Assembly (NCBI RefSeq): GCF_007860105.1
Contig: NZ_SJPU01000002.1
Span: 270,837-334,836 of the forward strand
Origin: Allorhodopirellula heiligendammensis
GTDB lineage: Bacteria > Planctomycetota > Planctomycetia > Pirellulales > Pirellulaceae
DNA length: 64,000 nt
Direction: 5' to 3'
In this document: positions 1 through 64,000 of the stretch, piece after piece
Layout of the letters: each line of letters starts with the position of its first letter
Numbering within the stretch: the stretch's first letter is position 1
Notes under the pieces: model-generated
The model's database searches: none
Told to the model about the DNA's origin: nothing
What the model saw: the letters and a program-made list of their open reading frames with translations, nothing else
Made by a program: the position numbers and the translations under genes

Positions 1-213
1 ATTAAACCGGGATTTACCTACGGTGAAACCGACCCGGTTGGCTATACCGCGACGACCAATCCCGTCCAGCTACGAGATCTTCACGCCACGCTGCTGCACC
101 TGCTCGGTTTCGACTACCAACAGCTGTCATACCCATTCAAAGGGCTCGATCAAAAACTCACCGGAGTAAAACCCACCCGGTTGGTCAAAGAGATACTTAG
201 CGATAACGCTTGA
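1..213 (+). CDS. DUF1501 family protein, C-terminal fragment
   Basis: The frame is open from the first base to a TGA at 211-213 and gives 70 residues; the start lies outside the window. The tail contains a Gly-Glu-Thr-Asp/Val-Gly-Tyr segment, then LRDLHATLLHLLGFDYQQL, then a Phe-x-Gly-x-Asp-x-x-Leu-Thr stretch. This is the usual C-terminal signature of DUF1501 proteins, the sulfatase-like, usually TAT-exported proteins that planctomycetes carry in many copies next to DUF1549/DUF1553 cytochrome-like partners. The biochemical role of the family is unsettled. It ends about 110 bases before the convergent RND pump gene. Confidence 0.85.
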   Translation: MKPGFTYGETDPVGYTATTNPVQLRDLHATLLHLLGFDYQQLSYPFKGLDQKLTGVKPTRLVKEILSDNA

Positions 214-321
214 GTGGAAAGTGGTAGCTGACGTTCGGGGATCGAGCGGGGCTCCACTGCTGGCTCGCTTCGCCTCGATGACGACTATGGGGAGATGCTC
301 TCTCCAGACTTCGCCAAGTTC

Positions 322-3300
322 TCAAGCAACTTTCCCCACCTGCTCACGCTGCCAGGAATCGGCTGGATTGACCGATATCGCATGGCCACTGATGCCAGCC
401 TTGATGTCCATGAACAAGCGGAATACGGTTGGGACGAATACTAGCGTGAAGATTGTCGAGACCAACAATCCGCCTAATAGCACGCTGCCAAGACCGCGGT
501 ATAGTTCGCTGCCTGATCCTGGAAACAAAACGAGGGGACAGAGACCGAGCACCGTCGTGGCAGTTGTCATGAGGATCGGACGCACGCGGGTCCGGACACT
601 TTCGATGATCGCATCGCGGGCGGGCGTCGATTCTTCTCGCATCAGATTGAGCGATTGGTGCACGATCAAAATAGCATTGTTGACCACCGTACCGATCAAG
701 ATCACAAAGCCGAGCATGGTCAGCACGTCGAGCGGTTGCGGGGTGAGCCCCTGCCACTGCAAATAAACACCGAGGGCACGTAGGCCGAGAATACCGCCCA
801 CGGCGCCGAGCGGGACACTGAGAATAATCACCAATGGATAAATCCAGCTTTCAAACAACGCCGCCATCAACAGATATGTGATCAATAACGCCAACAGCAC
901 GTTCCAACGCAATGACTCCCAGGTGGCGCGAAGTTTGTCAGCGGTGCCCGTCAACGCGATTCTATATCCGCCATCGAGCTGCCCTGAGACGCGTAGCGGT
1001 CCCACGATTTCAGCTTCGATCCGCTCTAACGCATCTTCCAAGGCGAGTTCTGGGGGCGGTGACACCTCGATCGTCACAGCCCGCTGCCGTTCGCGATGAT
1101 TGATCTGCTCTGGACCACTGGCGGGTTCAATCGTCGCCAGAGAAGACAATGGCACCAGGCCGCCCCACGACGTCGCGATGGGTAACGAGTCGAGATCTTG
1201 CAATCGACTCGCTACGTCAGGATTGCCAATCACAGTCAAATCGATCTTGTCTCCCCCGATGAAATAGTCGGCTGCAAAGGCGCCATCGACGAGGGCGTTG
1301 ACGGCATAGCCGAGACTCGACGCATTGAAGCCCATCTGTTCGCTCTGGATCAATCGCGGTTTGACATGGACTTCGGGATTGCTCAAATCGAGACTGGGTA
1401 CGGGACGAGCCTGCGCGTTCGCCACCACCGGATCCCGTGGATTGCCCTGCCGGTCAGGAGCTCCCATGACTTGGCCAATCACTTGGCCCCCCAACGCCAC
1501 GAGCGTTTCCAAATCTGGACCTGTGATTTCAATATCAATCGTGCGTCCTGCCGTCAGTCCCTGCTCGAACAGACTGGATTGCTTGGCGATCACCATCGTG
1601 CCGGGAAGTTTCGATTTGACTGCAGAGATCAGCGGAATCAGCTCGGCCGAGCGAGTTGGGTCGACGGCCCGGACACCCAAGAACACCTGCCGACCGCGAG
1701 CGACGTAGAAGAAATCATAAATTGCGGGATACGGCAATGCAGCCGCCTCGGGACTATCCGGATCAACGTCCCAATATGGCTGGAGGTGTTGTTCGACGAT
1801 CGACCCCAGCGACGTGAGTTCATCCAGGTTGTAGCCCGGCGGCGGCAGAATAATCCCGAACACGAGATTCCGGTTCCCGGTGGGCAGATACTCGACTTTC
1901 GGCCAAGCCGCGTAGCTGATCGCAATGGTCGCGGCGAGCAGACCGACCACGAGCGCGAGCCGTCGAAACAGGGTCCGCTGTACGAATTGATTCAGCCCGA
2001 CGACTCCGTTGACAAATGAACCAGCGACCGAGTTAATCGGCGCAACCAGTCGCTCGCCCAATGACGGCCGCGTCGTGGCGGCGTTTGCCACAGGCTGCGT
2101 GTCAGCTGATGTCATCTGCTCGATCTCGTCCCGCGCCGGTGCTTCATCGTCACCCCAGGCGTGATCGCGCAGCAGACGAGCGGTGGCGGTTGGGATGACT
2201 GTCAGACTGATGATCAGCGACAATCCCACCGCCGCGCTGATAGCCAACGCGATGTCACGGAACAATTGCCCGGCCTCTTCTTCGACAAACAGCACAGGCA
2301 AGAAGACCGCGAGCGTCGTCAGAGTCGACGCCAATACGGCACCATAGACCTCCTTCGTACCGCGAAACGCTGCGGTCATCGGTCGATCGCCATTTTGATA
2401 ATGACGGAAAATATTTTCCAACACGACCACCGCGTTATCGACGAGCATCCCCACGGCGAACGCCATCCCGGCCAAACTGATCACGTTGAGTGATCGCCCC
2501 CACAGATTGAGCAGTAGGAACGTGCCGACGATACTAATCGGGATCGCCAATCCCACCACCAAAGCTCCTCGAGCGAACCAGAATCCCGCGATCAAGATCA
2601 AACCCAGTGTGACGACGAACAACCATGGATTCAAAAAGGTAGCAGCAATGGCCGACGCTGCGATGGCAGGCACAAATACCAGGGTGCGAACACTCATGTG
2701 CAAAAATAACATCAGCACCACCATGGTCAGTGTACCGCCGACCAGAATGTTTTGATTGACCAGTCCAACGGATGCGTCGATATACTCAGTTTCGTCGTAG
2801 ACTTGAGTTAATTGCAGTTCCCTCGCGGGCAGCACTTCGTCGTTGAGTTCATCGACCGCGGCCCGGATCCCCTCCATGACCTCGAGCACGTTGGCCCCCG
2901 TTTGCCGCAACGCGTTGATGGCGATGGCGTTTTCACCAAATCGGCGAACCAGCCCATCGGGTTTTTTAAAGCCCAGCTTGACGTCGGCGACATCACTCAC
3001 AAAAACGGGAGAGCCGCCATCCATCGTTAAAACCTGGGCGGCGACTTCCTCGGGGCTGCGAAATTGGTTGATCGTACGGACGACATAGCGTCTTTTGCCT
3101 TCCCAGTAATCACCCGCCGAGGTGTCCTGGTTCTGATTTCGCAGGACACGGCGGACATCGTCGATGGTGAGCTGCCGTGCGGCGAGCTGTTGGGGGTCGA
3201 TGACGACCTGCATTTCCTCTTCGAGCCCGCCGAGCACGTTCGCATCTGACACGCCGCCAACGCGTTCAAGTCGAGCCTCGATAAAATCTTCCGCAAATCG

Positions 3301-3918
3301 CCGCATCTCGGGAACGTTGACGTTGGGCGGTAGCAGGACTTGCAAGCCCGGGTGCTGTTCCGCGGCCTCCTTCAGACGCATTAACCGCAGACCCGTGTTC
3401 TTGGTTTCGATGACCGGGCGGAGCGGCTCACGAAGGTCCGGATGCGACTCGGCAAAGGCGGTGAGTTCTTCAAGTTCGGGCTGGACAGCCGAGAGAATCA
3501 ACCACGCGATGGGCCGGTCCGATGAATTGCTAGTCGAAATGACTGGCTGGTCAGCTTCCTCGGGGTACTGCGGCACCTGCTGTAAACGGCTGTTGACCTT
3601 CAACAACGCCTCTTCCATGTTGGTGCCGACGAGAAATTCCATCGTGATCCGAGCGGACGAGTCGAGCGATTCGCTGGTCATCTTCGTCACGCCCTCGACG
3701 CTTTTGAGCTGCTCCTCCTGCTCCTGAACGATCTCCCGCTCAATCTCCTGAGGACTCGCCCCGGGCCAACGCGTTTCGATACTCAACGTCGGCGTCTGAA
3801 CCTCCGGAATCAATTGCATCGGCATCCGCAGCAGCGCAATCGCGCCGAACAGAATCAACAAAATCGCACCGACGGCAACTTTGACGGGGTTGCGCAGGCA
3901 GGCTTCGATAGGATGCAT
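322..3918 (-). CDS. RND-type efflux transporter (AcrB/HAE1 family) with extra insertions
   Basis: This is an inner-membrane RND pump of 1198 aa; typical AcrB-type pumps are about 1040 aa. TM1 is at residues 13-30, followed by a porter domain, a TM bundle with the proton-relay motif GMLVDNAVVV (490-499), a second porter half, and a final TM bundle near residues 1030-1180. Two stretches exceed the AcrB pattern. One is about 50 residues in the first porter half (145-200). The other is an additional hydrophobic stretch (about 410-450) between the usual TM2 and TM3. No periplasmic adaptor or outer-membrane factor gene lies beside it. The substrate is unknown. The family assignment is firm, but the specificity is not. 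Confidence 0.93.
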   Translation of the reverse strand: MHPIEACLRNPVKVAVGAILLILFGAIALLRMPMQLIPEVQTPTLSIETRWPGASPQEIEREIVQEQEEQLKSVEGVTKMTSESLDSSARITMEFLVGTNMEEALLKVNSRLQQVPQYPEEADQPVISTSNSSDRPIAWLILSAVQPELEELTAFAESHPDLREPLRPVIETKNTGLRLMRLKEAAEQHPGLQVLLPPNVNVPEMRRFAEDFIEARLERVGGVSDANVLGGLEEEMQVVIDPQQLAARQLTIDDVRRVLRNQNQDTSAGDYWEGKRRYVVRTINQFRSPEEVAAQVLTMDGGSPVFVSDVADVKLGFKKPDGLVRRFGENAIAINALRQTGANVLEVMEGIRAAVDELNDEVLPARELQLTQVYDETEYIDASVGLVNQNILVGGTLTMVVLMLFLHMSVRTLVFVPAIAASAIAATFLNPWLFVVTLGLILIAGFWFARGALVVGLAIPISIVGTFLLLNLWGRSLNVISLAGMAFAVGMLVDNAVVVLENIFRHYQNGDRPMTAAFRGTKEVYGAVLASTLTTLAVFLPVLFVEEEAGQLFRDIALAISAAVGLSLIISLTVIPTATARLLRDHAWGDDEAPARDEIEQMTSADTQPVANAATTRPSLGERLVAPINSVAGSFVNGVVGLNQFVQRTLFRRLALVVGLLAATIAISYAAWPKVEYLPTGNRNLVFGIILPPPGYNLDELTSLGSIVEQHLQPYWDVDPDSPEAAALPYPAIYDFFYVARGRQVFLGVRAVDPTRSAELIPLISAVKSKLPGTMVIAKQSSLFEQGLTAGRTIDIEITGPDLETLVALGGQVIGQVMGAPDRQGNPRDPVVANAQARPVPSLDLSNPEVHVKPRLIQSEQMGFNASSLGYAVNALVDGAFAADYFIGGDKIDLTVIGNPDVASRLQDLDSLPIATSWGGLVPLSSLATIEPASGPEQINHRERQRAVTIEVSPPPELALEDALERIEAEIVGPLRVSGQLDGGYRIALTGTADKLRATWESLRWNVLLALLITYLLMAALFESWIYPLVIILSVPLGAVGGILGLRALGVYLQWQGLTPQPLDVLTMLGFVILIGTVVNNAILIVHQSLNLMREESTPARDAIIESVRTRVRPILMTTATTVLGLCPLVLFPGSGSELYRGLGSVLLGGLLVSTIFTLVFVPTVFRLFMDIKAGISGHAISVNPADSWQREQVGKVA

Positions 3919-4224
3919 AGAATGATGGGGGTGCCGGGAGGTTCAGTGAACAGAGTGAGCAGAGAGATCAGTGAGAGCTGCCTGCGAGTTCAATCCCGTT
4001 CGCTCAGCTCGTGACGACGCTTGCGTGAGCAAGTTCGCTCGTGCTGACATCACCGGATGACGCTTCGGCACGGTGTCCTTTTCGAGACTCGACGAACAAA
4101 CCGAGATGCGGCAATTGTAACTACCTCGCCGAATCGCGTCGAATTGACGCGAACATCGATCTCGGCAGCAACTCACGGTACCGCGGATTGTGCGGGCAGG
4201 CCTCCGGTCGCTAGACTCTTTCCC
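3919..4224. other. Divergent intergenic region, no gene seen
   Basis: About 300 bases separate the divergently read efflux pump and acyltransferase genes. An in-frame extension of the acyltransferase reaches back to 4057, but those residues are low-complexity and unlike the family, so I treat it as non-coding. Promoters for both genes must lie here; I could not identify clear -35/-10 boxes. Confidence 0.5.
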
Positions 4225-4830
4225 ATGACCCTCACCAGCCATGCGATCGTGCTGTTGGCGAAGCTGTTCAGTGGATTCACCGTCCGCTGGATCGATTGCC
4301 AGCCAGACACCTGCCAGCGGATTTATTTCGCCAATCATACCAGTCACCTCGATGCGGTGGTGCTATGGTCGGCGCTACCGCGGGAGATCCGGGCGCTGAC
4401 ACGGCCTGTAGCGGCGAAAGATTATTGGAGTGGCGGTTGGTTCAAGCCACATATCGCACAGAGCTTCAATGCCCTGCTGATCGATCGCCAGGAAATTAAG
4501 GTTCACAAGAGCCCGATCGACAGCATGATTCGGCAAATGGGCGATATCTACTCGCTGATCTTGTTTCCCGAAGGTGGTCGCAGCGGAGGGGAAGAAATGA
4601 GCAGTTTCAAAAGCGGCTTGTACTATCTGGGCAAAAAACGACCGGATCTGGAACTCGTCCCAGTCTACATGGAAAACCTCAACCGCATCTTGCCGCGTGG
4701 CGAGATCCTGCCCGTTCCGCTGCTATCCTGCATCACCATCGGACCACCGATCTTCTTAGAAGCGGGCGAGCCCAAGACGGACTTCCTTCGTCGCGCTCGT
4801 CAATCAGTGCTGCAGCTCAAAGATCGATAA
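4225..4830 (+). CDS. 1-acyl-sn-glycerol-3-phosphate acyltransferase-like protein (PlsC family)
   Basis: About 201 aa from the ATG at 4225. It carries the family motifs NHTSHLDAV (the H-x4-D catalytic pair) and FPEGGRS (the phosphate-binding FPEGTRS motif), followed by a Lys-Ser-Gly-Leu segment and a Pro-Val-Tyr motif typical of PlsC-type enzymes. The family transfers acyl chains to lysophosphatidic acid or related lysolipids at the inner membrane. The frame is open upstream to 4057, but the motif spacing and a short hydrophobic N-terminus favour 4225. It is monocistronic and converges on fliO. Which lysolipid it acylates cannot be read from the sequence. Confidence 0.85.
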   Translation: MTLTSHAIVLLAKLFSGFTVRWIDCQPDTCQRIYFANHTSHLDAVVLWSALPREIRALTRPVAAKDYWSGGWFKPHIAQSFNALLIDRQEIKVHKSPIDSMIRQMGDIYSLILFPEGGRSGGEEMSSFKSGLYYLGKKRPDLELVPVYMENLNRILPRGEILPVPLLSCITIGPPIFLEAGEPKTDFLRRARQSVLQLKDR

Positions 4831-4934
4831 ACCGCTTGAGTAGTTGCCTGGCGTGTACTTTCGCGTGACACAACTTCTCTCGCTTGATATCAAGCCACTC
4901 TAAACATGTTTGCCAACGACCTCCGCCAGCAACG

Positions 4935-5720
4935 TTACACCGTTGCAAACAATCGGCCTGACTGCCGCGCCGATGGGACTTGCGGTACCGGGTCGGCTGA
5001 CGGGCGGGCCGGCTCACGTTCGACCTCGCGTAGCGTTCGTTGAAACGCCTCGCGGGCATCTGCGGAACAGCTCGCGATCAGCTCGTGGACTTCCTCGGGA
5101 TGAGTGACTTCGGTGATGGGAGTAATCCCTGTGGCCGTTTGACTGAGCACGAGGATTCGCCGGCCACATTTGACGAGCAGTAGCTTGGTCCGTGGGTCCA
5201 GCATCACATGTCCCAGTGGAGTCAACGCCCCAGCGGGCAATGGCTTGGCCGCACTGGCTCGACCACCGAACTTTCTGCCCGCCCACACCAGGCCACTGAA
5301 CAGTGCGAGCACGATAGCGAGACTCGACGCGACTGTAACGAGCGGCGCCATCATCTTCGAGCGCGATGACTCCGGTGTCGGCAGCAACGCCAGTTCCTCG
5401 GTGACGCTGTCATCGGTAAACTCATCAAAACGCGAGCCGCTACCATCTACACGACTCGCGGAGGCATCCACCACTCGGTAGGACGGCGACTCCGTCGCGG
5501 ACGACAATGCACGGTTACGAGACTCCTGCGCACGAGGTGCGAGAGTCGGGAAACCACCACTGCGTGCGACAACGGATACATCGCTACCACGGCCCGTGGA
5601 ATCGTCAGCGAAAACGGATTGGTCGGCAACTGAAAACGCCACCACAACGGCCAGGAACAGCGATATCGAGCCCGTGACGAAATGGCTGGTTGCGTAACGC
5701 TGATTGGATAAGCTGTTCAC
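4935..5720 (-). CDS. fliO: Flagellar biosynthesis protein FliO
   Basis: 261 aa from a GTG at 5720 that shares a GTGA with the fliN stop, which is why I prefer it over the ATG at 5756. An N-terminal hydrophobic segment (about residues 13-36 from the GTG) looks like a signal peptide or first TM. A Ser/Asp-rich periplasmic stretch follows, then a second TM ([20 protein letters not shown]) and a cytoplasmic FliO domain with [20 protein letters not shown]. FliO helps assemble the FliP core of the flagellar type III export gate. It is longer than enterobacterial FliO because of the periplasmic linker. No fliP, fliQ or fliR follows. Confidence 0.85.
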
Positions 5721-6136
5721 TCGACGGCTCCCAACAATTCGGTGACGCGGACGCAAAACTGATCATTCATGACGAGCACCTCACCCCGGGCGATCAGTCG
5801 TTCGTTGGCGAAAATATCGACAGGGTCGCCCGCGAGTTTACTGAGCATCACCACACTGCCGCGGCGTAGCCGCAACACCTCCTCGAGACGCATCAGGGTT
5901 CGTCCGAGTTCGACCCGCAGATCCAATTCGACTTCATCGAGCATCTCCATTGGATTTTCGACTTGGTCGACATCCGAAGGCGAGAGTTCGCCCAATGCAA
6001 ACGGCCGCAGCAACTCCGCCGGCTCAGGGACATCTTCACCCGTCGCGGCACAGAGCGACTGCGAAGCCTCGTCGAGCAAGGCTTCGAGATCGTCCATATT
6101 GAGCTGGTCCTGCGTGTCGCTTTCCGTCGTGCTCAC
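5717..6136 (-). CDS. fliN: Flagellar motor switch protein FliN
   Basis: 139 aa. The C-terminal 75 residues form a SpoA domain: [20 protein letters not shown], then [26 protein letters not shown] and a final VRVTELL, the classic FliN/YscQ pattern. The N-terminal half is acidic and poorly conserved, as usual. FliN forms the lower C-ring of the flagellar switch and helps dock export cargo. It is coupled to fliO by a 4-base overlap. About 830 bases without a convincing large gene lie upstream, so this pair seems to have its own promoter. Confidence 0.93.
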
Positions 6137-6502
6137 GGCAACGTCCTAAGGGCTGTTGATAACTCGATTGTGCGGTGTCTTCACATGCTCGGCTATCGCT
6201 AAACTCCGCCAAAAATGCAACCCCAATCTACCGTTGGAGCGAATCCGAGTGCATGACCGGGTTTGCGGAGGTGGATTTCTACCATGACTTTGCCGCCCAA
6301 AACTGCTATAACATTCAATTCACAATGGCGCATCCCGTCTCAGCAGGAATAGAGGCACTCTTCGAACTGCTGGTTCGATATGGGTAGGAGTCCGGTCGCT
6401 CCCGAATGTGACTTCGATGGATAGGACACTCTCACATCGAGCTCGTTTTATTCGTCATCGCTCCAATCGCGAATGCTCCGCAATTTTTTTGAGTGCATAT
6501 CA

Positions 6503-6706
6503 ATGACGAACCAGCTGACTGAAAACTTCCGCTGCGCCAATCACTTCCCAGCCGAAACGATTCGTATTCGACTTGCGGCAGATGGAATCACGGCGTTTGT
6601 TTGCGGTGACGATACCGCTACCTCCATGACGATTGGGTGGGGTAGTTTCCACACGGGACTTGTCATGGGGGATGTCGGGGTGGCTGATGGCGAGGAGGCC
6701 ACGTAG
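6503..6706 (+). CDS. Possible small DUF2007-like protein, perhaps truncated
   Basis: A 67-residue frame starting at the ATG at 6503. The stretch with Ala-Glu-Thr-Ile-Arg-Ile-Arg-Leu-Ala-Ala-Asp-Gly-Ile-Thr-Ala-Phe-Val resembles the start of DUF2007 (putative signal-transducing) domains, in which a short helix precedes a Gly-Ile-x-Ala-Phe strand. The usual C-terminal half is poorly matched, so this may be a remnant or a chance ORF. There is no good ribosome-binding site. Treat it as a candidate only. Confidence 0.27.
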   Translation: MTNQLTENFRCANHFPAETIRIRLAADGITAFVCGDDTATSMTIGWGSFHTGLVMGDVGVADGEEAT

Positions 6707-6774
6707 AAACCTGCAGAGGACAGGCAACGTCGTTAAACAGCCTGTTGAGTTAGTCGCTTTCGCTGTCCAAATGC

Positions 6775-6840
6775 ACTAATACTGACCCGGTGCGCAAGCG
6801 AGGGACGAGATGGACTGCCTCGTTGGCGCGTCAGATTAGT
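6775..6840. repeat. Imperfect inverted repeat, REP/MITE-like
   Basis: The outer arms ACTAAT and ATTAGT pair perfectly. Inside them CTGAC pairs with GTCAG, GCGC pairs with GCGC, and CGAGG pairs with CCTCG, leaving a short central loop and a few bulges. The 66-base unit could form a long hairpin in DNA or RNA. It looks like a dispersed palindromic element rather than a terminator, because it has no T-run and no gene end lies beside it. Whether it recurs in the genome cannot be seen here. Confidence 0.5.
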
Positions 6841-6966
6841 AAAGCAACATCGTTTAACTCTAGAGCCATGGAAATGTCGAAAATGTTCGGAGGCCAACAA
6901 TTTGTCGATTGACCTATACTGGTGCTGTGGCAATGAGCGTGCGAGTTCCTGTCGGTCGCAGTCTTG

Positions 6967-8640
6967 ATGACGTTTCGTAGTTCCGACGAGTCGGGATTCG
7001 TCGAAAGAGTTCCCGCAGATCGGTGGCGAGTGCCGTGGTGGGAACGCGGGGTGATTTATCAGGTGTACCCCCGGTCGTTTCAGGACAGTAATGCGGACGG
7101 CATCGGTGATCTCGCTGGCATCGAGTCGCGACTGGATTATCTAGCTAGTCTCGGAGTCGATGCGATCTGGTTGTCGCCTATCTTCCCCTCCCCCATGGCG
7201 GATTTCGGATACGACGTTGCCGACTACTGTGACGTCGACCCCATATTCGGTGATCTCGCTGGGTTCGATCGGCTGCTTTTAGCGGTCCACAAGCACGGGC
7301 TAAAGCTTCTGCTTGACTTCGTCCCCAACCATTCGTCTGACCAACATCCATGGTTTGTCGAAAGTCGAACATCGCGAGAGAACGCTAAAAGGGATTGGTA
7401 CATCTGGCGAGATCCGGCCCCCGGCGGAGGGCCTCCGAACAATTGGATCAGTGACTTCGGAGGCTCGTCATGGCAGTGGGACGAAACCACCGGCCAATAT
7501 TACCTGCACGCTTTCCTGAAGTCGCAACCCGACCTTAACTGGCGTTCGTCTGAGGTTCGCGAAGCGATGATGTCGGTGCTGAAATTTTGGTTTGATCGCG
7601 GCGTGGACGGATTTCGGATCGACGTGCTATGGCACATCATTAAGGCCGAAACGCTGCCCGATAATCCGATCAATGCGGATTGGGACCCCTGTCGCACCCA
7701 GCGTGACCAGCTGATCCAACTCCATTCGACTGATCAACCGGAAGCGCACGCGATCTCGGCCGAGTTCCGCGCCCTCGCGGACAGTTACCAAGACCGGGTG
7801 CTGATCGGTGAGATCGCTTTGCCTAATGATCGCCTCGCTCGTTGGTACGGTACGCCGGCACAACCTCAGGTGCATCTGCCATTTAATTTTCAACTCATCG
7901 AAAGTGAATGGGATGCCGCTGTGCTCAGGCTGAAGATTGCCAACTACGAAACTTCATTGCCGGAATTCGGTTGGCCTAACTGGGTAATGGGAAGCCACGA
8001 CGCAGCAAGGATCGCGGCCCGGCTCGGCGACGCCCAGGCACGCGTTGCAGCAATGCTGTTGCTGACTCTTCGAGGTACCCCCACGCTGTATCAGGGGGAC
8101 GAAATTGGCATCGGCGAGGTCGTCATTCCGCCCGACCGGGTACGTGACCCGCAGGATCTGCGTCAGCCCAACTTGGGGATTGGTCGCGATCGATCGCGTA
8201 CCCCCATCCCGTGGGATGCAACCGCCTATGGTGGGTTTAGCACGGTCGATCCCTGGCTGCCACTCAACGAAGATTGGCGGGAACGTAATATCGCGGCGCA
8301 AGCTGAAGACACTGACTCGCTACTGACGCTCTACCGTCGCCTGCTAACTCTGCGGCGTTCTTGCGAAGCGCTCGCGATCGGCGATATGACACTTGTCGGC
8401 GCCGCCGACGAAGTGCTCGTCTACCAGCGGCGGTATGCTGGTGACGGACTGTTGGTCGTGCTGAACCTGACTCACGAATTGCAGGCCCTAACGCTGCCGA
8501 ATCATACCGAGGTCATCGAAGTTCTCGCTTCGACACTGCCGCCATCCATCGCGAAGCCAACCCATTGGGTACTTCATCAGATGGAGGGGCTCCTCGCCCC
8601 TGACGAAGGTCTCGTACTACGGCTGAAAGAGAAAAACTGA
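6967..8640 (+). CDS. GH13 alpha-glucosidase/oligo-1,6-glucosidase-like enzyme
   Basis: About 557 aa from the ATG at 6967 (an in-frame TTG lies just before it). A TIM-barrel start with IYQVYPRSFQDSNADGIGDL is diagnostic of GH13 exo-glucosidases. DFVPNHSS is region I, DGFRIDV holds the nucleophile Asp (about residue 219), LIGEIAL holds the acid/base Glu (about 282), and GSHDAAR holds the third Asp (about 345). In most relatives the last motif is NHD; here Ser replaces Asn. It probably hydrolyses or transglycosylates short alpha-glucosides in the cytoplasm, since I see no signal peptide. A GT4 gene starts one base after its stop, so the two form an operon. Confidence 0.9.
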   Translation: MTFRSSDESGFVERVPADRWRVPWWERGVIYQVYPRSFQDSNADGIGDLAGIESRLDYLASLGVDAIWLSPIFPSPMADFGYDVADYCDVDPIFGDLAGFDRLLLAVHKHGLKLLLDFVPNHSSDQHPWFVESRTSRENAKRDWYIWRDPAPGGGPPNNWISDFGGSSWQWDETTGQYYLHAFLKSQPDLNWRSSEVREAMMSVLKFWFDRGVDGFRIDVLWHIIKAETLPDNPINADWDPCRTQRDQLIQLHSTDQPEAHAISAEFRALADSYQDRVLIGEIALPNDRLARWYGTPAQPQVHLPFNFQLIESEWDAAVLRLKIANYETSLPEFGWPNWVMGSHDAARIAARLGDAQARVAAMLLLTLRGTPTLYQGDEIGIGEVVIPPDRVRDPQDLRQPNLGIGRDRSRTPIPWDATAYGGFSTVDPWLPLNEDWRERNIAAQAEDTDSLLTLYRRLLTLRRSCEALAIGDMTLVGAADEVLVYQRRYAGDGLLVVLNLTHELQALTLPNHTEVIEVLASTLPPSIAKPTHWVLHQMEGLLAPDEGLVLRLKEKN

Positions 8641-8641
8641 T

Positions 8642-9652
8642 ATGCGTATCGCGATGTTGGCTCCGATTGCATGGCGCACGCCGCCGAGAAGCTACGGCCC
8701 CTGGGAGCTCGTCACGAGCATGCTGACCGAGGCGCTCGTCGAGCGAGGAGTGGACGTGACGCTATTCGCCACGCTCGATAGCATTACGAGAGGAACGCTC
8801 GCTGGCGTTGTACCAGCACCATATGGCGACGATTCATCAATCGACGCCAAAGTCTGGGAGTTTCGCCACTTAGCCCATCTCTTCGAACAGGCCCATCGAT
8901 TTGACCTGATTCACAATCAGGCGGACTTCCCGGCTCACGCATTCTCGCGTCTGACCGACACGCCGATCGTGACGACGATCCATGGTTTTTCGTCCAAGCG
9001 AATTCTGCCGATGTATGCGGAATACCAAGACGTGGTGCATTACGTCGCCATCAGCGACGCTGATCGCTGCCCCGACCTGCGGTACGCTGCGACAATCCAC
9101 CATGGCATTCCTATTGACGATTTCCCATTCAATCCGATCGGGAGTGATGCTCTGCTGTTCTTCGGTCGCATCCATCCCGACAAAGGCGCTGCAGAGGCGA
9201 TCGCCGTGGCCCGCGCAAGTGGGCGCCATCTGCACATGTACGGGATCGTGCAGGACGCGGACTATTATCAGCGGGAGGTTTTGCCGACCGCCGATGGGAC
9301 GACGGTAACCTATCACGGCGCTGTCGGCGGGATGCGACGGCTAACCGCGCTTGGCGACGCGCGGGCGCTGTTGCATCTTATCAATTTTGAAGAACCATTC
9401 GGACTGTCGGTCATCGAGTCCATGGCGTGCGGCACACCCGTCATCGCCTCGCGCCGGGGCTCGATGCCTGAGCTGATTGAGCATGGTGTCACTGGCTTTC
9501 TTGTCGACAGTCTCGCTGAGGCAAATCAAGCGATCGAGCGAATTGACGAGATTGACCGAACTACCGTCCGCCGCACCGTCGCTAACCGATTCGGGATCGA
9601 CCGGATGGCGGATGCCTATCTGAATCTGTATCAGCGCATTGTCGGCGTCTAA
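8642..9652 (+). CDS. Glycosyltransferase family 4 protein
   Basis: 336 aa with a GT-B fold. The N-terminal domain begins MRIAMLAPIAWRTPPRSYGP with a Gly-containing donor loop. The C-terminal domain carries FFGRIHPDKG and the GT4 nucleotide-sugar motif FEEPFGLSVIESMACGTPVI, which contains the E-x7-E pair, then a Pro-Glu-Leu-Ile/Gly-Val-Thr-Gly-Phe-Leu-Val segment. It starts one base after the GH13 stop, so the two are almost certainly co-transcribed and may act on the same alpha-glucoside. Acceptor and donor are unknown. No membrane segment is seen. Confidence 0.87.
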   Translation: MRIAMLAPIAWRTPPRSYGPWELVTSMLTEALVERGVDVTLFATLDSITRGTLAGVVPAPYGDDSSIDAKVWEFRHLAHLFEQAHRFDLIHNQADFPAHAFSRLTDTPIVTTIHGFSSKRILPMYAEYQDVVHYVAISDADRCPDLRYAATIHHGIPIDDFPFNPIGSDALLFFGRIHPDKGAAEAIAVARASGRHLHMYGIVQDADYYQREVLPTADGTTVTYHGAVGGMRRLTALGDARALLHLINFEEPFGLSVIESMACGTPVIASRRGSMPELIEHGVTGFLVDSLAEANQAIERIDEIDRTTVRRTVANRFGIDRMADAYLNLYQRIVGV

Positions 9653-10062
9653 CGTCAACTGACATCAGCATCAGGATTTGAACCGGACACGCAGAGTTCG
9701 CCAACGATGTTATTCCTGTAACCAGCGGCGACGCCTGATCGATCGACTGCGACTGCGCGGCAAAACAGCATGCAACTCCGGCGCCACCGGCGGCGCGTTC
9801 CAGAACGTTCGACGACAACCGACACATGAAGCTCAATGGCACCCGCGCTGGGAGGTATTGGCGAATGGCTCTGGGAAAGTTCCGCTCGCGGGTTTCCCGA
9901 AAAATCGACCAAGCTGGTCACTGCACACTTGACCGGCCGGCCGCAACGAGGAACAATCTCCTGAAGTTAGCTCGAGCTAAGTTTCGGCCCGAGCCTTTTT
10001 CACGCCTCGCAAGTTAGCCTCGGCTAATATTGCGAACATAGTTTGAAAGTGGGATCATCACC
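9653..10062. other. Intergenic region upstream of DUF1559 gene
   Basis: No supported gene. The right end holds two related palindromes (9967-9980 and 10014-10027), listed separately, just before the pseudopilin start. The remainder shows no family signal in any frame. Confidence 0.5.
9967..10027. promoter_or_regulatory. Pair of related 14-bp palindromes upstream of the DUF1559 gene
   Basis: TTAGCTCGAGCTAA (9967-9980) is a perfect 14-base palindrome, and TTAGCCTCGGCTAA (10014-10027) is its close relative with 6-base arms around TC. Their centres are 47 bases apart. The second ends 35 bases before the start codon at 10063. They could be an operator pair for a dimeric regulator or pieces of a dispersed repeat. 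The sequence alone does not decide. Confidence 0.4.
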
Positions 10063-11148
10063 ATGTTGAGCGAGAGACGTCTGCTACGCCACGGATTCAC
10101 GTTGGTCGAATTATTGGTCGTCATTGCGATCATCGGAGTGCTGGTCGGGCTGTTGTTGCCTGCCGTGCAAGCCGCCCGTGAGGCAGCACGCCGAATGTCC
10201 TGCAGCAACCGATTGAGGCAGGTGGGACTGGCCAACCAGAATTATCACTCCGCGTTCAATCAGTTTCCCTCAGGCTACCGATCCTTCGCAACACGCAACG
10301 GCTCGGCGCCTGCGGCGGTCCAGATGGACTCGGTGACTTGGGACGCGGGGCCTGGATGGGGCTGGGCTGCCGCGCTATTGCCATTCGCGGAGGGGACTGC
10401 GCTGGTCGCCGAACTCCGGCTGGATCGACCGATTTGGGATCCTGCAAATCAGCTGACGATCGCAGCAACGCTGCCGATGTTTTTGTGCCCCAGTGCGACC
10501 GGTGGAGACAAACCTTTCGAGGTTCTTGATTCAGCAGGGCAGCCGCTTGTAGTTAACGGCAATACCATCCAACTGGGCCGCAGCCACTATGTCGCCAGCC
10601 ATGGACAGGAGAGCTGTTGGGGTGAGTGCGGTTCTGCGGCAACTGGCGAGATCTTTACCAATATCTACACCTCCGAAACGACGATTGTGAGGATCGACGG
10701 TGATGCAGGTCAGGTTGCCGATGGTCCCTTCTTCCGCAATTCACGCACGCGATTCCGAGATGTTGTTGACGGCACCAGTCAGACCATCTTCTTCGGCGAG
10801 CACAGTTCTGCCCTGAGCGACAAGAGTTGGGCTGGCGTAGTCCCCGGCGCATTCACGCATCCGCGTTTTCACTCGCCCGAGAATGGTCCCGACGCGGCTG
10901 CGACATTGACGCTCGTCCACGCCGGGCCGTCCGGTGGCGAGCTCGATATTACTGGCAGCCCGATCATTCATCCGGTGAACTTTCCAACCTATCACGTGGG
11001 TCAGATGTACTCCGAACATCTCGGCGGTGGCTTTGTGGGTATGGGTGATGGCTCGGTACGGTATGTCAGTAACTTCGTTGACTTAATCTTGTGGGCGGAA
11101 ATGTCCAGCATGAATGAGGGTGAAGTGATTGAGATGGAGCAATTGTGA
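10063..11148 (+). CDS. DUF1559 protein with prepilin-type N-terminus
   Basis: 361 aa. It begins with a basic leader, then GFTLVELLVVIAIIGVLVGL, the type IV prepilin cleavage/methylation motif (cleavage after Gly, Glu at +5), followed by LLPAVQAAREAARRMSCSN, the usual DUF1559 opening. The C-terminus has the conserved GMGDGSVRYVSNFVD segment. Planctomycete genomes encode many such proteins. They are thought to be exported pseudopilins, function unknown. It overlaps the next small gene by one to four bases. Confidence 0.93.
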   Translation: MLSERRLLRHGFTLVELLVVIAIIGVLVGLLLPAVQAAREAARRMSCSNRLRQVGLANQNYHSAFNQFPSGYRSFATRNGSAPAAVQMDSVTWDAGPGWGWAAALLPFAEGTALVAELRLDRPIWDPANQLTIAATLPMFLCPSATGGDKPFEVLDSAGQPLVVNGNTIQLGRSHYVASHGQESCWGECGSAATGEIFTNIYTSETTIVRIDGDAGQVADGPFFRNSRTRFRDVVDGTSQTIFFGEHSSALSDKSWAGVVPGAFTHPRFHSPENGPDAAATLTLVHAGPSGGELDITGSPIIHPVNFPTYHVGQMYSEHLGGGFVGMGDGSVRYVSNFVDLILWAEMSSMNEGEVIEMEQL

Positions 11149-11450
11149 TGAAAGCGACACTCATTGTTTTGGTGGCAATTGCGATGCTATCGCTGTGGTG
11201 GTTCTGGCCGCAGAAAGTAACATTAAGTCCGTCGGAATATGATATCGCGATGGCACTGTACCGGGTCTGCAATCAATCGAGCAACGAAGGACTCGCGCAA
11301 GTGGAGGCATTGCTGGTCGCTGACAAGGCGGCGCACGATGCGGGCGATGAGTCACCCTTAGCCCCCATCATCGCCACTGCCAAGGCAGGCGACTGGCAGA
11401 CCGCTGCGAAGGCATGTCGCCGTGTATTGGACGATCAGATTGTCCGGTAA
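11148..11450 (+). CDS. Small membrane-anchored protein next to DUF1559
   Basis: 100 aa from the ATG at 11148, which overlaps the DUF1559 stop by one base; a GTG at 11145 is the alternative. A single N-terminal TM (residues 4-18) is followed by a roughly 80-residue soluble, mostly helical region. I do not recognise a family. Small anchored proteins directly behind DUF1559 genes are common in planctomycetes, and the tight coupling suggests a shared function. Confidence 0.7.
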   Translation: MKATLIVLVAIAMLSLWWFWPQKVTLSPSEYDIAMALYRVCNQSSNEGLAQVEALLVADKAAHDAGDESPLAPIIATAKAGDWQTAAKACRRVLDDQIVR

Positions 11451-11879
11451 CAAGGAGCTGAAACAGGCTCCTCCGACGAAAACAGGCACGGGAGGTTTTC
11501 GAAGGACAACTTGAGAGTCCAATGATGATGACTGTGTGAATTCTACTGACCGTAGAGTCGCAGGGCCGGGAGAAACGGCGTCAGGTTTCGAATAGCGTGG
11601 ACGTCGTGAGCCGAGACGCGTGTACGGCCGGGCGGGCGATGTTACCCGGTGCGTTACGGCATTCGGCTCACTGCGTTGTCAGTTGAAGTCAAATTCGTTG
11701 TGCTGCCGGATCAATATTCGCATACCGCCTAGAAACTATCTTTGACGAGTGCACGTGCGACGCCGGCAACTCGAACCCAGGCGCGAAGGGCATTCGGTTG
11801 CAATGCGTTTTCGGTTAGCCTTTGGCGAAATCACGAATTACCCCGTCGCTCCCATCGCTCTGTGCCCAACCACCCTCCC
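11451..11879. other. Intergenic region, nothing recognised
   Basis: About 430 bases between the small membrane gene and the ferredoxin. The ferredoxin frame stays open back to 11742, but those residues are unlike the family and no ribosome-binding site supports an earlier start. No RNA gene or convincing hairpin was seen. Confidence 0.45.
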
Positions 11880-12203
11880 ATGGATTCGTTCTATCACGTC
11901 ACCATCATCTTGCTCGATGGACAATCACACCAAGTTGAGTTCCGTCGACACGCCTACAACAACTTGATGGAGTTAATTGTCAACGAGCTGTACGAAAATA
12001 TTGGTGATTGCAAAGGACACGCATGGTGCGGAACTTGTCACGTCGAGATCACGTCGGGACGCCTCACCGAAGACAAGCATCGCGACGAAGTCATGACCCT
12101 TGGGAAGCTGACAAATACTGCTGCCACCAGTCGCTTGGCCTGCCAGATCATGACAGACGAACTGATCGACGGAATGGTTTTTCGTGTGTTAGGTGATGTT
12201 TAA
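11880..12203 (+). CDS. [2Fe-2S] ferredoxin
   Basis: 107 aa from the ATG at 11880. The cluster ligands are Cys44, Cys50, Cys53 and Cys88 in a C-x5-C-x2-C...C arrangement (CKGHAWCGTC and LACQI), which is the adrenodoxin/plant-type [2Fe-2S] pattern. It is a cytoplasmic one-electron carrier whose partner cannot be told from context. It is transcribed alone and converges on the PP2C gene with only 13 bases between stops. The start is chosen because the conserved beta-strand begins immediately after it. Confidence 0.88.
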   Translation: MDSFYHVTIILLDGQSHQVEFRRHAYNNLMELIVNELYENIGDCKGHAWCGTCHVEITSGRLTEDKHRDEVMTLGKLTNTAATSRLACQIMTDELIDGMVFRVLGDV

Positions 12204-12216
12204 GAGCGCTCGACGG

Positions 12217-13194
12217 TTAGGTACCGGGCAGCGTGTCTTCGTCCGCGAACTCCTTAACGGTGGAGCGCTGGTCGGCGGGGGGCGATTCGGTCTGGGAGCT
12301 GCATGTCTCACCGGACGGCAACTCATCGTCATAAGGTTTTCGGCTGCGAGGTTGGGAGACGATCACGGTGATATTGTCCTCACCGCCCGCTGCATTTGCT
12401 AAACCGACGAGTCGATGGCAAATACTTTGGATTTCATCGCCTCCCTCCAAGACGACTTCCGCAAGGGTCTCGGTCGAGAGGTAGCGGCTCAACCCGTCAC
12501 TACAAAGCAGTACGGTGTCGCCCTCGACCAGTTCGGTGCGGCGGACTTCGGCGACCAATTCGTGTTCTCCTTTACCCCCAAGCACATTCCAGAGCACGTT
12601 GGTCCAGCGGCTATGCGCCTCATCTTCGGGCCTCATCCCCCCCGCATCCACGAGTTTTCTCGCAAGTGTGTGATCCGTAGTCAGTTGTTCGCACCGGCCC
12701 TTGCGAATGAGATAGCAGCGACTGTCACCAACGTGGACCACATACATTCGCGGCCAGACGATGTAGGCCATTGTCAGGGTCGTGCCCATCCCGCGTTCGG
12801 CGTCATTGGTAGCAGCTTCGGCGAGTATGCGTGCGTGGGTCTGCTGCAGGAGATCTTTGAGCGCGGCGACGAAGGCGTCGTCTCGACCGTCCGAGAGATG
12901 AAAGAAACAGTGCATCCGGTTGAGCAGTTGGGCGATCAAGTGATCCAGTGCGACGCTGCTCGCACGCTGGCCGGCCGCTTGCCCGCCCATCCCGTCGGCG
13001 ACGATCAATAATTCACCCCGGACACGTCCGAACAGAGTCGTGTTTTTCTCGATCGGCAAACTCGTCGTCCTGACCACCATCGATTTTCGCAGTTCTGCCA
13101 CCAGGAACTGATCTTGGTTCTCGGTGCGCCGACGCCCCACATCGGTTAGCCCGCAGGAATGATTACGGCAGGGCTCGGGGGAGGGATGACTCAT
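12217..13194 (-). CDS. PP2C-type serine/threonine protein phosphatase
   Basis: 325 aa. It has the metal-binding motifs of the PPM family: RRRTENQDQF near residue 22, VADGMGGQAAG (65-75), VVHVGDSRCYL, LLCSDGLS and GGEDNITVIV. It lacks a transmembrane segment and ends in an acidic, Ser-rich tail. These enzymes dephosphorylate Ser/Thr phosphoproteins, opposing Hanks-type kinases, which are numerous in planctomycetes; none is adjacent here. It lies 27 bases downstream of the radical SAM gene on the same strand, so the two may be co-transcribed. Confidence 0.93.
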   Translation of the reverse strand: MSHPSPEPCRNHSCGLTDVGRRRTENQDQFLVAELRKSMVVRTTSLPIEKNTTLFGRVRGELLIVADGMGGQAAGQRASSVALDHLIAQLLNRMHCFFHLSDGRDDAFVAALKDLLQQTHARILAEAATNDAERGMGTTLTMAYIVWPRMYVVHVGDSRCYLIRKGRCEQLTTDHTLARKLVDAGGMRPEDEAHSRWTNVLWNVLGGKGEHELVAEVRRTELVEGDTVLLCSDGLSRYLSTETLAEVVLEGGDEIQSICHRLVGLANAAGGEDNITVIVSQPRSRKPYDDELPSGETCSSQTESPPADQRSTVKEFADEDTLPGT

Positions 13195-13221
13195 CGTACA
13201 GACTCACGACAGACGGGCGGA

Positions 13222-14382
13222 TCAAGACAGATCGCCTGTGAGTGTACCAAATCGCGAGATGCGAGAGTGATAATGATTCCGATTCTCCATTCGGACCAAC
13301 TGGCCACAGGCCGCGTCGATATCGCGGCCGAGCGAGTATCGCACGGTCGTTTTCACGCCCGCCGACTTGAGCCGGGCGGCGAATTCAGCAATTTTCTCGG
13401 GTGGGGAGGCATTGAGGTCCGGCGCATCGTCGATGGGGTTGTAAGGGATCAAGTTGACGTGGACTCGCAAATCTCCCAGCCACGCCAATAACGCCACGGC
13501 ATCCTCGGTGGAATCATTGAGCGAATCCAACATCAGGTATTCGATCATCACCTCGCGCCGCTGGATTCGCTGGCACTCACCCAGGACGCGGCGAAGTTCG
13601 GTGAGCGGGTATCGTCGTGCCAGCGGCATGATTTTTTCTCGAATGAGTTGATCGGCGCTATGCAGGCTCAGAGCCAAATTCACCTTGGGGAACCCCTCGG
13701 CAAGCCGCAGCATGGCGTCAGGCACGCCCACGGTGGACACAAGAATGCTGGCGGGAGAACGATTGAATTGGTCGCGAGCGGTCAGGGCAGCCAATGTAGA
13801 CATCAAATTCGCTTCGTTATGAAACGGTTCGCCCATCCCCATGAACACGATATTATCGAGCCGCCCCTGCTCGGCGGCAAGCAATTGCCCGACCTGCAGC
13901 ACTTGGTCCAGGATTTCGGGAGTCGCGAGGTTGCGTGCGATGCCCATTTTACCCGTTGCACAAAACTCGCAGGCTGCTGCGCATCCGACCTGGCTGGAAA
14001 CGCAGAGTGTCGTCCGCCCCGTCGCGATGCGTAGGGCCACCGCCTCGATCAGCATCCCTGAAGCGGTGCGAAAAAGCAGTTTTGTGGCGCCATCGACTGT
14101 GGAATCAAATCGGCGGTGCAATTCAAGTGCGTGGCAACTGACGCGGTCGCGACCTGGAAAACCGGCGAGCGCCACAGCATCGGGACAGAACTGTTTGAAC
14201 AACTGATTACGGAGGGCACGTAGATGCTGAGGATCAAAACGCTGCTCACGTCGAAGCTCGTCAAGTGCCTGCGAGTCAAAAATGGAGATCGGATCGGACA
14301 CGTTGAGGAGGATCCCTGGAAGGAAGTAAGGAGGCTTTCTTGACGATACCGGTCTTGCCACCTGTAAGCGAATCGCGAACAC
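13222..14382 (-). CDS. rlmN: RlmN/Cfr-family 23S rRNA/tRNA adenine-C2 methyltransferase
   Basis: 386 aa as an open frame from 14382. A GTG at 14301 would give about 359 aa, leave more room for a promoter opposite clpP, and match the family length better. The radical SAM cluster motif CAAACEFC is at residues 134-141, followed by GMGEPFHNEANL and the C-terminal AACGQL, whose Cys is the methyl-transfer residue in RlmN. RlmN methylates C2 of A2503 in 23S rRNA and some tRNAs. Cfr (C8) is less likely, given the housekeeping context. Confidence 0.88.
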   Translation of the reverse strand: MFAIRLQVARPVSSRKPPYFLPGILLNVSDPISIFDSQALDELRREQRFDPQHLRALRNQLFKQFCPDAVALAGFPGRDRVSCHALELHRRFDSTVDGATKLLFRTASGMLIEAVALRIATGRTTLCVSSQVGCAAACEFCATGKMGIARNLATPEILDQVLQVGQLLAAEQGRLDNIVFMGMGEPFHNEANLMSTLAALTARDQFNRSPASILVSTVGVPDAMLRLAEGFPKVNLALSLHSADQLIREKIMPLARRYPLTELRRVLGECQRIQRREVMIEYLMLDSLNDSTEDAVALLAWLGDLRVHVNLIPYNPIDDAPDLNASPPEKIAEFAARLKSAGVKTTVRYSLGRDIDAACGQLVRMENRNHYHSRISRFGTLTGDLS

Positions 14383-14428
14383 TGACGGCTGAGAAACTCA
14401 CCATAGTACCCCTGAAGGTAATTTTCGA

Positions 14429-15097
14429 ATGTCCGATCCGTTTGGTTCTTTTTCGCCACAGCTCGCCGGTGGCGTCGACTCGATCTCCGATCATCGCTTG
14501 GCGGGCAGCCATGCCAGTCAGGGCTATCAGCGTCAGCGTCAGATGACGCTCGGCGATCTGCTCTTGGAAAACCGCATTGTGTTCATGCAGGGCGAGATTC
14601 ACTACGCCAATGCGAACGAAATCGTTATGAAACTGTTGTACTTGCAGAGCGAGAATCGCCGCAAGGACATCCACTTCTACATCAATTCTCCCGGCGGCAG
14701 CGTGACGGCCACCTTGGCAATTTACGACACAATGCAGATGGTGTCTTGTCCCGTAGCGACGTACTGTGTGGGCGAAGCATGCAGTGGGGCGGCCGTTTTA
14801 CTCGTCGGTGGTGCCAAAGGGAAACGATTCTGCTTGCCCAATAGCCGCGTGATGATGCACCAACCGATGGGCGGAGTCTCGGGCCAGGTCAGCGATATTG
14901 AGATTCAGGCGTCGGAAATGTTCCGCTATCGCGATAAACTCAACCAGATCATCAGCGAGCACAGTGGGAAATCGGTCGAGCAGATCGCCAAAGACACCGA
15001 TCGTGACTTTTTTCTCTCTGCAGAGGAAGCCAAAGCATACGGCTTGGTCGACGATCTGCTGAAAAAGGAAGAAATTCCTGCCGATGACGAAGACTGA
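14429..15097 (+). CDS. clpP: ATP-dependent Clp protease proteolytic subunit, first copy
   Basis: 222 aa with an N-terminal extension of about 35 residues. The fold is typical: [20 protein letters not shown], then GEACSGAAVLL with the candidate nucleophile Ser119, VMMHQP with His144, and DTDRDFFLSA with the Asp. Around the serine, Cys-Ser-Gly-Ala replaces the usual Ala-Ser-Met-Gly, so the nucleophile elbow is unusual, although the triad is intact. ClpP forms tetradecameric peptidase rings with ClpX/ClpA. A second clpP follows 126 bases on, and hetero-oligomers are likely. Confidence 0.92.
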   Translation: MSDPFGSFSPQLAGGVDSISDHRLAGSHASQGYQRQRQMTLGDLLLENRIVFMQGEIHYANANEIVMKLLYLQSENRRKDIHFYINSPGGSVTATLAIYDTMQMVSCPVATYCVGEACSGAAVLLVGGAKGKRFCLPNSRVMMHQPMGGVSGQVSDIEIQASEMFRYRDKLNQIISEHSGKSVEQIAKDTDRDFFLSAEEAKAYGLVDDLLKKEEIPADDED

Positions 15098-15223
15098 GCC
15101 TCCAGCCTCCCCTCCCGGTGATTGAACTCCGCGTGAACCCCATTCACGAACACTCTCGGGGCGTCGGGCATCGTCGCTCTTCCCAATCAATACAATTCAA
15201 CTACCTACGCCAAAGAATCTGAT

Positions 15224-15823
15224 ATGCCAGTCATCCCTTACGTGGTCGAAAGCAACGGCCGCGAAGAACGCACCTACGATATTTACAGCCGGTTGCTCAA
15301 AGACCGAATCATTTTCCTGGGCCAACAGGTCGACGACCAGATCAGCAACGCGCTCGTCGCGCAGATGCTGTTCTTGCAGTCAGACGATCCGAAGGCAGAC
15401 ATTCACATGTACATCAACTCGCCTGGCGGCAGCATCACGGCGGGCATGGCGATCTATGACACCATGCAATTCGTCAGCTGCGACGTGGCGACCTACTGCA
15501 TGGGCCAAGCCGCATCGATGGGCGCGGTCTTGTTGACTGCCGGAGCCAAAGGGAAGCGGTATTCGCTGCCCAACGCTCGCATCATGATTCACCAACCGCT
15601 CGCCGGCATGCAGGGTACCGCCCGTGAAGTCGAGATTCACGTCGGCGAATTGCGGCGCATCAAGCAGAAAATGAATGAAATCATGATCGAGCACACCGGT
15701 CACTCGCTCGAGAAAATCGAAGAGGACACCGACCGCGACCGATTCATGTCGGCTGATGAAGCCTGCCAATACGGATTAATCGACAAAGTCGTCAGTAAAG
15801 TCAGCGAAGCTGAGTCCAAATAA
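15224..15823 (+). CDS. clpP: ATP-dependent Clp protease proteolytic subunit, second copy
   Basis: 199 aa and fully canonical: [30 protein letters not shown] with Ser98, IMIHQP with His123 and [15 protein letters not shown] with the Asp near 168. There is a short N-terminus without an obvious propeptide. It is the orthodox protease subunit of the pair, probably co-transcribed with the first copy, since no terminator is evident between them. A strong hairpin lies about 25 bases after its stop. Confidence 0.95.
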
Positions 15824-15848
15824 CTCGTTGTGAGCCGGATACGCCATG

Positions 15849-15877
15849 CTCGTCGGTGCGATCCTTGCGCCGACGAG
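15849..15877 (+). terminator. Hairpin after clpP, terminator-like
   Basis: CTCGTCGGTGC pairs with GCGCCGACGAG (11 base pairs, one G-T) around a 7-base loop, 25 bases after the second clpP stop. There is no clear T-run after the stem, so it may act as a transcript-stabilising hairpin or a factor-dependent terminator rather than a classical intrinsic one. Confidence 0.55.
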
Positions 15878-15940
15878 TTGACGCGCAGCACCGGACAACG
15901 TCGCAGGGCGGGCCGTTGGTGCGGTTCGGCTCTGCACTCA

Positions 15941-15960
15941 CCCAACAAGTTTTTGTTGGG
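15941..15960 (+). other. Perfect 8-bp hairpin before tRNA-like element
   Basis: CCCAACAA and TTGTTGGG form an 8-base-pair stem with a GTTT loop, ending six bases before the tRNA-like sequence. It is not followed by a T-run. It could end the clpP transcript or mark the 5' flank of the tRNA-like unit. Confidence 0.45.
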
Positions 15961-15966
15961 ATTCCT

Positions 15967-16039
15967 TCCCCCTTCGTCTAGTGGCCCAGGACGTCGGCTC
16001 ATCCAGCCGGAAACGCTCGTTCGAATCGGGCAGGGGGTG
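15967..16039 (+). tRNA. tRNA-Glu-like sequence, probably degenerate
   Basis: The 73 bases fold as a complete cloverleaf and align without gaps to bacterial tRNA-Glu. The acceptor is TCCCCCT/AGGGGGT (six pairs, 1-72 is T-T), the linker is TC, and the D-arm is GTC-TAGTGGCCCAG-GAC. The anticodon stem TCGGC/GCCGG encloses loop TCATCCA, and the T-arm is GCTCG-TTCGAAT-CGGGC. The anticodon position reads ATC, not the expected TTC, and base 33 is C instead of the near-universal T. No CCA is encoded. It is either a pseudogene or a tRNA-like RNA with another job. Confidence 0.55.
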
Positions 16040-16113
16040 TTTGGCGGAGTCGTGCCAGTTTGGCTATGATGGAAGCGGGTTGCCGTATCGAACCATCCAC
16101 GCCACTGTGAACT

Positions 16114-17736
16114 ATGACACCATCCACACCAACATCGACCAGCTCGCACCCCGAGGCAGCAGCGGTGTCGATGATGTCATCCACTCATGCAAATCTAACA
16201 CCGCCTCGAACCGTGGCGGTAATCGACATTGGTGCGATTAGCATCCGCATGGCTGTCGCAGAAATTCATGCCGATGGTCACATTCGAACGCTCGAATCAC
16301 TCCTGCAACCGGTGGATTTGGGGCGTGAGGCATTCGATACCCGCCGCCTCAGCCGCAAAGGAATCGAGCGTGCCGCGACCGTGCTGCGAAAATTTCGCCG
16401 CGTGCTAAGTGAGTATGGTGTGACGGATACAAATGACATCCGTGTTGTCGCCACCAGCGCCGTACGGGAAGCAATCAACCGGATCGCATTTATCGACCGG
16501 GTCTATGTTGCCACCGGTCTCGACGTTGAACCGATCGATGAAGCCGAGGTCAATCGGATCACGTACATGGGCATCACGCCGATGTTGATGGCCCGCCAGG
16601 AAACTGCCGAAGCGAAATCCGTCGTCGTCGAAGTCGGTAGTGGAAGTACTGAGCTGTTGATGATTCGAAGTGGGAATGTGCTGCACTCCGATTCGTTCCG
16701 TCTGGGGTCCTTGCGACTGATCCAGGAACTCGATGCCTCCGGTCTGCGAGGCGCGAAGCTACGCCATCTACTCGAAACGCATGTCCGCCGGTTTGTCAAT
16801 CGTATCGCCCACGAACTCGAAGCCGACGCATCCTTGCAACTGGTCGTGATGGGTGGGGATATTCGCTTCGCTGCGCATCGTTTGCTCGAAGACTGGGACG
16901 AACACTCGCTGGCGAAACTCCCCACCGCCAAACTCGAGAAACTATCAACCCAAGTTCTCTCGATGAACGAGGATGAGGTCGTCAAACGGTTTGGAGCGAC
17001 CTTTGTAGAAGCGGAAACGCTCAGCGTGTCATTGCTGGCCTACACGTTGTTCGCCAAGCACTTCGAACTACCCCACCTGTTTGTCAGCGGTGCCAACTTG
17101 CGAGATGGGTTGCTCGCCGACATGCAACAAGGGGGTAACTGGACGAGCGAGTTTCGTCAGCAAATCATCCGCTCCGCCGTATCGCTCGGTGGACGGTATG
17201 CCGTGGACGCCGCTCACGCCCGAGCGGTCGCTGATCTGGCCCGTGGACTGTTCGATCAACTGGCAACGGAACACCGTCTCGACACGCGGCACGAAGTCCT
17301 GTTGTACGTCGCCGCACTGCTGCATGAAGTCGGTTTATATGTAAATTTACATAGCAATCATAAGCATGCATACTACCTGATTCGAAGCAGTGAGCTATTC
17401 GGGCTCAGCCAGCACGAATTGCACTTGGTCGCAATGGTGGCACGCTATCATCGCCGGGCCTCACCGCAGGCAGCCCACGAAGGTTACGACTCGCTGGACC
17501 GGAAAGATCGTGTGGCGGTGACCAAGATGGCGGCATTGTTGCGACTGGCGATTGCGCTCGATGACACTCGCAGCGGACGCATTCGCGAGATTCGCTGCGT
17601 GATCGAGGAAAAACAGATGGTCATCGTTGCCCCTGGGGTCGACGACGTCTCCCTCGAACAGTTAGCCATGCGAACGAACAGTTCGCTGTTTCGAGACATT
17701 TTTGGCGTCCCCGTGTTGCTGAGAGCAGGTGAATGA
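16114..17736 (+). CDS. ppx: Ppx/GppA exopolyphosphatase-family protein with HD domain
   Basis: Up to 540 aa; the true start may be one of the Met codons at 16171-16174, just before the conserved TVAVIDIGAISIRMAV. This is the actin-like ATPase fold of Ppx/GppA, with VVATSAVREA, VVVEVGSGSTELL (phosphate loop) and SFRLGSLRL. The C-terminal third is HD-like (LLYVAALLHEVG, then a His-rich segment and ARYHRR). Such proteins cleave polyphosphate or pppGpp in the stringent response. The usual Asp-Gly-Ser of the first loop is Gly-Ala-Ile here. It overlaps the next gene by four bases. Confidence 0.85.
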   Translation: MTPSTPTSTSSHPEAAAVSMMSSTHANLTPPRTVAVIDIGAISIRMAVAEIHADGHIRTLESLLQPVDLGREAFDTRRLSRKGIERAATVLRKFRRVLSEYGVTDTNDIRVVATSAVREAINRIAFIDRVYVATGLDVEPIDEAEVNRITYMGITPMLMARQETAEAKSVVVEVGSGSTELLMIRSGNVLHSDSFRLGSLRLIQELDASGLRGAKLRHLLETHVRRFVNRIAHELEADASLQLVVMGGDIRFAAHRLLEDWDEHSLAKLPTAKLEKLSTQVLSMNEDEVVKRFGATFVEAETLSVSLLAYTLFAKHFELPHLFVSGANLRDGLLADMQQGGNWTSEFRQQIIRSAVSLGGRYAVDAAHARAVADLARGLFDQLATEHRLDTRHEVLLYVAALLHEVGLYVNLHSNHKHAYYLIRSSELFGLSQHELHLVAMVARYHRRASPQAAHEGYDSLDRKDRVAVTKMAALLRLAIALDDTRSGRIREIRCVIEEKQMVIVAPGVDDVSLEQLAMRTNSSLFRDIFGVPVLLRAGE

Positions 17737-19106
17737 ATTCGATGAAGCTCGTAGGTATCTTTCTGGTCTTGTTCGCCGCGTTGGATTGCACTTTCGCCAC
17801 GGCGCAGCAGATCCCCGCCCACCTTCCGTCCTCCCGATGGCCGACAATCGTGCCCGAACCCTCGCGTATCATCCTCGCCCAAACCAGCCCTCGTGGCCCC
17901 CGCGTGGGCGACCCATTTGATCCTTATGCGGAGGCGCGCCAGCGTTTGGTCGACACCCGCATCCGCTCCGCAGGGGTGACCAACCAACGCGTCCTCGACG
18001 CCATCGAGCAAACCCCACGTCATGAGTTCGTTCCTGCGGTGGTTCGCAACCAAGCCTATTTCGACATGGCGCTGCCGATTGGGTCGGCCCAAACAATCAG
18101 CAGCCCCTTTATTGTCGCGTCGATGACCGAGACTCTCGACCCGCAGGATACCGACCGGGTGCTCGAAATCGGTACCGGCAGTGGGTACCAAGCCGCCGTG
18201 CTCAGTCCACTGGTTGATGAGGTGTACTCGATCGAGATTGTCGAACCGCTTGGCTTGACCGCTCGCGCGGTGCTCGATCGCCTCGGCTACGACAACGTAT
18301 TCACGAAGATCGGCGACGGGTTCAAAGGTTGGCCTGAGAAAGCCCCGTTCGATAAAATCATCGTCACTTGCAGCCCTGAATCGGTACCTGTGCCACTGGT
18401 TGAACAACTCCGCGAGGGCGGTTCGATGATCATTCCTGTTGGCGAACGCTACCAACAGACGCTCTACCGGATGATCAAGAAAGATGGGGAACTGGTCCGC
18501 CAACCCTTGCGGCCGACGCTCTTCGTCCCCATGACGGGAACAGCGGAAGAAGGACGCCATACACTGCCTGATCCAGAACATCCCACCCTCGTTAACGGCA
18601 ATTTTGAAACGGCAACAGCAACCAGCGTCGAGTCCTCCGGTGCACCATCCCAGACCGACCAAGCTGATCTGGCTGTCGAGTCTGAATTCGTGGCCGGTTG
18701 GTATTACGGCCGCCAAGTCCGTCGCGTCGTGGAGCATGGCAACGCCATGGCTCGATTTGAAAACGAAACGCCCGGGTTGGGATCACACCTCCTGCAAGGG
18801 ATCGCAATCGACGGCAGCCTCGTATCGACCATCCGCTTGTCCGCACGAATTCGCACGCACGGGATTGTCAAAGGTCCCGACACAGACGCCTGGCCCATGC
18901 TCGCGATCAGCTTCTACGATGCCAGCCGCCGTGATCTGGGAATGACCACCCTCGGTCCCTACCGAGGAACTCAAGATTGGCATACCGACGGTCGCGTGCT
19001 ACGCGTTCCACCGACTGCCAAGGAAGCCATCGTACGCATTGGGCTGTTCGGAGCCACCGGGCGAGTTGACTTCGATGACGTCGTTGTTGAGAAAATAGGC
19101 CGTTAA
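17733..19106 (+). CDS. Exported protein-L-isoaspartate methyltransferase-like protein with C-terminal carbohydrate-binding-like domain
   Basis: 457 aa, coupled to ppx by ATGA. An N-terminal signal peptide (about residues 1-24, ending Ala-Thr-Ala-Gln) precedes a PCMT domain (about 65-275) with VEIGTGSGYQAA-like SAM motif (EIGTGSGYQAA, 145-155), a family SAQTIS-type motif (GSAQTISSPFIVA) and GDGFKGWPEKAPFDKIIVT. Residues about 285-457 form a separate beta-rich unit opening with LVNGNFE and ending with VDFDDVVVE, as in CBM4/9-like jelly-roll modules. PCMT repairs isoaspartyl residues with SAM, which is normally cytoplasmic, so export is puzzling. Confidence 0.82.
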   Translation: MNSMKLVGIFLVLFAALDCTFATAQQIPAHLPSSRWPTIVPEPSRIILAQTSPRGPRVGDPFDPYAEARQRLVDTRIRSAGVTNQRVLDAIEQTPRHEFVPAVVRNQAYFDMALPIGSAQTISSPFIVASMTETLDPQDTDRVLEIGTGSGYQAAVLSPLVDEVYSIEIVEPLGLTARAVLDRLGYDNVFTKIGDGFKGWPEKAPFDKIIVTCSPESVPVPLVEQLREGGSMIIPVGERYQQTLYRMIKKDGELVRQPLRPTLFVPMTGTAEEGRHTLPDPEHPTLVNGNFETATATSVESSGAPSQTDQADLAVESEFVAGWYYGRQVRRVVEHGNAMARFENETPGLGSHLLQGIAIDGSLVSTIRLSARIRTHGIVKGPDTDAWPMLAISFYDASRRDLGMTTLGPYRGTQDWHTDGRVLRVPPTAKEAIVRIGLFGATGRVDFDDVVVEKIGR

Positions 19107-19225
19107 ATTTTACCCAGTCTGCTTGAACCTCTACCTATTCTGGCTATTCTGTTTAACTAGCAAAGTCGGCAATACCAGTCTGCGCTGCCGAAGAGTTCAC
19201 AATTAGAATATCGAGGATGAAGGAC

Positions 19226-20662
19226 ATGAGGTGTTTTCACCTATTGAGTTGCCTCGCCTTAGCACTGGCACTCAGTGTGACGGCGGAGGCGGGCGGCTCC
19301 TACGGGAGCTACGGTAGTTATGGCGGCAGTTCTGGCGGTGCCTCCTATGGCAGCAGTGGAGGCAGTTATGGCAGCTACGGCGGTGGCTTGCTCTCGCGGA
19401 TGCATGCTCACATGGCTGCTAAACCAAGTGGATCGTCGGGCGGCAGCTACGGCGCATCGTCGGGCGGCAGCAGTGGTGGATCGTCCGGTGGCACTTACGT
19501 AGCCAGTTACGCCTCATCAGGCGGATCGTCCGGTGGATACACCGGCGGTGGTTTGTTCAGCCGCTTGCGGGCCCATATCGAAGCCAAGCGGGAACGACAC
19601 GCCGCCAGACGCGCTGCCCGCAGCGGATACTATGCCAGCAACTACTCGTCGGGCGGTTACTCCTCGGGCGGATATGCAACAGCCTATTCCAGCGGTGGAG
19701 CCAGTAGTGGTGGCAGCAGCGGCGGTTACTACTCTTCGGGAGTGTCGTATGGCAGCAGTGGTGGTTACTCCGCCTCCGCAGTTTACTCCGCTCCGATGAT
19801 TCAGTCGAACTATCCCATCGATGGTTACCCCATGGACGGTTATCCAGTGGAGTCCTATCCATCGGATAACTTTGTACCTGCCGAAGGGTATGACTACCCG
19901 GTCGAGAGCGACTCCATGCTCAGCGAACCCACGGATAGCGGGTCGGCCCCAGCTGGCGATTCGAAATCCAAGACTAACTCGGGCTCCAAAAACGATGCCG
20001 GTGCCAGCGGTGACTCTGTCATCGACAGCAGCGCTCGCTACGACGCCCGGAAACCAAGCTTGGACGACGATACAGCACTCTTGACGGTTGCCGTACCAGT
20101 CAGCTCGGCTCAAGTCACCGTCAATGGCCGCGAAACAACCAGCAGTGGTACCGTGCGTCAGTTCATGTCGCGGGGGCTCAAACCAGGCTACGTCTATGCC
20201 TACGAAGTCGTGGTCAAGTATGACGTCAATGGTCAGGAACAAACGGAATCAAAGACGATCAAACTGCATCCCGGTGATGCCGAGCGATTGGTGTTCCAAC
20301 AGGACGCCGCAGCGACTGCCGAAGAAGTTTCGCCGGCTGGCGAGATGCTTGAGACGGAACTCAATGAAGCCGAAGTTAATTCGTCCGAGCCAGCCGACAC
20401 GACAGAAACGGTTGTGCAACTCCATGTGCCTGCCAATGCGGTGGTGACTCTGGCCGGTAACGAAACCGAGGGCTTCGGTCGTGTGCGAACTTTCCGCACC
20501 ACCCAACTCGCCGCTGGCCAAAGCTGGACCGATTACACCGTTGCGGTCAGTGCAACTGTGAACGGACGTACCATTCGCCAAGAGCGAACCATCAATGTCG
20601 CCGCTGGTAGCACTGTCGAACTCGAATTCGATGTGGCCGCCGGTCAACTCGCGATGCGTTAA
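19226..20662 (+). CDS. Gly/Ser-rich secreted protein with two TIGR03000-type domains
   Basis: About 478 aa from the ATG at 19226, which has GAGG nine bases upstream; an ATG at 19217 is the alternative. A signal peptide (to Ala-Glu-Ala) is followed by some 190 residues of Gly-Gly-Ser/Tyr repeats and two short Arg/His-rich helices of similar sequence (LLSRMHAHMAAK and LFSRLRAHIEAK). Two C-terminal repeats of about 75 residues follow (ALLTVAVPVSSAQVTVNG... and VVQLHVPANAVVTLAGNE...), each ending in an Arg-rich strand. The repeats match the planctomycete-specific TIGR03000 pattern. A surface or cell-wall protein is likely. Confidence 0.83.
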   Translation: MRCFHLLSCLALALALSVTAEAGGSYGSYGSYGGSSGGASYGSSGGSYGSYGGGLLSRMHAHMAAKPSGSSGGSYGASSGGSSGGSSGGTYVASYASSGGSSGGYTGGGLFSRLRAHIEAKRERHAARRAARSGYYASNYSSGGYSSGGYATAYSSGGASSGGSSGGYYSSGVSYGSSGGYSASAVYSAPMIQSNYPIDGYPMDGYPVESYPSDNFVPAEGYDYPVESDSMLSEPTDSGSAPAGDSKSKTNSGSKNDAGASGDSVIDSSARYDARKPSLDDDTALLTVAVPVSSAQVTVNGRETTSSGTVRQFMSRGLKPGYVYAYEVVVKYDVNGQEQTESKTIKLHPGDAERLVFQQDAAATAEEVSPAGEMLETELNEAEVNSSEPADTTETVVQLHVPANAVVTLAGNETEGFGRVRTFRTTQLAAGQSWTDYTVAVSATVNGRTIRQERTINVAAGSTVELEFDVAAGQLAMR

Positions 20663-20687
20663 GATCCGTTCAAATCGATCTCTATCG

Positions 20688-20728
20688 AAAACCGTGCTCA
20701 GGTCGAACTTGAGTACGGTTTTTTATTT
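20688..20728 (+). terminator. Intrinsic terminator after the TIGR03000 gene
   Basis: AAAACCGTGCTCA pairs with TGAGTACGGTTTT (13 pairs with one G-T) around a 9-base loop, and the 3' arm runs into TTTTTTATTT. It sits 26 bases after the stop codon and is the clearest intrinsic terminator in the window. Confidence 0.85.
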
Positions 20729-21052
20729 GCAACAACGCTGGGGCGCCATCGCAGTCTGGAGATAAATGAAATGCGGGAGTTTCATTCTCTAGCAAACTGG
20801 ATTCTTCCTCAATCGCCAAGCCACTCGGTAGTCGAGTAACGGCAGGCAACTAACGCGGTCACGCACTTCCCCGATCGGTCTCGATCAGTGGCTTGCGTGG
20901 CGAAGCGAACTGATCGAAGGCAGGCAGGCCCACATAGCGTTTGGCATTCGAGAACAGGCGGTGAGCCAGGCCTCAATATGCTTTCAAGATTCGCCCAGAT
21001 TGTTCGGGTGAGGCGATAGGTTTAATCTAGCGTCTTACTGGAGGATGCTGGT
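20729..21052. other. Intergenic region, nothing recognised
   Basis: About 320 bases between a terminator and apbE. No ORF with family signal, no RNA gene. The right end must carry the apbE promoter, and a GGAGG ribosome-binding site lies at 21040-21044. Confidence 0.5.
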
Positions 21053-22084
21053 TTGCTTGAATTTTCTCATCGTGCGATGGCGTGCGACTTCGTAGTGCTG
21101 GTCCGCGATGCCGACCAGCGGATCGGACACCGAGCGGTCGCCGATGTGGTCCTTGATGCGCTCGAATCGGTCGATGCCATGGAGCAACGACTGACCGTTT
21201 ACGATCCGCAGAGCGAAGTTTCGCAGATCAATCGGGCGGCGGGCAAGGGGCCCGTCTCCGTCTCGATAGAGACCTTTGCCGTCCTACAGCATGCAGTGCG
21301 TTTGAGCCAGTTGACCAGCGGCGCCTTTGATATCACGGCTGGTCCACTGATCGACGCCTGGGGTTTTACTCTCCGGCAGGGCCGTAAACCAACACTGGAA
21401 GAGATCGCTTCGGCTCGAGCCCTCGTCGGCATGGACCGCTTGCGGCTTAATTCTGAACAGCGAGCGGTTGAGTTGCTCGAGCCATCCATGCGGATCAACT
21501 TAGGCGCGATTGGCAAGGGCGATGCGATCGATTGCTTGGCGGACCAATTGAAATCCGCAGGCATCCAGGACTTTCTCATCCACGCGGGCCAGAGCAGCGT
21601 TTTAGCCTGCGGGGATCAGTTTGATCGGGCAGAGATCGAGTTGAGCGAGAATTCCGCACCCCACAATGACGCCCAACAGCAGGAGCCGCCGCGGGGGTGG
21701 AAAGTGGGTATCGCGCACCCCACGAAACCCAACCGGCGGATCGCAGGCATCTGGCTCCATGACGCAGCCCTGGCAACGAGCGGCAGTGGCAAGCAGTTTT
21801 TCCACCATCGGGGCAAACGGTACGGGCATGTCATTGACCCTCGCACGGGAGAACCCGCTGGCGACATGCTCTCACTGAGCGTCATCACGCCCCAAGCGGT
21901 CGATGCCGATGCGCTTGCCACGGGACTGTTTGTCAACGGATGCGACGCGGCGCGAGCCTTCGGCGAAGCGAATGGCCCCATTCCCTTGGTCATGGTCGTT
22001 GCCGGCACGCGACAGGATTCCGTTGACGTGCAGACCGTCGGTCACTTCGACTGGGTTGATCCACCCCAGGGTACTCAACAGTAG
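21053..22084 (+). CDS. apbE: FAD:protein FMN transferase (ApbE family)
   Basis: 343 aa from a TTG at 21053, chosen because GGAGG sits eight bases upstream at 21040-21044 and the nearby ATG at 21045 is out of frame. Family motifs: AMACDFVVL at the start, LGAIGKGDAID, GHVIDPRTGEPAG and VDADALATGLFVNG (metal/FAD-binding Asp residues). ApbE transfers FMN from FAD to Thr in target flavoproteins, such as Nqr/Rnf subunits. There is no obvious lipobox or signal peptide, so this copy may act in the cytoplasm. No target protein gene is adjacent. Confidence 0.9.
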   Translation: MLEFSHRAMACDFVVLVRDADQRIGHRAVADVVLDALESVDAMEQRLTVYDPQSEVSQINRAAGKGPVSVSIETFAVLQHAVRLSQLTSGAFDITAGPLIDAWGFTLRQGRKPTLEEIASARALVGMDRLRLNSEQRAVELLEPSMRINLGAIGKGDAIDCLADQLKSAGIQDFLIHAGQSSVLACGDQFDRAEIELSENSAPHNDAQQQEPPRGWKVGIAHPTKPNRRIAGIWLHDAALATSGSGKQFFHHRGKRYGHVIDPRTGEPAGDMLSLSVITPQAVDADALATGLFVNGCDAARAFGEANGPIPLVMVVAGTRQDSVDVQTVGHFDWVDPPQGTQQ

Positions 22085-22107
22085 CGTCGCCTGAGTATCA
22101 TGGCAGT

Positions 22108-22635
22108 ATGAGTGAAACTCCCCTGCCATCGAGCGACGACCACACGACATCGTCCCCCACAACGACCGATACGACGGCCTTTGATCCGGTACGTTCAATT
22201 GGTCCCGCACCGCAGCTTTCGACGCGAGGTTTCTTCATCGCCCTCGCCCTGGTGTGCTTGATTCCGCTGACGATTTTAAGCACCTACGCAGTCCTATTTG
22301 GCAAAGCGACCGAGCGTAAACTGCCGGTTAGCGTTACGATTGATCGCCTGGCCGTGCCGACATCCCCAGGCCAACCCCCAGCGCTCCAAGACGTAATCAT
22401 CATTCAGAACGATGCTGACTTTGTCATTCCCAAGCTGTATGTTGACCTCAATGGACAGTTCTTCATGTACCCCGATCAACCACTCGCAGTCGGCGAGAAA
22501 CGAGTTCTCCCGCAGAGTGAATTTGTAAACCGGACCAGCCAGCGTTGGGTGCCGGGAAATTTCCGGATCGACGAAGTTACCGTCATGGGGAAACTGCCCT
22601 CGGGCGCTCGCGGCGTCACGGAATTCCACTACTAA
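22108..22635 (+). CDS. Membrane-anchored hypothetical protein
   Basis: 175 aa. A Ser/Thr/Asp-rich cytoplasmic N-terminus of about 38 residues leads into one TM (FFIALALVCLIPLTILSTYAVLF). A roughly 110-residue extracytoplasmic domain rich in beta-strand patterns follows (VIIIQNDADFVIPKLYVDLNGQFF). I do not recognise the family. It starts 23 bases after apbE and is probably in the same operon. Confidence 0.7.
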   Translation: MSETPLPSSDDHTTSSPTTTDTTAFDPVRSIGPAPQLSTRGFFIALALVCLIPLTILSTYAVLFGKATERKLPVSVTIDRLAVPTSPGQPPALQDVIIIQNDADFVIPKLYVDLNGQFFMYPDQPLAVGEKRVLPQSEFVNRTSQRWVPGNFRIDEVTVMGKLPSGARGVTEFHY

Positions 22636-22689
22636 CGCCTGCGGATCAGTGCTTCGGTCTCGCCGCGTCAGCAGGGTTTCTGGCTACTT

Positions 22690-22734
22690 GCGCCCCCGCA
22701 CACACTACTCACGAAAATCGCTGTGCGAGGGCGC
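22690..22734. terminator. Inverted repeat between convergent genes, possible bidirectional terminator
   Basis: GCGCCCCCGCACA and TGTGCGAGGGCGC form a 13-base stem with one mismatch around a 19-base loop. It lies between the ends of two convergent genes (22635 and 22815). It has no strong T-run on either side. Confidence 0.45.
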
Positions 22735-22814
22735 GCGGGGCGAAAGATCTCATTCGCAACCCCCCGGTCTGTCAAGCTCACCAAACTGACACCGCAGGAA
22801 ACCAGTGCCGTTGA

Positions 22815-23807
22815 TCAAGAAGCGTTCAATTTCACTTTCGGATCATCGGCAACATTGACCCACACATGGACGTGGGGCGCACCCCGGTAGTGCCACACAA
22901 AGCTAGGGCCTTCCAGTCGCCAATTATCCCAGACGCCATCCTTACCGATGTCATGGTCAGTAAAGTACATCAAGCGGCAAGCATCGAGTCCGCCTTGAGC
23001 TTTCAAACATGCCACGACCTCATCCTGGTCGCTATGCCGATAGGGTTCGATCAGTGTTTTCAAGACGCCTTGCAGATGCTCGCGTTGGTCAGACGACATA
23101 TCACTGACAGGAAGCCCTGGCAGATCGGCTTGGTCGCGGAAGCCAACCAACTGCTCGCGAGGAGTCTTTTGGACCTGGGCAGCTGCTTGCTGACGCCCAT
23201 CGAGCATTTTGTACATGCCGTTGGCGGCAACGGCTTGCGACCAGAACACATTGCCTGTGTGTGCTGCGTCTTCCTGGTCATCCGGTGCATGGCCGTAGAA
23301 AATCGGACCACCGAATGCGACGTGATCGGTCGAGTTGCCATCGCATCGCAGTGTCATGTGACGACCTGTCAGAACTAACTCAAATTTACCATCGTTTGGC
23401 GTGCCAAAAATCGCGATCGATTGCTCGTAGCCGAACCCGCCCATGTCATCTTCGAGCTGCTGGTCGTAACGTTCGTGCCATTCGGGGTTAATGATGGCTT
23501 CGAAGATTTCACGCATGACCTGCTGCTGGTCGGCTGTATAGAAATCGTCGTTAATACTCGGCCGCGTGATATTCCAATTATTGGCAACGTGAGTTCGCAG
23601 CAATCCACGCTGAGGGTCTTGGTGATTCCAATCGAAGCAGATCTCCTTTCGCTGCTGGGGGCTCAGCGATTCGTAGAGATGCTGCGTGAGCGACTCGGCC
23701 GACGTAGTGCTGGGTCCATTTGTCCCGGCCAAAAGAGCGGGAGCGAGGGAGGCTGCTCCGAGAAGCGATCCAGTCTGCAGAAGTTCGCGACGGTTGATTG
23801 GGGGCAT
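22815..23807 (-). CDS. DUF3500 family exported protein
   Basis: 330 aa from the ATG at 23807, preceded by GGAAGG. The N-terminus (NRRELLQTGSLLGAASLAPALLAG) is a twin-arginine-type signal. The body has the DUF3500 pattern: an early LSPQQRKEICFDW segment, then AIFGTPNDGKFELVLTGRHM, a HVAFGGPIFYGH motif and a C-terminal FVWHYRGAPHVHVWVNV. The function of DUF3500 is not established; conserved His residues suggest metal binding or hydrolysis. It stands alone, convergent with the apbE operon. Confidence 0.85.
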   Translation of the reverse strand: MPPINRRELLQTGSLLGAASLAPALLAGTNGPSTTSAESLTQHLYESLSPQQRKEICFDWNHQDPQRGLLRTHVANNWNITRPSINDDFYTADQQQVMREIFEAIINPEWHERYDQQLEDDMGGFGYEQSIAIFGTPNDGKFELVLTGRHMTLRCDGNSTDHVAFGGPIFYGHAPDDQEDAAHTGNVFWSQAVAANGMYKMLDGRQQAAAQVQKTPREQLVGFRDQADLPGLPVSDMSSDQREHLQGVLKTLIEPYRHSDQDEVVACLKAQGGLDACRLMYFTDHDIGKDGVWDNWRLEGPSFVWHYRGAPHVHVWVNVADDPKVKLNAS

Positions 23808-24015
23808 GATTAACCTTCCGGGGATGTTGAGGTGGGAAACCACAGTCTAACATCTTGCGGAGGCCGATTGTCAACCAATTTTCACTGCGAATGCGAGCCT
23901 CTCCAGGGCTCGCCTTCAAGATCCACGCCCGAGTCTCGGAGAGAAACTCTCGCTGGACTTGAGACAAAAATCACATGCGCGTCACGGCCACACTCGGCTA
24001 CTTATCCAGACTCGG

Positions 24016-24687
24016 CTACTTATCCTTACCGCGCTGGGAGAGTGGCTTGATCTTCGCTGGCAGCTCTCTGCCCTTAGGAATGAACTTCATGGAAATCGAA
24101 TTGACGCAGTGCCGGGTGTTCTTCTCGGTCATCCGTTCACCCAGGAAGACATGGCCGAGGTGGGCGGCGCAGTTACTGCAGACGATTTCAATGCGCACGC
24201 CGTCGGCATCAGGTTGTCGGTGAACCGCCCCTTCGATCTCGTCATCAAAACTCGGCCAGCCACAATGGCTTTCAAACTTGTCGCCGCTCTTATAGAGCTG
24301 AGCGTTGCAGCGTCGGCAGATATAGGTCCCATCTTTTTTCGTGTTGGTGAAGCCACCCGGCCCGGCGGGCTCGGTACCCTTATTGAGAATCACCCAACTT
24401 TCAAATTGATTCAGCGGATTGTACTTCCCATAGCGAATGGTCTGCTGGGCGTCGTCTCCCGCCTTCTCGACCGTAGCGGTCTTGCTGGACGCGGAGTCAG
24501 CACCAGGCTCCGCTGCTTTACTGTCGACCTTCGCAGCGGCCGGGGCATCACTGGCGGCGGTCGAGTCGTCATCGGCCATGACGGGAGCCATCAGGGAGTT
24601 GCCGATCAAGGTAGCGGCAATCAGGCCAAGAACGCTGCACGCGGTCGCGGGCAGATGCTTCACAAACGTAGACTCACGCAACGGCAT
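24016..24687 (-). CDS. msrB: Exported peptide-methionine (R)-S-oxide reductase MsrB
   Basis: 223 aa. It has a signal peptide (about residues 1-38), an Ala/Asp/Ser-rich linker to about 85, then an MsrB domain. The zinc ligands are Cys124, Cys127, Cys170 and Cys173 (CRRC, CSNC). The motif HCGWPSF supplies Cys142, and the catalytic Cys194 is in RHCVNS. It reduces methionine-R-sulfoxide in proteins, here presumably in the periplasm. It is transcribed alone. A 15-base direct repeat (CTCGGCTACTTATCC twice) sits immediately past its stop, at about 23993-24026. Confidence 0.93.
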   Translation of the reverse strand: MPLRESTFVKHLPATACSVLGLIAATLIGNSLMAPVMADDDSTAASDAPAAAKVDSKAAEPGADSASSKTATVEKAGDDAQQTIRYGKYNPLNQFESWVILNKGTEPAGPGGFTNTKKDGTYICRRCNAQLYKSGDKFESHCGWPSFDDEIEGAVHRQPDADGVRIEIVCSNCAAHLGHVFLGERMTEKNTRHCVNSISMKFIPKGRELPAKIKPLSQRGKDK

Positions 24688-24766
24688 CGAAAAAACTCCA
24701 AGAAGGGTACATCTTTTTCGGTTCTACGTACGGCAGCGAAATTCGTTCACGCGAATCTCTCTCCTA

Positions 24767-25258
24767 CTACGACGTGGGGGCACTGGAGGGCTGGTTCTGC
24801 TGGCCGGCAGCGGCCACGGCGACCTGTTGAAGATGGATCATCAATTTTTTGTGATCGCGAACAACTCGCAAGAACTCGTCTTCGCTGACCGGTTTTTGAA
24901 TGTAATCGCAAACCCCCAATTCATCACAGCGCTGCCGGTAGGTGTCATCTTCGAGAGCCGTCAGCACCACGGTGGCGATCCTCGCTGAATCAGGGTGGAT
25001 CTCCAGCATTTCTTCCAGCACGTCGAGTCCCGTGCCATCGGGCAGAATCATGTCCAAAAGCAGCAGATCCAGACGAGGGGCTCGAGCAAAAATGCCCGTG
25101 CGTTTCATGAACAATATCGCTTCGTGCACTGTTCGAACCAGCGTCAGACGGTGGTGGACTCCACTGCGTCGCAACGCATGAATGGTGATGCGCGCGTCAA
25201 CCAAGCCATCTTCGACCAACAGGATTTCCATTGGTTTGGTACGTGAATCACCCAACAT
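24767..25258 (-). CDS. Single-domain response regulator (CheY-like)
   Basis: 163 aa from the ATG at 25258, preceded by AAGGAGGT; an in-frame ATG at 25294 lacks such a site. It is a receiver domain with acidic residues in LLVEDGLVD, phosphoacceptor Asp in LLLLDMILPDG, the Thr/Ser strand VVLTALEDD and Lys in IQKPVSEDEF. A short Gln/Ala-rich tail follows and there is no DNA-binding domain. It lies 36 bases after the hemerythrin-like gene, so both probably form one operon; no histidine kinase is adjacent. Confidence 0.9.
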   Translation of the reverse strand: MLGDSRTKPMEILLVEDGLVDARITIHALRRSGVHHRLTLVRTVHEAILFMKRTGIFARAPRLDLLLLDMILPDGTGLDVLEEMLEIHPDSARIATVVLTALEDDTYRQRCDELGVCDYIQKPVSEDEFLRVVRDHKKLMIHLQQVAVAAAGQQNQPSSAPTS

Positions 25259-25294
25259 GTTAAAAACCTCCTTCAGGTTTTTACGTGCATTCAA

Positions 25295-25900
25295 TCAGTC
25301 ATGTGTGCTGCCGGTACGGGCACGTGAGTCGTGCAACCGAATCAGTTCGGCTTCCAATCTTTCGTGCGCCGTCAGGTCGGCGGAAAATCGTTCAGCGGAT
25401 TGAACGAGCGTCCGCAAACCATGGGCTTCGCAACCTCGATATTGTAGTTCTTCGGCTAATTCGACCAAGTCGATCAGTTGTAAGTACAGCTTGCGATGCT
25501 GATCCGTCACATTACGCACCATCTGCTGCCGCTCCTGCTCGGCCTCATTTTGCTCGGCGATCGACTGCTGCGCTGCTGTGCTAAGAGCGGTGGCTGAATT
25601 AGCGGAAATCAATCCATAAGATTCCTCCAACGCAAACTGCAGGGCGATTAGGTCGCGCAGCCCATCCAGGCAGTCAATAAACTCGCGAAGCGATGTTTGC
25701 GGTTTATCCAAATCAAGGGATTCAGGCTCACACAGCGTGCGCAAGCGGTGGACCTCGTGCCACAGATGGGGATTACTGTCCTTAATCTCCTGCAAAAACG
25801 CTGCGTTGACGAACCAATGGATCGTTTGGTTGTGGTCAATTTGCGAATCGTGACCCCCAGCCGCTTGAGTCGGCGAGGAACCGGTGAAGACGGTAGCCAT
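25295..25900 (-). CDS. Helical protein, possible hemerythrin-like domain
   Basis: 201 aa behind a strong AAAGGAGGT site. It is all-helical with HLWHEVHRLR, a long helix ending ALEESYGL, HRKLYLQLIDLVELAE and LTAHERLEAELIRLH. The arrangement of four helices with His/Glu at intervals resembles hemerythrin (HHE) proteins. However, one expected His is Gln (QFALEE), so di-iron binding is uncertain. It is followed directly by a single-domain response regulator, suggesting a sensor-regulator pair, perhaps for oxygen or redox state. Family assignment is tentative. Confidence 0.55.
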   Translation of the reverse strand: MATVFTGSSPTQAAGGHDSQIDHNQTIHWFVNAAFLQEIKDSNPHLWHEVHRLRTLCEPESLDLDKPQTSLREFIDCLDGLRDLIALQFALEESYGLISANSATALSTAAQQSIAEQNEAEQERQQMVRNVTDQHRKLYLQLIDLVELAEELQYRGCEAHGLRTLVQSAERFSADLTAHERLEAELIRLHDSRARTGSTHD

Positions 25901-26379
25901 GGCGGCGGACCTCCTTTGCCAATCATCCGAGAGAAAGAAGAGACCTTGAAACTAAAGCGGAGCGAGACGGTCGTCAAGCAAATTCCTGGAGTGGCAATGG
26001 AAATCTGCAGAAAGTGCCTGATCGGGGGGGACTGGGCCCGGATGAATACTGCAGCTTCTGCAAATAAAAAATACTATGCAAGTGCACTCGATACCCTCAC
26101 CGGGTTTTAACCCGATTCTCACCCCGTCGCCCTTCCCACTGGGGCGATAGGCGAACAGAATACGTGTCGCTCGGCAATCCGAGCCAATGCACTGAAATAG
26201 CTCATCGGCTAGCATTTGGCTCGGGCAAACAATCACACTTTTTCGCTGACCTTGGTTTCTGCCACTCGCGGTTCTCTGCCACTCTGGGAGCCCTGTCGCG
26301 GTCAGAGCCCTGTCGCTCTGGTCGCAGAGTGGCTACCCAGCATGGTTGGCTCTCCCGCCTTACTTCCCTCCTGACTGCT
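25901..26379. other. Divergent intergenic region with repeats
   Basis: Between two divergent genes. It holds a short palindrome CGGGTTTTAACCCG (26101-26114) and a larger inverted/direct repeat (26278-26333), listed separately. The phosphatase frame is open back to 26164, but those residues run through the repeat and precede the signal peptide, so I regard them as untranslated. Confidence 0.5.
26278..26333. repeat. Inverted repeat enclosing a direct repeat
   Basis: GCCACTCTG (26278-26286) pairs with CAGAGTGGC (26325-26333). Between them GAGCCCTGTCGC occurs twice, at 26288-26299 and 26305-26316, a spacing of 17 bases. It lies 47 bases before the alkaline phosphatase start, so it could be leader structure or a small dispersed element. 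Confidence 0.5.
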
Positions 26380-28158
26380 ATGCCAATCCCTTCGCGATAT
26401 TCTGCTTTCTCGACTCACGCTCGCGCCCTCTGCGGAGCGGCGCTGCTGATGACTCTACCCGCCACTGCAGTTGCAGAGGATCAACCGAGCACGGTGGATC
26501 GCGTGCTCGATGTGATCAAAGACACGATTGAACCCGCCGCTGACGAGTCCCCGTCATTAGAAATCGTCGACAGAATGCGGCAGATGCAGTCCCAGGCAAT
26601 CAAAGAGCAAACCGCCACTTGGGGACGCTGGGGGAATCGGCCGAACAAGTTCAGCAGTTGGACCAATCACAGCAACCGTTTGGTGCCGCTCTACACCTTC
26701 GGAATGACACTCTCGCCGTTGCGCGAACGAGGCAGTTTTTATTCAAATGCAGACCGGATGGAACAGCACTTCGGTGCTGTCCCCGCCGGAACGCTCAACC
26801 CAAATGCTACCTATCACGATCAAATTGATGTCTACGAGTTGCAGCAGATGGCGTTCGAAGAGGGTAAAAAGCACATCATCTTGATGGTCTTCGACGGTAC
26901 CGATTGGCCGACGACCCGCGCTGCGGCGACGTACCACAACCGCGCCGACCACTATGACAGCGGTCGGGGCCGTGGATTGTCATTTCAGGACTATCGCGGT
27001 GTGGAGACCGACTTCGCGTTTGTCGGCACAACGCCACGCTTGGAGGGCGGCAAAATCGACGTGAACGCCCAAACCGTCGACGGCGGTGAGAATCCGGTCT
27101 CGGGCGGTTTCGATCCCACGTTCGCAGGCCCCATGCCCTGGCAAGAACGATCTCTGAGCGGATACCCGATCGGCAAAGATCGTCAGCAGCCCCACACCGT
27201 GACGGATTCGGCAGCGTCGGCAACCAGCCTGATGGCAGGCATCAAAACTTATAACGCAGCGATCAATGTCGCCGTCGATGGCTCACAGTGCGTGCCAATC
27301 GGGCGTCAACTGCAGCAACAGGGATTTCGCGTCGGCGTGGTGACGAGCGTTCCCGTTAGTCATGCGACCCCCGCCTCGGCCTACGCCAACAACGTGCATC
27401 GCGGGGACTACCAAGACATCGGGCGTGATCTCGTCGGCCGACCGTCAATTTCACATCGTCAGGAACCGTTGCCGGGCGTCGATGTGCTCATCGGTGGCGG
27501 CTGGGGCGAAGGGGTCGGCAAGGACGGCACCCAGGGTGAGGATTTCCTTGAAGGCAATAAATATTTGCATGAGTCCGACCTTCGTGCGGTTGCGTTGAAA
27601 CCAGGTGAGACGGATCCTCACCGTCGTAAATACGTCGTTGCCGAGCGAACGCCTGGCCAGGATGGTCATCGGGTACTCGCGGCAGCAGCGGAACGCGCCA
27701 TTGCCAGTGGCGACCGCTTGCTGGGGTATTTTGGAACGCGCGGAGGACATCTGCCGTTTCAAACGGCCGACGGCAATTTCAATCCGACCTTCGACGTCAA
27801 AGGTACCGAGCGTTACACCGGAGAAGATCTAGCTGAAAACCCCACGCTCGCCGACATGACGGAAGTGGCACTGAAGGTACTCTCAGCACCCGTGCCCCCG
27901 AACGATGACGAACAGACGATTCCGCCGTTTTGGTTGCTCGTTGAAGCGGGAGACGTCGATTGGGCGAACCACGCCAATAACCTCGACAACAGCATTGGAG
28001 CGGTGCTCAGTGGTGCTGCTGCCTTCAGCAAAATCACACAGTGGGCCGAGGAACACGATGCCTGGGATGATACCGTCGTCTTAGTCACCAGCGATCACGG
28101 GCATTTTCTCGTGCTCGAAGATCTCCAGGCAATCGCGGATGCCGCTCGCAGTGAGTGA
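26380..28158 (+). CDS. Alkaline phosphatase family protein (PhoA-like)
   Basis: 592 aa from the ATG at 26380, where a signal peptide begins (ending Ala-Thr-Ala-Val-Ala-Glu). Motifs follow E. coli PhoA: IILMVFDGTDW with a metal-binding Asp, TVTDSAASATSLMAG with nucleophile Ser277, LLVEAGDVDWANHANN and VVLVTSDHGHF. It hydrolyses phosphate monoesters in the periplasm or at the surface, with zinc and magnesium. It is longer than PhoA (about 470), with extra N-terminal and loop segments. It is probably phosphate-regulated, but I could not identify a Pho box. Confidence 0.9.
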   Translation: MPIPSRYSAFSTHARALCGAALLMTLPATAVAEDQPSTVDRVLDVIKDTIEPAADESPSLEIVDRMRQMQSQAIKEQTATWGRWGNRPNKFSSWTNHSNRLVPLYTFGMTLSPLRERGSFYSNADRMEQHFGAVPAGTLNPNATYHDQIDVYELQQMAFEEGKKHIILMVFDGTDWPTTRAAATYHNRADHYDSGRGRGLSFQDYRGVETDFAFVGTTPRLEGGKIDVNAQTVDGGENPVSGGFDPTFAGPMPWQERSLSGYPIGKDRQQPHTVTDSAASATSLMAGIKTYNAAINVAVDGSQCVPIGRQLQQQGFRVGVVTSVPVSHATPASAYANNVHRGDYQDIGRDLVGRPSISHRQEPLPGVDVLIGGGWGEGVGKDGTQGEDFLEGNKYLHESDLRAVALKPGETDPHRRKYVVAERTPGQDGHRVLAAAAERAIASGDRLLGYFGTRGGHLPFQTADGNFNPTFDVKGTERYTGEDLAENPTLADMTEVALKVLSAPVPPNDDEQTIPPFWLLVEAGDVDWANHANNLDNSIGAVLSGAAAFSKITQWAEEHDAWDDTVVLVTSDHGHFLVLEDLQAIADAARSE

Positions 28159-28193
28159 TTCCTTTGATTTGTAGGCCTTTTGCTTGATAAGCC

Positions 28194-28976
28194 ATGCAAC
28201 ATCTTGAATTGAAAACAGACGGAACGATCGCATGGTTGGTGATGGGACGCGCCGACAAGCACGCTGCCTTGAACCCACGATTGATGTTGGATATTAGCGA
28301 TGGACTCGATGAGGTCCATCAGGATCGACGCATCCGCGCGGTCGTGCTCTGCTCCGAGGGCTCGAGTTTCTGCAGTGGGGTCGATCTTTCTGTGCTGCAA
28401 GCAATTCGTGAGTTGCCGGAGCAGGAACAGCTACAGCAGTGGTTCGAATACTGGCGGCAGCTCGCGGAGGTCTGCGAGATGCTGCTGCGATTTCCCAAGC
28501 CAATCATTGCGGCAGTCGATGGTCCGGCCATTGGAGCAGGATTCGCCCTCACACTCGCTTGCGATTTGATCGTGGCCTCGGAGCGGGCGAGTTTTTCCGC
28601 TGGGGCAGTCCAACGCGGCCTGGTCGGCGGGATCACCGCAGCACTGCTCTCATTTCGGCTCGGCACGGCACTGGCAGCACGCATGAGTTTAACCGGACGC
28701 CCATTGACAGCGATCCAAGCCGAGCAGGCTGGACTGTTGTGTCAGCAGCCGGTGTCGGCCGACGAAATCGACGAAGTTGCCATCCACTGGGCCAATCAGA
28801 CTGCTCGCGGTTTTCCGCAAGCCGTTCAGGCGACCAAGCGGTTGATTAATGAGAGCATCGGTGAGACCATGCTCTCTCAACTCGCTGCCGCCGCTGCCGA
28901 TTCTGCGACAGCATGCACCACCGAAGCCGCGGGTGAAGGCATTGATGCATTCCTGAAAAAATCTAGAAACGAATGA
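28194..28976 (+). CDS. Enoyl-CoA hydratase/isomerase (crotonase) fold protein, catalytic Glu pair absent
   Basis: 260 aa, crotonase fold: SSFCSGVDLS (oxyanion hole) and AVDGPAIGAGFALTLACDLIVASE. In hydratases two glutamates act as acid/base. Here the corresponding positions appear to be Ala (GAGFALTLACD where GGGCEL is usual; FSAGAVQRGL where FGxPEVxLG is usual). It may therefore be an isomerase or other crotonase, or non-hydratase. It overlaps the following lipoprotein gene by ATGA, an unexpected partner. Confidence 0.82.
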   Translation: MQHLELKTDGTIAWLVMGRADKHAALNPRLMLDISDGLDEVHQDRRIRAVVLCSEGSSFCSGVDLSVLQAIRELPEQEQLQQWFEYWRQLAEVCEMLLRFPKPIIAAVDGPAIGAGFALTLACDLIVASERASFSAGAVQRGLVGGITAALLSFRLGTALAARMSLTGRPLTAIQAEQAGLLCQQPVSADEIDEVAIHWANQTARGFPQAVQATKRLINESIGETMLSQLAAAAADSATACTTEAAGEGIDAFLKKSRNE

Positions 28977-30100
28977 TCCAAATCGGAAAATCCTGGCGGC
29001 GGTGTGCCGTGATCGCGGGAGTCTGGGGCGTAACCCTATGCGGCGTAGCTTCGCTGAGTGGCTGCAAACCAACGAGCGAAGGCGAAGTCGCCGTGTACTG
29101 CCGTCTCGACGAAGAATATGCCTATCCGATCTTGGATGCCTTCGAGCGTTCGGTCGACTATGAAACCAGTGTGGTGGCCGACTTCGATTATGCTCCGACC
29201 CGATCCCCATCGCAAAACTCTGCAGATCAAAACTCAGTAGTGTCGGCGGATACAAACAGCGGTCCCAGGGACGGGTTATTCCAACTGATTTTGGCAGAGC
29301 GCAAATCGCCGCAATGCGATGTCTTCTGGGATAATGAAATATTGCAGACAATCAGGCTGCAGAAGCTTGGTCTGCTACAGCCACACGACTGGTCGGTTCC
29401 CGCCGATTGGCCGACTGACTTGATCGCTGCCGATGGTACTTGGTGTGGGTTTGCTGCCAACGCTCGGGTATTGTTGGTGAACACGGATCTGCTCAACGAT
29501 CCCACGGAGTATCCTCAGAGCGTGTTGGAACTGGGTGAGTCGAAGTGGAAAGATCGAGCAGCGATGTCGTCCCCGTTGTCGGGTTCCAACGCGACACATT
29601 GGGCTGTGCTACGCCAACATCTCGGAAGTGCGTCCACGCTCGATCAACTCGAGACCATCGCCCGCAACGCTTTGATTTTACCGAGCAACCAGCAGGTCGC
29701 GCGAGCCGTCTCGGCGGGCCAAGTTGCCTGGGGGCTGACCGACTCCAGCCACGTAATGATCGAACAGGAACTGGGATATCCCGTAGCCGTCGTGTTCCCT
29801 GACCAGCAGCCCTCGCAGCTAGGCACACTCCGCATCCCCAACACGCTCGCCATCCTCAAGGGAACGCCCGATCCTGTCGCCGCGAGCCAGTTTGTGAACT
29901 ACTTGATGACGCCCGAAATGGAAGATCGCTTGGCAATGGGACCGACCAGTCAAATGCCGATCAGCAAGCAGAGCAAGTTTCCTCCCGCGGTGCTGCCCGA
30001 TCACGCCGTGCGTTGGATGCGAGTGAATTTCGAGGAAGCCGCCGAAGGTTGGGATGAGTGGGTAGCGGACGTGAACGCGATTTTCTCGCCAGTGAACTGA
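28973..30100 (+). CDS. Extracellular solute-binding lipoprotein (family 1, Fe(III)-type)
   Basis: 375 aa. The signal peptide ends in a lipobox ASLSGC with Cys31. The mature part begins VAVYCRLDEEYAYPILDAFE and has CDVFWDNEI, GFAANARVLLVNTD and WAVLRQHLG, typical of periplasmic ferric-ion or polyamine-type binding proteins. Such proteins normally deliver substrate to an ABC permease, but no permease or ATPase gene is adjacent. It is coupled to the crotonase-like gene by a 4-base overlap. The ligand is unknown. Confidence 0.85.
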   Translation: MIQIGKSWRRCAVIAGVWGVTLCGVASLSGCKPTSEGEVAVYCRLDEEYAYPILDAFERSVDYETSVVADFDYAPTRSPSQNSADQNSVVSADTNSGPRDGLFQLILAERKSPQCDVFWDNEILQTIRLQKLGLLQPHDWSVPADWPTDLIAADGTWCGFAANARVLLVNTDLLNDPTEYPQSVLELGESKWKDRAAMSSPLSGSNATHWAVLRQHLGSASTLDQLETIARNALILPSNQQVARAVSAGQVAWGLTDSSHVMIEQELGYPVAVVFPDQQPSQLGTLRIPNTLAILKGTPDPVAASQFVNYLMTPEMEDRLAMGPTSQMPISKQSKFPPAVLPDHAVRWMRVNFEEAAEGWDEWVADVNAIFSPVN

Positions 30101-30288
30101 GTAGATTTGAGCCGCTTTTCGCGACTTAATTTCGAACGGTAAGCGAATCCGCGTTGGCCGTAGATGCGGGCGATTTCGTCGACCTAGGCTGCCATGGAAA
30201 TTAGCGGTCTGTCCCCAGCCTGCGCAGCGTGAGAGTACAATGAGTGCTCGTGTTGCCTACCTTTTTTCCCACCTTCAACACCCGCCTC

Positions 30289-31626
30289 ATGATGCCTATC
30301 CAACAACGTAACAGTCTTTCACGTCGTAACTTTCTCCAATCTTCTGGCGCTGCAACCGCTGCTGCTCTCTCAGCAGGAGTGTGGAGCAGTCGCTCGATCG
30401 CTGCATCAAATTCCGCGAACGAAAAGCTGAATATTGCCTGCATCGGTACCGCCAACCGCGCCCTGGCGGATATCGATGGCGTGACGAGCGAGTCCATCGT
30501 CGCTCTGTGTGATGTCGATAGCCGCTACCTCGGCGTGCAGTCCAAGCGGTTCCCAGATGCCAAAACCTACGTGGACTATCGCGAGATGCTCGAGAGCAAC
30601 AAAGGGTATGTCGATGCGGTGGTGATCGGCCTGACCGATCATCATCACGCTCCCGCGACGATCCGTGCGATCGAAAATCAAATGCACGTGTACTGCGAAA
30701 AACCGCTGACACACACCGTGGAGGAAGCCCGGATTGTTACCGAGGCTGCACGGGCTGCTGGAGTGGCGACCCAAATGGGAACGCAGATCCACGCCACGGA
30801 CAACTATCGCCGGGTCGTCGAGGTGATCCGCAGCGGCGCCATCGGTGATGTCAACGAGGTTCATGTTTGGGTCGGCAAGGGCTGGGGCGCTGAAGGCTTA
30901 CCGGCTGGCAGCGACACGCCCCCCGAATACTTGGATTGGGATCTATGGCTCGGCCCCGCTCCGCAGCGACCGTTCCTAGACGGCCAGTATCACCCCGCCC
31001 AGTGGCGCCGCTGGTGGGCGTTTGGACAGGGGACATTGGGCGACATGGCGTGCCATTACATGGATCTGCCCTTTTGGGCATTGGGGCTGACATCTCCGAC
31101 CCGCGTCGCAGCGGCAGGCCCACCGGTCGATGCCGAAGCCTGCCCGCTGGGGCTCAAGGTGAACTATGATTTCCCCGCAGTCGACGGTCGCGGTCCGGTG
31201 AAGTTGACATGGTACGACGGAAATTTAACACCGCGAACCGTCAGCGATATCAAAGTCCCCGGCTCTGGGGTGATGTTTGTCGGTAGCGAAGGCAAGATGT
31301 TCGCCGACTACGGAGGGTACAAACTTTACCCTGAAGAGAAATACGCGTCCTTCACCCCGCCCCCCAAATCGATTCCAACTTCGATTGGTCATCATGCTGA
31401 ATGGATCCGCGCCTGTAAATCGGGTGAGCCTACGACCTGCAATTTTGACTACGCAGGGCCATTGACTGAAGCGGTACTGCTTGGAAACGTCGCGTTCCGT
31501 TCAGGTCGACCGATCCAGTGGGATGCGAAAAACCTGCGTGTGACGGGCAACGAACAGGCGACCGCGTTGCTCAGCAAAGAGTATCGTGCGGGCTGGGAAG
31601 TCCGTGCGCTCGAATCCGTCGGGTGA
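30289..31626 (+). CDS. TAT-exported Gfo/Idh/MocA family oxidoreductase
   Basis: About 445 aa from tandem ATGs at 30289/30292; the frame stays open upstream without a ribosome-binding site. A twin-arginine signal (SLSRRNFLQSSGAATAAALSAG) is followed by a Rossmann NAD(P) domain (LNIACIGTANRAL), the EKPLTHTVEEAR motif and a C-terminal beta-sheet domain with QWRRWWAFGQGTLGDMACHYMDL. Exported members of this family are abundant in planctomycetes and are presumed to act on sugars or cyclitols. The substrate is not predictable. Confidence 0.9.
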   Translation: MMPIQQRNSLSRRNFLQSSGAATAAALSAGVWSSRSIAASNSANEKLNIACIGTANRALADIDGVTSESIVALCDVDSRYLGVQSKRFPDAKTYVDYREMLESNKGYVDAVVIGLTDHHHAPATIRAIENQMHVYCEKPLTHTVEEARIVTEAARAAGVATQMGTQIHATDNYRRVVEVIRSGAIGDVNEVHVWVGKGWGAEGLPAGSDTPPEYLDWDLWLGPAPQRPFLDGQYHPAQWRRWWAFGQGTLGDMACHYMDLPFWALGLTSPTRVAAAGPPVDAEACPLGLKVNYDFPAVDGRGPVKLTWYDGNLTPRTVSDIKVPGSGVMFVGSEGKMFADYGGYKLYPEEKYASFTPPPKSIPTSIGHHAEWIRACKSGEPTTCNFDYAGPLTEAVLLGNVAFRSGRPIQWDAKNLRVTGNEQATALLSKEYRAGWEVRALESVG

Positions 31627-31862
31627 GCTTGATCGCGACTCCAAAGGCACGCGGTTCCATCGTAGCTTGACCTTTACAGCAGCTCGATCCGGCGAATTTA
31701 ACGTTGGATCTCTCGCTCAGGAGGGTAGTTTGACGACTTTCCTCCCCGAGCGTGGGGTGATGTTAATTCCACCGAGCTGACTTTCTCCCTTGTGGTGGCT
31801 GCCCAGGCATTGGTAGGTACGAACGGCTTTGCCATTCCGCCCCTGTATTTCGGAGGGAACGG

Positions 31863-33419
31863 ATGGCTGGGCGAAGTTACTTTCCGCTTACAAGGAACCG
31901 CTCGGCGATGTCCGATCTTGTTGCCACAGCTTCAGCACTGCACCGTACATGGTTTATGACAGCCATGTTCTGTCTCGTCAGCTCGACTGCGGTTGGGCAG
32001 ATGGGCGGCGGAATGGGCGGAGGCATGGGTGGAGGCGGCGGTGCACCCGCACCGGCCGGTCCCACCAAAGCAAAATGGGCCGAGCATATCCATGCTCAAG
32101 CCGGGATGACATTCCGTCGCGAAACCGGCGATTCCATCGTCGGAGCCGTTCGCATCATCGGTAATCGCAACGTTGCCACCGAGACCATCTATAAACAATT
32201 GCAGACTCGCAAAGGGCGCTTCTTCGACAGTGAAACCGTGCTTACAGACGTTCGGCATCTCAATGACATGGGATCCTTTGATCACGTTTCATACGATGTC
32301 AAACCCGTCGGCCCGGACACGCCGCTCGATGAATCCGAAGAGCCACTGCAAGCCCCGGGGGCTCCCCAAACGCCGAGCGTGATCGTGACGTTTCGCGTGC
32401 ACGAGCGACCGATGGTGACCAAGGTCATCTTTCATGGCAATCACGGCTTGGACGACCGCGCACTCAACGGCCGAGTGGGTGTTTCAGTTGGAGATCCCCT
32501 GAGCGAATTCTCGGTCGAATCGGGCCGCCGGCGGCTGATCGATTACTACCTGGAAGAGGGATTCAATCAAGCGTCGATCGAGGCTGGAATTGCCCAAGTA
32601 CAAGGCAACAGCCCCGGCTCCCTCAATATGGATGGTCTGCCCCCAGGCACCGTGGTCTTCCGCATCAATGAAGGTCCACTCGAACGTATTGCTGACATCC
32701 AGATCGAAGGCAGCACGATTGTCAGTGAGGCGAGACTTAAAAAAATCATTCAGAGTCGCGGCCCCATGCTGGGCTTTTTAACCTACATCGGTAACCAAGC
32801 GGATTTAAAAAAGATTGACGGCGACGTGGATCAACTCTCGTCCTACTACCACACACTTGGATACTTGACCGCGACGGTCGGCCGCCGGTTTGACTACGAC
32901 GAAACTGGAAAGTGGATGACGCTGGTATTCGTCGTCAATGAAGGGCCACGCTTCACGATTGGTGACATTCAAATCGTTGGCAATCAATACATCACCGAAG
33001 AGTCCTTGCGGTCTCGTCTGGCGTTGCACGCGGGAGACATGTTTGACGGCACGGTATTACGCCGCGATGTTGGTGAGCTCGTCTACGGTTACGGGGAACT
33101 TGGGTTCATTTACGCAGAAGTCAAACCGAAGACCATCATGCGCGACGAGAACGGTGTCGCAGATATTGTGTATGAAATCACAGAGGGTGATCGCTGGAAG
33201 ATCGGGCGTATTCTTGTCAACATTGATGGGGAGCCCCACCTGATGCGTGAAACCACCATGCTGAACCTGGTCGATATGCGTGAGGGTGATTTTATCGACC
33301 GGCGGATGTTGGAGATGAGCCGTCGCCGGATCGAACGAAGCCAATTGCTTGAAACGAACCCAGCGGTCGCAGAAGCACCAGATATTAAAGTTGTGCCGCG
33401 AGAGGATTTGCTGCGATGA
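31863..33419 (+). CDS. POTRA-only Omp85/BamA-like protein (five POTRA domains, no barrel)
   Basis: 518 aa from the ATG at 31863, which has GGAGG six bases upstream; a second Met at 31908 gives a shorter signal peptide. After the signal peptide (ending VGQ) and a Gly/Met-rich patch come five POTRA-like repeats, at about residues 90-180, 181-275, 276-360, 361-440 and 441-510. Each has a beta-alpha-alpha-beta-beta pattern with VRIIGNRNVATETI, VIFHGNHGLDDRAL, IQIEGSTIVSE, IQIVGNQYITEESL and IGRILVNIDGEP. BamA carries its five POTRAs and barrel on one chain; here the chain stops after POTRA 5. It overlaps the barrel gene by ATGA. Confidence 0.85.
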   Translation: MAGRSYFPLTRNRSAMSDLVATASALHRTWFMTAMFCLVSSTAVGQMGGGMGGGMGGGGGAPAPAGPTKAKWAEHIHAQAGMTFRRETGDSIVGAVRIIGNRNVATETIYKQLQTRKGRFFDSETVLTDVRHLNDMGSFDHVSYDVKPVGPDTPLDESEEPLQAPGAPQTPSVIVTFRVHERPMVTKVIFHGNHGLDDRALNGRVGVSVGDPLSEFSVESGRRRLIDYYLEEGFNQASIEAGIAQVQGNSPGSLNMDGLPPGTVVFRINEGPLERIADIQIEGSTIVSEARLKKIIQSRGPMLGFLTYIGNQADLKKIDGDVDQLSSYYHTLGYLTATVGRRFDYDETGKWMTLVFVVNEGPRFTIGDIQIVGNQYITEESLRSRLALHAGDMFDGTVLRRDVGELVYGYGELGFIYAEVKPKTIMRDENGVADIVYEITEGDRWKIGRILVNIDGEPHLMRETTMLNLVDMREGDFIDRRMLEMSRRRIERSQLLETNPAVAEAPDIKVVPREDLLR

Positions 33420-35014
33420 TCCACGACATGACCTCCTTCACTAAGACAAACATCGTGAAACGCACTGCCATCTGCTTTGCCGTGGGACTCGGGTTAGCGA
33501 GCGAACTCCTCTCGCCCGCTACGATCCTTGCTCAACAGCCGTACTCGCCTCCCTCTGCGTATTCCGTACCCTCGTCGACGCCACCCGCAACGGCGACCTA
33601 CGGTGGACAACCCTATAGCGGCCAACAATACGGCGCTCAACCATATAATGGGCAACCCACCAACGCTCAGCCCTACCCAAATCAAACCTATGGCGGGAAT
33701 GGCTATAGCAACCCCAGCACGTCGACACCTCCCAGCCTTAGTGGACCAGGATACGCACCCCAAACCTATTCAGGAGCACCGACAACGCAGCCTCCTATGA
33801 ATACCAATGCCTATGGCAGCAATACGTACACGCCACCGCCGGCATTGCCTCCCGAGTTCACATCGCCGCCGTCATCTTTCGGGCCGGTCGCTCCTTATCC
33901 TCCGCTCGTGACGGGTCCCGAGGTTCGCGAAGCAGATCTGATTATTCAAGGGTACCCGGCGCGCACCGGTCGCGTGATGTTTGGAGGTGCCGTCAACAGT
34001 AGTGCGGGCGTCACTGGGCAAATCACCGTGGACGAACGCAACTTTGACATCTCGCGGTGGCCAACTTCCTTTCAAGATCTATTCAGTGGCACGGCTTTCC
34101 GAGGAGCGGGGCAGACGTTCCGACTCGAAGCGGTCCCCGGCAGTCAGTACCAGCGATACACCGTTCAATTCGCCGATCCCAATCTGCTCGGGTATCTCCC
34201 TATCAGTATGTCGGTGAGCGGATTCTACTACGACCGACGATTTGATGATTGGGACGAAGGGCGTTTAGGCGGCAAACTATCCTTTGGCTACCGCGTCACG
34301 CCTGACCTCTCGATCTCGGCGGGCCTCTCCGGTCAGAACGTTAATATTTCAAACGCCAGTGACCCTACCTTGCCACAATTGGCCGAGGTCCTCGGTGACA
34401 ATGCCATGTACAGCGGTTTGTTCTCGCTCATTCACGATACTCGCAATAGCCCATTGCTACCTAGCGAGGGACACTACATCAGCGCGAGCTATGAGCAAGC
34501 CTTCGGGGACTTTGACTACGGTAAATTCGAAGGAGAATATCGCAAGTATTGGAAGGTGCGGGAACGAGCTGACGGGTCAGGCCAGCAAATTGTGAAATTC
34601 ATCACGCAGGTTGGTTTCAGTGGCAGCGACACGCCGATCTTCGATAACTTTTTTGCGGGTGGTTACGCCACCCTTCGCGGTTTCCGATTCCGTGGAGCCT
34701 CGCCCGCCGTCCCGAGCGCCAATGGTCTGGTGCAAGTGGGGGGGCGATTCCAATGGCTTAACTCCCTTGAGTATATGTTCCCACTGACTGCTGACGATGC
34801 CTTTCGGGCGGTGACGTTTGTAGACTTTGGTACGGTGGAAACCGACATTGCCATCCATGAAGATAACTTCCGTGTGGCACCTGGCGTGGGACTCCGAGTC
34901 GCGATCCCCATGTTGGGACCAGCACCTTTGGCATTCGATTTTGCATTCCCAGTCATGAGCGCAGAATACGACGACGAACAGGTGTTTAGCTTCTACATGA
35001 GCGCGGCACGTTAA
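33416..35014 (+). CDS. Omp85/BamA-type outer-membrane beta-barrel without POTRA domains
   Basis: 532 aa with its own signal peptide (to about residue 40, ILAQQ). A Pro/Gln/Tyr/Gly-rich linker (about 41-165) follows, then a barrel domain (about 175-532) with ITVDERNFDISRWP, FGYRVTPDLSISAG and FFAGGYATLRGFRFRG, the last containing the Arg-Gly-Phe of barrel strand/loop 6 that defines Omp85 proteins. The C-terminus ends Ser-Ala-Ala-Arg instead of an aromatic residue. It presumably pairs with the POTRA protein encoded just upstream to insert outer-membrane proteins. Confidence 0.87.
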   Translation: MIHDMTSFTKTNIVKRTAICFAVGLGLASELLSPATILAQQPYSPPSAYSVPSSTPPATATYGGQPYSGQQYGAQPYNGQPTNAQPYPNQTYGGNGYSNPSTSTPPSLSGPGYAPQTYSGAPTTQPPMNTNAYGSNTYTPPPALPPEFTSPPSSFGPVAPYPPLVTGPEVREADLIIQGYPARTGRVMFGGAVNSSAGVTGQITVDERNFDISRWPTSFQDLFSGTAFRGAGQTFRLEAVPGSQYQRYTVQFADPNLLGYLPISMSVSGFYYDRRFDDWDEGRLGGKLSFGYRVTPDLSISAGLSGQNVNISNASDPTLPQLAEVLGDNAMYSGLFSLIHDTRNSPLLPSEGHYISASYEQAFGDFDYGKFEGEYRKYWKVRERADGSGQQIVKFITQVGFSGSDTPIFDNFFAGGYATLRGFRFRGASPAVPSANGLVQVGGRFQWLNSLEYMFPLTADDAFRAVTFVDFGTVETDIAIHEDNFRVAPGVGLRVAIPMLGPAPLAFDFAFPVMSAEYDDEQVFSFYMSAAR

Positions 35015-35111
35015 GAACCTTCCTAAAAAGGGGCTGAATTCTTTCGACAGCGTGGCTACAATGCAAATTCCTTGGTGAATTTCATTCTTCTCGACTGGTT
35101 CGGATACGCTC

Positions 35112-37208
35112 ATGTTGGTTTCTCAGTGCCCGCGTTGTCATGAATCTGTATGCGTGCCCGATACGCTTCTAACCGGTAGTAACCATTCTCACGATGCAGT
35201 CGCACTGGCCCAGTGCCCATGGTGCTTGGAAACACTCGACGGCAGCGAACTACGAGCAGTCCTGCCCCCTCCACTGATTTTGGTGGGCGAGCAATCCGTA
35301 CTCAGTTCGAGCGCGAGCCCCGACGAGCAGTGGGCATCGGGTAGTCAAAATCTGGCGGATGTGAATCTGGGAAGCGGTACCCTCGCTAGTAGTTCTGCAA
35401 GCCGCTTTCAAGGATCCCAAAGCGCACTGGTGGATCACGCTCCGGAGAATCCTTCTCACCAAAGCAATGCTTCCGGACTCGATTCCTTGGCGGTAGACCA
35501 CAGTCACGTCGAACAAGATCCGGCGGTCGAATTTCAGCAGTCGAATGTTCATCACACAGAAACGGCCGCCGCGTCGCCGGTGAACCCACCACAGCGGGTT
35601 ATCAAAATCAGCGTGCCAGGCAAATCCGGAACGGACAAGTCGGCGGCAATGATGGATATTGATTCCTCTCACAGCCGACGCCGCAGCAGAAAAAGCTCGC
35701 CCCTAAAAACCATGCTGGGTGTCGCCCTTGGCGGGCTGCTGGCGTTACCGATTGTCGGCATAATTCTGCATTTTGCGACTGGGCAGTACGTGCCCTACAT
35801 CAGCGACATTCTGCCTGGCGGTGGGAGTGCCCGCACCCAGAACCGTGCCAGCGCACCGATGCCCATCGACTACTCCCAACCCCAGCTCGCTGAGGACTCC
35901 AGCCCGACTCCTCTCGAGGGAAAATCCATCGGTGACGATCTCCCCGATCCTGACTTGTTCGGCGAGCCCCGCGACCCCGCCGACGCGGCACTCCAAGCAA
36001 TCGCGGATGAGACAACCAACGCGAACACCGGAGCGAACACAGACGGCAGCGACCAACTGAGCTCCGACACGATCAATAACACCGCTACTCTGACCGACAA
36101 CTCGACGGCACCACCCGGGTCGGAATTAATTTTCCAAGAAGACATTTCTGCGGACGACGCCATGCCCAACGCAATCGCACCCAACGAGGGGCAAGTTGAG
36201 AGCGACCCACGAACAGGCGTCCTGCCACCAGACACTGCGGCTTCAGCGGATCCGATTCCAGACCCCGCTATGCCAGACAATTTGTTCGATAACACTTTGC
36301 CCGATGACGATATTTTCGGCGATGGTGCGCCCACCGAGAATACACTCGGTGACAATCTGCCCAGTGACAATCTGCCCAGCGACAATCTGCCCAGTGACGA
36401 TCTGCCCAGTGACGATCTGCCCAGCGAGGATTCGCCCAGCGACAACGTAGCTGGGGATGATGTCTCTGGTGACGACATGCTTGGCGGCGCTGACCCCGAG
36501 GGCGATGTGCTGGATGCCTTTGATCCTGGTTTGATTTTGCCAGACGACATTGACGGAAACACCCCACCCGACTTCACCGATCCCCGCGATGCAACCGAAG
36601 CGAGCAGCGACAGCTTGGACGCGTCTGCGGTCTCGCCCGAGTTGACTATCAGCGACGCCACCGATGACTTATTTGGTGGCACCTCCGAAATTTCCTTTCC
36701 AACACCCGCTGCCCCTGAAACCGCTGCCGATCAGCCACCAACGTTGAACGTCGACGCCGAGATCGCCGCCCTAACGCGTACGTTGGATGAAATTCAAAAC
36801 ATGGCTGCCGACGCTCCCCAACGCGGTGAACGTGTTGAGAAACTCTACGAGTCTCTATCGATACTCGCGGGCGAGGTAGACAGCAATTCGGTGGCGAAGC
36901 TGAACCCACTCCTCAATAAAATTTCCGCCAACACCACTCTGGTTATCGCATTTGCCAAAGCCACCCCAGGCTGGGTCAGTCGTTCCGAGAGCGATCGTGG
37001 AGGAGACGGTGCGGTCGTCGTCGGGAAAATGTCTGGCGACGCTGCCAATGCGACGTTCACTCTCCTGAACAAGCAAGAACTCCCCGTCAAACTGCCCCCA
37101 TCGATCGCAGCAGCCCCCGAGGGCTTCCAAGTTGGACTGGGGCGGATCAACGGGAGCGGTGCGGATGCTTCGCTCACACTCGATCTGCTCAGCGAAATTA
37201 AGAAGTAA
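35112..37208 (+). CDS. Zinc-ribbon, single-TM protein with acidic repeats
   Basis: 698 aa, no known family. The N-terminus has two Cys pairs (CPRC near residue 6 and CPWC near 38), like a small zinc ribbon. Ser-rich cytoplasmic sequence follows, then one TM (LGVALGGLLALPIVGIILHF, about 202-221). Next is a long Asp/Pro/Ser-rich extracytoplasmic region with six copies of a Asp-Asn-Leu-Pro-Ser-type pentapeptide. A C-terminal domain (about 560-698) has a helical part and an Arg-Ser-Glu/Gly-Gly-Asp-Gly-Ala segment. It begins about 100 bases after the barrel gene and may share its transcript. Confidence 0.75.
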   Translation: MLVSQCPRCHESVCVPDTLLTGSNHSHDAVALAQCPWCLETLDGSELRAVLPPPLILVGEQSVLSSSASPDEQWASGSQNLADVNLGSGTLASSSASRFQGSQSALVDHAPENPSHQSNASGLDSLAVDHSHVEQDPAVEFQQSNVHHTETAAASPVNPPQRVIKISVPGKSGTDKSAAMMDIDSSHSRRRSRKSSPLKTMLGVALGGLLALPIVGIILHFATGQYVPYISDILPGGGSARTQNRASAPMPIDYSQPQLAEDSSPTPLEGKSIGDDLPDPDLFGEPRDPADAALQAIADETTNANTGANTDGSDQLSSDTINNTATLTDNSTAPPGSELIFQEDISADDAMPNAIAPNEGQVESDPRTGVLPPDTAASADPIPDPAMPDNLFDNTLPDDDIFGDGAPTENTLGDNLPSDNLPSDNLPSDDLPSDDLPSEDSPSDNVAGDDVSGDDMLGGADPEGDVLDAFDPGLILPDDIDGNTPPDFTDPRDATEASSDSLDASAVSPELTISDATDDLFGGTSEISFPTPAAPETAADQPPTLNVDAEIAALTRTLDEIQNMAADAPQRGERVEKLYESLSILAGEVDSNSVAKLNPLLNKISANTTLVIAFAKATPGWVSRSESDRGGDGAVVVGKMSGDAANATFTLLNKQELPVKLPPSIAAAPEGFQVGLGRINGSGADASLTLDLLSEIKK
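36351..36440 (+). repeat. Six 15-base tandem repeats inside the zinc-ribbon protein gene
   Basis: Units of 15 bases, consensus GACAATCTGCCCAGT, run in frame and encode Asp-(Asn/Asp)-Leu-Pro-Ser. The last unit is more diverged. In-frame tandem repeats of this kind usually change copy number without breaking the gene. Confidence 0.85.
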
Positions 37209-37323
37209 GAGGTTTCCTCCTGTTTTTGCCAACACGGGCGTCTGAAACCTGTGGGAATGCAGAAACTATGCTTGCATGGCTGGTCTTCGATTTCGTATGA
37301 CGATTTCAAAGGCCAGCTGTTGA

Positions 37324-38058
37324 ATGACCAATTTCTTGACAACATCCATTCTGTTCCAAACAACCGCATCCGTCCTCATGGGATGGGGATGCTTGATTGT
37401 GTTGTTTTGGGTTCCCTCCGCCGCACAGGCTCAACTGCCCAGCGGATTGACGAAGTCGCGATGGGCAATGGACGATCCCGAGTATGCGGAGAAATATGCC
37501 CACGGGGCAGCGAAGACGGATATTGCGGGTAAGTTAAAACAAGCCAACGATGCCCGCTTTGTCGATCACCATTCCGGCTACTATCTATCCGCTGGTTTAA
37601 CGGCGATTGGCAAGTCGAATAATCCACTCGGCAGTATTGAAGCGGGGTACACGGGCTATGGTGCCTCCTTCATGACTAGCCGCGCGGGCCTGATCGCCGC
37701 AGCTAACGACGAAGACTACTTTCTTGGTGGAGAGATCGGGATGCGGTTTCAAACTCCTAGTCGGCTGGCACCCTTTGTCGGGACTGGATTATTCACGGGG
37801 ATATCCAGCGGCAGTGAACCCGCTACCGACGATGGTATCGACAATGACGACGACGGCCGAATCGACGAGCGCCATGAGGAGCGAGAGACTTTCGACGGCG
37901 CGTTATCGGCAATCTATCCTGAGGTGGGTATTCATTTCTGGTGGACGCCGCGCACCCGACTGACAGGTTTCGGGCGATACTTGATTACCACTGACGGGCG
38001 GGCGAACGACGCATGGTACTACGGTTTCTCAATCGCGATTCTGTCCAAGGAACATTAG
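37324..38058 (+). CDS. Secreted, probably outer-membrane protein with Ca-binding-like loop
   Basis: 244 aa. A long signal peptide ends near Ala-Gln-Ala (residue 36). The mature part has alternating hydrophobic strands (YYLSAGLTAIG, GSIEAGYTGYGASF, LGGEIGMRFQTP, IYPEVGIHFWW, YYGFSIAILS) suggesting a small beta-barrel. Residues 169-182 (DDGIDNDDDGRIDE) resemble thrombospondin type 3 or EF-like calcium loops and would lie in an external loop. Family not recognised. Confidence 0.65.
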   Translation: MTNFLTTSILFQTTASVLMGWGCLIVLFWVPSAAQAQLPSGLTKSRWAMDDPEYAEKYAHGAAKTDIAGKLKQANDARFVDHHSGYYLSAGLTAIGKSNNPLGSIEAGYTGYGASFMTSRAGLIAAANDEDYFLGGEIGMRFQTPSRLAPFVGTGLFTGISSGSEPATDDGIDNDDDGRIDERHEERETFDGALSAIYPEVGIHFWWTPRTRLTGFGRYLITTDGRANDAWYYGFSIAILSKEH

Positions 38059-38234
38059 CGGTCAAAATGGTTCCCGCCTGCATCCCGTGGGTAGACAGTC
38101 GAGCCACCCTCCCTCGCACTGCCGTGAACGGTGCCTATGATGCAGTCGGACAGGAAACCGTAGCCCTGGCACGCCATCTGCACTGCACTATGCGAAACTG
38201 AACTTGATCGACCAATACGCTCACGCTGATCGCT

Positions 38235-38274
38235 CACTTGTTCGCTCCCTCAACCACTTGTTCGCTCCCCCAAC
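38235..38274. repeat. Two tandem copies of a 20-base unit
   Basis: CACTTGTTCGCTCCCTCAAC (38235-38254) is followed at once by a second copy differing by one base (38255-38274). It lies in the 240-base spacer before the next gene. Its function is unknown. Confidence 0.75.
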
Positions 38275-38299
38275 GCCACCCCAAAGTGCGGATTGACTC

Positions 38300-38824
38300 A
38301 TGAAATCAACACGATCTAACGCAAATCGTGAACGCGGTGACTCGGAGGTCGGCAGCGCCGGTTTCACCAAATTCGTCTACGCGGTCTTCATTATCAACGT
38401 TCTTGCGGTGCTGTTGCTGCTGTTTGGGCTGCTCGCTGGATGGTTTGGAATCAGTGGCGACCGCATGACCGATGGGACTTATCGAGTGGGCCTAGTATTT
38501 GATGCGCAGGAGGTTGGCGACGATATCGGCGAAACGATGAATGCCGCGAGCAATCTGACCGAGACCGCGAAAACAGCCACGGGTTTAGAAACCTACGATG
38601 GCATTATCCAGCGAGTCGACGCAGCCTCGGCCCAGATCGTGCTGACCAGCGAAGGCACAGACTACGAAGTGCGATTTACCGATGCGACTGAGTTTGATGA
38701 CGATGAGATCAACGACCTCAGCGATTTCAAAGTCGGCGATACCGTGCGGCTGACCGTTCAAGAGAAGAAAGACCAGTTGTTCGCCGTGAAGGTGAAGGAA
38801 GTGGCCACCGAGGTTGCGAAGTAA
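38300..38824 (+). CDS. Single-TM protein with small C-terminal beta domain
   Basis: 174 aa. A polar N-terminus of about 24 residues, one TM (VYAVFIINVLAVLLLLFGLLAG) and an extracytoplasmic helical linker (about 75-95). A C-terminal domain of about 70 residues follows, with YDGIIQRVDAASAQIVLTSE...YEVRF...VGDTVRLTV, an OB-like or DUF5666-like strand pattern. I cannot name the family with confidence. It ends 46 bases before the PH-domain gene and is likely co-transcribed with it. Confidence 0.65.
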   Translation: MKSTRSNANRERGDSEVGSAGFTKFVYAVFIINVLAVLLLLFGLLAGWFGISGDRMTDGTYRVGLVFDAQEVGDDIGETMNAASNLTETAKTATGLETYDGIIQRVDAASAQIVLTSEGTDYEVRFTDATEFDDDEINDLSDFKVGDTVRLTVQEKKDQLFAVKVKEVATEVAK

Positions 38825-38870
38825 AAGCTGTGAATCGAGTATTTCATTCCCCCTCAGAGAGGTCCTGAAC

Positions 38871-39518
38871 GTGCAGGTACTAGCGTCCAAATGTCCCTAC
38901 TGCGGACATTCCGTCGAAACCACCGTCGACCACCTTGAAGAGCGAATTGTCTGTCCGTCGTGTCACAAGCCGTTCGAGATGGAGGTCCCCCGCGTCAGCG
39001 TCACCTCAGTTCGAGAAGTCGATGGCGATCGCGAGACAATCTCGCGTGATTTCGCATCGGAGCAGGGAGAGCAGACGCTGCTGAAAGCTCACCCGGTCAT
39101 ATTTAGGCGTCGACCACTGGGGACATTGGCGATCGTCGCTCTGTGGGTGGCCGCGGGATACCTTTTCATGCAGTCTCGCGGCGGCGAGCAGGCGGGCGCC
39201 ATGGGGTGGGTGTCGCTCGCGATGATCGTCTGCTCTCTATTCGTGATTGCCTATTGGTACGTCCTCAGTGTGGCGACAACCCTGACGATCACCGATAGCC
39301 GAACCATTTTCAGGCAGGGGATCATCAGCCGCGATACCTCCGAAGTCCAACATGACGACGTCCGAAATATCCAGGTCGAGCAGAATTTTGCGCAGCGATT
39401 AGTCGGGGTCGGCGACGTTGGAATATCGAGTTCCGGGCAGGACGATCTGGAAATCGTCGCAGTGGCCATGCCCGACCCAGCGGGAATTGTCGATCTGATC
39501 CGCGAAAATCAGGACTAA
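38871..39518 (+). CDS. Bacterial PH-domain (YdbS/bPH2-like) membrane protein with zinc ribbon
   Basis: 215 aa from the GTG at 38871, preceded by GAGAGG; an in-frame ATG at 38814 would overlap the previous gene. The N-terminus is a zinc ribbon (CPYCGHSV...CPSCHKPFE). Then come two TMs (about 85-130, LGTLAIVALWVAAGYLFM and VSLAMIVCSLFVIAYWY) and a bacterial PH domain with LTITDSRTIFRQGIISRDTSEVQHDDVRNIQV...VGDVGISSSG. Such proteins are membrane-associated and functionally uncharacterised. Confidence 0.8.
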   Translation: MQVLASKCPYCGHSVETTVDHLEERIVCPSCHKPFEMEVPRVSVTSVREVDGDRETISRDFASEQGEQTLLKAHPVIFRRRPLGTLAIVALWVAAGYLFMQSRGGEQAGAMGWVSLAMIVCSLFVIAYWYVLSVATTLTITDSRTIFRQGIISRDTSEVQHDDVRNIQVEQNFAQRLVGVGDVGISSSGQDDLEIVAVAMPDPAGIVDLIRENQD

Positions 39519-39611
39519 ATCTGCGATGCTTTGGTCGTCGAGATTCGCTATAGTTCACAGAATCTCCGCCATAGACCTATTTGCCCACCTTACCAAGGAC
39601 TCGGTATTGCC

Positions 39612-40721
39612 ATGTTTCGCCCAATTTCATTTGCTATCGTTGTCTTTGCGGCGACGAGATTTTTCTGCACGGCCACGCTATCGGCACAGCAGCCACCGCC
39701 GTCGTTGATTCCTCAACAGGCTCTCATGAGCGGCCCGACGTCTACCGAGGCCGGCGTCGTCAATGAAGCAGCTGTCGTTCTGCAGGAGCTGACCGCCGAC
39801 ACGACCGCAACGGGAATCCCCAAACATTTATTGGCCTCTGCCGAGGCGATCGCGATCGTGCCTCACTTCATTCGAGGGGCGTTTGTCGTAGGCTTTAGCG
39901 GCGGCCACGGCGTATTGGTGCAGCGTGATGCAAATCGCCAGTGGCGAGCCCCCGAATTCATCAACATGTTTGGCGGAAGTTTTGGCTGGCAGGCAGGCGT
40001 GCAAGCGACCGATCTCGTATTGGTATTTCGCTCTGCCCGCAGTTTGCAAAACATTCAGCGAGGCAAAATCACGCTCGGCGTCGATGCCTCTGCCGCCGCT
40101 GGGCCCGTCGGGCGTACCGCTGGAGCCGCGACTGATGGGTCACTGCAAGCGGAAATCCTGACCTACTCGCGTGCCAGAGGTCTATTTGCGGGCGTATCTC
40201 TGGGCGGTAGCAGTCTGCAGTTGGATATACCTTCGACACAGCAATATTATCAGATCACGCCGACAAATCCTGGCGTCGTGCCACCATCGGCAATCGCTTT
40301 GGTCAACGAACTGACGAGGCTCTCAAACACGCCCTCGCCCGAGGCGATTGAATCGCTGCGCCCGGCTGAGCCCACCAATCCAACATATTTAAACAGCCCC
40401 GAAGCTCAAGCTGCCCTCGACCTGCAATCACGTACGATCAGTGAGATTGCAGCGTCGATCGCGGCTCTCCAGCAGAAGGTGGACGCTCAGTGGCAGGAAT
40501 ATTTGGTGCTCCCAGCATCATGGCAGGTGCCTGCCTCGGTCACGCCCGACGAGATTCAGGCGGTGGTGGTTCGTTACGAACGTGTTGCATCCAACCCTCA
40601 GTTTGCCGCCTTGAGTAGCCAGCCTGAATTTGTGGAAACACTTCGTCTACTCCGTCAACTCGCCGCCGAGACCGCTGCGAAGCGGCAGCTTTCATTACCT
40701 CCTCCACCGACCTCGTTCTGA
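39612..40721 (+). CDS. SYLF (Ysc84) domain lipid-binding protein, exported
   Basis: 369 aa from the ATG at 39612, where a signal peptide (FAIVVFAATRFFCTATLSAQQ) begins. A complete SYLF domain (about 55-215) follows: IPKHLLASAEAIAIVPHFIRGAF, GGSFGWQAGVQATDLVLVF, GKITLGVDASAAAGPVGR and ILTYSRARGLFAGVSLGG. SYLF proteins bind phosphoinositides or other lipids. The C-terminal 150 residues form helical, coiled-coil-like segments not seen in minimal SYLF proteins. It is transcribed alone. Confidence 0.88.
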   Translation: MFRPISFAIVVFAATRFFCTATLSAQQPPPSLIPQQALMSGPTSTEAGVVNEAAVVLQELTADTTATGIPKHLLASAEAIAIVPHFIRGAFVVGFSGGHGVLVQRDANRQWRAPEFINMFGGSFGWQAGVQATDLVLVFRSARSLQNIQRGKITLGVDASAAAGPVGRTAGAATDGSLQAEILTYSRARGLFAGVSLGGSSLQLDIPSTQQYYQITPTNPGVVPPSAIALVNELTRLSNTPSPEAIESLRPAEPTNPTYLNSPEAQAALDLQSRTISEIAASIAALQQKVDAQWQEYLVLPASWQVPASVTPDEIQAVVVRYERVASNPQFAALSSQPEFVETLRLLRQLAAETAAKRQLSLPPPPTSF

Positions 40722-40799
40722 GCACGGTGGTGCCGTTTGACGTGATGACTGATGGTGCCGCGGTAATATCGACGTGGCGCGGTTCGCGAGTAATGTAAC

Positions 40800-41180
40800 T
40801 TAGAACATCGTCGATAGGGCTTCGTTGAATTGGCCGCGTGTCAGCACGGTCGGAATGCCGTGGGTTCGCGCGGCGCGAATCCGATCAACCTGGACGTGAG
40901 GCGCATAGGCGATCACGTTTGCATCAGGGTAGTGGGATTGGCAGAGCGGCATCAGTTCCTCAACAACTTTCGACCGAGTTGATAGATCGACGATGACATG
41001 ACTAACGGGATGCGACAGATCCAGTGGCAGGTTTCCGGACAGCCGAAAGGCAAGCCCTGCGGCTGTCGCGGCAGCCTGGACGCGTGAGGCAAAGATGAGG
41101 TCGCCCGACAGGAACACAACCGTGTTGGGAGGGGCCGAGGCCGAATCAGTACTGGAGGCGGTCGAGTTCGGGAGCGTCAT
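40800..41180 (-). CDS. Pseudo-receiver (CheY-like) protein
   Basis: 126 aa. Alternating strands and helices (VVFLSGDLIFASRVQAAATAAG, HVIVDLSTRSKVVEELM, VIAYAPHVQVDRIRAARTHG, PTVLTRGQFNEAL) follow the receiver fold. The acidic pocket is incomplete: Ser-Gly-Asp instead of two acids in strand 1, and a Lys/Arg region in place of the conserved Lys. It may be a phosphorylation-independent receiver. The next gene in the same direction lies 52 bases upstream. Confidence 0.6.
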   Translation of the reverse strand: MTLPNSTASSTDSASAPPNTVVFLSGDLIFASRVQAAATAAGLAFRLSGNLPLDLSHPVSHVIVDLSTRSKVVEELMPLCQSHYPDANVIAYAPHVQVDRIRAARTHGIPTVLTRGQFNEALSTMF

Positions 41181-41232
41181 GGGGAGTCTGGCCTCGTATG
41201 GAGAGAAGAAAGCTCGGTAGGGTTGTCAGTGA

Positions 41233-42492
41233 TCATTTCGACTGAGGATCCTGATTGCGCGCGCGCTCATGACGAATCGCTTCGCTGACACGCCTCAGGA
41301 TCGCGCGTTCCTCGTCGCTCAACGCATCGCGTCCGTAACTGTGCAGTCGTTGCAAAATATCGTCGACTCGAGCGGCGTCACTGGCCTCCTCACGCTCACG
41401 CTGAGCCGCCTCCAAGAGTTTGCGGGTACGCGCGCGTTGGTGACGTCGGGCCTGCCATTGGCGCAGCATAGGTCGAATGCCAACTCGCCCATGGAGCACC
41501 CCGGTTTCGCCATTGGCAACGAGGATTAATTGTGATGCCAACAGATCGTCACCTCGCGCAGAAATAAACAGCCACAACGCTAGCAGAATGACACCACACA
41601 GCGCCGGCCAAGCACGGCCCCCTGCCTGCGTACTGATTCCACTGAGCTCGATCGCGAGGACGCCACTGACGAGAATCGCCAACGCCATGGCGACCAGCCA
41701 CCACTGAACGCGTCTGACTACGTCAATCGCCTTCCGCCGGTCGCTCGTCGCGAGCTCAGGAGGACGAGTGAACAACCCGATCACAGCCGACCAACCGACT
41801 CGTCCTAGCGATTGTGGGAGCGGAAGCAATTGCCAGAAACCCTGCAGACAAAAGATCCAACTGGCGGCGACCCAGGGGCGGTCGACTGCGGCAATTGTCG
41901 CCGTGGACCCGCTCAGCACGGGATCGGTATCTGTTTGTGGATTTTGCAATAGATCACCCAGCAAGCATCCCAAGCACGCGATGCCGATCGACAACAGCAT
42001 CAGTGACCAGAGCGCAAGGACACGACTGGCGCCACCAAATACCTCCAACAGTTTAGGTCGTGGACCGAGCAATCGCATGTTGGGAATAGCCATCCAGACA
42101 CCGCCAATGGTGAGGATGACGCTGTGCATGCCAGAGTCATCGTCGTCGCACGATTCTGATATCTCAGCGTGCTGTTTTACCGGCACCGGGATCGTAAATA
42201 GCGTTTGCGTCACCACTGCTTGAATGGTGAGTCCGAATAACCAAACACCTGCCAGGTACCCCCACGCGGGCGAGTCCGCGTGCGCGGTATCGCCGATCAT
42301 TGACGGCACAACACTTAATAATGCTGCCGCCAAGAACCCCAATGGGACGGACAACGCCATCGACCAGTGGAGTGTCCCGATTGAGCAGACCCACCATCGC
42401 ACGCTGCGACCAAAACTGGTCGCAGCGAGAGAGCTAGACAACGGATCGCGACGCATGATTCGTCCGCCCGGAGCCGGCGATGGGGGATTCAC
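41233..42492 (-). CDS. Polytopic membrane protein with DUF6576-like C-terminal tail
   Basis: 419 aa from a GTG at 42492, seven bases after the FKBP gene; an ATG at 42456 is the alternative. About six TMs lie in residues 45-310. The soluble tail has VDDILQRLHSYGRDALSDEERAILRRVSE. That segment matches the short domain often found at the C-terminus of planctomycete and Bacteroidota rhomboid proteases (DUF6576). There is no rhomboid active site (Gly-x-Ser) in the TM part. Function unknown. Confidence 0.7.
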   Translation of the reverse strand: MNPPSPAPGGRIMRRDPLSSSLAATSFGRSVRWWVCSIGTLHWSMALSVPLGFLAAALLSVVPSMIGDTAHADSPAWGYLAGVWLFGLTIQAVVTQTLFTIPVPVKQHAEISESCDDDDSGMHSVILTIGGVWMAIPNMRLLGPRPKLLEVFGGASRVLALWSLMLLSIGIACLGCLLGDLLQNPQTDTDPVLSGSTATIAAVDRPWVAASWIFCLQGFWQLLPLPQSLGRVGWSAVIGLFTRPPELATSDRRKAIDVVRRVQWWLVAMALAILVSGVLAIELSGISTQAGGRAWPALCGVILLALWLFISARGDDLLASQLILVANGETGVLHGRVGIRPMLRQWQARRHQRARTRKLLEAAQREREEASDAARVDDILQRLHSYGRDALSDEERAILRRVSEAIRHERARNQDPQSK

Positions 42493-42498
42493 AGGATG

Positions 42499-43206
42499 CT
42501 ACAGAATTTCTAGCAATTCAACTTCGAAGATCAGTACTTCGTTCGGACCAATCTTAGGCTGCGAACCGCGTTCGCCATATCCCATTTCTGGCGGGATGTA
42601 GAGCATCCACTTGGAACCCACCTTCATTTTCTGAAGTGCCAACTGCCATCCCTGAATGACGCCGTTGACGGGGAACTCAGCGGGTTCGCCTCGCTGGACA
42701 CTGCTATCGAAAACTTCCCCGTTGGTCAGCTTCCCTGTGTAGTGAACGCGGACGACATCGCTCGGTGTGGGTGAACCACCTTCGCCTTCGGTGAGCACTT
42801 TGTATTGGATGCCCTTGTCAAGTTCCTGCACGCCTTCGGCTTTCGCGTTCTTTGCCATCCAATCCTTGCTGCTAACGAGGTTCTTCGCAGCAGCCTCTCG
42901 CATCTCTGCGTTCTTGGCGGCCTGACGCTTTTGCAACATGGCCTGGATCTTGCCTTGGGCCTCAGCGAGCTGTTCATCAGTCAGGGCAGGATCTTTACCC
43001 GACAGCGCATCGCCTAAGCCCTGCTGAAGTCCCGGGTTCGTGAAGTCGGTGGACTGGAAACCTTGTTGGGACAGCGATTGTCCCACGGAGAAACCGAGAA
43101 AGTATCCGACGGGGTCGTTGACGGGCGATGCGGCGTCTTGTCCGTGTAACGGCGTCGTCATGGCAATGGTTGTTAGTAGAGAAAGAGATAGGAGCGTCTG
43201 TCGCAT
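42499..43206 (-). CDS. FKBP-type peptidyl-prolyl cis-trans isomerase (Mip/FkpA-like)
   Basis: 235 aa. It has a signal peptide (LLSLSLLTTIAMTTPLHGQ), an N-terminal helical dimerisation region with VGYFLGFSVGQSLSQQGF, and a C-terminal FKBP domain with VRVHYTGKLTNGEVFDSS, VNGVIQGWQLALQKMKVGSKWMLYIPPEMGYG and VLIFEVELLEI. It is a periplasmic chaperone/isomerase for outer-membrane or secreted proteins. The adjacent membrane protein gene follows after six bases. Confidence 0.93.
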   Translation of the reverse strand: MRQTLLSLSLLTTIAMTTPLHGQDAASPVNDPVGYFLGFSVGQSLSQQGFQSTDFTNPGLQQGLGDALSGKDPALTDEQLAEAQGKIQAMLQKRQAAKNAEMREAAAKNLVSSKDWMAKNAKAEGVQELDKGIQYKVLTEGEGGSPTPSDVVRVHYTGKLTNGEVFDSSVQRGEPAEFPVNGVIQGWQLALQKMKVGSKWMLYIPPEMGYGERGSQPKIGPNEVLIFEVELLEIL

Positions 43207-43526
43207 AATTCAGGCGTCTTTGCGGTAGGAAGGAGGTAGGGCGAGGAAAATCTCAATCGTATTTTCCGGCGGGGCGGCAATCACCTGCCCGCGAGCCGCC
43301 CGGTAGAGGGTGGGCGTGGCGCGGCGGCTGATTCCAGAAGCTATAGAATACCACGACCGGAGACGCGTAGCTACCATCACCAGAGAGTGGGCGTGAGCGC
43401 AGCAGCGAACCTCGCCAGCCAATCATCAAACACCCGCACAGAGCCTCATGCCGCCTCGCTTTGACGAGCCCCCCTACGTTGACGAGCTCCCCCGACTGGC
43501 GTGAGGTCGCACTCCACGGCGAACAC
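43207..43526. other. Intergenic region, nothing recognised
   Basis: About 320 bases upstream of the FKBP gene and downstream of the NusG-like gene. No frame has family signal. The FKBP promoter is expected here, but I could not identify boxes. Confidence 0.45.
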
Positions 43527-44081
43527 TCACCCAATCGTCTCGAGCTGGCAATCCTCCAGCTTCACGCTCACGCCCTGCTCCATAAAGCGGACTGCGACCA
43601 GCAAGCGGGTCTCGTTCTCGCGGCGAATTACTGTCCCCTCGTAACCCTGAAAGACACCGTTTCGCACTCTCACCATCGTCCCGGGCTGCAATCGACTCTC
43701 CACCGTCAGCGGAATGCCGAGCTCGATCAATGCTCGAATCTGCCTCAAATCATCGAGCAGTTGCTCGACCTCGTGAATCTCGGCCGCCTTGAGAACACAG
43801 CCCGTGCAGATCGCCGCATGCCGCTCCTCCTCGCCACCCCGCAAAAAGACGTACGTCGAAAACAATGGCAAGTAGGAGGTGCGTATCCGACCGGCCGGTG
43901 AGCGAGTCCGATTGAGAATCATCGGACCATAATGCCCAACCTCTGCCTCGCGGAGCCGACGCATCACCATTTTCTCTTGACGCGTGCGCGTGTAGAGCAG
44001 CCACCAAGGTGACTGCAAGGACTCCGGCTGGTCCAACAGATCGTCTGGAAAGCAATCTGGCTCGGGAGGTAGAATCGGCAT
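43527..44081 (-). CDS. NusG/RfaH/UpxY-type transcription antiterminator
   Basis: 184 aa. The NGN domain begins WWLLYTRTRQEKMVMRRLREAEVGHYGP and continues with YLPLFSTYVFLRGG. A C-terminal KOW domain has PGTMVRVRNGVFQGYEGTVIRREN. It is shorter in its linker than housekeeping NusG, and no ribosomal-protein genes are nearby. It is therefore a specialised paralogue of the RfaH/UpxY kind, which usually controls one long operon, often for polysaccharide. The target operon cannot be seen; nearest candidates are the Tad genes on the opposite strand. Confidence 0.83.
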   Translation of the reverse strand: MPILPPEPDCFPDDLLDQPESLQSPWWLLYTRTRQEKMVMRRLREAEVGHYGPMILNRTRSPAGRIRTSYLPLFSTYVFLRGGEEERHAAICTGCVLKAAEIHEVEQLLDDLRQIRALIELGIPLTVESRLQPGTMVRVRNGVFQGYEGTVIRRENETRLLVAVRFMEQGVSVKLEDCQLETIG

Positions 44082-44205
44082 TTTTGAACAGCTGCTAGCT
44101 TCTAGCTCTAGAAGGAGAACTTGAGGGTGATCGCGAAGATCCTACCGCCAGCCATGTAGACAGCCAACCAGGTAAGTTTCCAAGGCGAATTCCCATTCCA
44201 AGTGA

Positions 44206-44550
44206 TTACTCGCGTTCAGGATAATCCAGCAGGCTGATCGGCTCGTCCGCTGTGGCGATCTCCCACAGCCGTCGATATGCGCCACTAACGCGGTCAGTTT
44301 GCGCAGCGACGAAACTTGCGTCGAGACCGCGTTTGTCAAATGCATCACCCACTTCAACGGGATCAAATCGCTCATCGACAATATACTGAGCCAGTACCGG
44401 GTTGCAGCGAAGATGCCGCTCGGGAGCGAGGTGTAGTTGTTCGGCATCGAGCTGGTCCAGGACATACCGCAAATACAGGTCGCTTTCGACAATCGACGAT
44501 ACCTCGGCACCGCACACTTCGCAAAGATATCCCTGATCACATTTCGCCAT
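44206..44550 (-). CDS. Small zinc-binding-like hypothetical protein
   Basis: 114 aa from the ATG at 44550 (a GTG at 44553 is adjacent). The N-terminus MAKCDQGYLCEVCG contains a C-x5-C-x2-C group, and a later HLRCNPVLAQYIVDERF segment adds His and Cys, so a small zinc site is plausible. The rest is helical and acidic. Not a family I can name. Confidence 0.65.
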   Translation of the reverse strand: MAKCDQGYLCEVCGAEVSSIVESDLYLRYVLDQLDAEQLHLAPERHLRCNPVLAQYIVDERFDPVEVGDAFDKRGLDASFVAAQTDRVSGAYRRLWEIATADEPISLLDYPERE

Positions 44551-44730
44551 CACAACTCTTTCGCATTTCGTTCCCTGCCCGCTTGGATTTCCTGACCACT
44601 ATAACCGCTCAGACATTGAGGAGATTGCCTCCCAACCGCCATCATGCAACCGCTCTTTTTTTGACTCGGGAGGATCATAGAGTAGTTTTCAACAGCGATA
44701 CTGTCGGTGCGAAATCATAGGGGGATGGAA

Positions 44731-44907
44731 ATGAATAAATTGATGGAAGGTGTCATCGATTTCCTGAAGGAGGAGGATGGGCCCACGGCAGTAGAATATG
44801 CCGTCATGCTTGCCCTCATCGCCGCTACCTGCTTGGCCGTCTTGCAAGGCGTGGACACCAGTACGGTGAGTGAAGTGAACGAGACCACGACAGGGTTGGG
44901 GAGTTGA
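44731..44907 (+). CDS. flp: Flp-type pilin precursor
   Basis: 58 aa from the ATG at 44731; ATGs at 44725 or earlier are possible. The N-terminus MNKLMEGVIDFLKEEDG is the leader. Cleavage after Gly16 leaves PTAVEYAVMLALIAATCLAVL, with the Flp hallmark Glu at +5 and Tyr at +6. It is the major subunit of a Tad/Flp adhesion pilus, inserted in the inner membrane until assembled. The prepilin peptidase gene follows two bases later. Confidence 0.87.
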   Translation: MNKLMEGVIDFLKEEDGPTAVEYAVMLALIAATCLAVLQGVDTSTVSEVNETTTGLGS

Positions 44908-44909
44908 CG

Positions 44910-45467
44910 ATGGTCGCTCTTCTACAAGGCATCGCAGATAACTGGGCGATTTGGCTGGTTACCGTCACTCTGATCACGGCGGCGGTGATCGACGGATTGA
45001 CGATGAAAGTTCCCAACTGGCTGACATTCCCCTTCATCGTCAGCGGCTGGCTGTCGTGCGCCTATCACGACGGACTGGGAGGCTTCGGTAGCAGTCTGCT
45101 GGCCACTTTGGTCAGCATGATGTTGCTGCTGCCGCTGCGAAACGTCGGCGGAATGGGCGCCGGAGACGTTAAACTCCTCGCGGGAATCGGCGCCTGGTGT
45201 GGGCTGATCGTGACGCTGAAAGCTTTTGTAGCCACCGCGATCGTGGGTGGCATCATGGCAGCAAGCATGATTTGGCTGAGCGGAAATTGGATCCGGCACT
45301 ACGCCCAAACGCTCGTAATCCTTCATGAGTGGAAAACCGTGCGTCAGCCAACCCAACTTGCTGCGTTGGCCAGACAGCGCAAATCCACAATGCTCCTACT
45401 TCCTTACGGTATCCCAATGGCCGTCGGCACGATCCTGTACTTTGGCTACGCCGACATGCTCTTGTGA
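44910..45467 (+). CDS. cpaA: Prepilin peptidase, A24 family (CpaA/TadV)
   Basis: 185 aa, polytopic. The aspartate-protease signatures are ITAAVIDGLTMKVPNWLTFP (first Asp) and GGMGAGDVKLLAGIGAW (second Asp), as in CpaA/TadV, with about five TMs. It cleaves the Flp leader at the cytoplasmic face. It starts two bases after the flp stop, so the substrate and protease are made from one transcript. A C-terminal soluble loop and final TM extend it slightly beyond minimal CpaA. Confidence 0.9.
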   Translation: MVALLQGIADNWAIWLVTVTLITAAVIDGLTMKVPNWLTFPFIVSGWLSCAYHDGLGGFGSSLLATLVSMMLLLPLRNVGGMGAGDVKLLAGIGAWCGLIVTLKAFVATAIVGGIMAASMIWLSGNWIRHYAQTLVILHEWKTVRQPTQLAALARQRKSTMLLLPYGIPMAVGTILYFGYADMLL

Positions 45468-45625
45468 AGATAGAAGGTTTAGGGGGTTTCTTTCACGAGC
45501 CGTGCACCGGATCGAGCTGACTGGGGCGGTATTCCGATGATGACAGAGAGACAACCGCTGGGTTGCGTCCGCGCGTGGACGACAGCAGCACCGGTTCACT
45601 TCGGTTACCCCGAGTAAATTCTGTC

Positions 45626-46663
45626 ATGAGCAATAAGACCGTTCCGCTCCTCATCGCTAGTGTGGGCGGCGTCCTTGCCGCAATCGGCTTAACCCGCAGT
45701 ATCCAAGCACCCTCCGGGGATCGTGCTAACGTGGCCAGCGTCGAGATCTTCGTATCGGTCAGAACGATCGATGTTTCGGAGGCGATCACGCCGGACAAAC
45801 TGCGTCTGGAAACATGGCCGGTCGATCGGATTCCGAAAGGGGCCAGTGGTAATCTCGCCGATTTTGAGGGCAAATTTGCGCGACAGCGATTCTACGATGG
45901 CGAACCGATGATGCCTGTCAAATTGATCGACGAGGTCGCTGATGCCACACCCACAATCCCGCATGGCTATCGGGTCGTCGCCGTTGAATCCAATACCCGG
46001 CGAGGCGTCGGCAGCCCCATCCGCCGAGGCGATTTAGTGGACGTCGTCGCGTATTTTTCTCAGAGTGATCGGTTTGCTGAGCCAACTGCCAAGACCGTAT
46101 TAGCAGGTGTTCGGGTTTTTGCGGTCGATGAGTTAAATCACTCTGGCACCGACCTAGTTAGTATCGATGCCCGAGCGGCATCCTCAATCTCGCTGCTGAT
46201 CCACCGGAAAGATACGCCGGCGTGGACCTGCGCCAATGAGCTCGGCTCCATTCGACTGACGCTCGCGAGTCCTGCCGAATCCGATACTCACACCGATGAT
46301 GCGGCGCCGAGCCCAGCAGCTTCCGAATTCTTAGCGTGGTTGTCCGACCAACAACCACCGCACGCCGTTGCAGGATCGGAGCTACTACAAACCGCCGCGA
46401 CTTCGTCGGTACCAACCCTTGTTTCGGTGCCTCCCCCAAGCGCACTTGCCCCACCCGCCGAAGACTCGACACCCATTGCCATACCGACACCCATCGCAAT
46501 CGCCACCAAAGAAGCCAAGCAAGGTTTCAAGATGCTCAAATTGTCTGGTGGAGTGCAGACTGAGTACTGGATTGAAGAGGGTACCGAGGTCCCTGTAATG
46601 GTGGACCAATCCAGTCTCGATGATCTCCAGCAAACCACCAGCCCCTTTTCAGACCTGTTCTGA
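45626..46663 (+). CDS. cpaB: Flp pilus assembly protein CpaB (RcpC), SAF domain
   Basis: 345 aa from the ATG at 45626. An N-terminal hydrophobic segment (VPLLIASVGGVLAAIGLT) is followed by a SAF domain (VFVSVRTIDVSEAITPDKLRLETWP) and the CpaB motif VVAVESNTRRGVGSPIRRGDLVDVVAYF. The C-terminal third is Pro/Thr/Ala-rich and ends in a short beta-like piece. CpaB is a periplasmic component that interacts with the secretin and peptidoglycan. It is the third gene of the Tad block. Confidence 0.88.
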   Translation: MSNKTVPLLIASVGGVLAAIGLTRSIQAPSGDRANVASVEIFVSVRTIDVSEAITPDKLRLETWPVDRIPKGASGNLADFEGKFARQRFYDGEPMMPVKLIDEVADATPTIPHGYRVVAVESNTRRGVGSPIRRGDLVDVVAYFSQSDRFAEPTAKTVLAGVRVFAVDELNHSGTDLVSIDARAASSISLLIHRKDTPAWTCANELGSIRLTLASPAESDTHTDDAAPSPAASEFLAWLSDQQPPHAVAGSELLQTAATSSVPTLVSVPPPSALAPPAEDSTPIAIPTPIAIATKEAKQGFKMLKLSGGVQTEYWIEEGTEVPVMVDQSSLDDLQQTTSPFSDLF

Positions 46664-46966
46664 GCAGAGCAACCTGCTTGGCAAGATTTCACAAGGGACG
46701 GGAAGCACTGTTTAACGGAAGGCACTGTCTAGCGGGAAGCACTGTCTAGCGGGAAGCATCGTTTAACGGCGGTCACTACCGCCATGGCACGACGATGATC
46801 GCTGAGCTCTCTGAGCTGCACGCGTACTCAAGGCGCGCCTTCTGCAATCTGCTCGGAGAGCTGAATCACCTCAGCGGGCTAAATATCATTCCGGCGATGC
46901 CATGTTCAGAGTAAGCAGGAAACTCAACGGGTCGGCGACGATGGCTACTCGATCCAAACGGCAAGG
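46664..46966. other. Spacer between cpaB and cpaC with tandem repeat
   Basis: About 300 bases. It contains the 17-base tandem repeat at 46699-46766. The rest shows no gene. Confidence 0.55.
46699..46766. repeat. Four tandem copies of a 17-base unit
   Basis: Units: CGGGAAGCACTGTTTAA, CGGAAGGCACTGTCTAG, CGGGAAGCACTGTCTAG and CGGGAAGCATCGTTTAA. They follow one another exactly and differ at few positions. The last copy's ATCGTTTAA also occurs at about 6848, near another repeat. The 17-base period is not a multiple of three, consistent with non-coding DNA. Confidence 0.85.
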
Positions 46967-48364
46967 ATGCCAACCATGCGAGCGAACCTCAACACACCGA
47001 ACATTCCTAAGTTAGTCACGTTCAGCGTGATGATTGTCTGGGGACTGTTCGACGCGTCTGCGACGGTGGCCCAATCGGTGTCGATGCTGGCCTCGGTCCC
47101 TGCTACCCATTCCATTGCTGCGGCTAGGGAGCACATGGAATTGACCGTCAAATCCAGCCGCATTCTGTCGTTGAACACACGCATCCCGCGTTTCCAGGTG
47201 CACGATGAGGACGTGCTCGACGCCACTCCAGTAAGCGTTCAACGCATTCAAATTTCAGCAAAGAAACCGGGCACCACGCAGATTAACGTTTGGGATACGT
47301 CAGAGCGACTCTACACCATCGACGTGAACGTCGTCGCCGACACTCGCCCGATCGATGAGCTGCTGAACTCGCACTTGCCGCTCGCCTCACTGAAGGTAAC
47401 GCCCGTCAATGCGAGTGCCATTGTGTCTGGGTACGTCACGCGCGTCGACGACGTCGATCGTGCCATCGCGATCGTCGAGCAGTTCTACGAGACGGCCATC
47501 AACAACGTTCAAGTCGCGGGCAGCTATCAAGTGCTGCTGCATACAAGAATGATGGAAATCAATCGCACAAAACTGCGGCGACTAGGGTTGAATGCGCCTT
47601 GGTGTCATTCGGCATCACCGAGCGGAGAATCCGAGCAATGCTTACGCTACGACGGTCACCTCAAGTCGTTCATTCAGGCCCTCGAGCAGCAGAACCTCGT
47701 GAAGGTCCTGGCCTCTCCGACGGTCGTCACAATGGATGGTCGGCATGCACGCTTTGCTGTCGGAGGTCGTGTTCCCACGATGCTCTCGGGTGACACAAGT
47801 CAACCGAATGTCGCATACGGCGAGTACGGAACGAGCATCGATTTTTTGCCAACGGTAATCGGCCCAGACCGAGTTCGCCTGAAAGTTCGCTCCGAGATGA
47901 GCGAACCTGACCCGCGCCACCCGGCGAACAGCGGCTCCACTGAATTACCGGCCCTGAAAACGCGATACGTGGACACGACGCTCGAGTTGCACACTGAAGA
48001 AACCGTATTGTTGGCGAGCTTACTCCAGTCACGCGATGTCTCTATCATCAAGCGCACTCCTGTTCTGGGAGCTGTTCCAGGAATCGGTGCGTTGTTTCGC
48101 CATGTCCATTGCGAGCACAACGAGATTGAATTACTGATCACGATCACTCCCGAAATCGTACCGCCCACGATGCCGGGGCAACCCTGGTGCATGCCAGTGA
48201 ACAGTGCCGCGAATGACGAACCTTCATGGGCCCCCCTGGCCGTCTCACCTAGGAACGACGCCATGATTCACCAAGATGAAAACCGCCAGACCGACGACAT
48301 TTTCTCATTCTCAGACCTGCTGTCGAGTGAACATGAGGCCGATGCGCTCAGTTCACGATGGTAA
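46967..48364 (+). CDS. cpaC: Tad/Flp pilus secretin (CpaC/RcpA)
   Basis: 465 aa. A signal peptide ending near ATVAQ is followed by the N-terminal CpaC domain (LTVKSSRILSLNTRIPRFQVHDEDVLDATPV), a BON-like segment, and a secretin domain with VKVLASPTVVTMDGRHARFAVGGRVP, YGTSIDFLPTVIG and ELLITITPEIV. It is the outer-membrane pore of the Tad pilus. The usual next genes (cpaE, cpaF, tadB, tadC) are absent: the cobalamin operon converges with a two-base gap. Confidence 0.9.
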   Translation: MPTMRANLNTPNIPKLVTFSVMIVWGLFDASATVAQSVSMLASVPATHSIAAAREHMELTVKSSRILSLNTRIPRFQVHDEDVLDATPVSVQRIQISAKKPGTTQINVWDTSERLYTIDVNVVADTRPIDELLNSHLPLASLKVTPVNASAIVSGYVTRVDDVDRAIAIVEQFYETAINNVQVAGSYQVLLHTRMMEINRTKLRRLGLNAPWCHSASPSGESEQCLRYDGHLKSFIQALEQQNLVKVLASPTVVTMDGRHARFAVGGRVPTMLSGDTSQPNVAYGEYGTSIDFLPTVIGPDRVRLKVRSEMSEPDPRHPANSGSTELPALKTRYVDTTLELHTEETVLLASLLQSRDVSIIKRTPVLGAVPGIGALFRHVHCEHNEIELLITITPEIVPPTMPGQPWCMPVNSAANDEPSWAPLAVSPRNDAMIHQDENRQTDDIFSFSDLLSSEHEADALSSRW

Positions 48365-48366
48365 CG

Positions 48367-48981
48367 TTAGAAAACACGTCGACAACGGGGAGGTAGCCAT
48401 GTGTCTGCCGCTGCACTGCGGTCGCTTAGGAGTTGGATCGCTTCTAAATTCTTGAGCATCCAGGGTTGCCATTCGCTCGCATGGAGATTGTGGCAGTAAC
48501 CGGCCAACGCCGCGATCGGCCCACTGTGACTGACCGCAATGACCTTGGTGGCGTGGTCGATTCTCCCAAGGTCGCCGAACCATTGCACTACGCGAGATTG
48601 CATCTCCGTCGTAGTCTCACCACCGGGTGGGCGGTAGTTGTCGGGATCATCGACCAACCCATTGAAGTTTTCAGGATCACTGTGGTAGACGCGATCCCAT
48701 GTTGCTCCCTGCCAATCCCCATAGTCGCGTTCACGCAGTCGATCATCTTCGATTACTCGTGCCGATGGGAAATGAACCGCGATCATTTTCGCCAAAGACG
48801 CCGTACGGCTCAGCCCGCTATGAAAAACGAAATCGGCACGCGACTGTTGACCAATCGCCGCTGCAAGGGTTTGCCCTGCGGCCTGTCCTGCGGGACTGAG
48901 GGGCACGTCCATGGCCCCATAGCAAATCGACTTCCACTGAGGTTCTACTTCACCATGGCGAATCAAAGTGACATCAAGCAC
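48367..48981 (-). CDS. cobC: Alpha-ribazole phosphatase (histidine phosphatase family)
   Basis: 204 aa with the phosphoglycerate-mutase-type motif LIRHGEVEPQWKS at the N-terminus (His nucleophile) and VIAVSHSGPIAAL in the C-terminal half. In the nucleotide-loop pathway it removes the phosphate from alpha-ribazole 5'-phosphate or adenosylcobalamin 5'-phosphate. It is the last gene of the operon and overlaps cobS by eight bases. A general histidine phosphatase is the alternative, but the position argues for the cobalamin role. Confidence 0.87.
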   Translation of the reverse strand: MLDVTLIRHGEVEPQWKSICYGAMDVPLSPAGQAAGQTLAAAIGQQSRADFVFHSGLSRTASLAKMIAVHFPSARVIEDDRLRERDYGDWQGATWDRVYHSDPENFNGLVDDPDNYRPPGGETTTEMQSRVVQWFGDLGRIDHATKVIAVSHSGPIAALAGYCHNLHASEWQPWMLKNLEAIQLLSDRSAAADTWLPPRCRRVF

Positions 48982-49795
48982 GACTGACGCCCCAGGTAGA
49001 CGCGATCAAAATTACCAACTGAACCAAGTATGCACTGCAACCCAACAAATCCCCAGTCGTTCCGCCGACTCTCGAAATGATTTTCCGCCGAAACCAGGCG
49101 AGCACCACTCCACCGGCGAGTAACCCACACACTGCGGTCAGCGGCGACAGGATGATCCACGCGGCGATACATGGAAAGCCTATGAGAGAAGCGTAGACGA
49201 GCGTACGACTCGTTTGAGTCTGCGAAATCTGTCCAGCTTGTGAATCTCGGTCGACGACAGGCTCCGTGGTCACCATCATCGCTACGATGGCAACGCGTCC
49301 CAACGCGGCTGCCGCCACGATGCTGGCCCATGCCCAAACCGGTTGGCCTGCGATCAACTCCGCAGTTGTGACGATCCGAATTCCGACACCGATAATGAGC
49401 GACAGCGTTCCATAAGTCCCCAGTCGGCTGTCCTTCATGATGGTGAGGACTTGCTCACGCGTCCAACCGCCACCCAGTGCATCCCAGGTGTCGGCAAGGG
49501 CATCTTCATGAAACGCGCCGGTCAGCCAGGCCTCGCCGCCAATAGCCAGCAGCGCGGCCACGAGTGGAGATAGCCCATACATGGCACACATTGCAACGCT
49601 GGCCGTACACAGTCCCACACAGCCACCAACCAGCGGAAAAAACACGACGGATCGGCGAAGTGCAGCATAAAATACTTCGGCGGAACCGTGCGTTACGCCG
49701 GGGACTGGAATGCGTGTCAGGAACTGCACCGCAGTGGCAAACGCAACCCACATGGAAACGGCAGACGCGTTTGCTTCGGTAGGCGATGAACTCAC
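48974..49795 (-). CDS. cobS: Adenosylcobinamide-GDP ribazoletransferase (cobalamin synthase)
   Basis: 273 aa, integral membrane. It contains AVQFLTRIPVPG at the N-terminus, FFPLVGGCVGL and GAFHEDALADTWDALGGGWTREQVLTIMKDSRLGTYG, the conserved acidic CobS motif. It joins adenosylcobinamide-GDP to alpha-ribazole (or its phosphate), the final condensation of cobalamin. It is coupled to cobT by an ATGA overlap. Confidence 0.95.
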   Translation of the reverse strand: MSSSPTEANASAVSMWVAFATAVQFLTRIPVPGVTHGSAEVFYAALRRSVVFFPLVGGCVGLCTASVAMCAMYGLSPLVAALLAIGGEAWLTGAFHEDALADTWDALGGGWTREQVLTIMKDSRLGTYGTLSLIIGVGIRIVTTAELIAGQPVWAWASIVAAAALGRVAIVAMMVTTEPVVDRDSQAGQISQTQTSRTLVYASLIGFPCIAAWIILSPLTAVCGLLAGGVVLAWFRRKIISRVGGTTGDLLGCSAYLVQLVILIASTWGVSRA

Positions 49796-50844
49796 GGCGA
49801 CTCCAGTTCAGCGAGTGTGGCCATCCCGTTGATCATCGCAGCCGCTAAGTCGACTAATGGTAACGCTGCTAGCGCCCCCGTCCCTTCGCCCAAACGGCAT
49901 CCCAAGTCCAAAACAGGTGATAACCAGAGTTGCTGCAAAGCGGCTTGATGTCCTGGCTCCGCCGAACGATGGCCTGCGATCATATTCAGCTTCGTCTGCG
50001 GGTGTATCGCGTCAGCCAACAATGCTGCGGACGTTGCGATATAACCGTCCAAAATAATGACCAACCCAAGAGCTGCCGCTCGTGCATAAAACCCAGAGAG
50101 CGCCACGATCTCCAGTCCGCCGACTTCACAGCCAATTTGCTGGGCATCAAGTGGTTCCAATGCACGCACACGGGCAATCGCATCCTCAACGACCCGTACT
50201 TTTTTTGCCAAACCAATATCGTTCAGGCCAGCACCACGTCCGACAGCATCCTGGACGTCAACACCTGCCAACAGACTCGCCAAACAACTCGCTGCGGTCG
50301 TGTTGCCGATCCCCATCTCACCGCCGATTACCAGTCGGCAGCCGTCATCGTTGGCTGCGTCCGCTCGCGCACTGCCGACCGCCCACGCGTGGTCGAACTC
50401 TTCGCCAGTCATGGCCGCAGCGAAACGCAGATTCCCTGTCCCCCGGCGTCCAGCGGCGTCAATGAACTGAACCGCCGATCCTGGAATCCGAGAAGCAGGC
50501 AACCGAGCACGCAAGCCCACATCGACGACTTCGTATTCACAATGCAAATGCTCAGCAAACACGCCGCTCGCTGTCCGCCCTGACTGCATCACCCGAGTGA
50601 CCAAACCTGTCACTTCACTTGGCCACGCCGTCACGCCTTCACTCGTCACGCCATGATCTGCCGCAAAGACGACGACGCGGCGGGGCGAGACAGATGGCGA
50701 CAACGTGCCTTGAATTGCACACAGCTTGCGAGCGATCGACTCCAGTTCACCCAAACTTCCCGGTGGTTTGCATAAACTGTCGATGCGAGCATTGATATCG
50801 TGACTTGATGGAGCCTGCATCATGCTGAATATTCTTGGTTGCAT
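49792..50844 (-). CDS. cobT: Nicotinate-nucleotide--dimethylbenzimidazole phosphoribosyltransferase
   Basis: 350 aa. Motifs: INARIDSLCKPPGSLGELE, VVVFAADHGVTSEGV, GGEMGIGNTTAAS and a C-terminal AMINGMATLAELES. It activates the lower-ligand base by transferring phosphoribose from nicotinate mononucleotide. The base (dimethylbenzimidazole) would be supplied by the BluB domain encoded a few genes upstream. It is separated from the chelatase gene by about 140 bases, in which I see no promoter or riboswitch. Confidence 0.95.
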   Translation of the reverse strand: MQPRIFSMMQAPSSHDINARIDSLCKPPGSLGELESIARKLCAIQGTLSPSVSPRRVVVFAADHGVTSEGVTAWPSEVTGLVTRVMQSGRTASGVFAEHLHCEYEVVDVGLRARLPASRIPGSAVQFIDAAGRRGTGNLRFAAAMTGEEFDHAWAVGSARADAANDDGCRLVIGGEMGIGNTTAASCLASLLAGVDVQDAVGRGAGLNDIGLAKKVRVVEDAIARVRALEPLDAQQIGCEVGGLEIVALSGFYARAAALGLVIILDGYIATSAALLADAIHPQTKLNMIAGHRSAEPGHQAALQQLWLSPVLDLGCRLGEGTGALAALPLVDLAAAMINGMATLAELESP

Positions 50845-50986
50845 GGGGAAACGTGACGCAACTCCGTTTTAGAGTGGCTAGTGCTTGCTTATCGTACGCG
50901 ATGCGTATTTCTGAGTGCCTTTAGTTTTAGGGGCCCAAGGCCCATCCGTGCAGATAGCCAATAGCGACTCCTTCGTTGAGACTCTT

Positions 50987-53900
50987 CTATCCTGTAGCAA
51001 CTCGCCTGTACTGCAAAAAAGCGCCGAGTACGAACAGAAGCATCATGACCGCGATTGTATTCACGGTCCGCCATGTCATGGACGGCGATTCATCAACGAT
51101 TTCATCCGGAGATTGTCGCTGGGGGCGTAACTCTTGTCCACGCACAAACTGGGTCGGTTGGTTTGCGGTTACTTCGTTGGCGGCTGCATCAGGCTTGGCC
51201 CCGGTCGCAACCTCTCGTTGCGCCGAGACAAACTGGGTCACAGCCTGATGGCGTTGAATTAATTCGCTCGCTTGCGTCGCATCCGCATAGGCCTCTAGCA
51301 AAGTCGCACGACTCTCGGCATCGGGTTGCCAATACCCCAAGCGAACTGCGTCGATCATACGTTCGAGTATCTGTGCCAGTGCGGCATGGTTGTCTTGCTG
51401 GAACCACTCCCGTGTCCCCAAGTTATATTTATCGTTGACGTACACATCCATCATCGAGTGCCACTGATCCTCACGAACCGTTTCAGGAGCCGTTACCTGC
51501 CAACCCCATAAAAATTTGGTGGCTTTGAGAACCTGTAGTGTTCCGCTGTATCCTTCTGCTTGCTGTGCCTTGATCCATTGCGGATGCAAGTAACGAGTCT
51601 GCATTTCCTTGGCGATCGCACCGCTGGCTGAATCCACGATCACCTCCGATTCGTCACGCAAATTCTGAACGTAGAGTTCCGGCGGCTTACGCCCCGCTGC
51701 CCTTACTGCGAGAGAAAAACCGCCGAGGTAAGCGTAGGGATCGTCGCTCGTCAGAACCCCGTACGTATTCGACGAGCGAGCCATGAATGCAGCATCGACG
51801 TTCGCGAGCTGATGGGCGAACAGTTTCGCTGCCGGCACGCCGCCGAGCCCTTCGCCATACGCGTGCCCCATCCGCTGCGTGAACAGTTCCGCCATGGCAG
51901 TGTCCCCTCCGCCTCGCGTTTGCGACTCCCACACGTCACTGGCATCGGCGGCATTGTTCAGTCCTGTTCCGTATCCGCCGGACTCGTTCGAAAACACCCT
52001 CGCGGTCGATTGTCGAACTGCGTCCGTCACGGCAACCCCACTTTCCTCCAGTGTTCGACGTAGCCGCTCGGTGTGCCGAGCAACGTAATTGACCGAGTCA
52101 CTCGGCGTCTCGTCAGCGGATGCTTCGAGAGCCGCGACCGCTACCACAGCTTCATCAATCCATTTCATCAAATGCGGAAACTGATCGCGATAGGAACCTG
52201 TCACACTCATCAAGACATCAAGTCGAGGCCGACCTAGTTGAGATGCTGGGACGATGTCGAATCCGGTCATCCGGCCGGATCCATTCCAGCGTGGACGAAC
52301 GCCCAGCGCGTGCATGATTTGAGCCTCCATCACACCGTGATGTCGCATCGCTTCTCCAGCCCACATGGTGAAAGCAATCTGTTGGGGATACTCGCCATCG
52401 TGTTTATGGCGGTAGCTTTCGATCCAATCATCCAACACGCCCACACCAATCTGCCACGCCTGTGTGGTAGGAACTCGGGACGGATCAAAACCATACAAAT
52501 TTCGTCCCGTCGGTAGACTCTCTGGGTTGCGAACCGGATCACCGCCGTAGCTCGACGGCACATGTTGGCCATCGAGTGCGGCAAGTAACGATTCGATCTC
52601 GTTGTTTTGAGCCAGCACCGTATCGAGTCGCTGGGCTTCATGGGCTAGTTCTAATAATTCGGCTGGGTCGAGTGTCTTTTCCGCCGCTCGGTTCGGCACC
52701 GACGTGTAGGCACTGGAGTCTAACCGGTCGATCGCACGTAAATCCAATCGACTGGCCGCTTCGGGATCCTGCAACGCCAATCGAAGCCACCGGCCGGGCC
52801 GCGAATTGGTGACTTGTTCTGCATCGATCAGGAACACTTCATCAATGTCTTCGCCCAACGCATCAATCAAGCGTTTTCGCAGCATTTGCATCACCATGCC
52901 AAAACGACGCTGCGGATCGGGGACATCGCCCAACACTGCTAGCCCTTGTGGTTGTGCTGATTGAGCGATGTCGTCCAAGTACGGATGCAATACTTCCATG
53001 AAGGCTGGAAAGTCGCCACCAATTTGCTCGGGCGACCATTCCAGGTCTCTATCCAAATGGTGTTCGACGAACAACTCAATAAGTTGCCTTTCCAACTGAT
53101 TGCGTACCGGACCGGGGGCCACGGTTTCCCAATCGTGCATCAGCACGTGCATCTCATGCAGTCCCGGACGAAAACCGGCAGGCGAGAACATCGGTGTCAG
53201 ATGACTGATCATCGTCGCCCGCCCGCGACGCTTAGCGGTTGTCGCCTCGCCCAAGTTGTCCATGATGTAGGGGTAGAAGTTTGGAATCGATCCGAGCGCC
53301 AGCGACGGATCGTCGTCAACGGAAAGTGCTCGCTGTTTACCAGGTGCCCATTCGAGCGTGCCGTGGGTGCCGAAGTGGACGACTGCGTGGGCCTGCCAAT
53401 GACTACGTAGATACAGGTAGGTCGCCAAGTAGGTATGACTCAGCGGGACCGACGAAGTATGATTGATGCGTTTGACTCGCACCTCCGTCTCGGTCGCCGA
53501 GGTGATTTCAAATCGCAGCGGTTGGGGCATGATACAAACGTTGCCAACCTGGAGGCGCGGGATCACAAATCCGAAATCGTCCTCGATTTGTACCGCACTG
53601 GCGGAGGGCGGTCCCCAATAGTCTTCAATTCTCTGTTGCGTCGCAACAGGCAATTGATCGAACCACGCTTGGTAGACGCCAAGCGGTAGCAACTCGGCGC
53701 TGCCTTCGGCGTGCTGCGCGACCAATCGCGCAGGATCATAGACCGAACGTAGGCAGGACTGGATCTCAGACGTGATCACGGACTCATCCAACCCTTCGGT
53801 TTCGTAGCCGCCGAGCTTCATCGCCTGGAGAACATTCGCCAGACTCCTGGGAACGTTCAAAAAAGAGGCCCCAAAGTTAGTTTCGCCCTGCGGGTAGTTG

Positions 53901-55105
53901 TAAACCATCATGGCGATTCGGCGTTCGGACCGCTCGCTTTGTTGCAGTCGACATATCGACTTGGCCTTCGCTGCAACTGCTTCGGTTTGCTCAGGGATGG
54001 ACTCCAGCAAACTCGTTTTTGAATTGCGAGCCGAGATTAGTATGGGATCAATCATGCCAGCCAATTCACTCGATGCGTAATAATACGACAAGCTCCCTAG
54101 AGGCAATCCCTCATCGCTGGCCCTCCACTGCTCGGCGTCAAACTCCAGCGACGGCAGCGTTTGCAGTACAGGCACGCCGATCAAATCAAGCTCCGCTTTT
54201 GTTTCTTGAGGCCGAAAGACGAGGGATGCGTTGATAATTAGATCGGCATAGCGAGTAGAATTGCCATCAATCTCTCGACGAGTCATTTGCGCAAACCGTT
54301 CAGCATTCTGACGCGGACCGTAGAATGCGTAGGCATGCAGACCATGCTTGGCCAGCGACGCAATCAATGCGTCCAACCATGCGGTGTCACCGGATGATAT
54401 TGTGACAGGATTGATGGCGATGGCGACAATGCTCTTGACACTCGTTTCGCGCTCACGCTGCCCCTCCAAATTGCCGTCGAGCAACCCGGCAACGGTATCT
54501 AAACTCGTTTGAATATCCGGCCAATCAGGGTGATAAAAACCCTGTTCTGGAAATGGTTTTGCGGCGGGCAATTCTGTCGTCGCTTCCACATCGTCGAGCG
54601 ATCCGTCCGCAAGGGCAGCAACCAAAAATTCCGTGTTTGCTTGGCCACCATAACGGTAGTACTCGCGGATCCGTGCTGCCCAAGCCTCAGGCACTTGGAC
54701 GTGATCTTGTAGTGGTTTGACGTCCGGTAGATCACCGCTGCGAACCTGTTGCGTGTCTCCGATCACGACATAGGGTAATTTCGAATGCTCAATCGCAGCG
54801 CTCGCGGTGGCAATCATTCCAGGCACCACACTCGCGTGCGGAAGATCGACTAAGACCAATCGAGAGCGAGACAATGCCGCTCGCAGGTCTTCCGTCTGGA
54901 CGGAATCCACTAGCAAGAAACGCACTTCAATACCAGCCTCATGAGCAGTCGCCTGCAAGGTCGCTGCGCGGGCAGGTGCCATCAAATAGGTATGCAGCAT
55001 GGTTACCGTATCAGAATCTTCCGCAACCACATGGCCACAAGCGGACACACTCAACATCAGTAGCCAACAAGCGGCCTGAAGGCGGATCAAATCAAAACGC
55101 AGCAT
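50987..55105 (-). CDS. cobN: Secreted, membrane-anchored CobN-like tetrapyrrole chelatase
   Basis: 1372 aa. The CobN/BchH/ChlH core is clear: YNYPQGETNFGASFLNVPRS (403-422), the family signature HFGTHGTLEWAPGK (577-590), FTMWAGEAMRHHGVMEAQI and the later SDDPYAYLGGFSLAVRAAG and YLHPQWIKAQQAEGYSG. Unlike cytoplasmic CobN, it starts with a signal peptide (residues about 8-29) and ends with a TM followed by Arg residues (about 1347-1366). That places the large domain outside the cytoplasm. It overlaps the DUF2149 gene by one base (TGATG). No cobS/cobT-type AAA+ subunits of the aerobic chelatase are present. HmuS-like proteins are the closest idea. Confidence 0.85.
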   Translation of the reverse strand: MLRFDLIRLQAACWLLMLSVSACGHVVAEDSDTVTMLHTYLMAPARAATLQATAHEAGIEVRFLLVDSVQTEDLRAALSRSRLVLVDLPHASVVPGMIATASAAIEHSKLPYVVIGDTQQVRSGDLPDVKPLQDHVQVPEAWAARIREYYRYGGQANTEFLVAALADGSLDDVEATTELPAAKPFPEQGFYHPDWPDIQTSLDTVAGLLDGNLEGQRERETSVKSIVAIAINPVTISSGDTAWLDALIASLAKHGLHAYAFYGPRQNAERFAQMTRREIDGNSTRYADLIINASLVFRPQETKAELDLIGVPVLQTLPSLEFDAEQWRASDEGLPLGSLSYYYASSELAGMIDPILISARNSKTSLLESIPEQTEAVAAKAKSICRLQQSERSERRIAMMVYNYPQGETNFGASFLNVPRSLANVLQAMKLGGYETEGLDESVITSEIQSCLRSVYDPARLVAQHAEGSAELLPLGVYQAWFDQLPVATQQRIEDYWGPPSASAVQIEDDFGFVIPRLQVGNVCIMPQPLRFEITSATETEVRVKRINHTSSVPLSHTYLATYLYLRSHWQAHAVVHFGTHGTLEWAPGKQRALSVDDDPSLALGSIPNFYPYIMDNLGEATTAKRRGRATMISHLTPMFSPAGFRPGLHEMHVLMHDWETVAPGPVRNQLERQLIELFVEHHLDRDLEWSPEQIGGDFPAFMEVLHPYLDDIAQSAQPQGLAVLGDVPDPQRRFGMVMQMLRKRLIDALGEDIDEVFLIDAEQVTNSRPGRWLRLALQDPEAASRLDLRAIDRLDSSAYTSVPNRAAEKTLDPAELLELAHEAQRLDTVLAQNNEIESLLAALDGQHVPSSYGGDPVRNPESLPTGRNLYGFDPSRVPTTQAWQIGVGVLDDWIESYRHKHDGEYPQQIAFTMWAGEAMRHHGVMEAQIMHALGVRPRWNGSGRMTGFDIVPASQLGRPRLDVLMSVTGSYRDQFPHLMKWIDEAVVAVAALEASADETPSDSVNYVARHTERLRRTLEESGVAVTDAVRQSTARVFSNESGGYGTGLNNAADASDVWESQTRGGGDTAMAELFTQRMGHAYGEGLGGVPAAKLFAHQLANVDAAFMARSSNTYGVLTSDDPYAYLGGFSLAVRAAGRKPPELYVQNLRDESEVIVDSASGAIAKEMQTRYLHPQWIKAQQAEGYSGTLQVLKATKFLWGWQVTAPETVREDQWHSMMDVYVNDKYNLGTREWFQQDNHAALAQILERMIDAVRLGYWQPDAESRATLLEAYADATQASELIQRHQAVTQFVSAQREVATGAKPDAAANEVTANQPTQFVRGQELRPQRQSPDEIVDESPSMTWRTVNTIAVMMLLFVLGAFLQYRRVATG

Positions 55106-55437
55106 CAGTGTCCTTCCTCTTTGTGTGGGACGTAAACCATCGATCCATCCTTCATCCGATAGGCAGTTCCAGCCGCTGTGCCAGTGCCTTCCGACGAACT
55201 ACCGGTTGACTGAAACCGAGTCAGTGTTTCGCCTTCGCGAACAACAATCTCCATGGAAGATTCGCCCTCATTTCGAATCAGCGTGAAATCTCCGTGCATC
55301 ATTTCGGTCATCGGATGTCTCATCAAACCAATCATCAACATCGCCATTGCCACCAAGAAGACATCGACCAGATTGATCGACGATAGCATGGGATCGGTAT
55401 CTTCATCATCGAGAATTTTGATGCGGCGATCGCTCAT
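55105..55437 (-). CDS. DUF2149-like single-TM protein
   Basis: 110 aa from the ATG at 55437, which overlaps the ExbB-like stop (ATGA). Short acidic N-terminus (LDDEDTDPMLSSINLVDVFLVAMAMLMIGLM), one TM, then a small extracytoplasmic domain ending in a Gly/Met-rich hairpin and YVPHKEEGH. The layout, one TM with a membrane-proximal Asp (LVDVF), is like ExbD/TolR, and the sequence resembles DUF2149. It probably forms the second subunit of the proton channel with the upstream gene. Confidence 0.75.
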   Translation of the reverse strand: MSDRRIKILDDEDTDPMLSSINLVDVFLVAMAMLMIGLMRHPMTEMMHGDFTLIRNEGESSMEIVVREGETLTRFQSTGSSSEGTGTAAGTAYRMKDGSMVYVPHKEEGH

Positions 55438-55892
55438 GACTGCGTCTCCATCCAGTAGCTCAGCTCCTGCAGCAGCCAACGGCGGCGGACGGTGTAGATA
55501 GCGAACGCGATCGACGCAGCGACCAACGCCACGATCACGGTAGCGAAGGCATCGGCCAGACCGGCGGCAGCGGTGTCTGTTTGCCCGGCGGAAACCGCTG
55601 CCAAGGCCGGTCCGAGCGGGATCATCGTGGCGACCAAACCGAGCATGGGCGCCACTCGGCTGCACAGTTTCAGTCCCTCCAACTCGCCGAGCACAATCAA
55701 TTCCATCTCTTCAAGCGATCGTCCAGCACCCGCTGGAAGTATCAGGATACGATTAGGACGCCCCATTCGCTGAAACGACTCGACGAGGAAGCCACCCAGC
55801 TTCAAGATGGCGTAGCCAAACGATAGCAGCACCAACAGCATGATCGGCCACCAGAATGCCTGCGCGAGGTCAAAAAGCAATTTTTCTATCAT
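55434..55892 (-). CDS. MotA/TolQ/ExbB-family proton channel subunit
   Basis: 152 aa. Three TMs: residues about 13-32 (WWPIMLLVLLSFGYAILKLG), 80-105 and 115-135 (FATVIVALVAASIAFAIYTV). The conserved cytoplasmic-proximal segment ELEGLKLCSRVAPMLGLVATMIPLGPALAAVS is the ExbB/TolQ/MotA pattern, in which a Thr/Ser-Pro motif lines the channel. It is shorter than ExbB. With DUF2149 it probably uses the proton gradient to energise the anchored chelatase encoded next. It lies 21 bases after the decarboxylase-BluB gene. Confidence 0.85.
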   Translation of the reverse strand: MIEKLLFDLAQAFWWPIMLLVLLSFGYAILKLGGFLVESFQRMGRPNRILILPAGAGRSLEEMELIVLGELEGLKLCSRVAPMLGLVATMIPLGPALAAVSAGQTDTAAAGLADAFATVIVALVAASIAFAIYTVRRRWLLQELSYWMETQS

Positions 55893-55913
55893 GAATAAGG
55901 TTCACTTGATGAG

Positions 55914-57695
55914 TTAACGGGTGATCCAGTGCTCGCTGACATCGCGACGTTCCTCCCAGTTTCGGAGTTGTAGTTCGGGAATTGTTCGATCGGGATGCAA
56001 CGGGTATCCCACGCACAGGTAGGCAATCAATTCCCATTGCGGCGGAACGTTCAAAAGCCTGCCAATCTGCTCTGGTCTCACAATCGAAACCCAACCCACA
56101 CCCACGCCGTCGCAACGCGCCGCCAGCCAGAAATTTTGGATTGCAGCCACCACGGAGTAGGCGACCGTCTCGGGCATCGTGCGACGCCCCAGACCGCGAC
56201 CTTGGTGCGGATCCGGTTCAACAAATACTGCCAATTGCTCCGGTGCTTCGCGTAAGCCAGCCAGCTTCAAACTCAGATAGTTTTCTCGAGCCACACCTTC
56301 ATAACCTGCTGCTGCGGTAGCATTCTGAGATTCAAACTCCCGCACGATGTGGCGGCGAGTTTCGGCATCACGCACCGATACGAATCGCCAAGGCTCCGAC
56401 AATCCCACCGACGGAGCCAGTACAGCGGCGTCGATCCACCGCGCCAGTAGCTCGGGGGGAATCGCGTCCGAAGAAAACCGCCGCACGTCCCGTCGCATCC
56501 GGAACAACTCATATAGTTGTGTGCGGAACGAGTCACCTTCGAAATCATCGGAGTCGTCTATCTTTCCTCTAAGGGTGAGATCAGAACTGCGATGCGAAGT
56601 GCTGAGGGAAGGAGTGTCCAACGCGGTCAGGAATCGGTCGGTCGCCGCAGCATCTCCGACCGCGATCCGAACATAATTTGACAGGCCAAAAGAATGGCAA
56701 TCGCGGACCAACACTCCCTGACGGAGCAGCCGATTGCGAAACACCCCAGCGTTCTCGACTGGCATCAGAAAAAAGCCAGTATCCGTGACGAGAGGCTGGA
56801 AGCCGCGGCGAGTTAGCTCGTCTATCAATCGACCTCGCTGCTCACGCATTCTCAGCATCGCGTGGTCGTAGTGCTGCTGGGCAGCCAATGCAGCTGCGCC
56901 TGCTGCTTGTGCGATCGCGTTGACTGACCACGGCACACGACATGCGCTGATCGATCTTACGCGTGCTGCTGACGCGACCAAATACCCCAGCCGCAGGCCC
57001 GCCATGGAATGGGACTTTGTTAAGGAACGAAGTACCACCAAATTCTCAAACGTGTCATGGATTAACGACTCAGTCGCCTCCGAAAATTCGATATACGACT
57101 CATCGATAATAAATGTCGTGCGTGGGAATTTTGCAATCCACTGGCGGATCACGTCCGCGCCGATGGCTTGTCCAGTGGGATTGTTTGGATTGCAAATCCA
57201 GATAACGCGATAGGCTTTTCGGCGCAACTCCATCTCGACGGTTTCGGTTGGCACAGCAAACCCGTCGGCTTGATCGGCAAGAATCACGGTTGACTGCAGG
57301 CCGGCCAGACACGACGCTCGCTCATACTCCGAGAACGTCGGCCCCAGAATGACGCTTTGTGTTGTAGGCGCGTCAGCCCCGTCACGCTGCGCTCCCACGC
57401 CATGGGCGGCAAGCAAATGGATCAGCTCGCAGCAGCCATTGCCCACCAGCACGCGTTCCTGGGCAACGTCATGTCGCTCCGCAATCGCAGTACGTAGCAC
57501 GCTGGAGTTTCGATCCGGGTATGGTGAGATCGCGGCCGATTCGATCGCCTGCTGAACAGCCTTGGGATGATCCACTCGCAACAAATTGGAGCTGAGGTCG
57601 AGCACAGTGTCGGGGGCGATACCCTGGCGACGTAGCTCATCCCAGTCGATACCACCATGAACCGCCTCGTTTGAATCCAGGTGCTGTAAATTCAC
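55914..57695 (-). CDS. Fused threonine-phosphate decarboxylase (CobD/CobC-type) and BluB
   Basis: 593 aa from a GTG at 57695 that shares GTGA with the cbiB stop. The N-terminal half (about 1-365) is a PLP aminotransferase-fold decarboxylase with WICNPNNPTG (about 167-176), FIIDESYIEF and the PLP Lys in RSLTKSHSMAGLRLGY (about Lys227). It makes aminopropanol phosphate for the nucleotide loop. The C-terminal part (about 390-593) is BluB: FRMRRDVRRF, APSVGLSEPWRFV and GVGVGWVSI, which makes dimethylbenzimidazole from FMN. Fusion of these two steps is unusual. Confidence 0.9.
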   Translation of the reverse strand: MNLQHLDSNEAVHGGIDWDELRRQGIAPDTVLDLSSNLLRVDHPKAVQQAIESAAISPYPDRNSSVLRTAIAERHDVAQERVLVGNGCCELIHLLAAHGVGAQRDGADAPTTQSVILGPTFSEYERASCLAGLQSTVILADQADGFAVPTETVEMELRRKAYRVIWICNPNNPTGQAIGADVIRQWIAKFPRTTFIIDESYIEFSEATESLIHDTFENLVVLRSLTKSHSMAGLRLGYLVASAARVRSISACRVPWSVNAIAQAAGAAALAAQQHYDHAMLRMREQRGRLIDELTRRGFQPLVTDTGFFLMPVENAGVFRNRLLRQGVLVRDCHSFGLSNYVRIAVGDAAATDRFLTALDTPSLSTSHRSSDLTLRGKIDDSDDFEGDSFRTQLYELFRMRRDVRRFSSDAIPPELLARWIDAAVLAPSVGLSEPWRFVSVRDAETRRHIVREFESQNATAAAGYEGVARENYLSLKLAGLREAPEQLAVFVEPDPHQGRGLGRRTMPETVAYSVVAAIQNFWLAARCDGVGVGWVSIVRPEQIGRLLNVPPQWELIAYLCVGYPLHPDRTIPELQLRNWEERRDVSEHWITR

Positions 57696-58681
57696 GGCTG
57701 ATTTCCTAAACCTGTACACCAATGGATCAGATAACCGCTGAGGCAGGTTAACGTCACTGCTAAAACAATTGTGCGTTGGTAAAGGGTTATCATCCGCTCG
57801 ATATCCGGCGCCGCTGGCGGCGGGAACTGGCTGCCGATCCGATAGTGGCTGCGTTTCTCCAAACAAACACCCAGCGATCCGGCAGCGGCACTCATTGGCT
57901 GACCCGCATTCGGACTGGCCGTTGCCCTGGCGTCGCTGCGCCAAGTCTTCCAAGCACGCACACGATCGCCATGGCCCACGCTCGCAGCAACCATTAACAG
58001 CGCGGTGATCCGGGCTGGAAGAACATTGAGCACATCATCGAGTCGAGCCGCTGGCTTGCCCAACCATTCCAGTCGCTCGGTACGGTAACCCAGCATCGCA
58101 TCGCAGGTATTGATGAACCGATAAATCAACGCTCCTGGCAAACCGGCCACGACAAAGAAAAGCAGCGGCGCAATGACGGAATCAGACGTATTCTCGGCTA
58201 CTGACTCAATCGTCGCTGCGGAAACTTCCGCGGCTGATAATTCCGACACATCGCGACTGACTAAATGAAACGCTAATTGCTCTCGCGCTTTGAACAAATT
58301 CTTGTCAAGCAGTTCGGTTGCGACCGATCGCGCCGCATCTTGCAACGATCGAAATCCAAAACAGCATTTTAGCACCATCGCCTGAATCAACACCCCCAAG
58401 CCCCCGTTCGCATTCGCCTGCACTACCCAACCCAACATTCCGCATAAAACCGCCCCCACCACCACGATCCCACACCCGCACAAGAACTCTCCGCAGCGAT
58501 GATCTGCGCGACCTGCTGCCTTCTTGACATTTGCGAACCGACTGTCCCACACCCGATTCCACCAGCTAATCAACGATCCCATCCAAGCGACCGGATGCCA
58601 ACGGTTGGGTGGTTCCCCAAACGCGACGTCCAAAGTCACGGCAATCAAAATCACTGCTGGGGTCCACGCGTAATTCAGCAT
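57692..58681 (-). CDS. cbiB: Adenosylcobinamide-phosphate synthase (CbiB/CobD)
   Basis: 329 aa, polytopic membrane protein. Motifs: LDVAFGEPPNRWHPVAWMGSLI near the N-terminus, VSRDVSELSAAEVSAATIESVAENTSDSVIAPLLFF and INTCDAMLGYRTER. It links aminopropanol (phosphate) to the corrin acid side chain, the step just before CobU. It overlaps btuD by seven bases and the fusion gene by four. Confidence 0.95.
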   Translation of the reverse strand: MLNYAWTPAVILIAVTLDVAFGEPPNRWHPVAWMGSLISWWNRVWDSRFANVKKAAGRADHRCGEFLCGCGIVVVGAVLCGMLGWVVQANANGGLGVLIQAMVLKCCFGFRSLQDAARSVATELLDKNLFKAREQLAFHLVSRDVSELSAAEVSAATIESVAENTSDSVIAPLLFFVVAGLPGALIYRFINTCDAMLGYRTERLEWLGKPAARLDDVLNVLPARITALLMVAASVGHGDRVRAWKTWRSDARATASPNAGQPMSAAAGSLGVCLEKRSHYRIGSQFPPPAAPDIERMITLYQRTIVLAVTLTCLSGYLIHWCTGLGNQP

Positions 58682-59472
58682 GCGACATCCCCTGGCAAGA
58701 CAGGCACGATCACCGGCGTTGCATAGACCGGATGCTGCATAATGGAGACATCAATCCCGTAGGTCTGCTTGATTCGCTCGCGAGTCAGAACCTCGGCGAC
58801 ACTCCCCGATGCGAAGACGCGTTGATCGGCTAACAGCGAGATCCGATCGGCGAACATGGCTGCTTGATTCAAATCGTGGAGCGTCACGATGGCGATCAGT
58901 TGCTTCTCTCGCACCAGCCGACGAATGTGATCAAGACATTCGTACTGGTGTCTTAAATCCAATCCACTGGTTGGTTCATCCAACAACAGCGCCGACGCTC
59001 CTTGTGTCAGCGATCGCGCCAGAATAGCCCGTCGCCATTGGCCTCCCGATAACGTCGTGATCGCTTGTTCTTGAAACGGCGTCATCTGCGTCACGGCCAA
59101 TGCCTCGTCGACGATGTGTTCATCGGCTTCGTTGAGCGGCATTAACCAACCGCGATGAGCGGCTCGCCCCAACCGCACTAACTCGCGCACCGAGATTGCG
59201 GACTCGCAACGTTCCGCTTGGGGCATCAATGCCAGACGCTGTGCACGATCGCGTGTCGACCACTCGTCGACAGGCCTCCCGTCCAACCACACTCTGCCCC
59301 CACCGGGACACAGATGCCCCGCCAATATGCGCAGCAAGGTCGTCTTGCCAGCCCCGTTGCCGCCGAGCAGCACCATCAGCTCACCCGGCCGCAACTCCAG
59401 TGACAATTCACGAATCACATCACGTTCGGTATCGAAACCAAACGTCAAGTTCTCGGCACGCAAGATCGTCAT
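58675..59472 (-). CDS. btuD: Cobalamin/corrinoid ABC transporter ATP-binding protein
   Basis: 265 aa from the ATG at 59472, which overlaps the permease stop (ATGA). Walker A LGGNGAGKTTLLR, Q-loop LALMPQAE, signature LSGGQWRRAILARSL and Walker B ALLLDEPTSG follow, then a His switch (VTLHD). It belongs to the FecE/BtuD group that powers corrinoid or ferric-siderophore uptake. Its position inside the cobalamin operon makes corrinoid the likely substrate. Confidence 0.9.
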   Translation of the reverse strand: MTILRAENLTFGFDTERDVIRELSLELRPGELMVLLGGNGAGKTTLLRILAGHLCPGGGRVWLDGRPVDEWSTRDRAQRLALMPQAERCESAISVRELVRLGRAAHRGWLMPLNEADEHIVDEALAVTQMTPFQEQAITTLSGGQWRRAILARSLTQGASALLLDEPTSGLDLRHQYECLDHIRRLVREKQLIAIVTLHDLNQAAMFADRISLLADQRVFASGSVAEVLTRERIKQTYGIDVSIMQHPVYATPVIVPVLPGDVAC

Positions 59473-60503
59473 GCCGTCGCTCCCATCAACGCACCACGCC
59501 GGTCGCGGAGCAGCAGCCATAGGAAGAAGGGGCACCCCAGGATCGCCGTCACAATTCCCACCGGTAACTCGGCAGGGGCCATGATCGTGCGAGCAACCGC
59601 ATCGGCCAGTAGCATCAGCGAAGCGCCAATGCAAACACTCATTGGGATCAAATGCACGTGCCGCGTCCCCACCAACGAGCGTGCGATGTGCGGCGAGATC
59701 AACCCCACAAACCCGATCACCCCCGACGAAGCGACAGCGCCTGCCGTCGCGATACTTGAGGCTGCAATGATCAGCCAACGGAAGCGACGCAAATCCAATC
59801 CAAGCGAACGTGAAGCGGTATCTCCCAGCGCGAAGGCGTCCAAGGGTCTGGCCAGGGCAAAGATAGAGAGCGTCCCCATCCCGCCAAGTACTCCCACCAT
59901 CGCCGCACTGCCCCAGTGGCTGCTGGCCAACGAGCCCATCAACCACGACAAAATCACGACTGCCTTCTGGTCAAACAGGAACATCAATGCCGAGACGATC
60001 GCCCCAGCCATGCTGCTGATTACGACGCCTGCCAACAGCAGAGAAGTTGTTGAATCCGTGCGGCCCAAGCCGCCAATAGCAAGTACCAGCATCACCACCC
60101 CGATCGACCCGATCATGGCCATCAAGGCTGTCGCACCAAGTGACCAAAGCGACGCCTGTAGGCCCCAGATCACGACCACCGCTACGCCGAGGGAAGCGCC
60201 ACTGGACGCACCGATCACATATGGCTCTGCCAAAGGGTTGCGAAACAATCCCTGGAAACCAACGCCAGCTGCCGCGAGCGAACCACCGACAAGCATCGCT
60301 GCGATCGTGCGAGGCAGTCGCAACTGCGTCAAGATGATCCACTCGGTTTCATCGAGCGGCGACCGCCCCACCAACGCATCCACCAATCGTGAAGCTGAGA
60401 TGGACGTCGCGCCGACGAAGCATACCGACGCCGCAATAGCCAAGGTGGCGACTGCCGCCAGAACAATTCGCATCAGCAGCGATGTCGTACTGAAGCCTCT
60501 CAT
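59469..60503 (-). CDS. btuC: Corrinoid ABC transporter permease (FecCD family)
   Basis: 344 aa with about nine to ten TMs. Motifs: RLPRTIAAMLVGGSLAAAGVGFQGLFRNPLAEPYVIGASSGA and IGFVGLISPHIARSLVGTRH, the FecCD/BtuC signatures including the cytoplasmic coupling loop. It is overlapped at both ends by ATGA, with btuF upstream and btuD downstream. Function: inner-membrane passage of corrinoids released by BtuF. Confidence 0.92.
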   Translation of the reverse strand: MRGFSTTSLLMRIVLAAVATLAIAASVCFVGATSISASRLVDALVGRSPLDETEWIILTQLRLPRTIAAMLVGGSLAAAGVGFQGLFRNPLAEPYVIGASSGASLGVAVVVIWGLQASLWSLGATALMAMIGSIGVVMLVLAIGGLGRTDSTTSLLLAGVVISSMAGAIVSALMFLFDQKAVVILSWLMGSLASSHWGSAAMVGVLGGMGTLSIFALARPLDAFALGDTASRSLGLDLRRFRWLIIAASSIATAGAVASSGVIGFVGLISPHIARSLVGTRHVHLIPMSVCIGASLMLLADAVARTIMAPAELPVGIVTAILGCPFFLWLLLRDRRGALMGATA

Positions 60504-61708
60504 GGCGTCTCGGCAACCACATCCGGAGTCAACTCAGCAATCTCCGCGGCGGTATTGGGGTACGCAGCCACAATAATTTCCGCCACCGCGTCGAGCACGC
60601 GCGGGCCACAACGCGAAATCAAGTCACCCGAGATCACATAAATGCGATGTTCGTTTACCGCATTGATGGCTCCCCACCCCGGCCGGGCACCGAAGGATTC
60701 AATGTCGACACGCTTCAAGTGCGACGTCGGTGCCAAAATCAGATCAGGGTTACCACGGATTACCGTTTCCGCATTAATTCTGGGATATGCGATGTCAGTG
60801 TCCGTGATGATATTTTGTAATCCCGCCAGCAACAGCAGTTCGGCGATAAACGAATCGGGGCCAGCCGTCATCAATGGTTCATCCCAGACCTCATAGAACA
60901 CACTCAATGATGGTTCAGGACGCACCCGCTCGACGATCCGTCGGAGTGACTGATGTTTCGTTTGCATCGTCGCCACCAATGTTTCGGCTTCGCTAACGTG
61001 CCCTGTCAGCCGGCCCAACCAATCGGCCTCCTCAAACAGCTCATCGAGGTTCTTAGGCCCGATTGCGAGCGTCGAGATGTGGAGCCGGTCGAGCGACTCG
61101 AGCAGGGGCTGGTGCCTGTCCCACTTGCACAAGACCAAGTCAGGCTGGGCGGCAATGATGGCTTCAACGCTAATACTCTCCAATGTTCCGCCGCCGACGC
61201 GAGGAAGCTCAAGGGCGGCAGAAGGGAAGTCACTATGAGTCGTCGCCCCCACCAATGAGGAACCGGCACCGATGGCATAAAGTAACTCGGTCGTCGCTGG
61301 TGACAAACTTATGATTCGTCGCGCTGGTTCACCGACGCGAATCGTTCGATCCAGTCGATCAACGATGACGTGCTGTGTCTCGGGTTGCACGCGTGAGGCG
61401 ATCGGTTGGGATGCGCGACCGCAACCTGACGCGGCAAACACCAATCCAATCGTCAAAAGAACGCAAGCCTGAACTGATAAATCATTGGGCTTGAATCGAC
61501 GTTTCGCCGCACGATTCTCAAGTTGCGTTGCTTCAGTGTTCTGACTCGCTACAGCGTCTGTACGATGGAGCGTAGGATGGGACCATTGTTCCGTCCGGGA
61601 CCTCACTTCTGCACGCTCGGGACAATAGTCCCACGCTACGCATCCAGGACCGCGTCGCAACATATCGGATCGCAAGCCCCGCGTAGACAGTTCATTAAGG
61701 TCAATCAC
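60500..61708 (-). CDS. btuF: Corrinoid-binding lipoprotein BtuF-like, with odd N-terminal extension
   Basis: 402 aa. Residues 79-96 form a lipoprotein signal ending FAASGC, with Cys96; the mature domain (about 110-385) has RRIISLSPATTELLYAIGAG, VGATTHSDFPSAALELPRVGG and PDLVLCKWDRH, typical of BtuF/FepB-like binding proteins. The 78 residues before the signal are unusual. Residues about 21-48 are encoded by an 81-base palindromic element (61566-61646). The only start codons with coupling to cobU (ATG at 61708, overlap ATGA) lie upstream of it, so it is translated. Confidence 0.88.
   Translation of the reverse strand: MIDLNELSTRGLRSDMLRRGPGCVAWDYCPERAEVRSRTEQWSHPTLHRTDAVASQNTEATQLENRAAKRRFKPNDLSVQACVLLTIGLVFAASGCGRASQPIASRVQPETQHVIVDRLDRTIRVGEPARRIISLSPATTELLYAIGAGSSLVGATTHSDFPSAALELPRVGGGTLESISVEAIIAAQPDLVLCKWDRHQPLLESLDRLHISTLAIGPKNLDELFEEADWLGRLTGHVSEAETLVATMQTKHQSLRRIVERVRPEPSLSVFYEVWDEPLMTAGPDSFIAELLLLAGLQNIITDTDIAYPRINAETVIRGNPDLILAPTSHLKRVDIESFGARPGWGAINAVNEHRIYVISGDLISRCGPRVLDAVAEIIVAAYPNTAAEIAELTPDVVAETP
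61566..61646. repeat. Long palindromic element within btuF
   Basis: Two arms of about 28 bases pair around a 24-base loop. From outside in: TGGA with TCCA (61566-61569, 61643-61646), GCGTAG with CTACGC, then TGGGACCATTGTTCCG against CGGGACAATAGTCCCA with only one mismatch and one G-T. It is inserted in frame at the 5' end of btuF. Such units look like REP/MITE-type dispersed palindromes; copy number elsewhere cannot be checked here. Confidence 0.75.
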
Positions 61709-62349
61709 AACACATCACTCCGTTGCAAACCATCGGCGGCGTCCTGTACCGACGAGGCGATCTTGGTAGCGTTGATCGCCAGTCCAGCTACCATCCAATA
61801 CGTCGCGTCCGCCGATGCGGCGATGCGTTGATTGGCAAGGCCCAACAGATCGCGAAATAGGCGTCCGGCAGCGTGTTCAGGCACGACGCCCGCGCCGACT
61901 TCCCCCGACACGATCACCAAATCGATCCTACGCTGCCGGGCCACCTCGATCAGCTCATCGACTTCCGCCAATACTCGCGACTCCCAATCGTCCACCGCTG
62001 CGTCATGCCGTTGCTCATCACACATCACATTGCTGACAAGCAGCGTCAAACAATCCACCAAGACCAGGGATGGCAGATCTCGCACGTCAGCGATCGCACG
62101 TCCGATATTGAGTGGACTCTCGACTGTTTGCCACGCTGCATTGCGAGTGCGACGATGGTGCTCGATCCGCCGCGTCATCTCTCCGTCGAGCGGTTGAGCA
62201 GTAGCGACATACAGGACGTCATCACCTTTCAATTGTCCAGCGAGTTGCTCCGCAAAGCGGCTTTTACCACTCCTCGCGCCACCGACCACTAACGTGATGG
62301 AACCACCGGCGGCATTTCCCCCACGATCCAGCGAATTAAAAACGTTCAA
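61705..62349 (-). CDS. cobU: Adenosylcobinamide kinase/adenosylcobinamide-phosphate guanylyltransferase
   Basis: 214 aa. P-loop VVGGARSGKSRFAEQL, then VATAQPLDGEMTRRIEHHRRTR and VLVDCLTLLVSNV, the CobU signatures, plus VIVSGEVGAGVVPEHAAGRLFRD. It phosphorylates and guanylylates adenosylcobinamide for CobS. It overlaps cobO and btuF by four bases each. Confidence 0.96.
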   Translation of the reverse strand: MNVFNSLDRGGNAAGGSITLVVGGARSGKSRFAEQLAGQLKGDDVLYVATAQPLDGEMTRRIEHHRRTRNAAWQTVESPLNIGRAIADVRDLPSLVLVDCLTLLVSNVMCDEQRHDAAVDDWESRVLAEVDELIEVARQRRIDLVIVSGEVGAGVVPEHAAGRLFRDLLGLANQRIAASADATYWMVAGLAINATKIASSVQDAADGLQRSDVL

Positions 62350-62978
62350 AACTCTACCCCGCGCTGTGGTTGAATACCGTGGCCGTAGGGATGCTTAATG
62401 ACCTTCATCTCCGATACGAGATCCGCAATTTCGATCACCTCATCGCTGGCGTTTCGCCCCGTCAGGACAACGTGCAGCATCGGCCGCTTAGCTAAAAGTT
62501 CCTGGACCACGATTGAGGGAGAGATGTAGTCATACTTGGTTGCGATATTCAGCTCGTCCAAGATGACCATGTCGATGGCTGGATTGCGCATCAGCTCAAC
62601 GGCCTTGGCCCAGCCCGTCATCGCGGTCGCGATGTCTCGCTCGCGGTCTTGTGTTTTCCATGTGAACCCCTCGCCCATCGTGTGCATTTCGATCGGCATC
62701 CCAGCAGCTGCAATTTTTTCCACGAACGCCGCTTCGCCTGTGGGGATCGCCCCTTTAATGAACTGCACAATCGCTACCCTCATGCCTTGGCCGAGAGAGC
62801 GAATTGCCATTCCAAATGCCGCCGTTGATTTTCCTTTGCCGGCACCGGTATGAACAATGATCAGCCCTTTTTCCTGGGTTGCCTCTGCCAGTTGCCGGTC
62901 CTTGATTTCATTCAGACGCACCATGCGTTTGCGGTGCTCTTCATTCGTCTCGTCAGGAAGTTGTTTTTCAGTGTTCAT
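62346..62978 (-). CDS. cobO: Cob(I)yrinic acid a,c-diamide adenosyltransferase (CobO/CobA type)
   Basis: 210 aa. The helical N-terminal region is followed by P-loop VHTGAGKGKSTAAFG, then IVQFIKGAIPTGE, VILDELNIATKYDYIS, and VVLTGRNASDEVIEIADLVSEMKVIKHPY. It adds the 5'-deoxyadenosyl group to corrinoids. It overlaps cobQ and cobU by four bases each. Confidence 0.95.
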   Translation of the reverse strand: MNTEKQLPDETNEEHRKRMVRLNEIKDRQLAEATQEKGLIIVHTGAGKGKSTAAFGMAIRSLGQGMRVAIVQFIKGAIPTGEAAFVEKIAAAGMPIEMHTMGEGFTWKTQDRERDIATAMTGWAKAVELMRNPAIDMVILDELNIATKYDYISPSIVVQELLAKRPMLHVVLTGRNASDEVIEIADLVSEMKVIKHPYGHGIQPQRGVEF

Positions 62979-64000
62979 GATTCAAAAATGATGCTCAGTA
63001 AATGATCGATATCAATATGCGTCTCGAACGTGTCAGCGAGTCGGTCGAGTGACCGCTGCAATTGGTCGTGGGACGACGTCGCCGGTTCACGGGAGGCTGC
63101 GACTCCAAGCTTCGTCAACCAGGCACGTCGCCAGCGATCGTTATAGAATAAGCCATGGAGGTAACATCCCCAGACACGGCCATCACCGCTCTGCGAACCC
63201 TCAGCGCGAGACTCCGCATCCTCTGCGTCTGAGCAGACGTGTCGGAGCCAAGCGGACGAAGTTCTTGTCGCCCCATGATGAATTTCGTATCCCGAAATTG
63301 TTTCACCCAGCGTCCCCGGTGCCAACGAATCATCCGTCAACGCCAGCTCGACCAAGCGAGTTTGTTTGGTCAGTAGGAAAGTTGTTTCAACAGGAAGCAG
63401 TCCCAGGCCCTCAATCTCTTTGCTTCCCCCTTCCAGACGATGGGGATTGTGAATCCTCTCACCTAGCATTTGGTAGCCGCCACAGATACCGACAACGTGA
63501 CCACCTGCGAGTGCATGCTGTTGAGTCTTGTCGGCCAAGCCCGTCTGACGCATCCACTGCAGGTCTCCAAAGGTGTTCTTCGTACCAGGCAGAATCACCA
63601 CGTCGGGATCACCCCATTGATCGGCGGATCGAACATAACGCACGCGCACGCTTGCGTCCGCCGCGAGAGGATCGAAGTCATCGAAGTTGGCGATATGTGG
63701 CAAGCGAATGATTGCGATATCCAAACTCCCATCGCCTGAGCATTCCATCTCACAGGTAAATCCATCCAAGGCAACTGCGTCTTCCTCGGGCAAACGCAAT
63801 GCCTCGATATATGGCAGCACTCCGAGCACCTCCACTCCTCCCCGCTGCTGCAAAATCTCTACGCCGGCATCGAACAGCGACAGGTCACCGCGGAACTTGT
63901 TAACGATCAAACCTTTCACGAGGGCTCGATCGGCAGGCGTGAGCAACCATAAGGTCCCGAGCAATTGTGCAAACACCCCTCCACGCTCAATATCGCCGAT
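62975..64000 (-). CDS. cobQ: Cobyric acid synthase, C-terminal part (cut by window edge)
   Basis: The frame is open to base 64000; 341 residues are visible, including IGDIERGGVFAQLLGT at the edge, which matches the CobQ motif (Asp-x-Asp/Glu-Arg-Gly-Gly-Val-Phe-Ala). A GTG inside that motif (63976) is not the start. The C-terminal glutaminase half has VVILPGTKNTFGDL, HVVGICGGYQMLG with nucleophile Cys and a GCYLHGLFYND with His. CobQ amidates four carboxylates of the corrin ring using glutamine. It is the first operon gene visible; the promoter and any B12 riboswitch lie beyond the window. Confidence 0.95.
   Translation of the reverse strand: MGDIERGGVFAQLLGTLWLLTPADRALVKGLIVNKFRGDLSLFDAGVEILQQRGGVEVLGVLPYIEALRLPEEDAVALDGFTCEMECSGDGSLDIAIIRLPHIANFDDFDPLAADASVRVRYVRSADQWGDPDVVILPGTKNTFGDLQWMRQTGLADKTQQHALAGGHVVGICGGYQMLGERIHNPHRLEGGSKEIEGLGLLPVETTFLLTKQTRLVELALTDDSLAPGTLGETISGYEIHHGATRTSSAWLRHVCSDAEDAESRAEGSQSGDGRVWGCYLHGLFYNDRWRRAWLTKLGVAASREPATSSHDQLQRSLDRLADTFETHIDIDHLLSIIFES

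Follow-up and report, generated by a model that had tools for sequence, protein, structure and literature searches.

HmuS, the characterised anchored relative of the CobN-like protein described here, is the haem de-chelatase of the Bacteroidota hmu operon; it removes the metal, yielding PPIX and Fe(II) under reported conditions with NADH, and its catalytic His538 lies within the motif HFG(T/A)HG (PMC12583661). In the same operon, HmuU is ExbB-like and HmuV is a DUF2149 protein (PMC12583661, PMC10434189, PMC10100974), and an anchored CobN with an ExbB–DUF2149 pair is already a known architecture. The available passages of PMC10100974 take HmuU and HmuV as helpers of a TonB receptor, describe a riboswitch-led Hmu-like operon in B. 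fragilis and suggest that operons of this sort act on cobalamin, not on haem. A third CobN type, BtuS, was proposed by Rodionov in 2003 (as cited in PMC6460266). In Pseudomonas aeruginosa, the genes PA1922–PA1925, which include a TonB receptor, a CobN-like and an ExbD-like protein in one operon, are upregulated under zinc depletion (PMC4542158). CobN and ChlH depend on ATP-dependent partner proteins (PMC12583661), and CobN has been taken as one of the markers of B12 synthesis (PMC2667541).

The window analysed here is a stretch of 64,000 nucleotides from Allorhodopirellula heiligendammensis. The original prediction described an overlapping block of three genes coding for an ExbB-family channel, a DUF2149 protein and a CobN homologue, and all three were found in their place (Table 1). 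The DUF2149 reading frame as called, 55105–55665, was too long: the PF09919 match and the homologues place the true start at the ATG at 55437. At this start the gene shares 4 nt (ATGA) with the ExbB stop, and at its other end it shares 1 nt (TGATG) with the CobN start. The CobN homologue scored 1260 bits against NCBIfam NF004644 “CobN”, barely above the cut-off of 1248.

Table 1. Features of the cobalamin operon and of the predicted chelatase trio (positions in the window).
Feature	Position	Strand	Remarks
CobC-like phosphatase, CobS, CobT (loop assembly)	48367..50844	-	profile matches
Predicted anchored CobN-like chelatase	50987..55105	-	1372 aa; PF02514 977 bits
C-terminal TM segment, residues about 1347-1365	51011..51067	-	hydropathy 1.92; then Arg-containing tail
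TSDDPYAYLGG, residues 1119-1129	51719..51751	-	Asp1122 at HmuS axial His1209; Ala1125 at HmuS Glu1212
HFGTHG motif, residues 577-582	53360..53377	-	His581 = counterpart of HmuS His538
Signal-like N-terminus of the CobN-like protein, residues 1-29	55019..55105	-	best 19-residue hydropathy 1.61
DUF2149 protein	55105..55437	-	110 aa, one TM; PF09919 83 bits
ExbB/TolQ-family proton-channel protein	55434..55892	-	152 aa; PF01618 29.6 bits
CobD-type aminotransferase fused to BluB-type nitroreductase	55914..57953	-	PF00155, PF00881; ORF start uncertain
CbiB/CobD	57692..58681	-	PF03186
BtuD, BtuC, BtuF corrinoid ABC importer	58675..61708	-	family level; under BtuC/BtuF equivalog cut-offs
CobU and CobO	61705..62978	-	profile matches
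CobQ, 521 aa	62975..64000	-	extends beyond window edge to about G000:C2:335376

The ExbB protein belongs to a distinct subfamily with the motif LGLxxTxIPxGPAL. Thr89 was present in 66 of 67 aligned homologues and Pro82 and Pro92 in all 67, after exclusion of 7 of the 74 homologues as reading frames of 300 aa or more. Like ExbD/TolR, the DUF2149 protein has a single N-terminal TM helix with an acidic residue, the Asp of NLVDV, at an ExbD-like position. This Asp25 was found in 37 of 38 aligned sequences and was Glu in the other one (1/38). The DUF2149 protein of locus L151, which is not part of that alignment, likewise has Glu at this site. The structural model of the DUF2149 protein, with a helix from residue 16 to 40, was of poor quality (pLDDT 70.5, pTM 0.33); a fold comparison and a PDB-sequence profile search gave nothing credible and no ExbD entry, a result which excludes nothing.

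A signal sequence and a C-terminal TM segment had been claimed for the CobN-like protein, and hydropathy agreed with both. The N-terminus shows by eye a candidate lipobox (VSAC) and a candidate SPase I site (VVA-ED). By hydropathy, the C-terminal hydrophobic segment was present in 65 of 73 anchored-clade proteins, compared to none of 15 soluble CobN, BchH-type and archaeal-type proteins (the incomplete rows L005, L006 and L161 were kept in these counts). We propose that the protein is exported and that its C-terminal helix fixes it in the inner membrane, in which case its large six-domain body should face the periplasm.

On the minus strand, the gene order was cobQ-cobO-cobU-btuF-btuC-btuD-cbiB-cobD/bluB-[exbB-DUF2149-cobN]-cobT-cobS-cobC, the names CobD and BluB of the fused gene being assigned from context. 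The anticipated cobalamin setting, with btuFCD import and loop-assembly genes flanking the trio, was thus found, and it was reinforced by a cobalamin riboswitch (RF00174, 69.9 bits, L091:1738-1966, minus strand) upstream of the operon. The riboswitch sits just past the right edge of the window, which explains why an Rfam scan of the window alone returned none. Fourteen trio loci of this kind were scanned for riboswitches; nine others (L122, L123, L125, L162, L210, L212, L215, L221 and L222) were left out. In the host genome, which is 97.6% complete, a profile search did not find CbiC (PF02570), and the one TP-methylase (PF00590) is of SUMT type, in a SUMT-HemD fusion; the host is apparently unable to build the B12 ring. 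The claimed absence of AAA+ chelatase subunits held for the ChlI type, since the PF01078 search of the genome gave five matches, all of them YifB, sigma-54 activators or an ABC ATPase.

Across 244 genomes of the phylum, CobN and DUF2149 occurred together in 28, DUF2149 only in 3, CobN only in 6 and neither in 207, a co-occurrence not explained by chance (Fisher p 1e-27). Four of the six CobN-only genomes had BchH-type or archaeal-type soluble proteins, and the other two had the gene on contigs of 6.9 and 5.1 kb. Both partner genes lay beside CobN in 40 of 41 anchored Planctomycetia loci, as expected from the original prediction; the sole exception is L161, whose CobN gene is truncated at the start of the contig. 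Conservation of the neighbours and the N-terminal signal had been set beforehand as refutation tests, and both held, the signal by hydropathy only. No TonB receptor was found within three genes in any of these 41 loci, which together with the presence of both partners in 40 of them makes it unlikely that ExbB and DUF2149 are mere helpers of such a receptor. The Burkholderiales trio loci do include a TonB receptor.

In the tree, the window protein grouped with Planctomycetes and Burkholderiales sequences in a supported clade. Of the clade's 22 loci, 19 had at least two B12-assembly genes, compared to 0/9 in the sister clade, and two clade members, L125 and L162, lay outside cobalamin gene clusters. 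Three close relatives (L182, L183 and L184) keep the same salvage operon without the trio, which is thus not needed for salvage. A soluble CobN with ChlI/D-like AAA partners stands at the trio's place in three similar loci, L231, L224 and L160; CbiC was absent from the single genome tested among them, and no riboswitch was found at L231, where the upstream end of the locus is cut off. A separate, true HmuS-type clade exists in the same phylum and includes the host's own family (G192).

The analogy with HmuS drawn in the original prediction stood for architecture and partners, and failed for HmuS identity. In both systems the body belongs to the CobN superfamily and has an inner-membrane anchor (by hydropathy in the window), ExbB-like and DUF2149 genes adjoin it, and a catalytic His lies in H-x-G-T-H-G. 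The position of His581 was His in all 112 aligned proteins covering the site. HmuS was ranked first by phmmer, and pairwise it scored above CobN with either the whole window protein or its C-terminal part. An AlphaFold model of residues 130–1300 (pLDDT 84.9, pTM 0.87) had CobN 7c6o as its top structural Z (49.9), and Foldseek gave query-normalised TM-scores of 0.82 for HmuS 9d26 and 0.79 for CobN 7c6o. Fold rank alone does not give the substrate, because by Z ChlH also ranks above HmuS in most entries.

The HmuS motif LSLDHxxEFMGG, with the axial His1209 and Glu1212, was absent from the window protein. Among the 21 clade members covering the site, Asp stood instead of His1209 in 21 and Glu1212 was replaced in all, position 1125 being Gln in 17/21 and Ala in the window protein. 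The site-1 haem ligand of HmuS, His254-Gly-Arg, was found in 0/21 clade members covering the site, compared to 11/11 planctomycete HmuS-type proteins. On these two features, the axial His/Glu motif and the HGR ligand, HmuS membership was rejected. HmuS also has a haem ligand Met79, in a head domain that is very divergent in the alignment. The window protein has a CobN-type pocket (SDD, LEW) and shares with the aerobic cobaltochelatases CobN-CobST and CobN-ChlID the Asp/Glu at 1122, the Trp at 586 and the overall fold; it differs from them by its anchoring, by ExbB–DUF2149 in place of the AAA+ partner and by a genome without CbiC. Judged by its residues, the pocket is of the corrin type, or CobN-like. 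The Asp need not mean corrin, because it is shared by clade B, one member of which is a Runella trio lying among NiFe-hydrogenase maturation genes, and by a TTDD sister clade without cobalamin genes. The domain IV region was also shorter, with a median of 227 aa in the clade versus 346 aa in the HmuS-type, and its Met content was 2.6% versus 1.2% in planctomycete HmuS-type proteins. Of the long, Met-rich insertion that marks domain IV in HmuS, length thus separated the classes, and Met content did not.

Two other described systems resemble the trio. BtuS and the B. fragilis Hmu-like operon also combine B12 regulation of the cluster with a CobN-like protein that is anchored; the window operon has in addition the late genes cobQ, cobO, cobU, cbiB, cobD, bluB, cobT and cobS, a CbiC-less host and a CobN-like pocket, B. 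fragilis BtuS1 being likened by its published description only. The same holds for the likeness to PA1922–PA1925, which is zinc-linked and for which the available text names no cobalamin genes (PMC4542158).

Acting as a de-chelatase of the HmuS type, the trio would take iron or another metal from imported porphyrin in the periplasm, and its place in a cobalamin operon would be owed only to the uptake genes. The architecture and partners as in HmuS (PMC12583661, PMC10434189), the conserved His581 and the phmmer rank agree with this; the missing HGR ligand, the replaced axial residues, the B12 riboswitch and the separate HmuS-type clade in the same phylum and host family make it unlikely. It is doubtful, too, that the trio performs no metal chemistry and is a capture and hand-over machine, whose body would bind corrinoids crossing the outer membrane and pass them to BtuF, ExbB–DUF2149 powering the release. 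The proximity of btuFCD, the TonB receptor in Burkholderiales and the riboswitch fit such a role, which would also account for the trio being optional. However, the body has retained the superfamily's catalytic His, the same uptake genes occur in relatives that have no trio, and the soluble CobN with its ChlI/D-like set, for which we know of no transport role, fills its place in L231, L224 and L160.

Cobalt is kinetically inert in corrins, which argues against the removal or exchange of metal in corrinoids, for example the stripping of non-cobalt metals or the recovery of cobalt. Freed cobalt would have no visible B12 use in a CbiC-less genome, and a B12-repressed operon that destroyed corrinoid would work against itself; wrong metals may still be stripped. 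This reading is quite improbable, even though HmuS works in the direction of removal (PMC12583661) and the pocket is of the corrin type. Far less probable still is what the NCBIfam name implies, an ordinary CobN serving de novo B12 synthesis. The NF004644 score lies above its cut-off, but the protein is exported and anchored by hydropathy and falls outside the soluble CobN clade. A de novo cobaltochelatase was rejected because the genome has no CbiC, a single SUMT-type TP-methylase and, among the PF01078 matches, no ChlI-type partner.

We favour, with a probability of roughly 0.4, a periplasmic chelatase, driven by protons, that acts on imported corrins and probably inserts cobalt; the corrin substrate, the metal direction and the energy coupling are what we infer. 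The architecture, the gene linkage, the operon, the riboswitch, the CbiC not found and the corrin-type pocket are read from sequence, and by these the trio looks like the corrin-handling counterpart of HmuS, which takes iron from haem. Within the family of membrane-anchored CobN proteins (BtuS/HmuS kind), it would stand for the corrin-type branch. The gene linkage and the conserved acidic TM residue suggest the proton gradient as the driving force of the chelatase: ExbB and DUF2149 would form an ExbB/ExbD-like channel replacing the ATP-driven CobST/ChlID motor and powering the conformational cycle. Natural metal-free corrins exist. The substrate would be an imported corrin, encountered before BtuFCD uptake, and cobalt would most likely be inserted into late corrins that carry no metal or the wrong one (hydrogenobyrinate level). 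CobO, CobQ, CbiB, CobU, CobT and CobS would then finish B12 in a cell unable to make the ring. The original prediction had left three functions side by side, cobalt insertion, metal stripping and corrinoid remodelling, which are not equally likely. Insertion or repair is favoured because it fits control by a B12 riboswitch, whereas cobalt release has no visible B12 purpose in a genome without CbiC and with one SUMT-type TP-methylase.

Several observations count against the chelatase acting on imported corrins: the trio-less operons L182, L183 and L184, the non-cobalamin members L125 and L162, the Asp in clade B and the TTDD clade, the higher HmuS pairwise score and Foldseek TM-score, the ChlH rank, L231 without a riboswitch and the poor DUF2149 model. 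HmuS, the characterised relative, removes metal (PMC12583661).

As a wider and more speculative hypothesis, which we hold only tentatively, ring-less bacteria may import metal-free late corrins as a shared good and load cobalt in the periplasm through a proton-channel-driven chelatase, the trio and soluble CobN-ChlID alternating in similar salvage operons; an Asp-for-His pocket swap on one anchored chassis may have made the haem and corrin versions. If true, this would imply a second energy source for metal–tetrapyrrole chemistry, a B12 “salvage” that can start before cobalt enters the ring, and a changed genome-based prediction of B12 producers and users. Where proteins all go by the name “CobN”, the residue differences offer a testable rule for separating corrin enzymes from haem enzymes.

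Reading frames not exceeding 800 aa (the fragments of L061, L088 and L155) were dropped from the CobN rows, as were the duplicates L124 (the L002 record), L052 (the window) and, in one set, L224 (already in as L159); L223 (803 aa) was aligned and left out of the tree. For the CbiC counts, G490 and G601 were taken as one genome, and G494, G245 and the L162 genome were left out. TonB receptors and DUF1559 were located with profiles built from Pfam-confirmed seeds and one annotated receptor; for other locus neighbours, BLAST comparison with the proteins of the window was used. The protein of L181 (G622), found after tree-building and in no tree, its genome being included in the CbiC count, is 63% identical to the window protein and carries the motif TSDDAFAYLGG.

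The three genes of the trio, coding for an ExbB/TolQ-family protein, a DUF2149 protein and an anchored CobN homologue, overlapped by 4 bases (ExbB/DUF2149) and 1 base (DUF2149/CobN). In the operon, cobQ, cobO, cobU, btuF, btuC, btuD, cbiB and a cobD-bluB fusion were located on their 5' side, and cobT, cobS and a cobC-like phosphatase gene on their 3' side. The operon extends past the right-hand end of the window into the extended locus L091, where its first gene, of the DUF1559 family, is preceded by a cobalamin riboswitch.

Coordinates of the trio and of the operon head (window positions unless prefixed by L091)
Feature	Position	Strand	Score
ExbB/TolQ-family gene	55434-55892	minus	
DUF2149 gene	55105-55437	minus	
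CobN homologue, 1372 codons	50987-55105	minus	
DUF1559 gene, first of the operon	L091:494-1573	minus	
Cobalamin riboswitch RF00174, ahead of the DUF1559 gene	L091:1738-1966	minus	69.9 bits

The host genome (7.18 Mb, 97.6% complete) contained a single CobN, and no CbiC, the marker used here for corrin-ring synthesis, was found in it. Since, in addition, its sole TP-methylase was a uroporphyrinogen-III methyltransferase fused to HemD, the host is apparently unable to make the corrin ring and relies on corrinoid salvage. The five PF01078 matches of this genome were all YifB, sigma-54 activators or an ABC ATPase, so that none of them represented a ChlI-type partner for CobN.

Among 80 genomes sampled from the host family, eight besides the host gave a CobQ match better than 1e-80, and one more was marginal. 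The trio-bearing form of the operon occurred in the host, G446, G514 and G622, as well as in two genomes that the sample did not include, Stieleria tagensis (L002) and UBA6163 (L006). Genomes G346, G612 and G647 possessed the operon without the trio; G346 and the Stieleria genome fall in one genus group, and in G346 and G612 cobT directly followed cobD or cobD-bluB. In G652 a different cobalamin cluster, including CbiC, was present, and G632 had only an isolated CobQ match. The trio is thus an optional addition that contributes something to a salvage operon also existing in its absence. Fourteen trio loci of the SDD kind (the clade of the window protein, named by its pocket motif) and six loci of the sister clade TTDD were scanned for riboswitches. 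A cobalamin riboswitch stood at the operon head in the host locus, L003, L004, L181, L205, L208 and L214; none was found in L002, L005, L006, L204, L206, L209 and L216, whose sequences stop at or within the operon, nor in the six TTDD loci (L207, L211, L218, L219, L220 and L235).

A midpoint-rooted tree of 87 proteins set the anchored forms apart from soluble CobN and BchH-type proteins, with supports of 0.985 and 1.0 at the root. The anchored subclades each had their own pocket motif: LDHVYEF in the HmuS type, NDD in clade B, SDDP in the clade of the window protein, SNKYxW and the like in clade C, and NHHxYEY in clade D. With Burkholderiales added, the SDD clade (n=22) had a support of 1.0 and the TTDD clade (n=8) was its sister; a ninth TTDD locus, L223, was assigned by motif. 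At least two core cobalamin genes were present at 19/22 SDD loci and at least one at 20/22, L125 and L162 having none, and 0/9 TTDD loci had any.

His538 and His1209 flank the metal site of HmuS, the haem de-chelatase of Bacteroidota, and Glu1212 is placed behind it (PMC12583661). The window protein keeps the first histidine (His581), whereas the second histidine and the glutamate are replaced by Asp1122 and Ala1125. Like the SDD clade (21/21), soluble CobN has Asp or Glu at the His1209 position (13/13), as do the TTDD clade (9/9) and clade B (23/23); histidine was found there in the HmuS type (11/11), clade D (7/7) and the BchH type (4/4). Because the classes were named by that motif, this column is partly circular, a caveat that does not apply to the Trp/Phe column (LEW/LEF) or to the tree. 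Planctomycete HmuS-type proteins carried the HmuS haem ligand HGR in 11/11 cases, versus 0/21 SDD-clade proteins covering the site. For residues 130-1300, the AlphaFold model (pLDDT 84.9, pTM 0.87) had its best structural Z with CobN 7c6o (49.9, 2.5 Å over 977), followed by ChlH (best 45.9) and HmuS (41.0 and 40.8). Against this ranking, HmuS stood above CobN in pairwise sequence search and, by a small margin, in the query-normalised Foldseek TM-score (0.82 versus 0.79).

By hydropathy, the CobN homologue has a signal-like N-terminal segment and a C-terminal transmembrane segment followed by arginines. In an alignment of 88 proteins, a C-terminal hydrophobic segment scoring at least 1.6 was present in 65/73 anchored-clade proteins versus 0/15 soluble CobN, BchH-type and archaeal-type proteins; an N-terminal segment reached this cut-off in 52/73 versus 2/15. 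Across 244 genomes of the phylum, 28 had CobN and DUF2149, three DUF2149 alone, six CobN alone and 207 neither; four of the six carried BchH-type or archaeal-type soluble proteins, and in two the gene was on short contigs. ExbB and DUF2149 were both present at 40/41 anchored Planctomycetia loci; in the other, L161, the CobN gene runs off the contig start. The DUF2149 transmembrane segment held an acidic residue (Asp 37/38, Glu 1/38), and Thr89 was kept in 66/67 members of the ExbB subfamily; the predicted DUF2149 structure was a poor model. No TonB receptor was found within three genes at any of the 41 loci. As ExbB and DUF2149 accompany anchored CobN with or without such a receptor nearby, they most likely serve the chelatase.

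DUF1559 (PF07596) pilin-like genes head B12-riboswitch operons with or without the trio (L091, L002, L006, L181-L184, L159, L160). Such a gene lay within three genes of anchored CobN at 30/35 other Planctomycetia loci (clade A left out; some loci are close relatives), compared with 8/264 more distant genes; the host genome has 77 matches. Since DUF1559 occupies the place of the TonB-dependent receptor of other phyla, it may function as a tetrapyrrole receptor on the outer surface.

We propose that the substrate of the anchored CobN homologue is a corrin (probability about 0.7). ATP-independent demetallation of a tetrapyrrole by an anchored CobN-type body has a precedent in HmuS (PMC12583661). 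In the window, ExbB-DUF2149 would act for the anchored chelatase rather than for a TonB receptor, and the riboswitch would be expected to turn the operon on when B12 is short. Because of this control, and because freed cobalt would be of no evident use to a ring-less cell, metal insertion or repair is a better fit than removal. Cobalt insertion itself is a tentative assignment, somewhat short of even odds, and the hand-over of corrinoids by this protein with no metal chemistry seems unlikely.

Soluble chelatases were found in comparable settings. The gene set of G776 comprised a TonB receptor, CobB-like amidase, CobO and CobD/BluB-like genes, with CobW, soluble CobN and two ChlI/D-like ORFs in place of the trio; no CbiC was found in this genome, and no riboswitch was seen at the locus, whose upstream end is cut. 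Soluble CobN, CobW and ChlI/D-like ORFs also occurred in CbiC-negative G660, G728 and G778; these Burkholderiales loci (L231-L234) place cobaltochelatases in apparent non-makers of the ring. The G494 locus (L159) read DUF1559-CobN-ChlID-CobQ-CobO plus the remaining salvage genes; it has a riboswitch, and CobG/H/I/J gave no match within the 60 kb covered; the start of the G245 locus (L160) resembled it. A CobB/CbiA-type amidase was present at 10/13 Burkholderiales SDD loci examined: in L003 by Pfam and, by BLAST to that of L003, in L205, L206, L208, L210, L214, L215, L216, L221 and L222, not being seen in L204, L209 and L212. CbiC was absent from 20/22 genomes with an SDD-type trio (present in G603 and G810), which is no enrichment because CbiC is rare in the phylum (37/244); judged by gene content, the trio occurs without ring synthesis, and the count indicates only that. 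In these CbiC-less cells, the operons thus encode steps that follow ring contraction, one of them a chelatase.

The association of anchored CobN with genes for ExbB-like and DUF2149 proteins is known from hmu operons (PMC12583661, PMC13227078, PMC10434189). A riboswitch-led Hmu-like operon of B. fragilis was given a suggested cobalamin role (PMC10100974), and Rodionov 2003, as cited in PMC6460266, proposed a third type of CobN, BtuS. In the open-licence PMC literature we found no prior description of the trio within Planctomycetes or Burkholderiales salvage operons, of the corrin-type pocket of the SDD clade, or of the exchange of the trio for a soluble chelatase set.

The TTDD loci, all from Burkholderiales (L207, L211, L213, L217-L220, L223, L235), have CobN with ExbB and/or DUF2149 downstream of a TonB receptor, without cobalamin genes; this clade perhaps handles a metal other than cobalt. 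On Runella slithyformis plasmid pRUNSL01 (L165, 3146-11180), a hyp (NiFe-hydrogenase maturation) cluster encloses TonB receptor, ExbB, DUF2149 and CobN-like genes and a weak, below-cut-off NicO match, and the same anchored chassis may serve nickel there. Clade B trios lie near CobQ, CobD-like and TonB receptor genes in L070 (also with a CbiQ cobalt transporter gene), L065, L072, L085 and L087, and these genomes do have CbiC. Clades C (L126-L133, L136, L137, L141, L143, L145, L147) and D (L134, L135, L139, L140, L146, L150), both from Planctomycetia, have the same partners as the window trio and a DUF1559 neighbour at most loci, clade D keeping the HmuS-like His and Glu. In Cupriavidus campinensis (L164:7440-16504), a soluble CobN gene lies closely downstream of an anchored CobN-like gene on the same strand.
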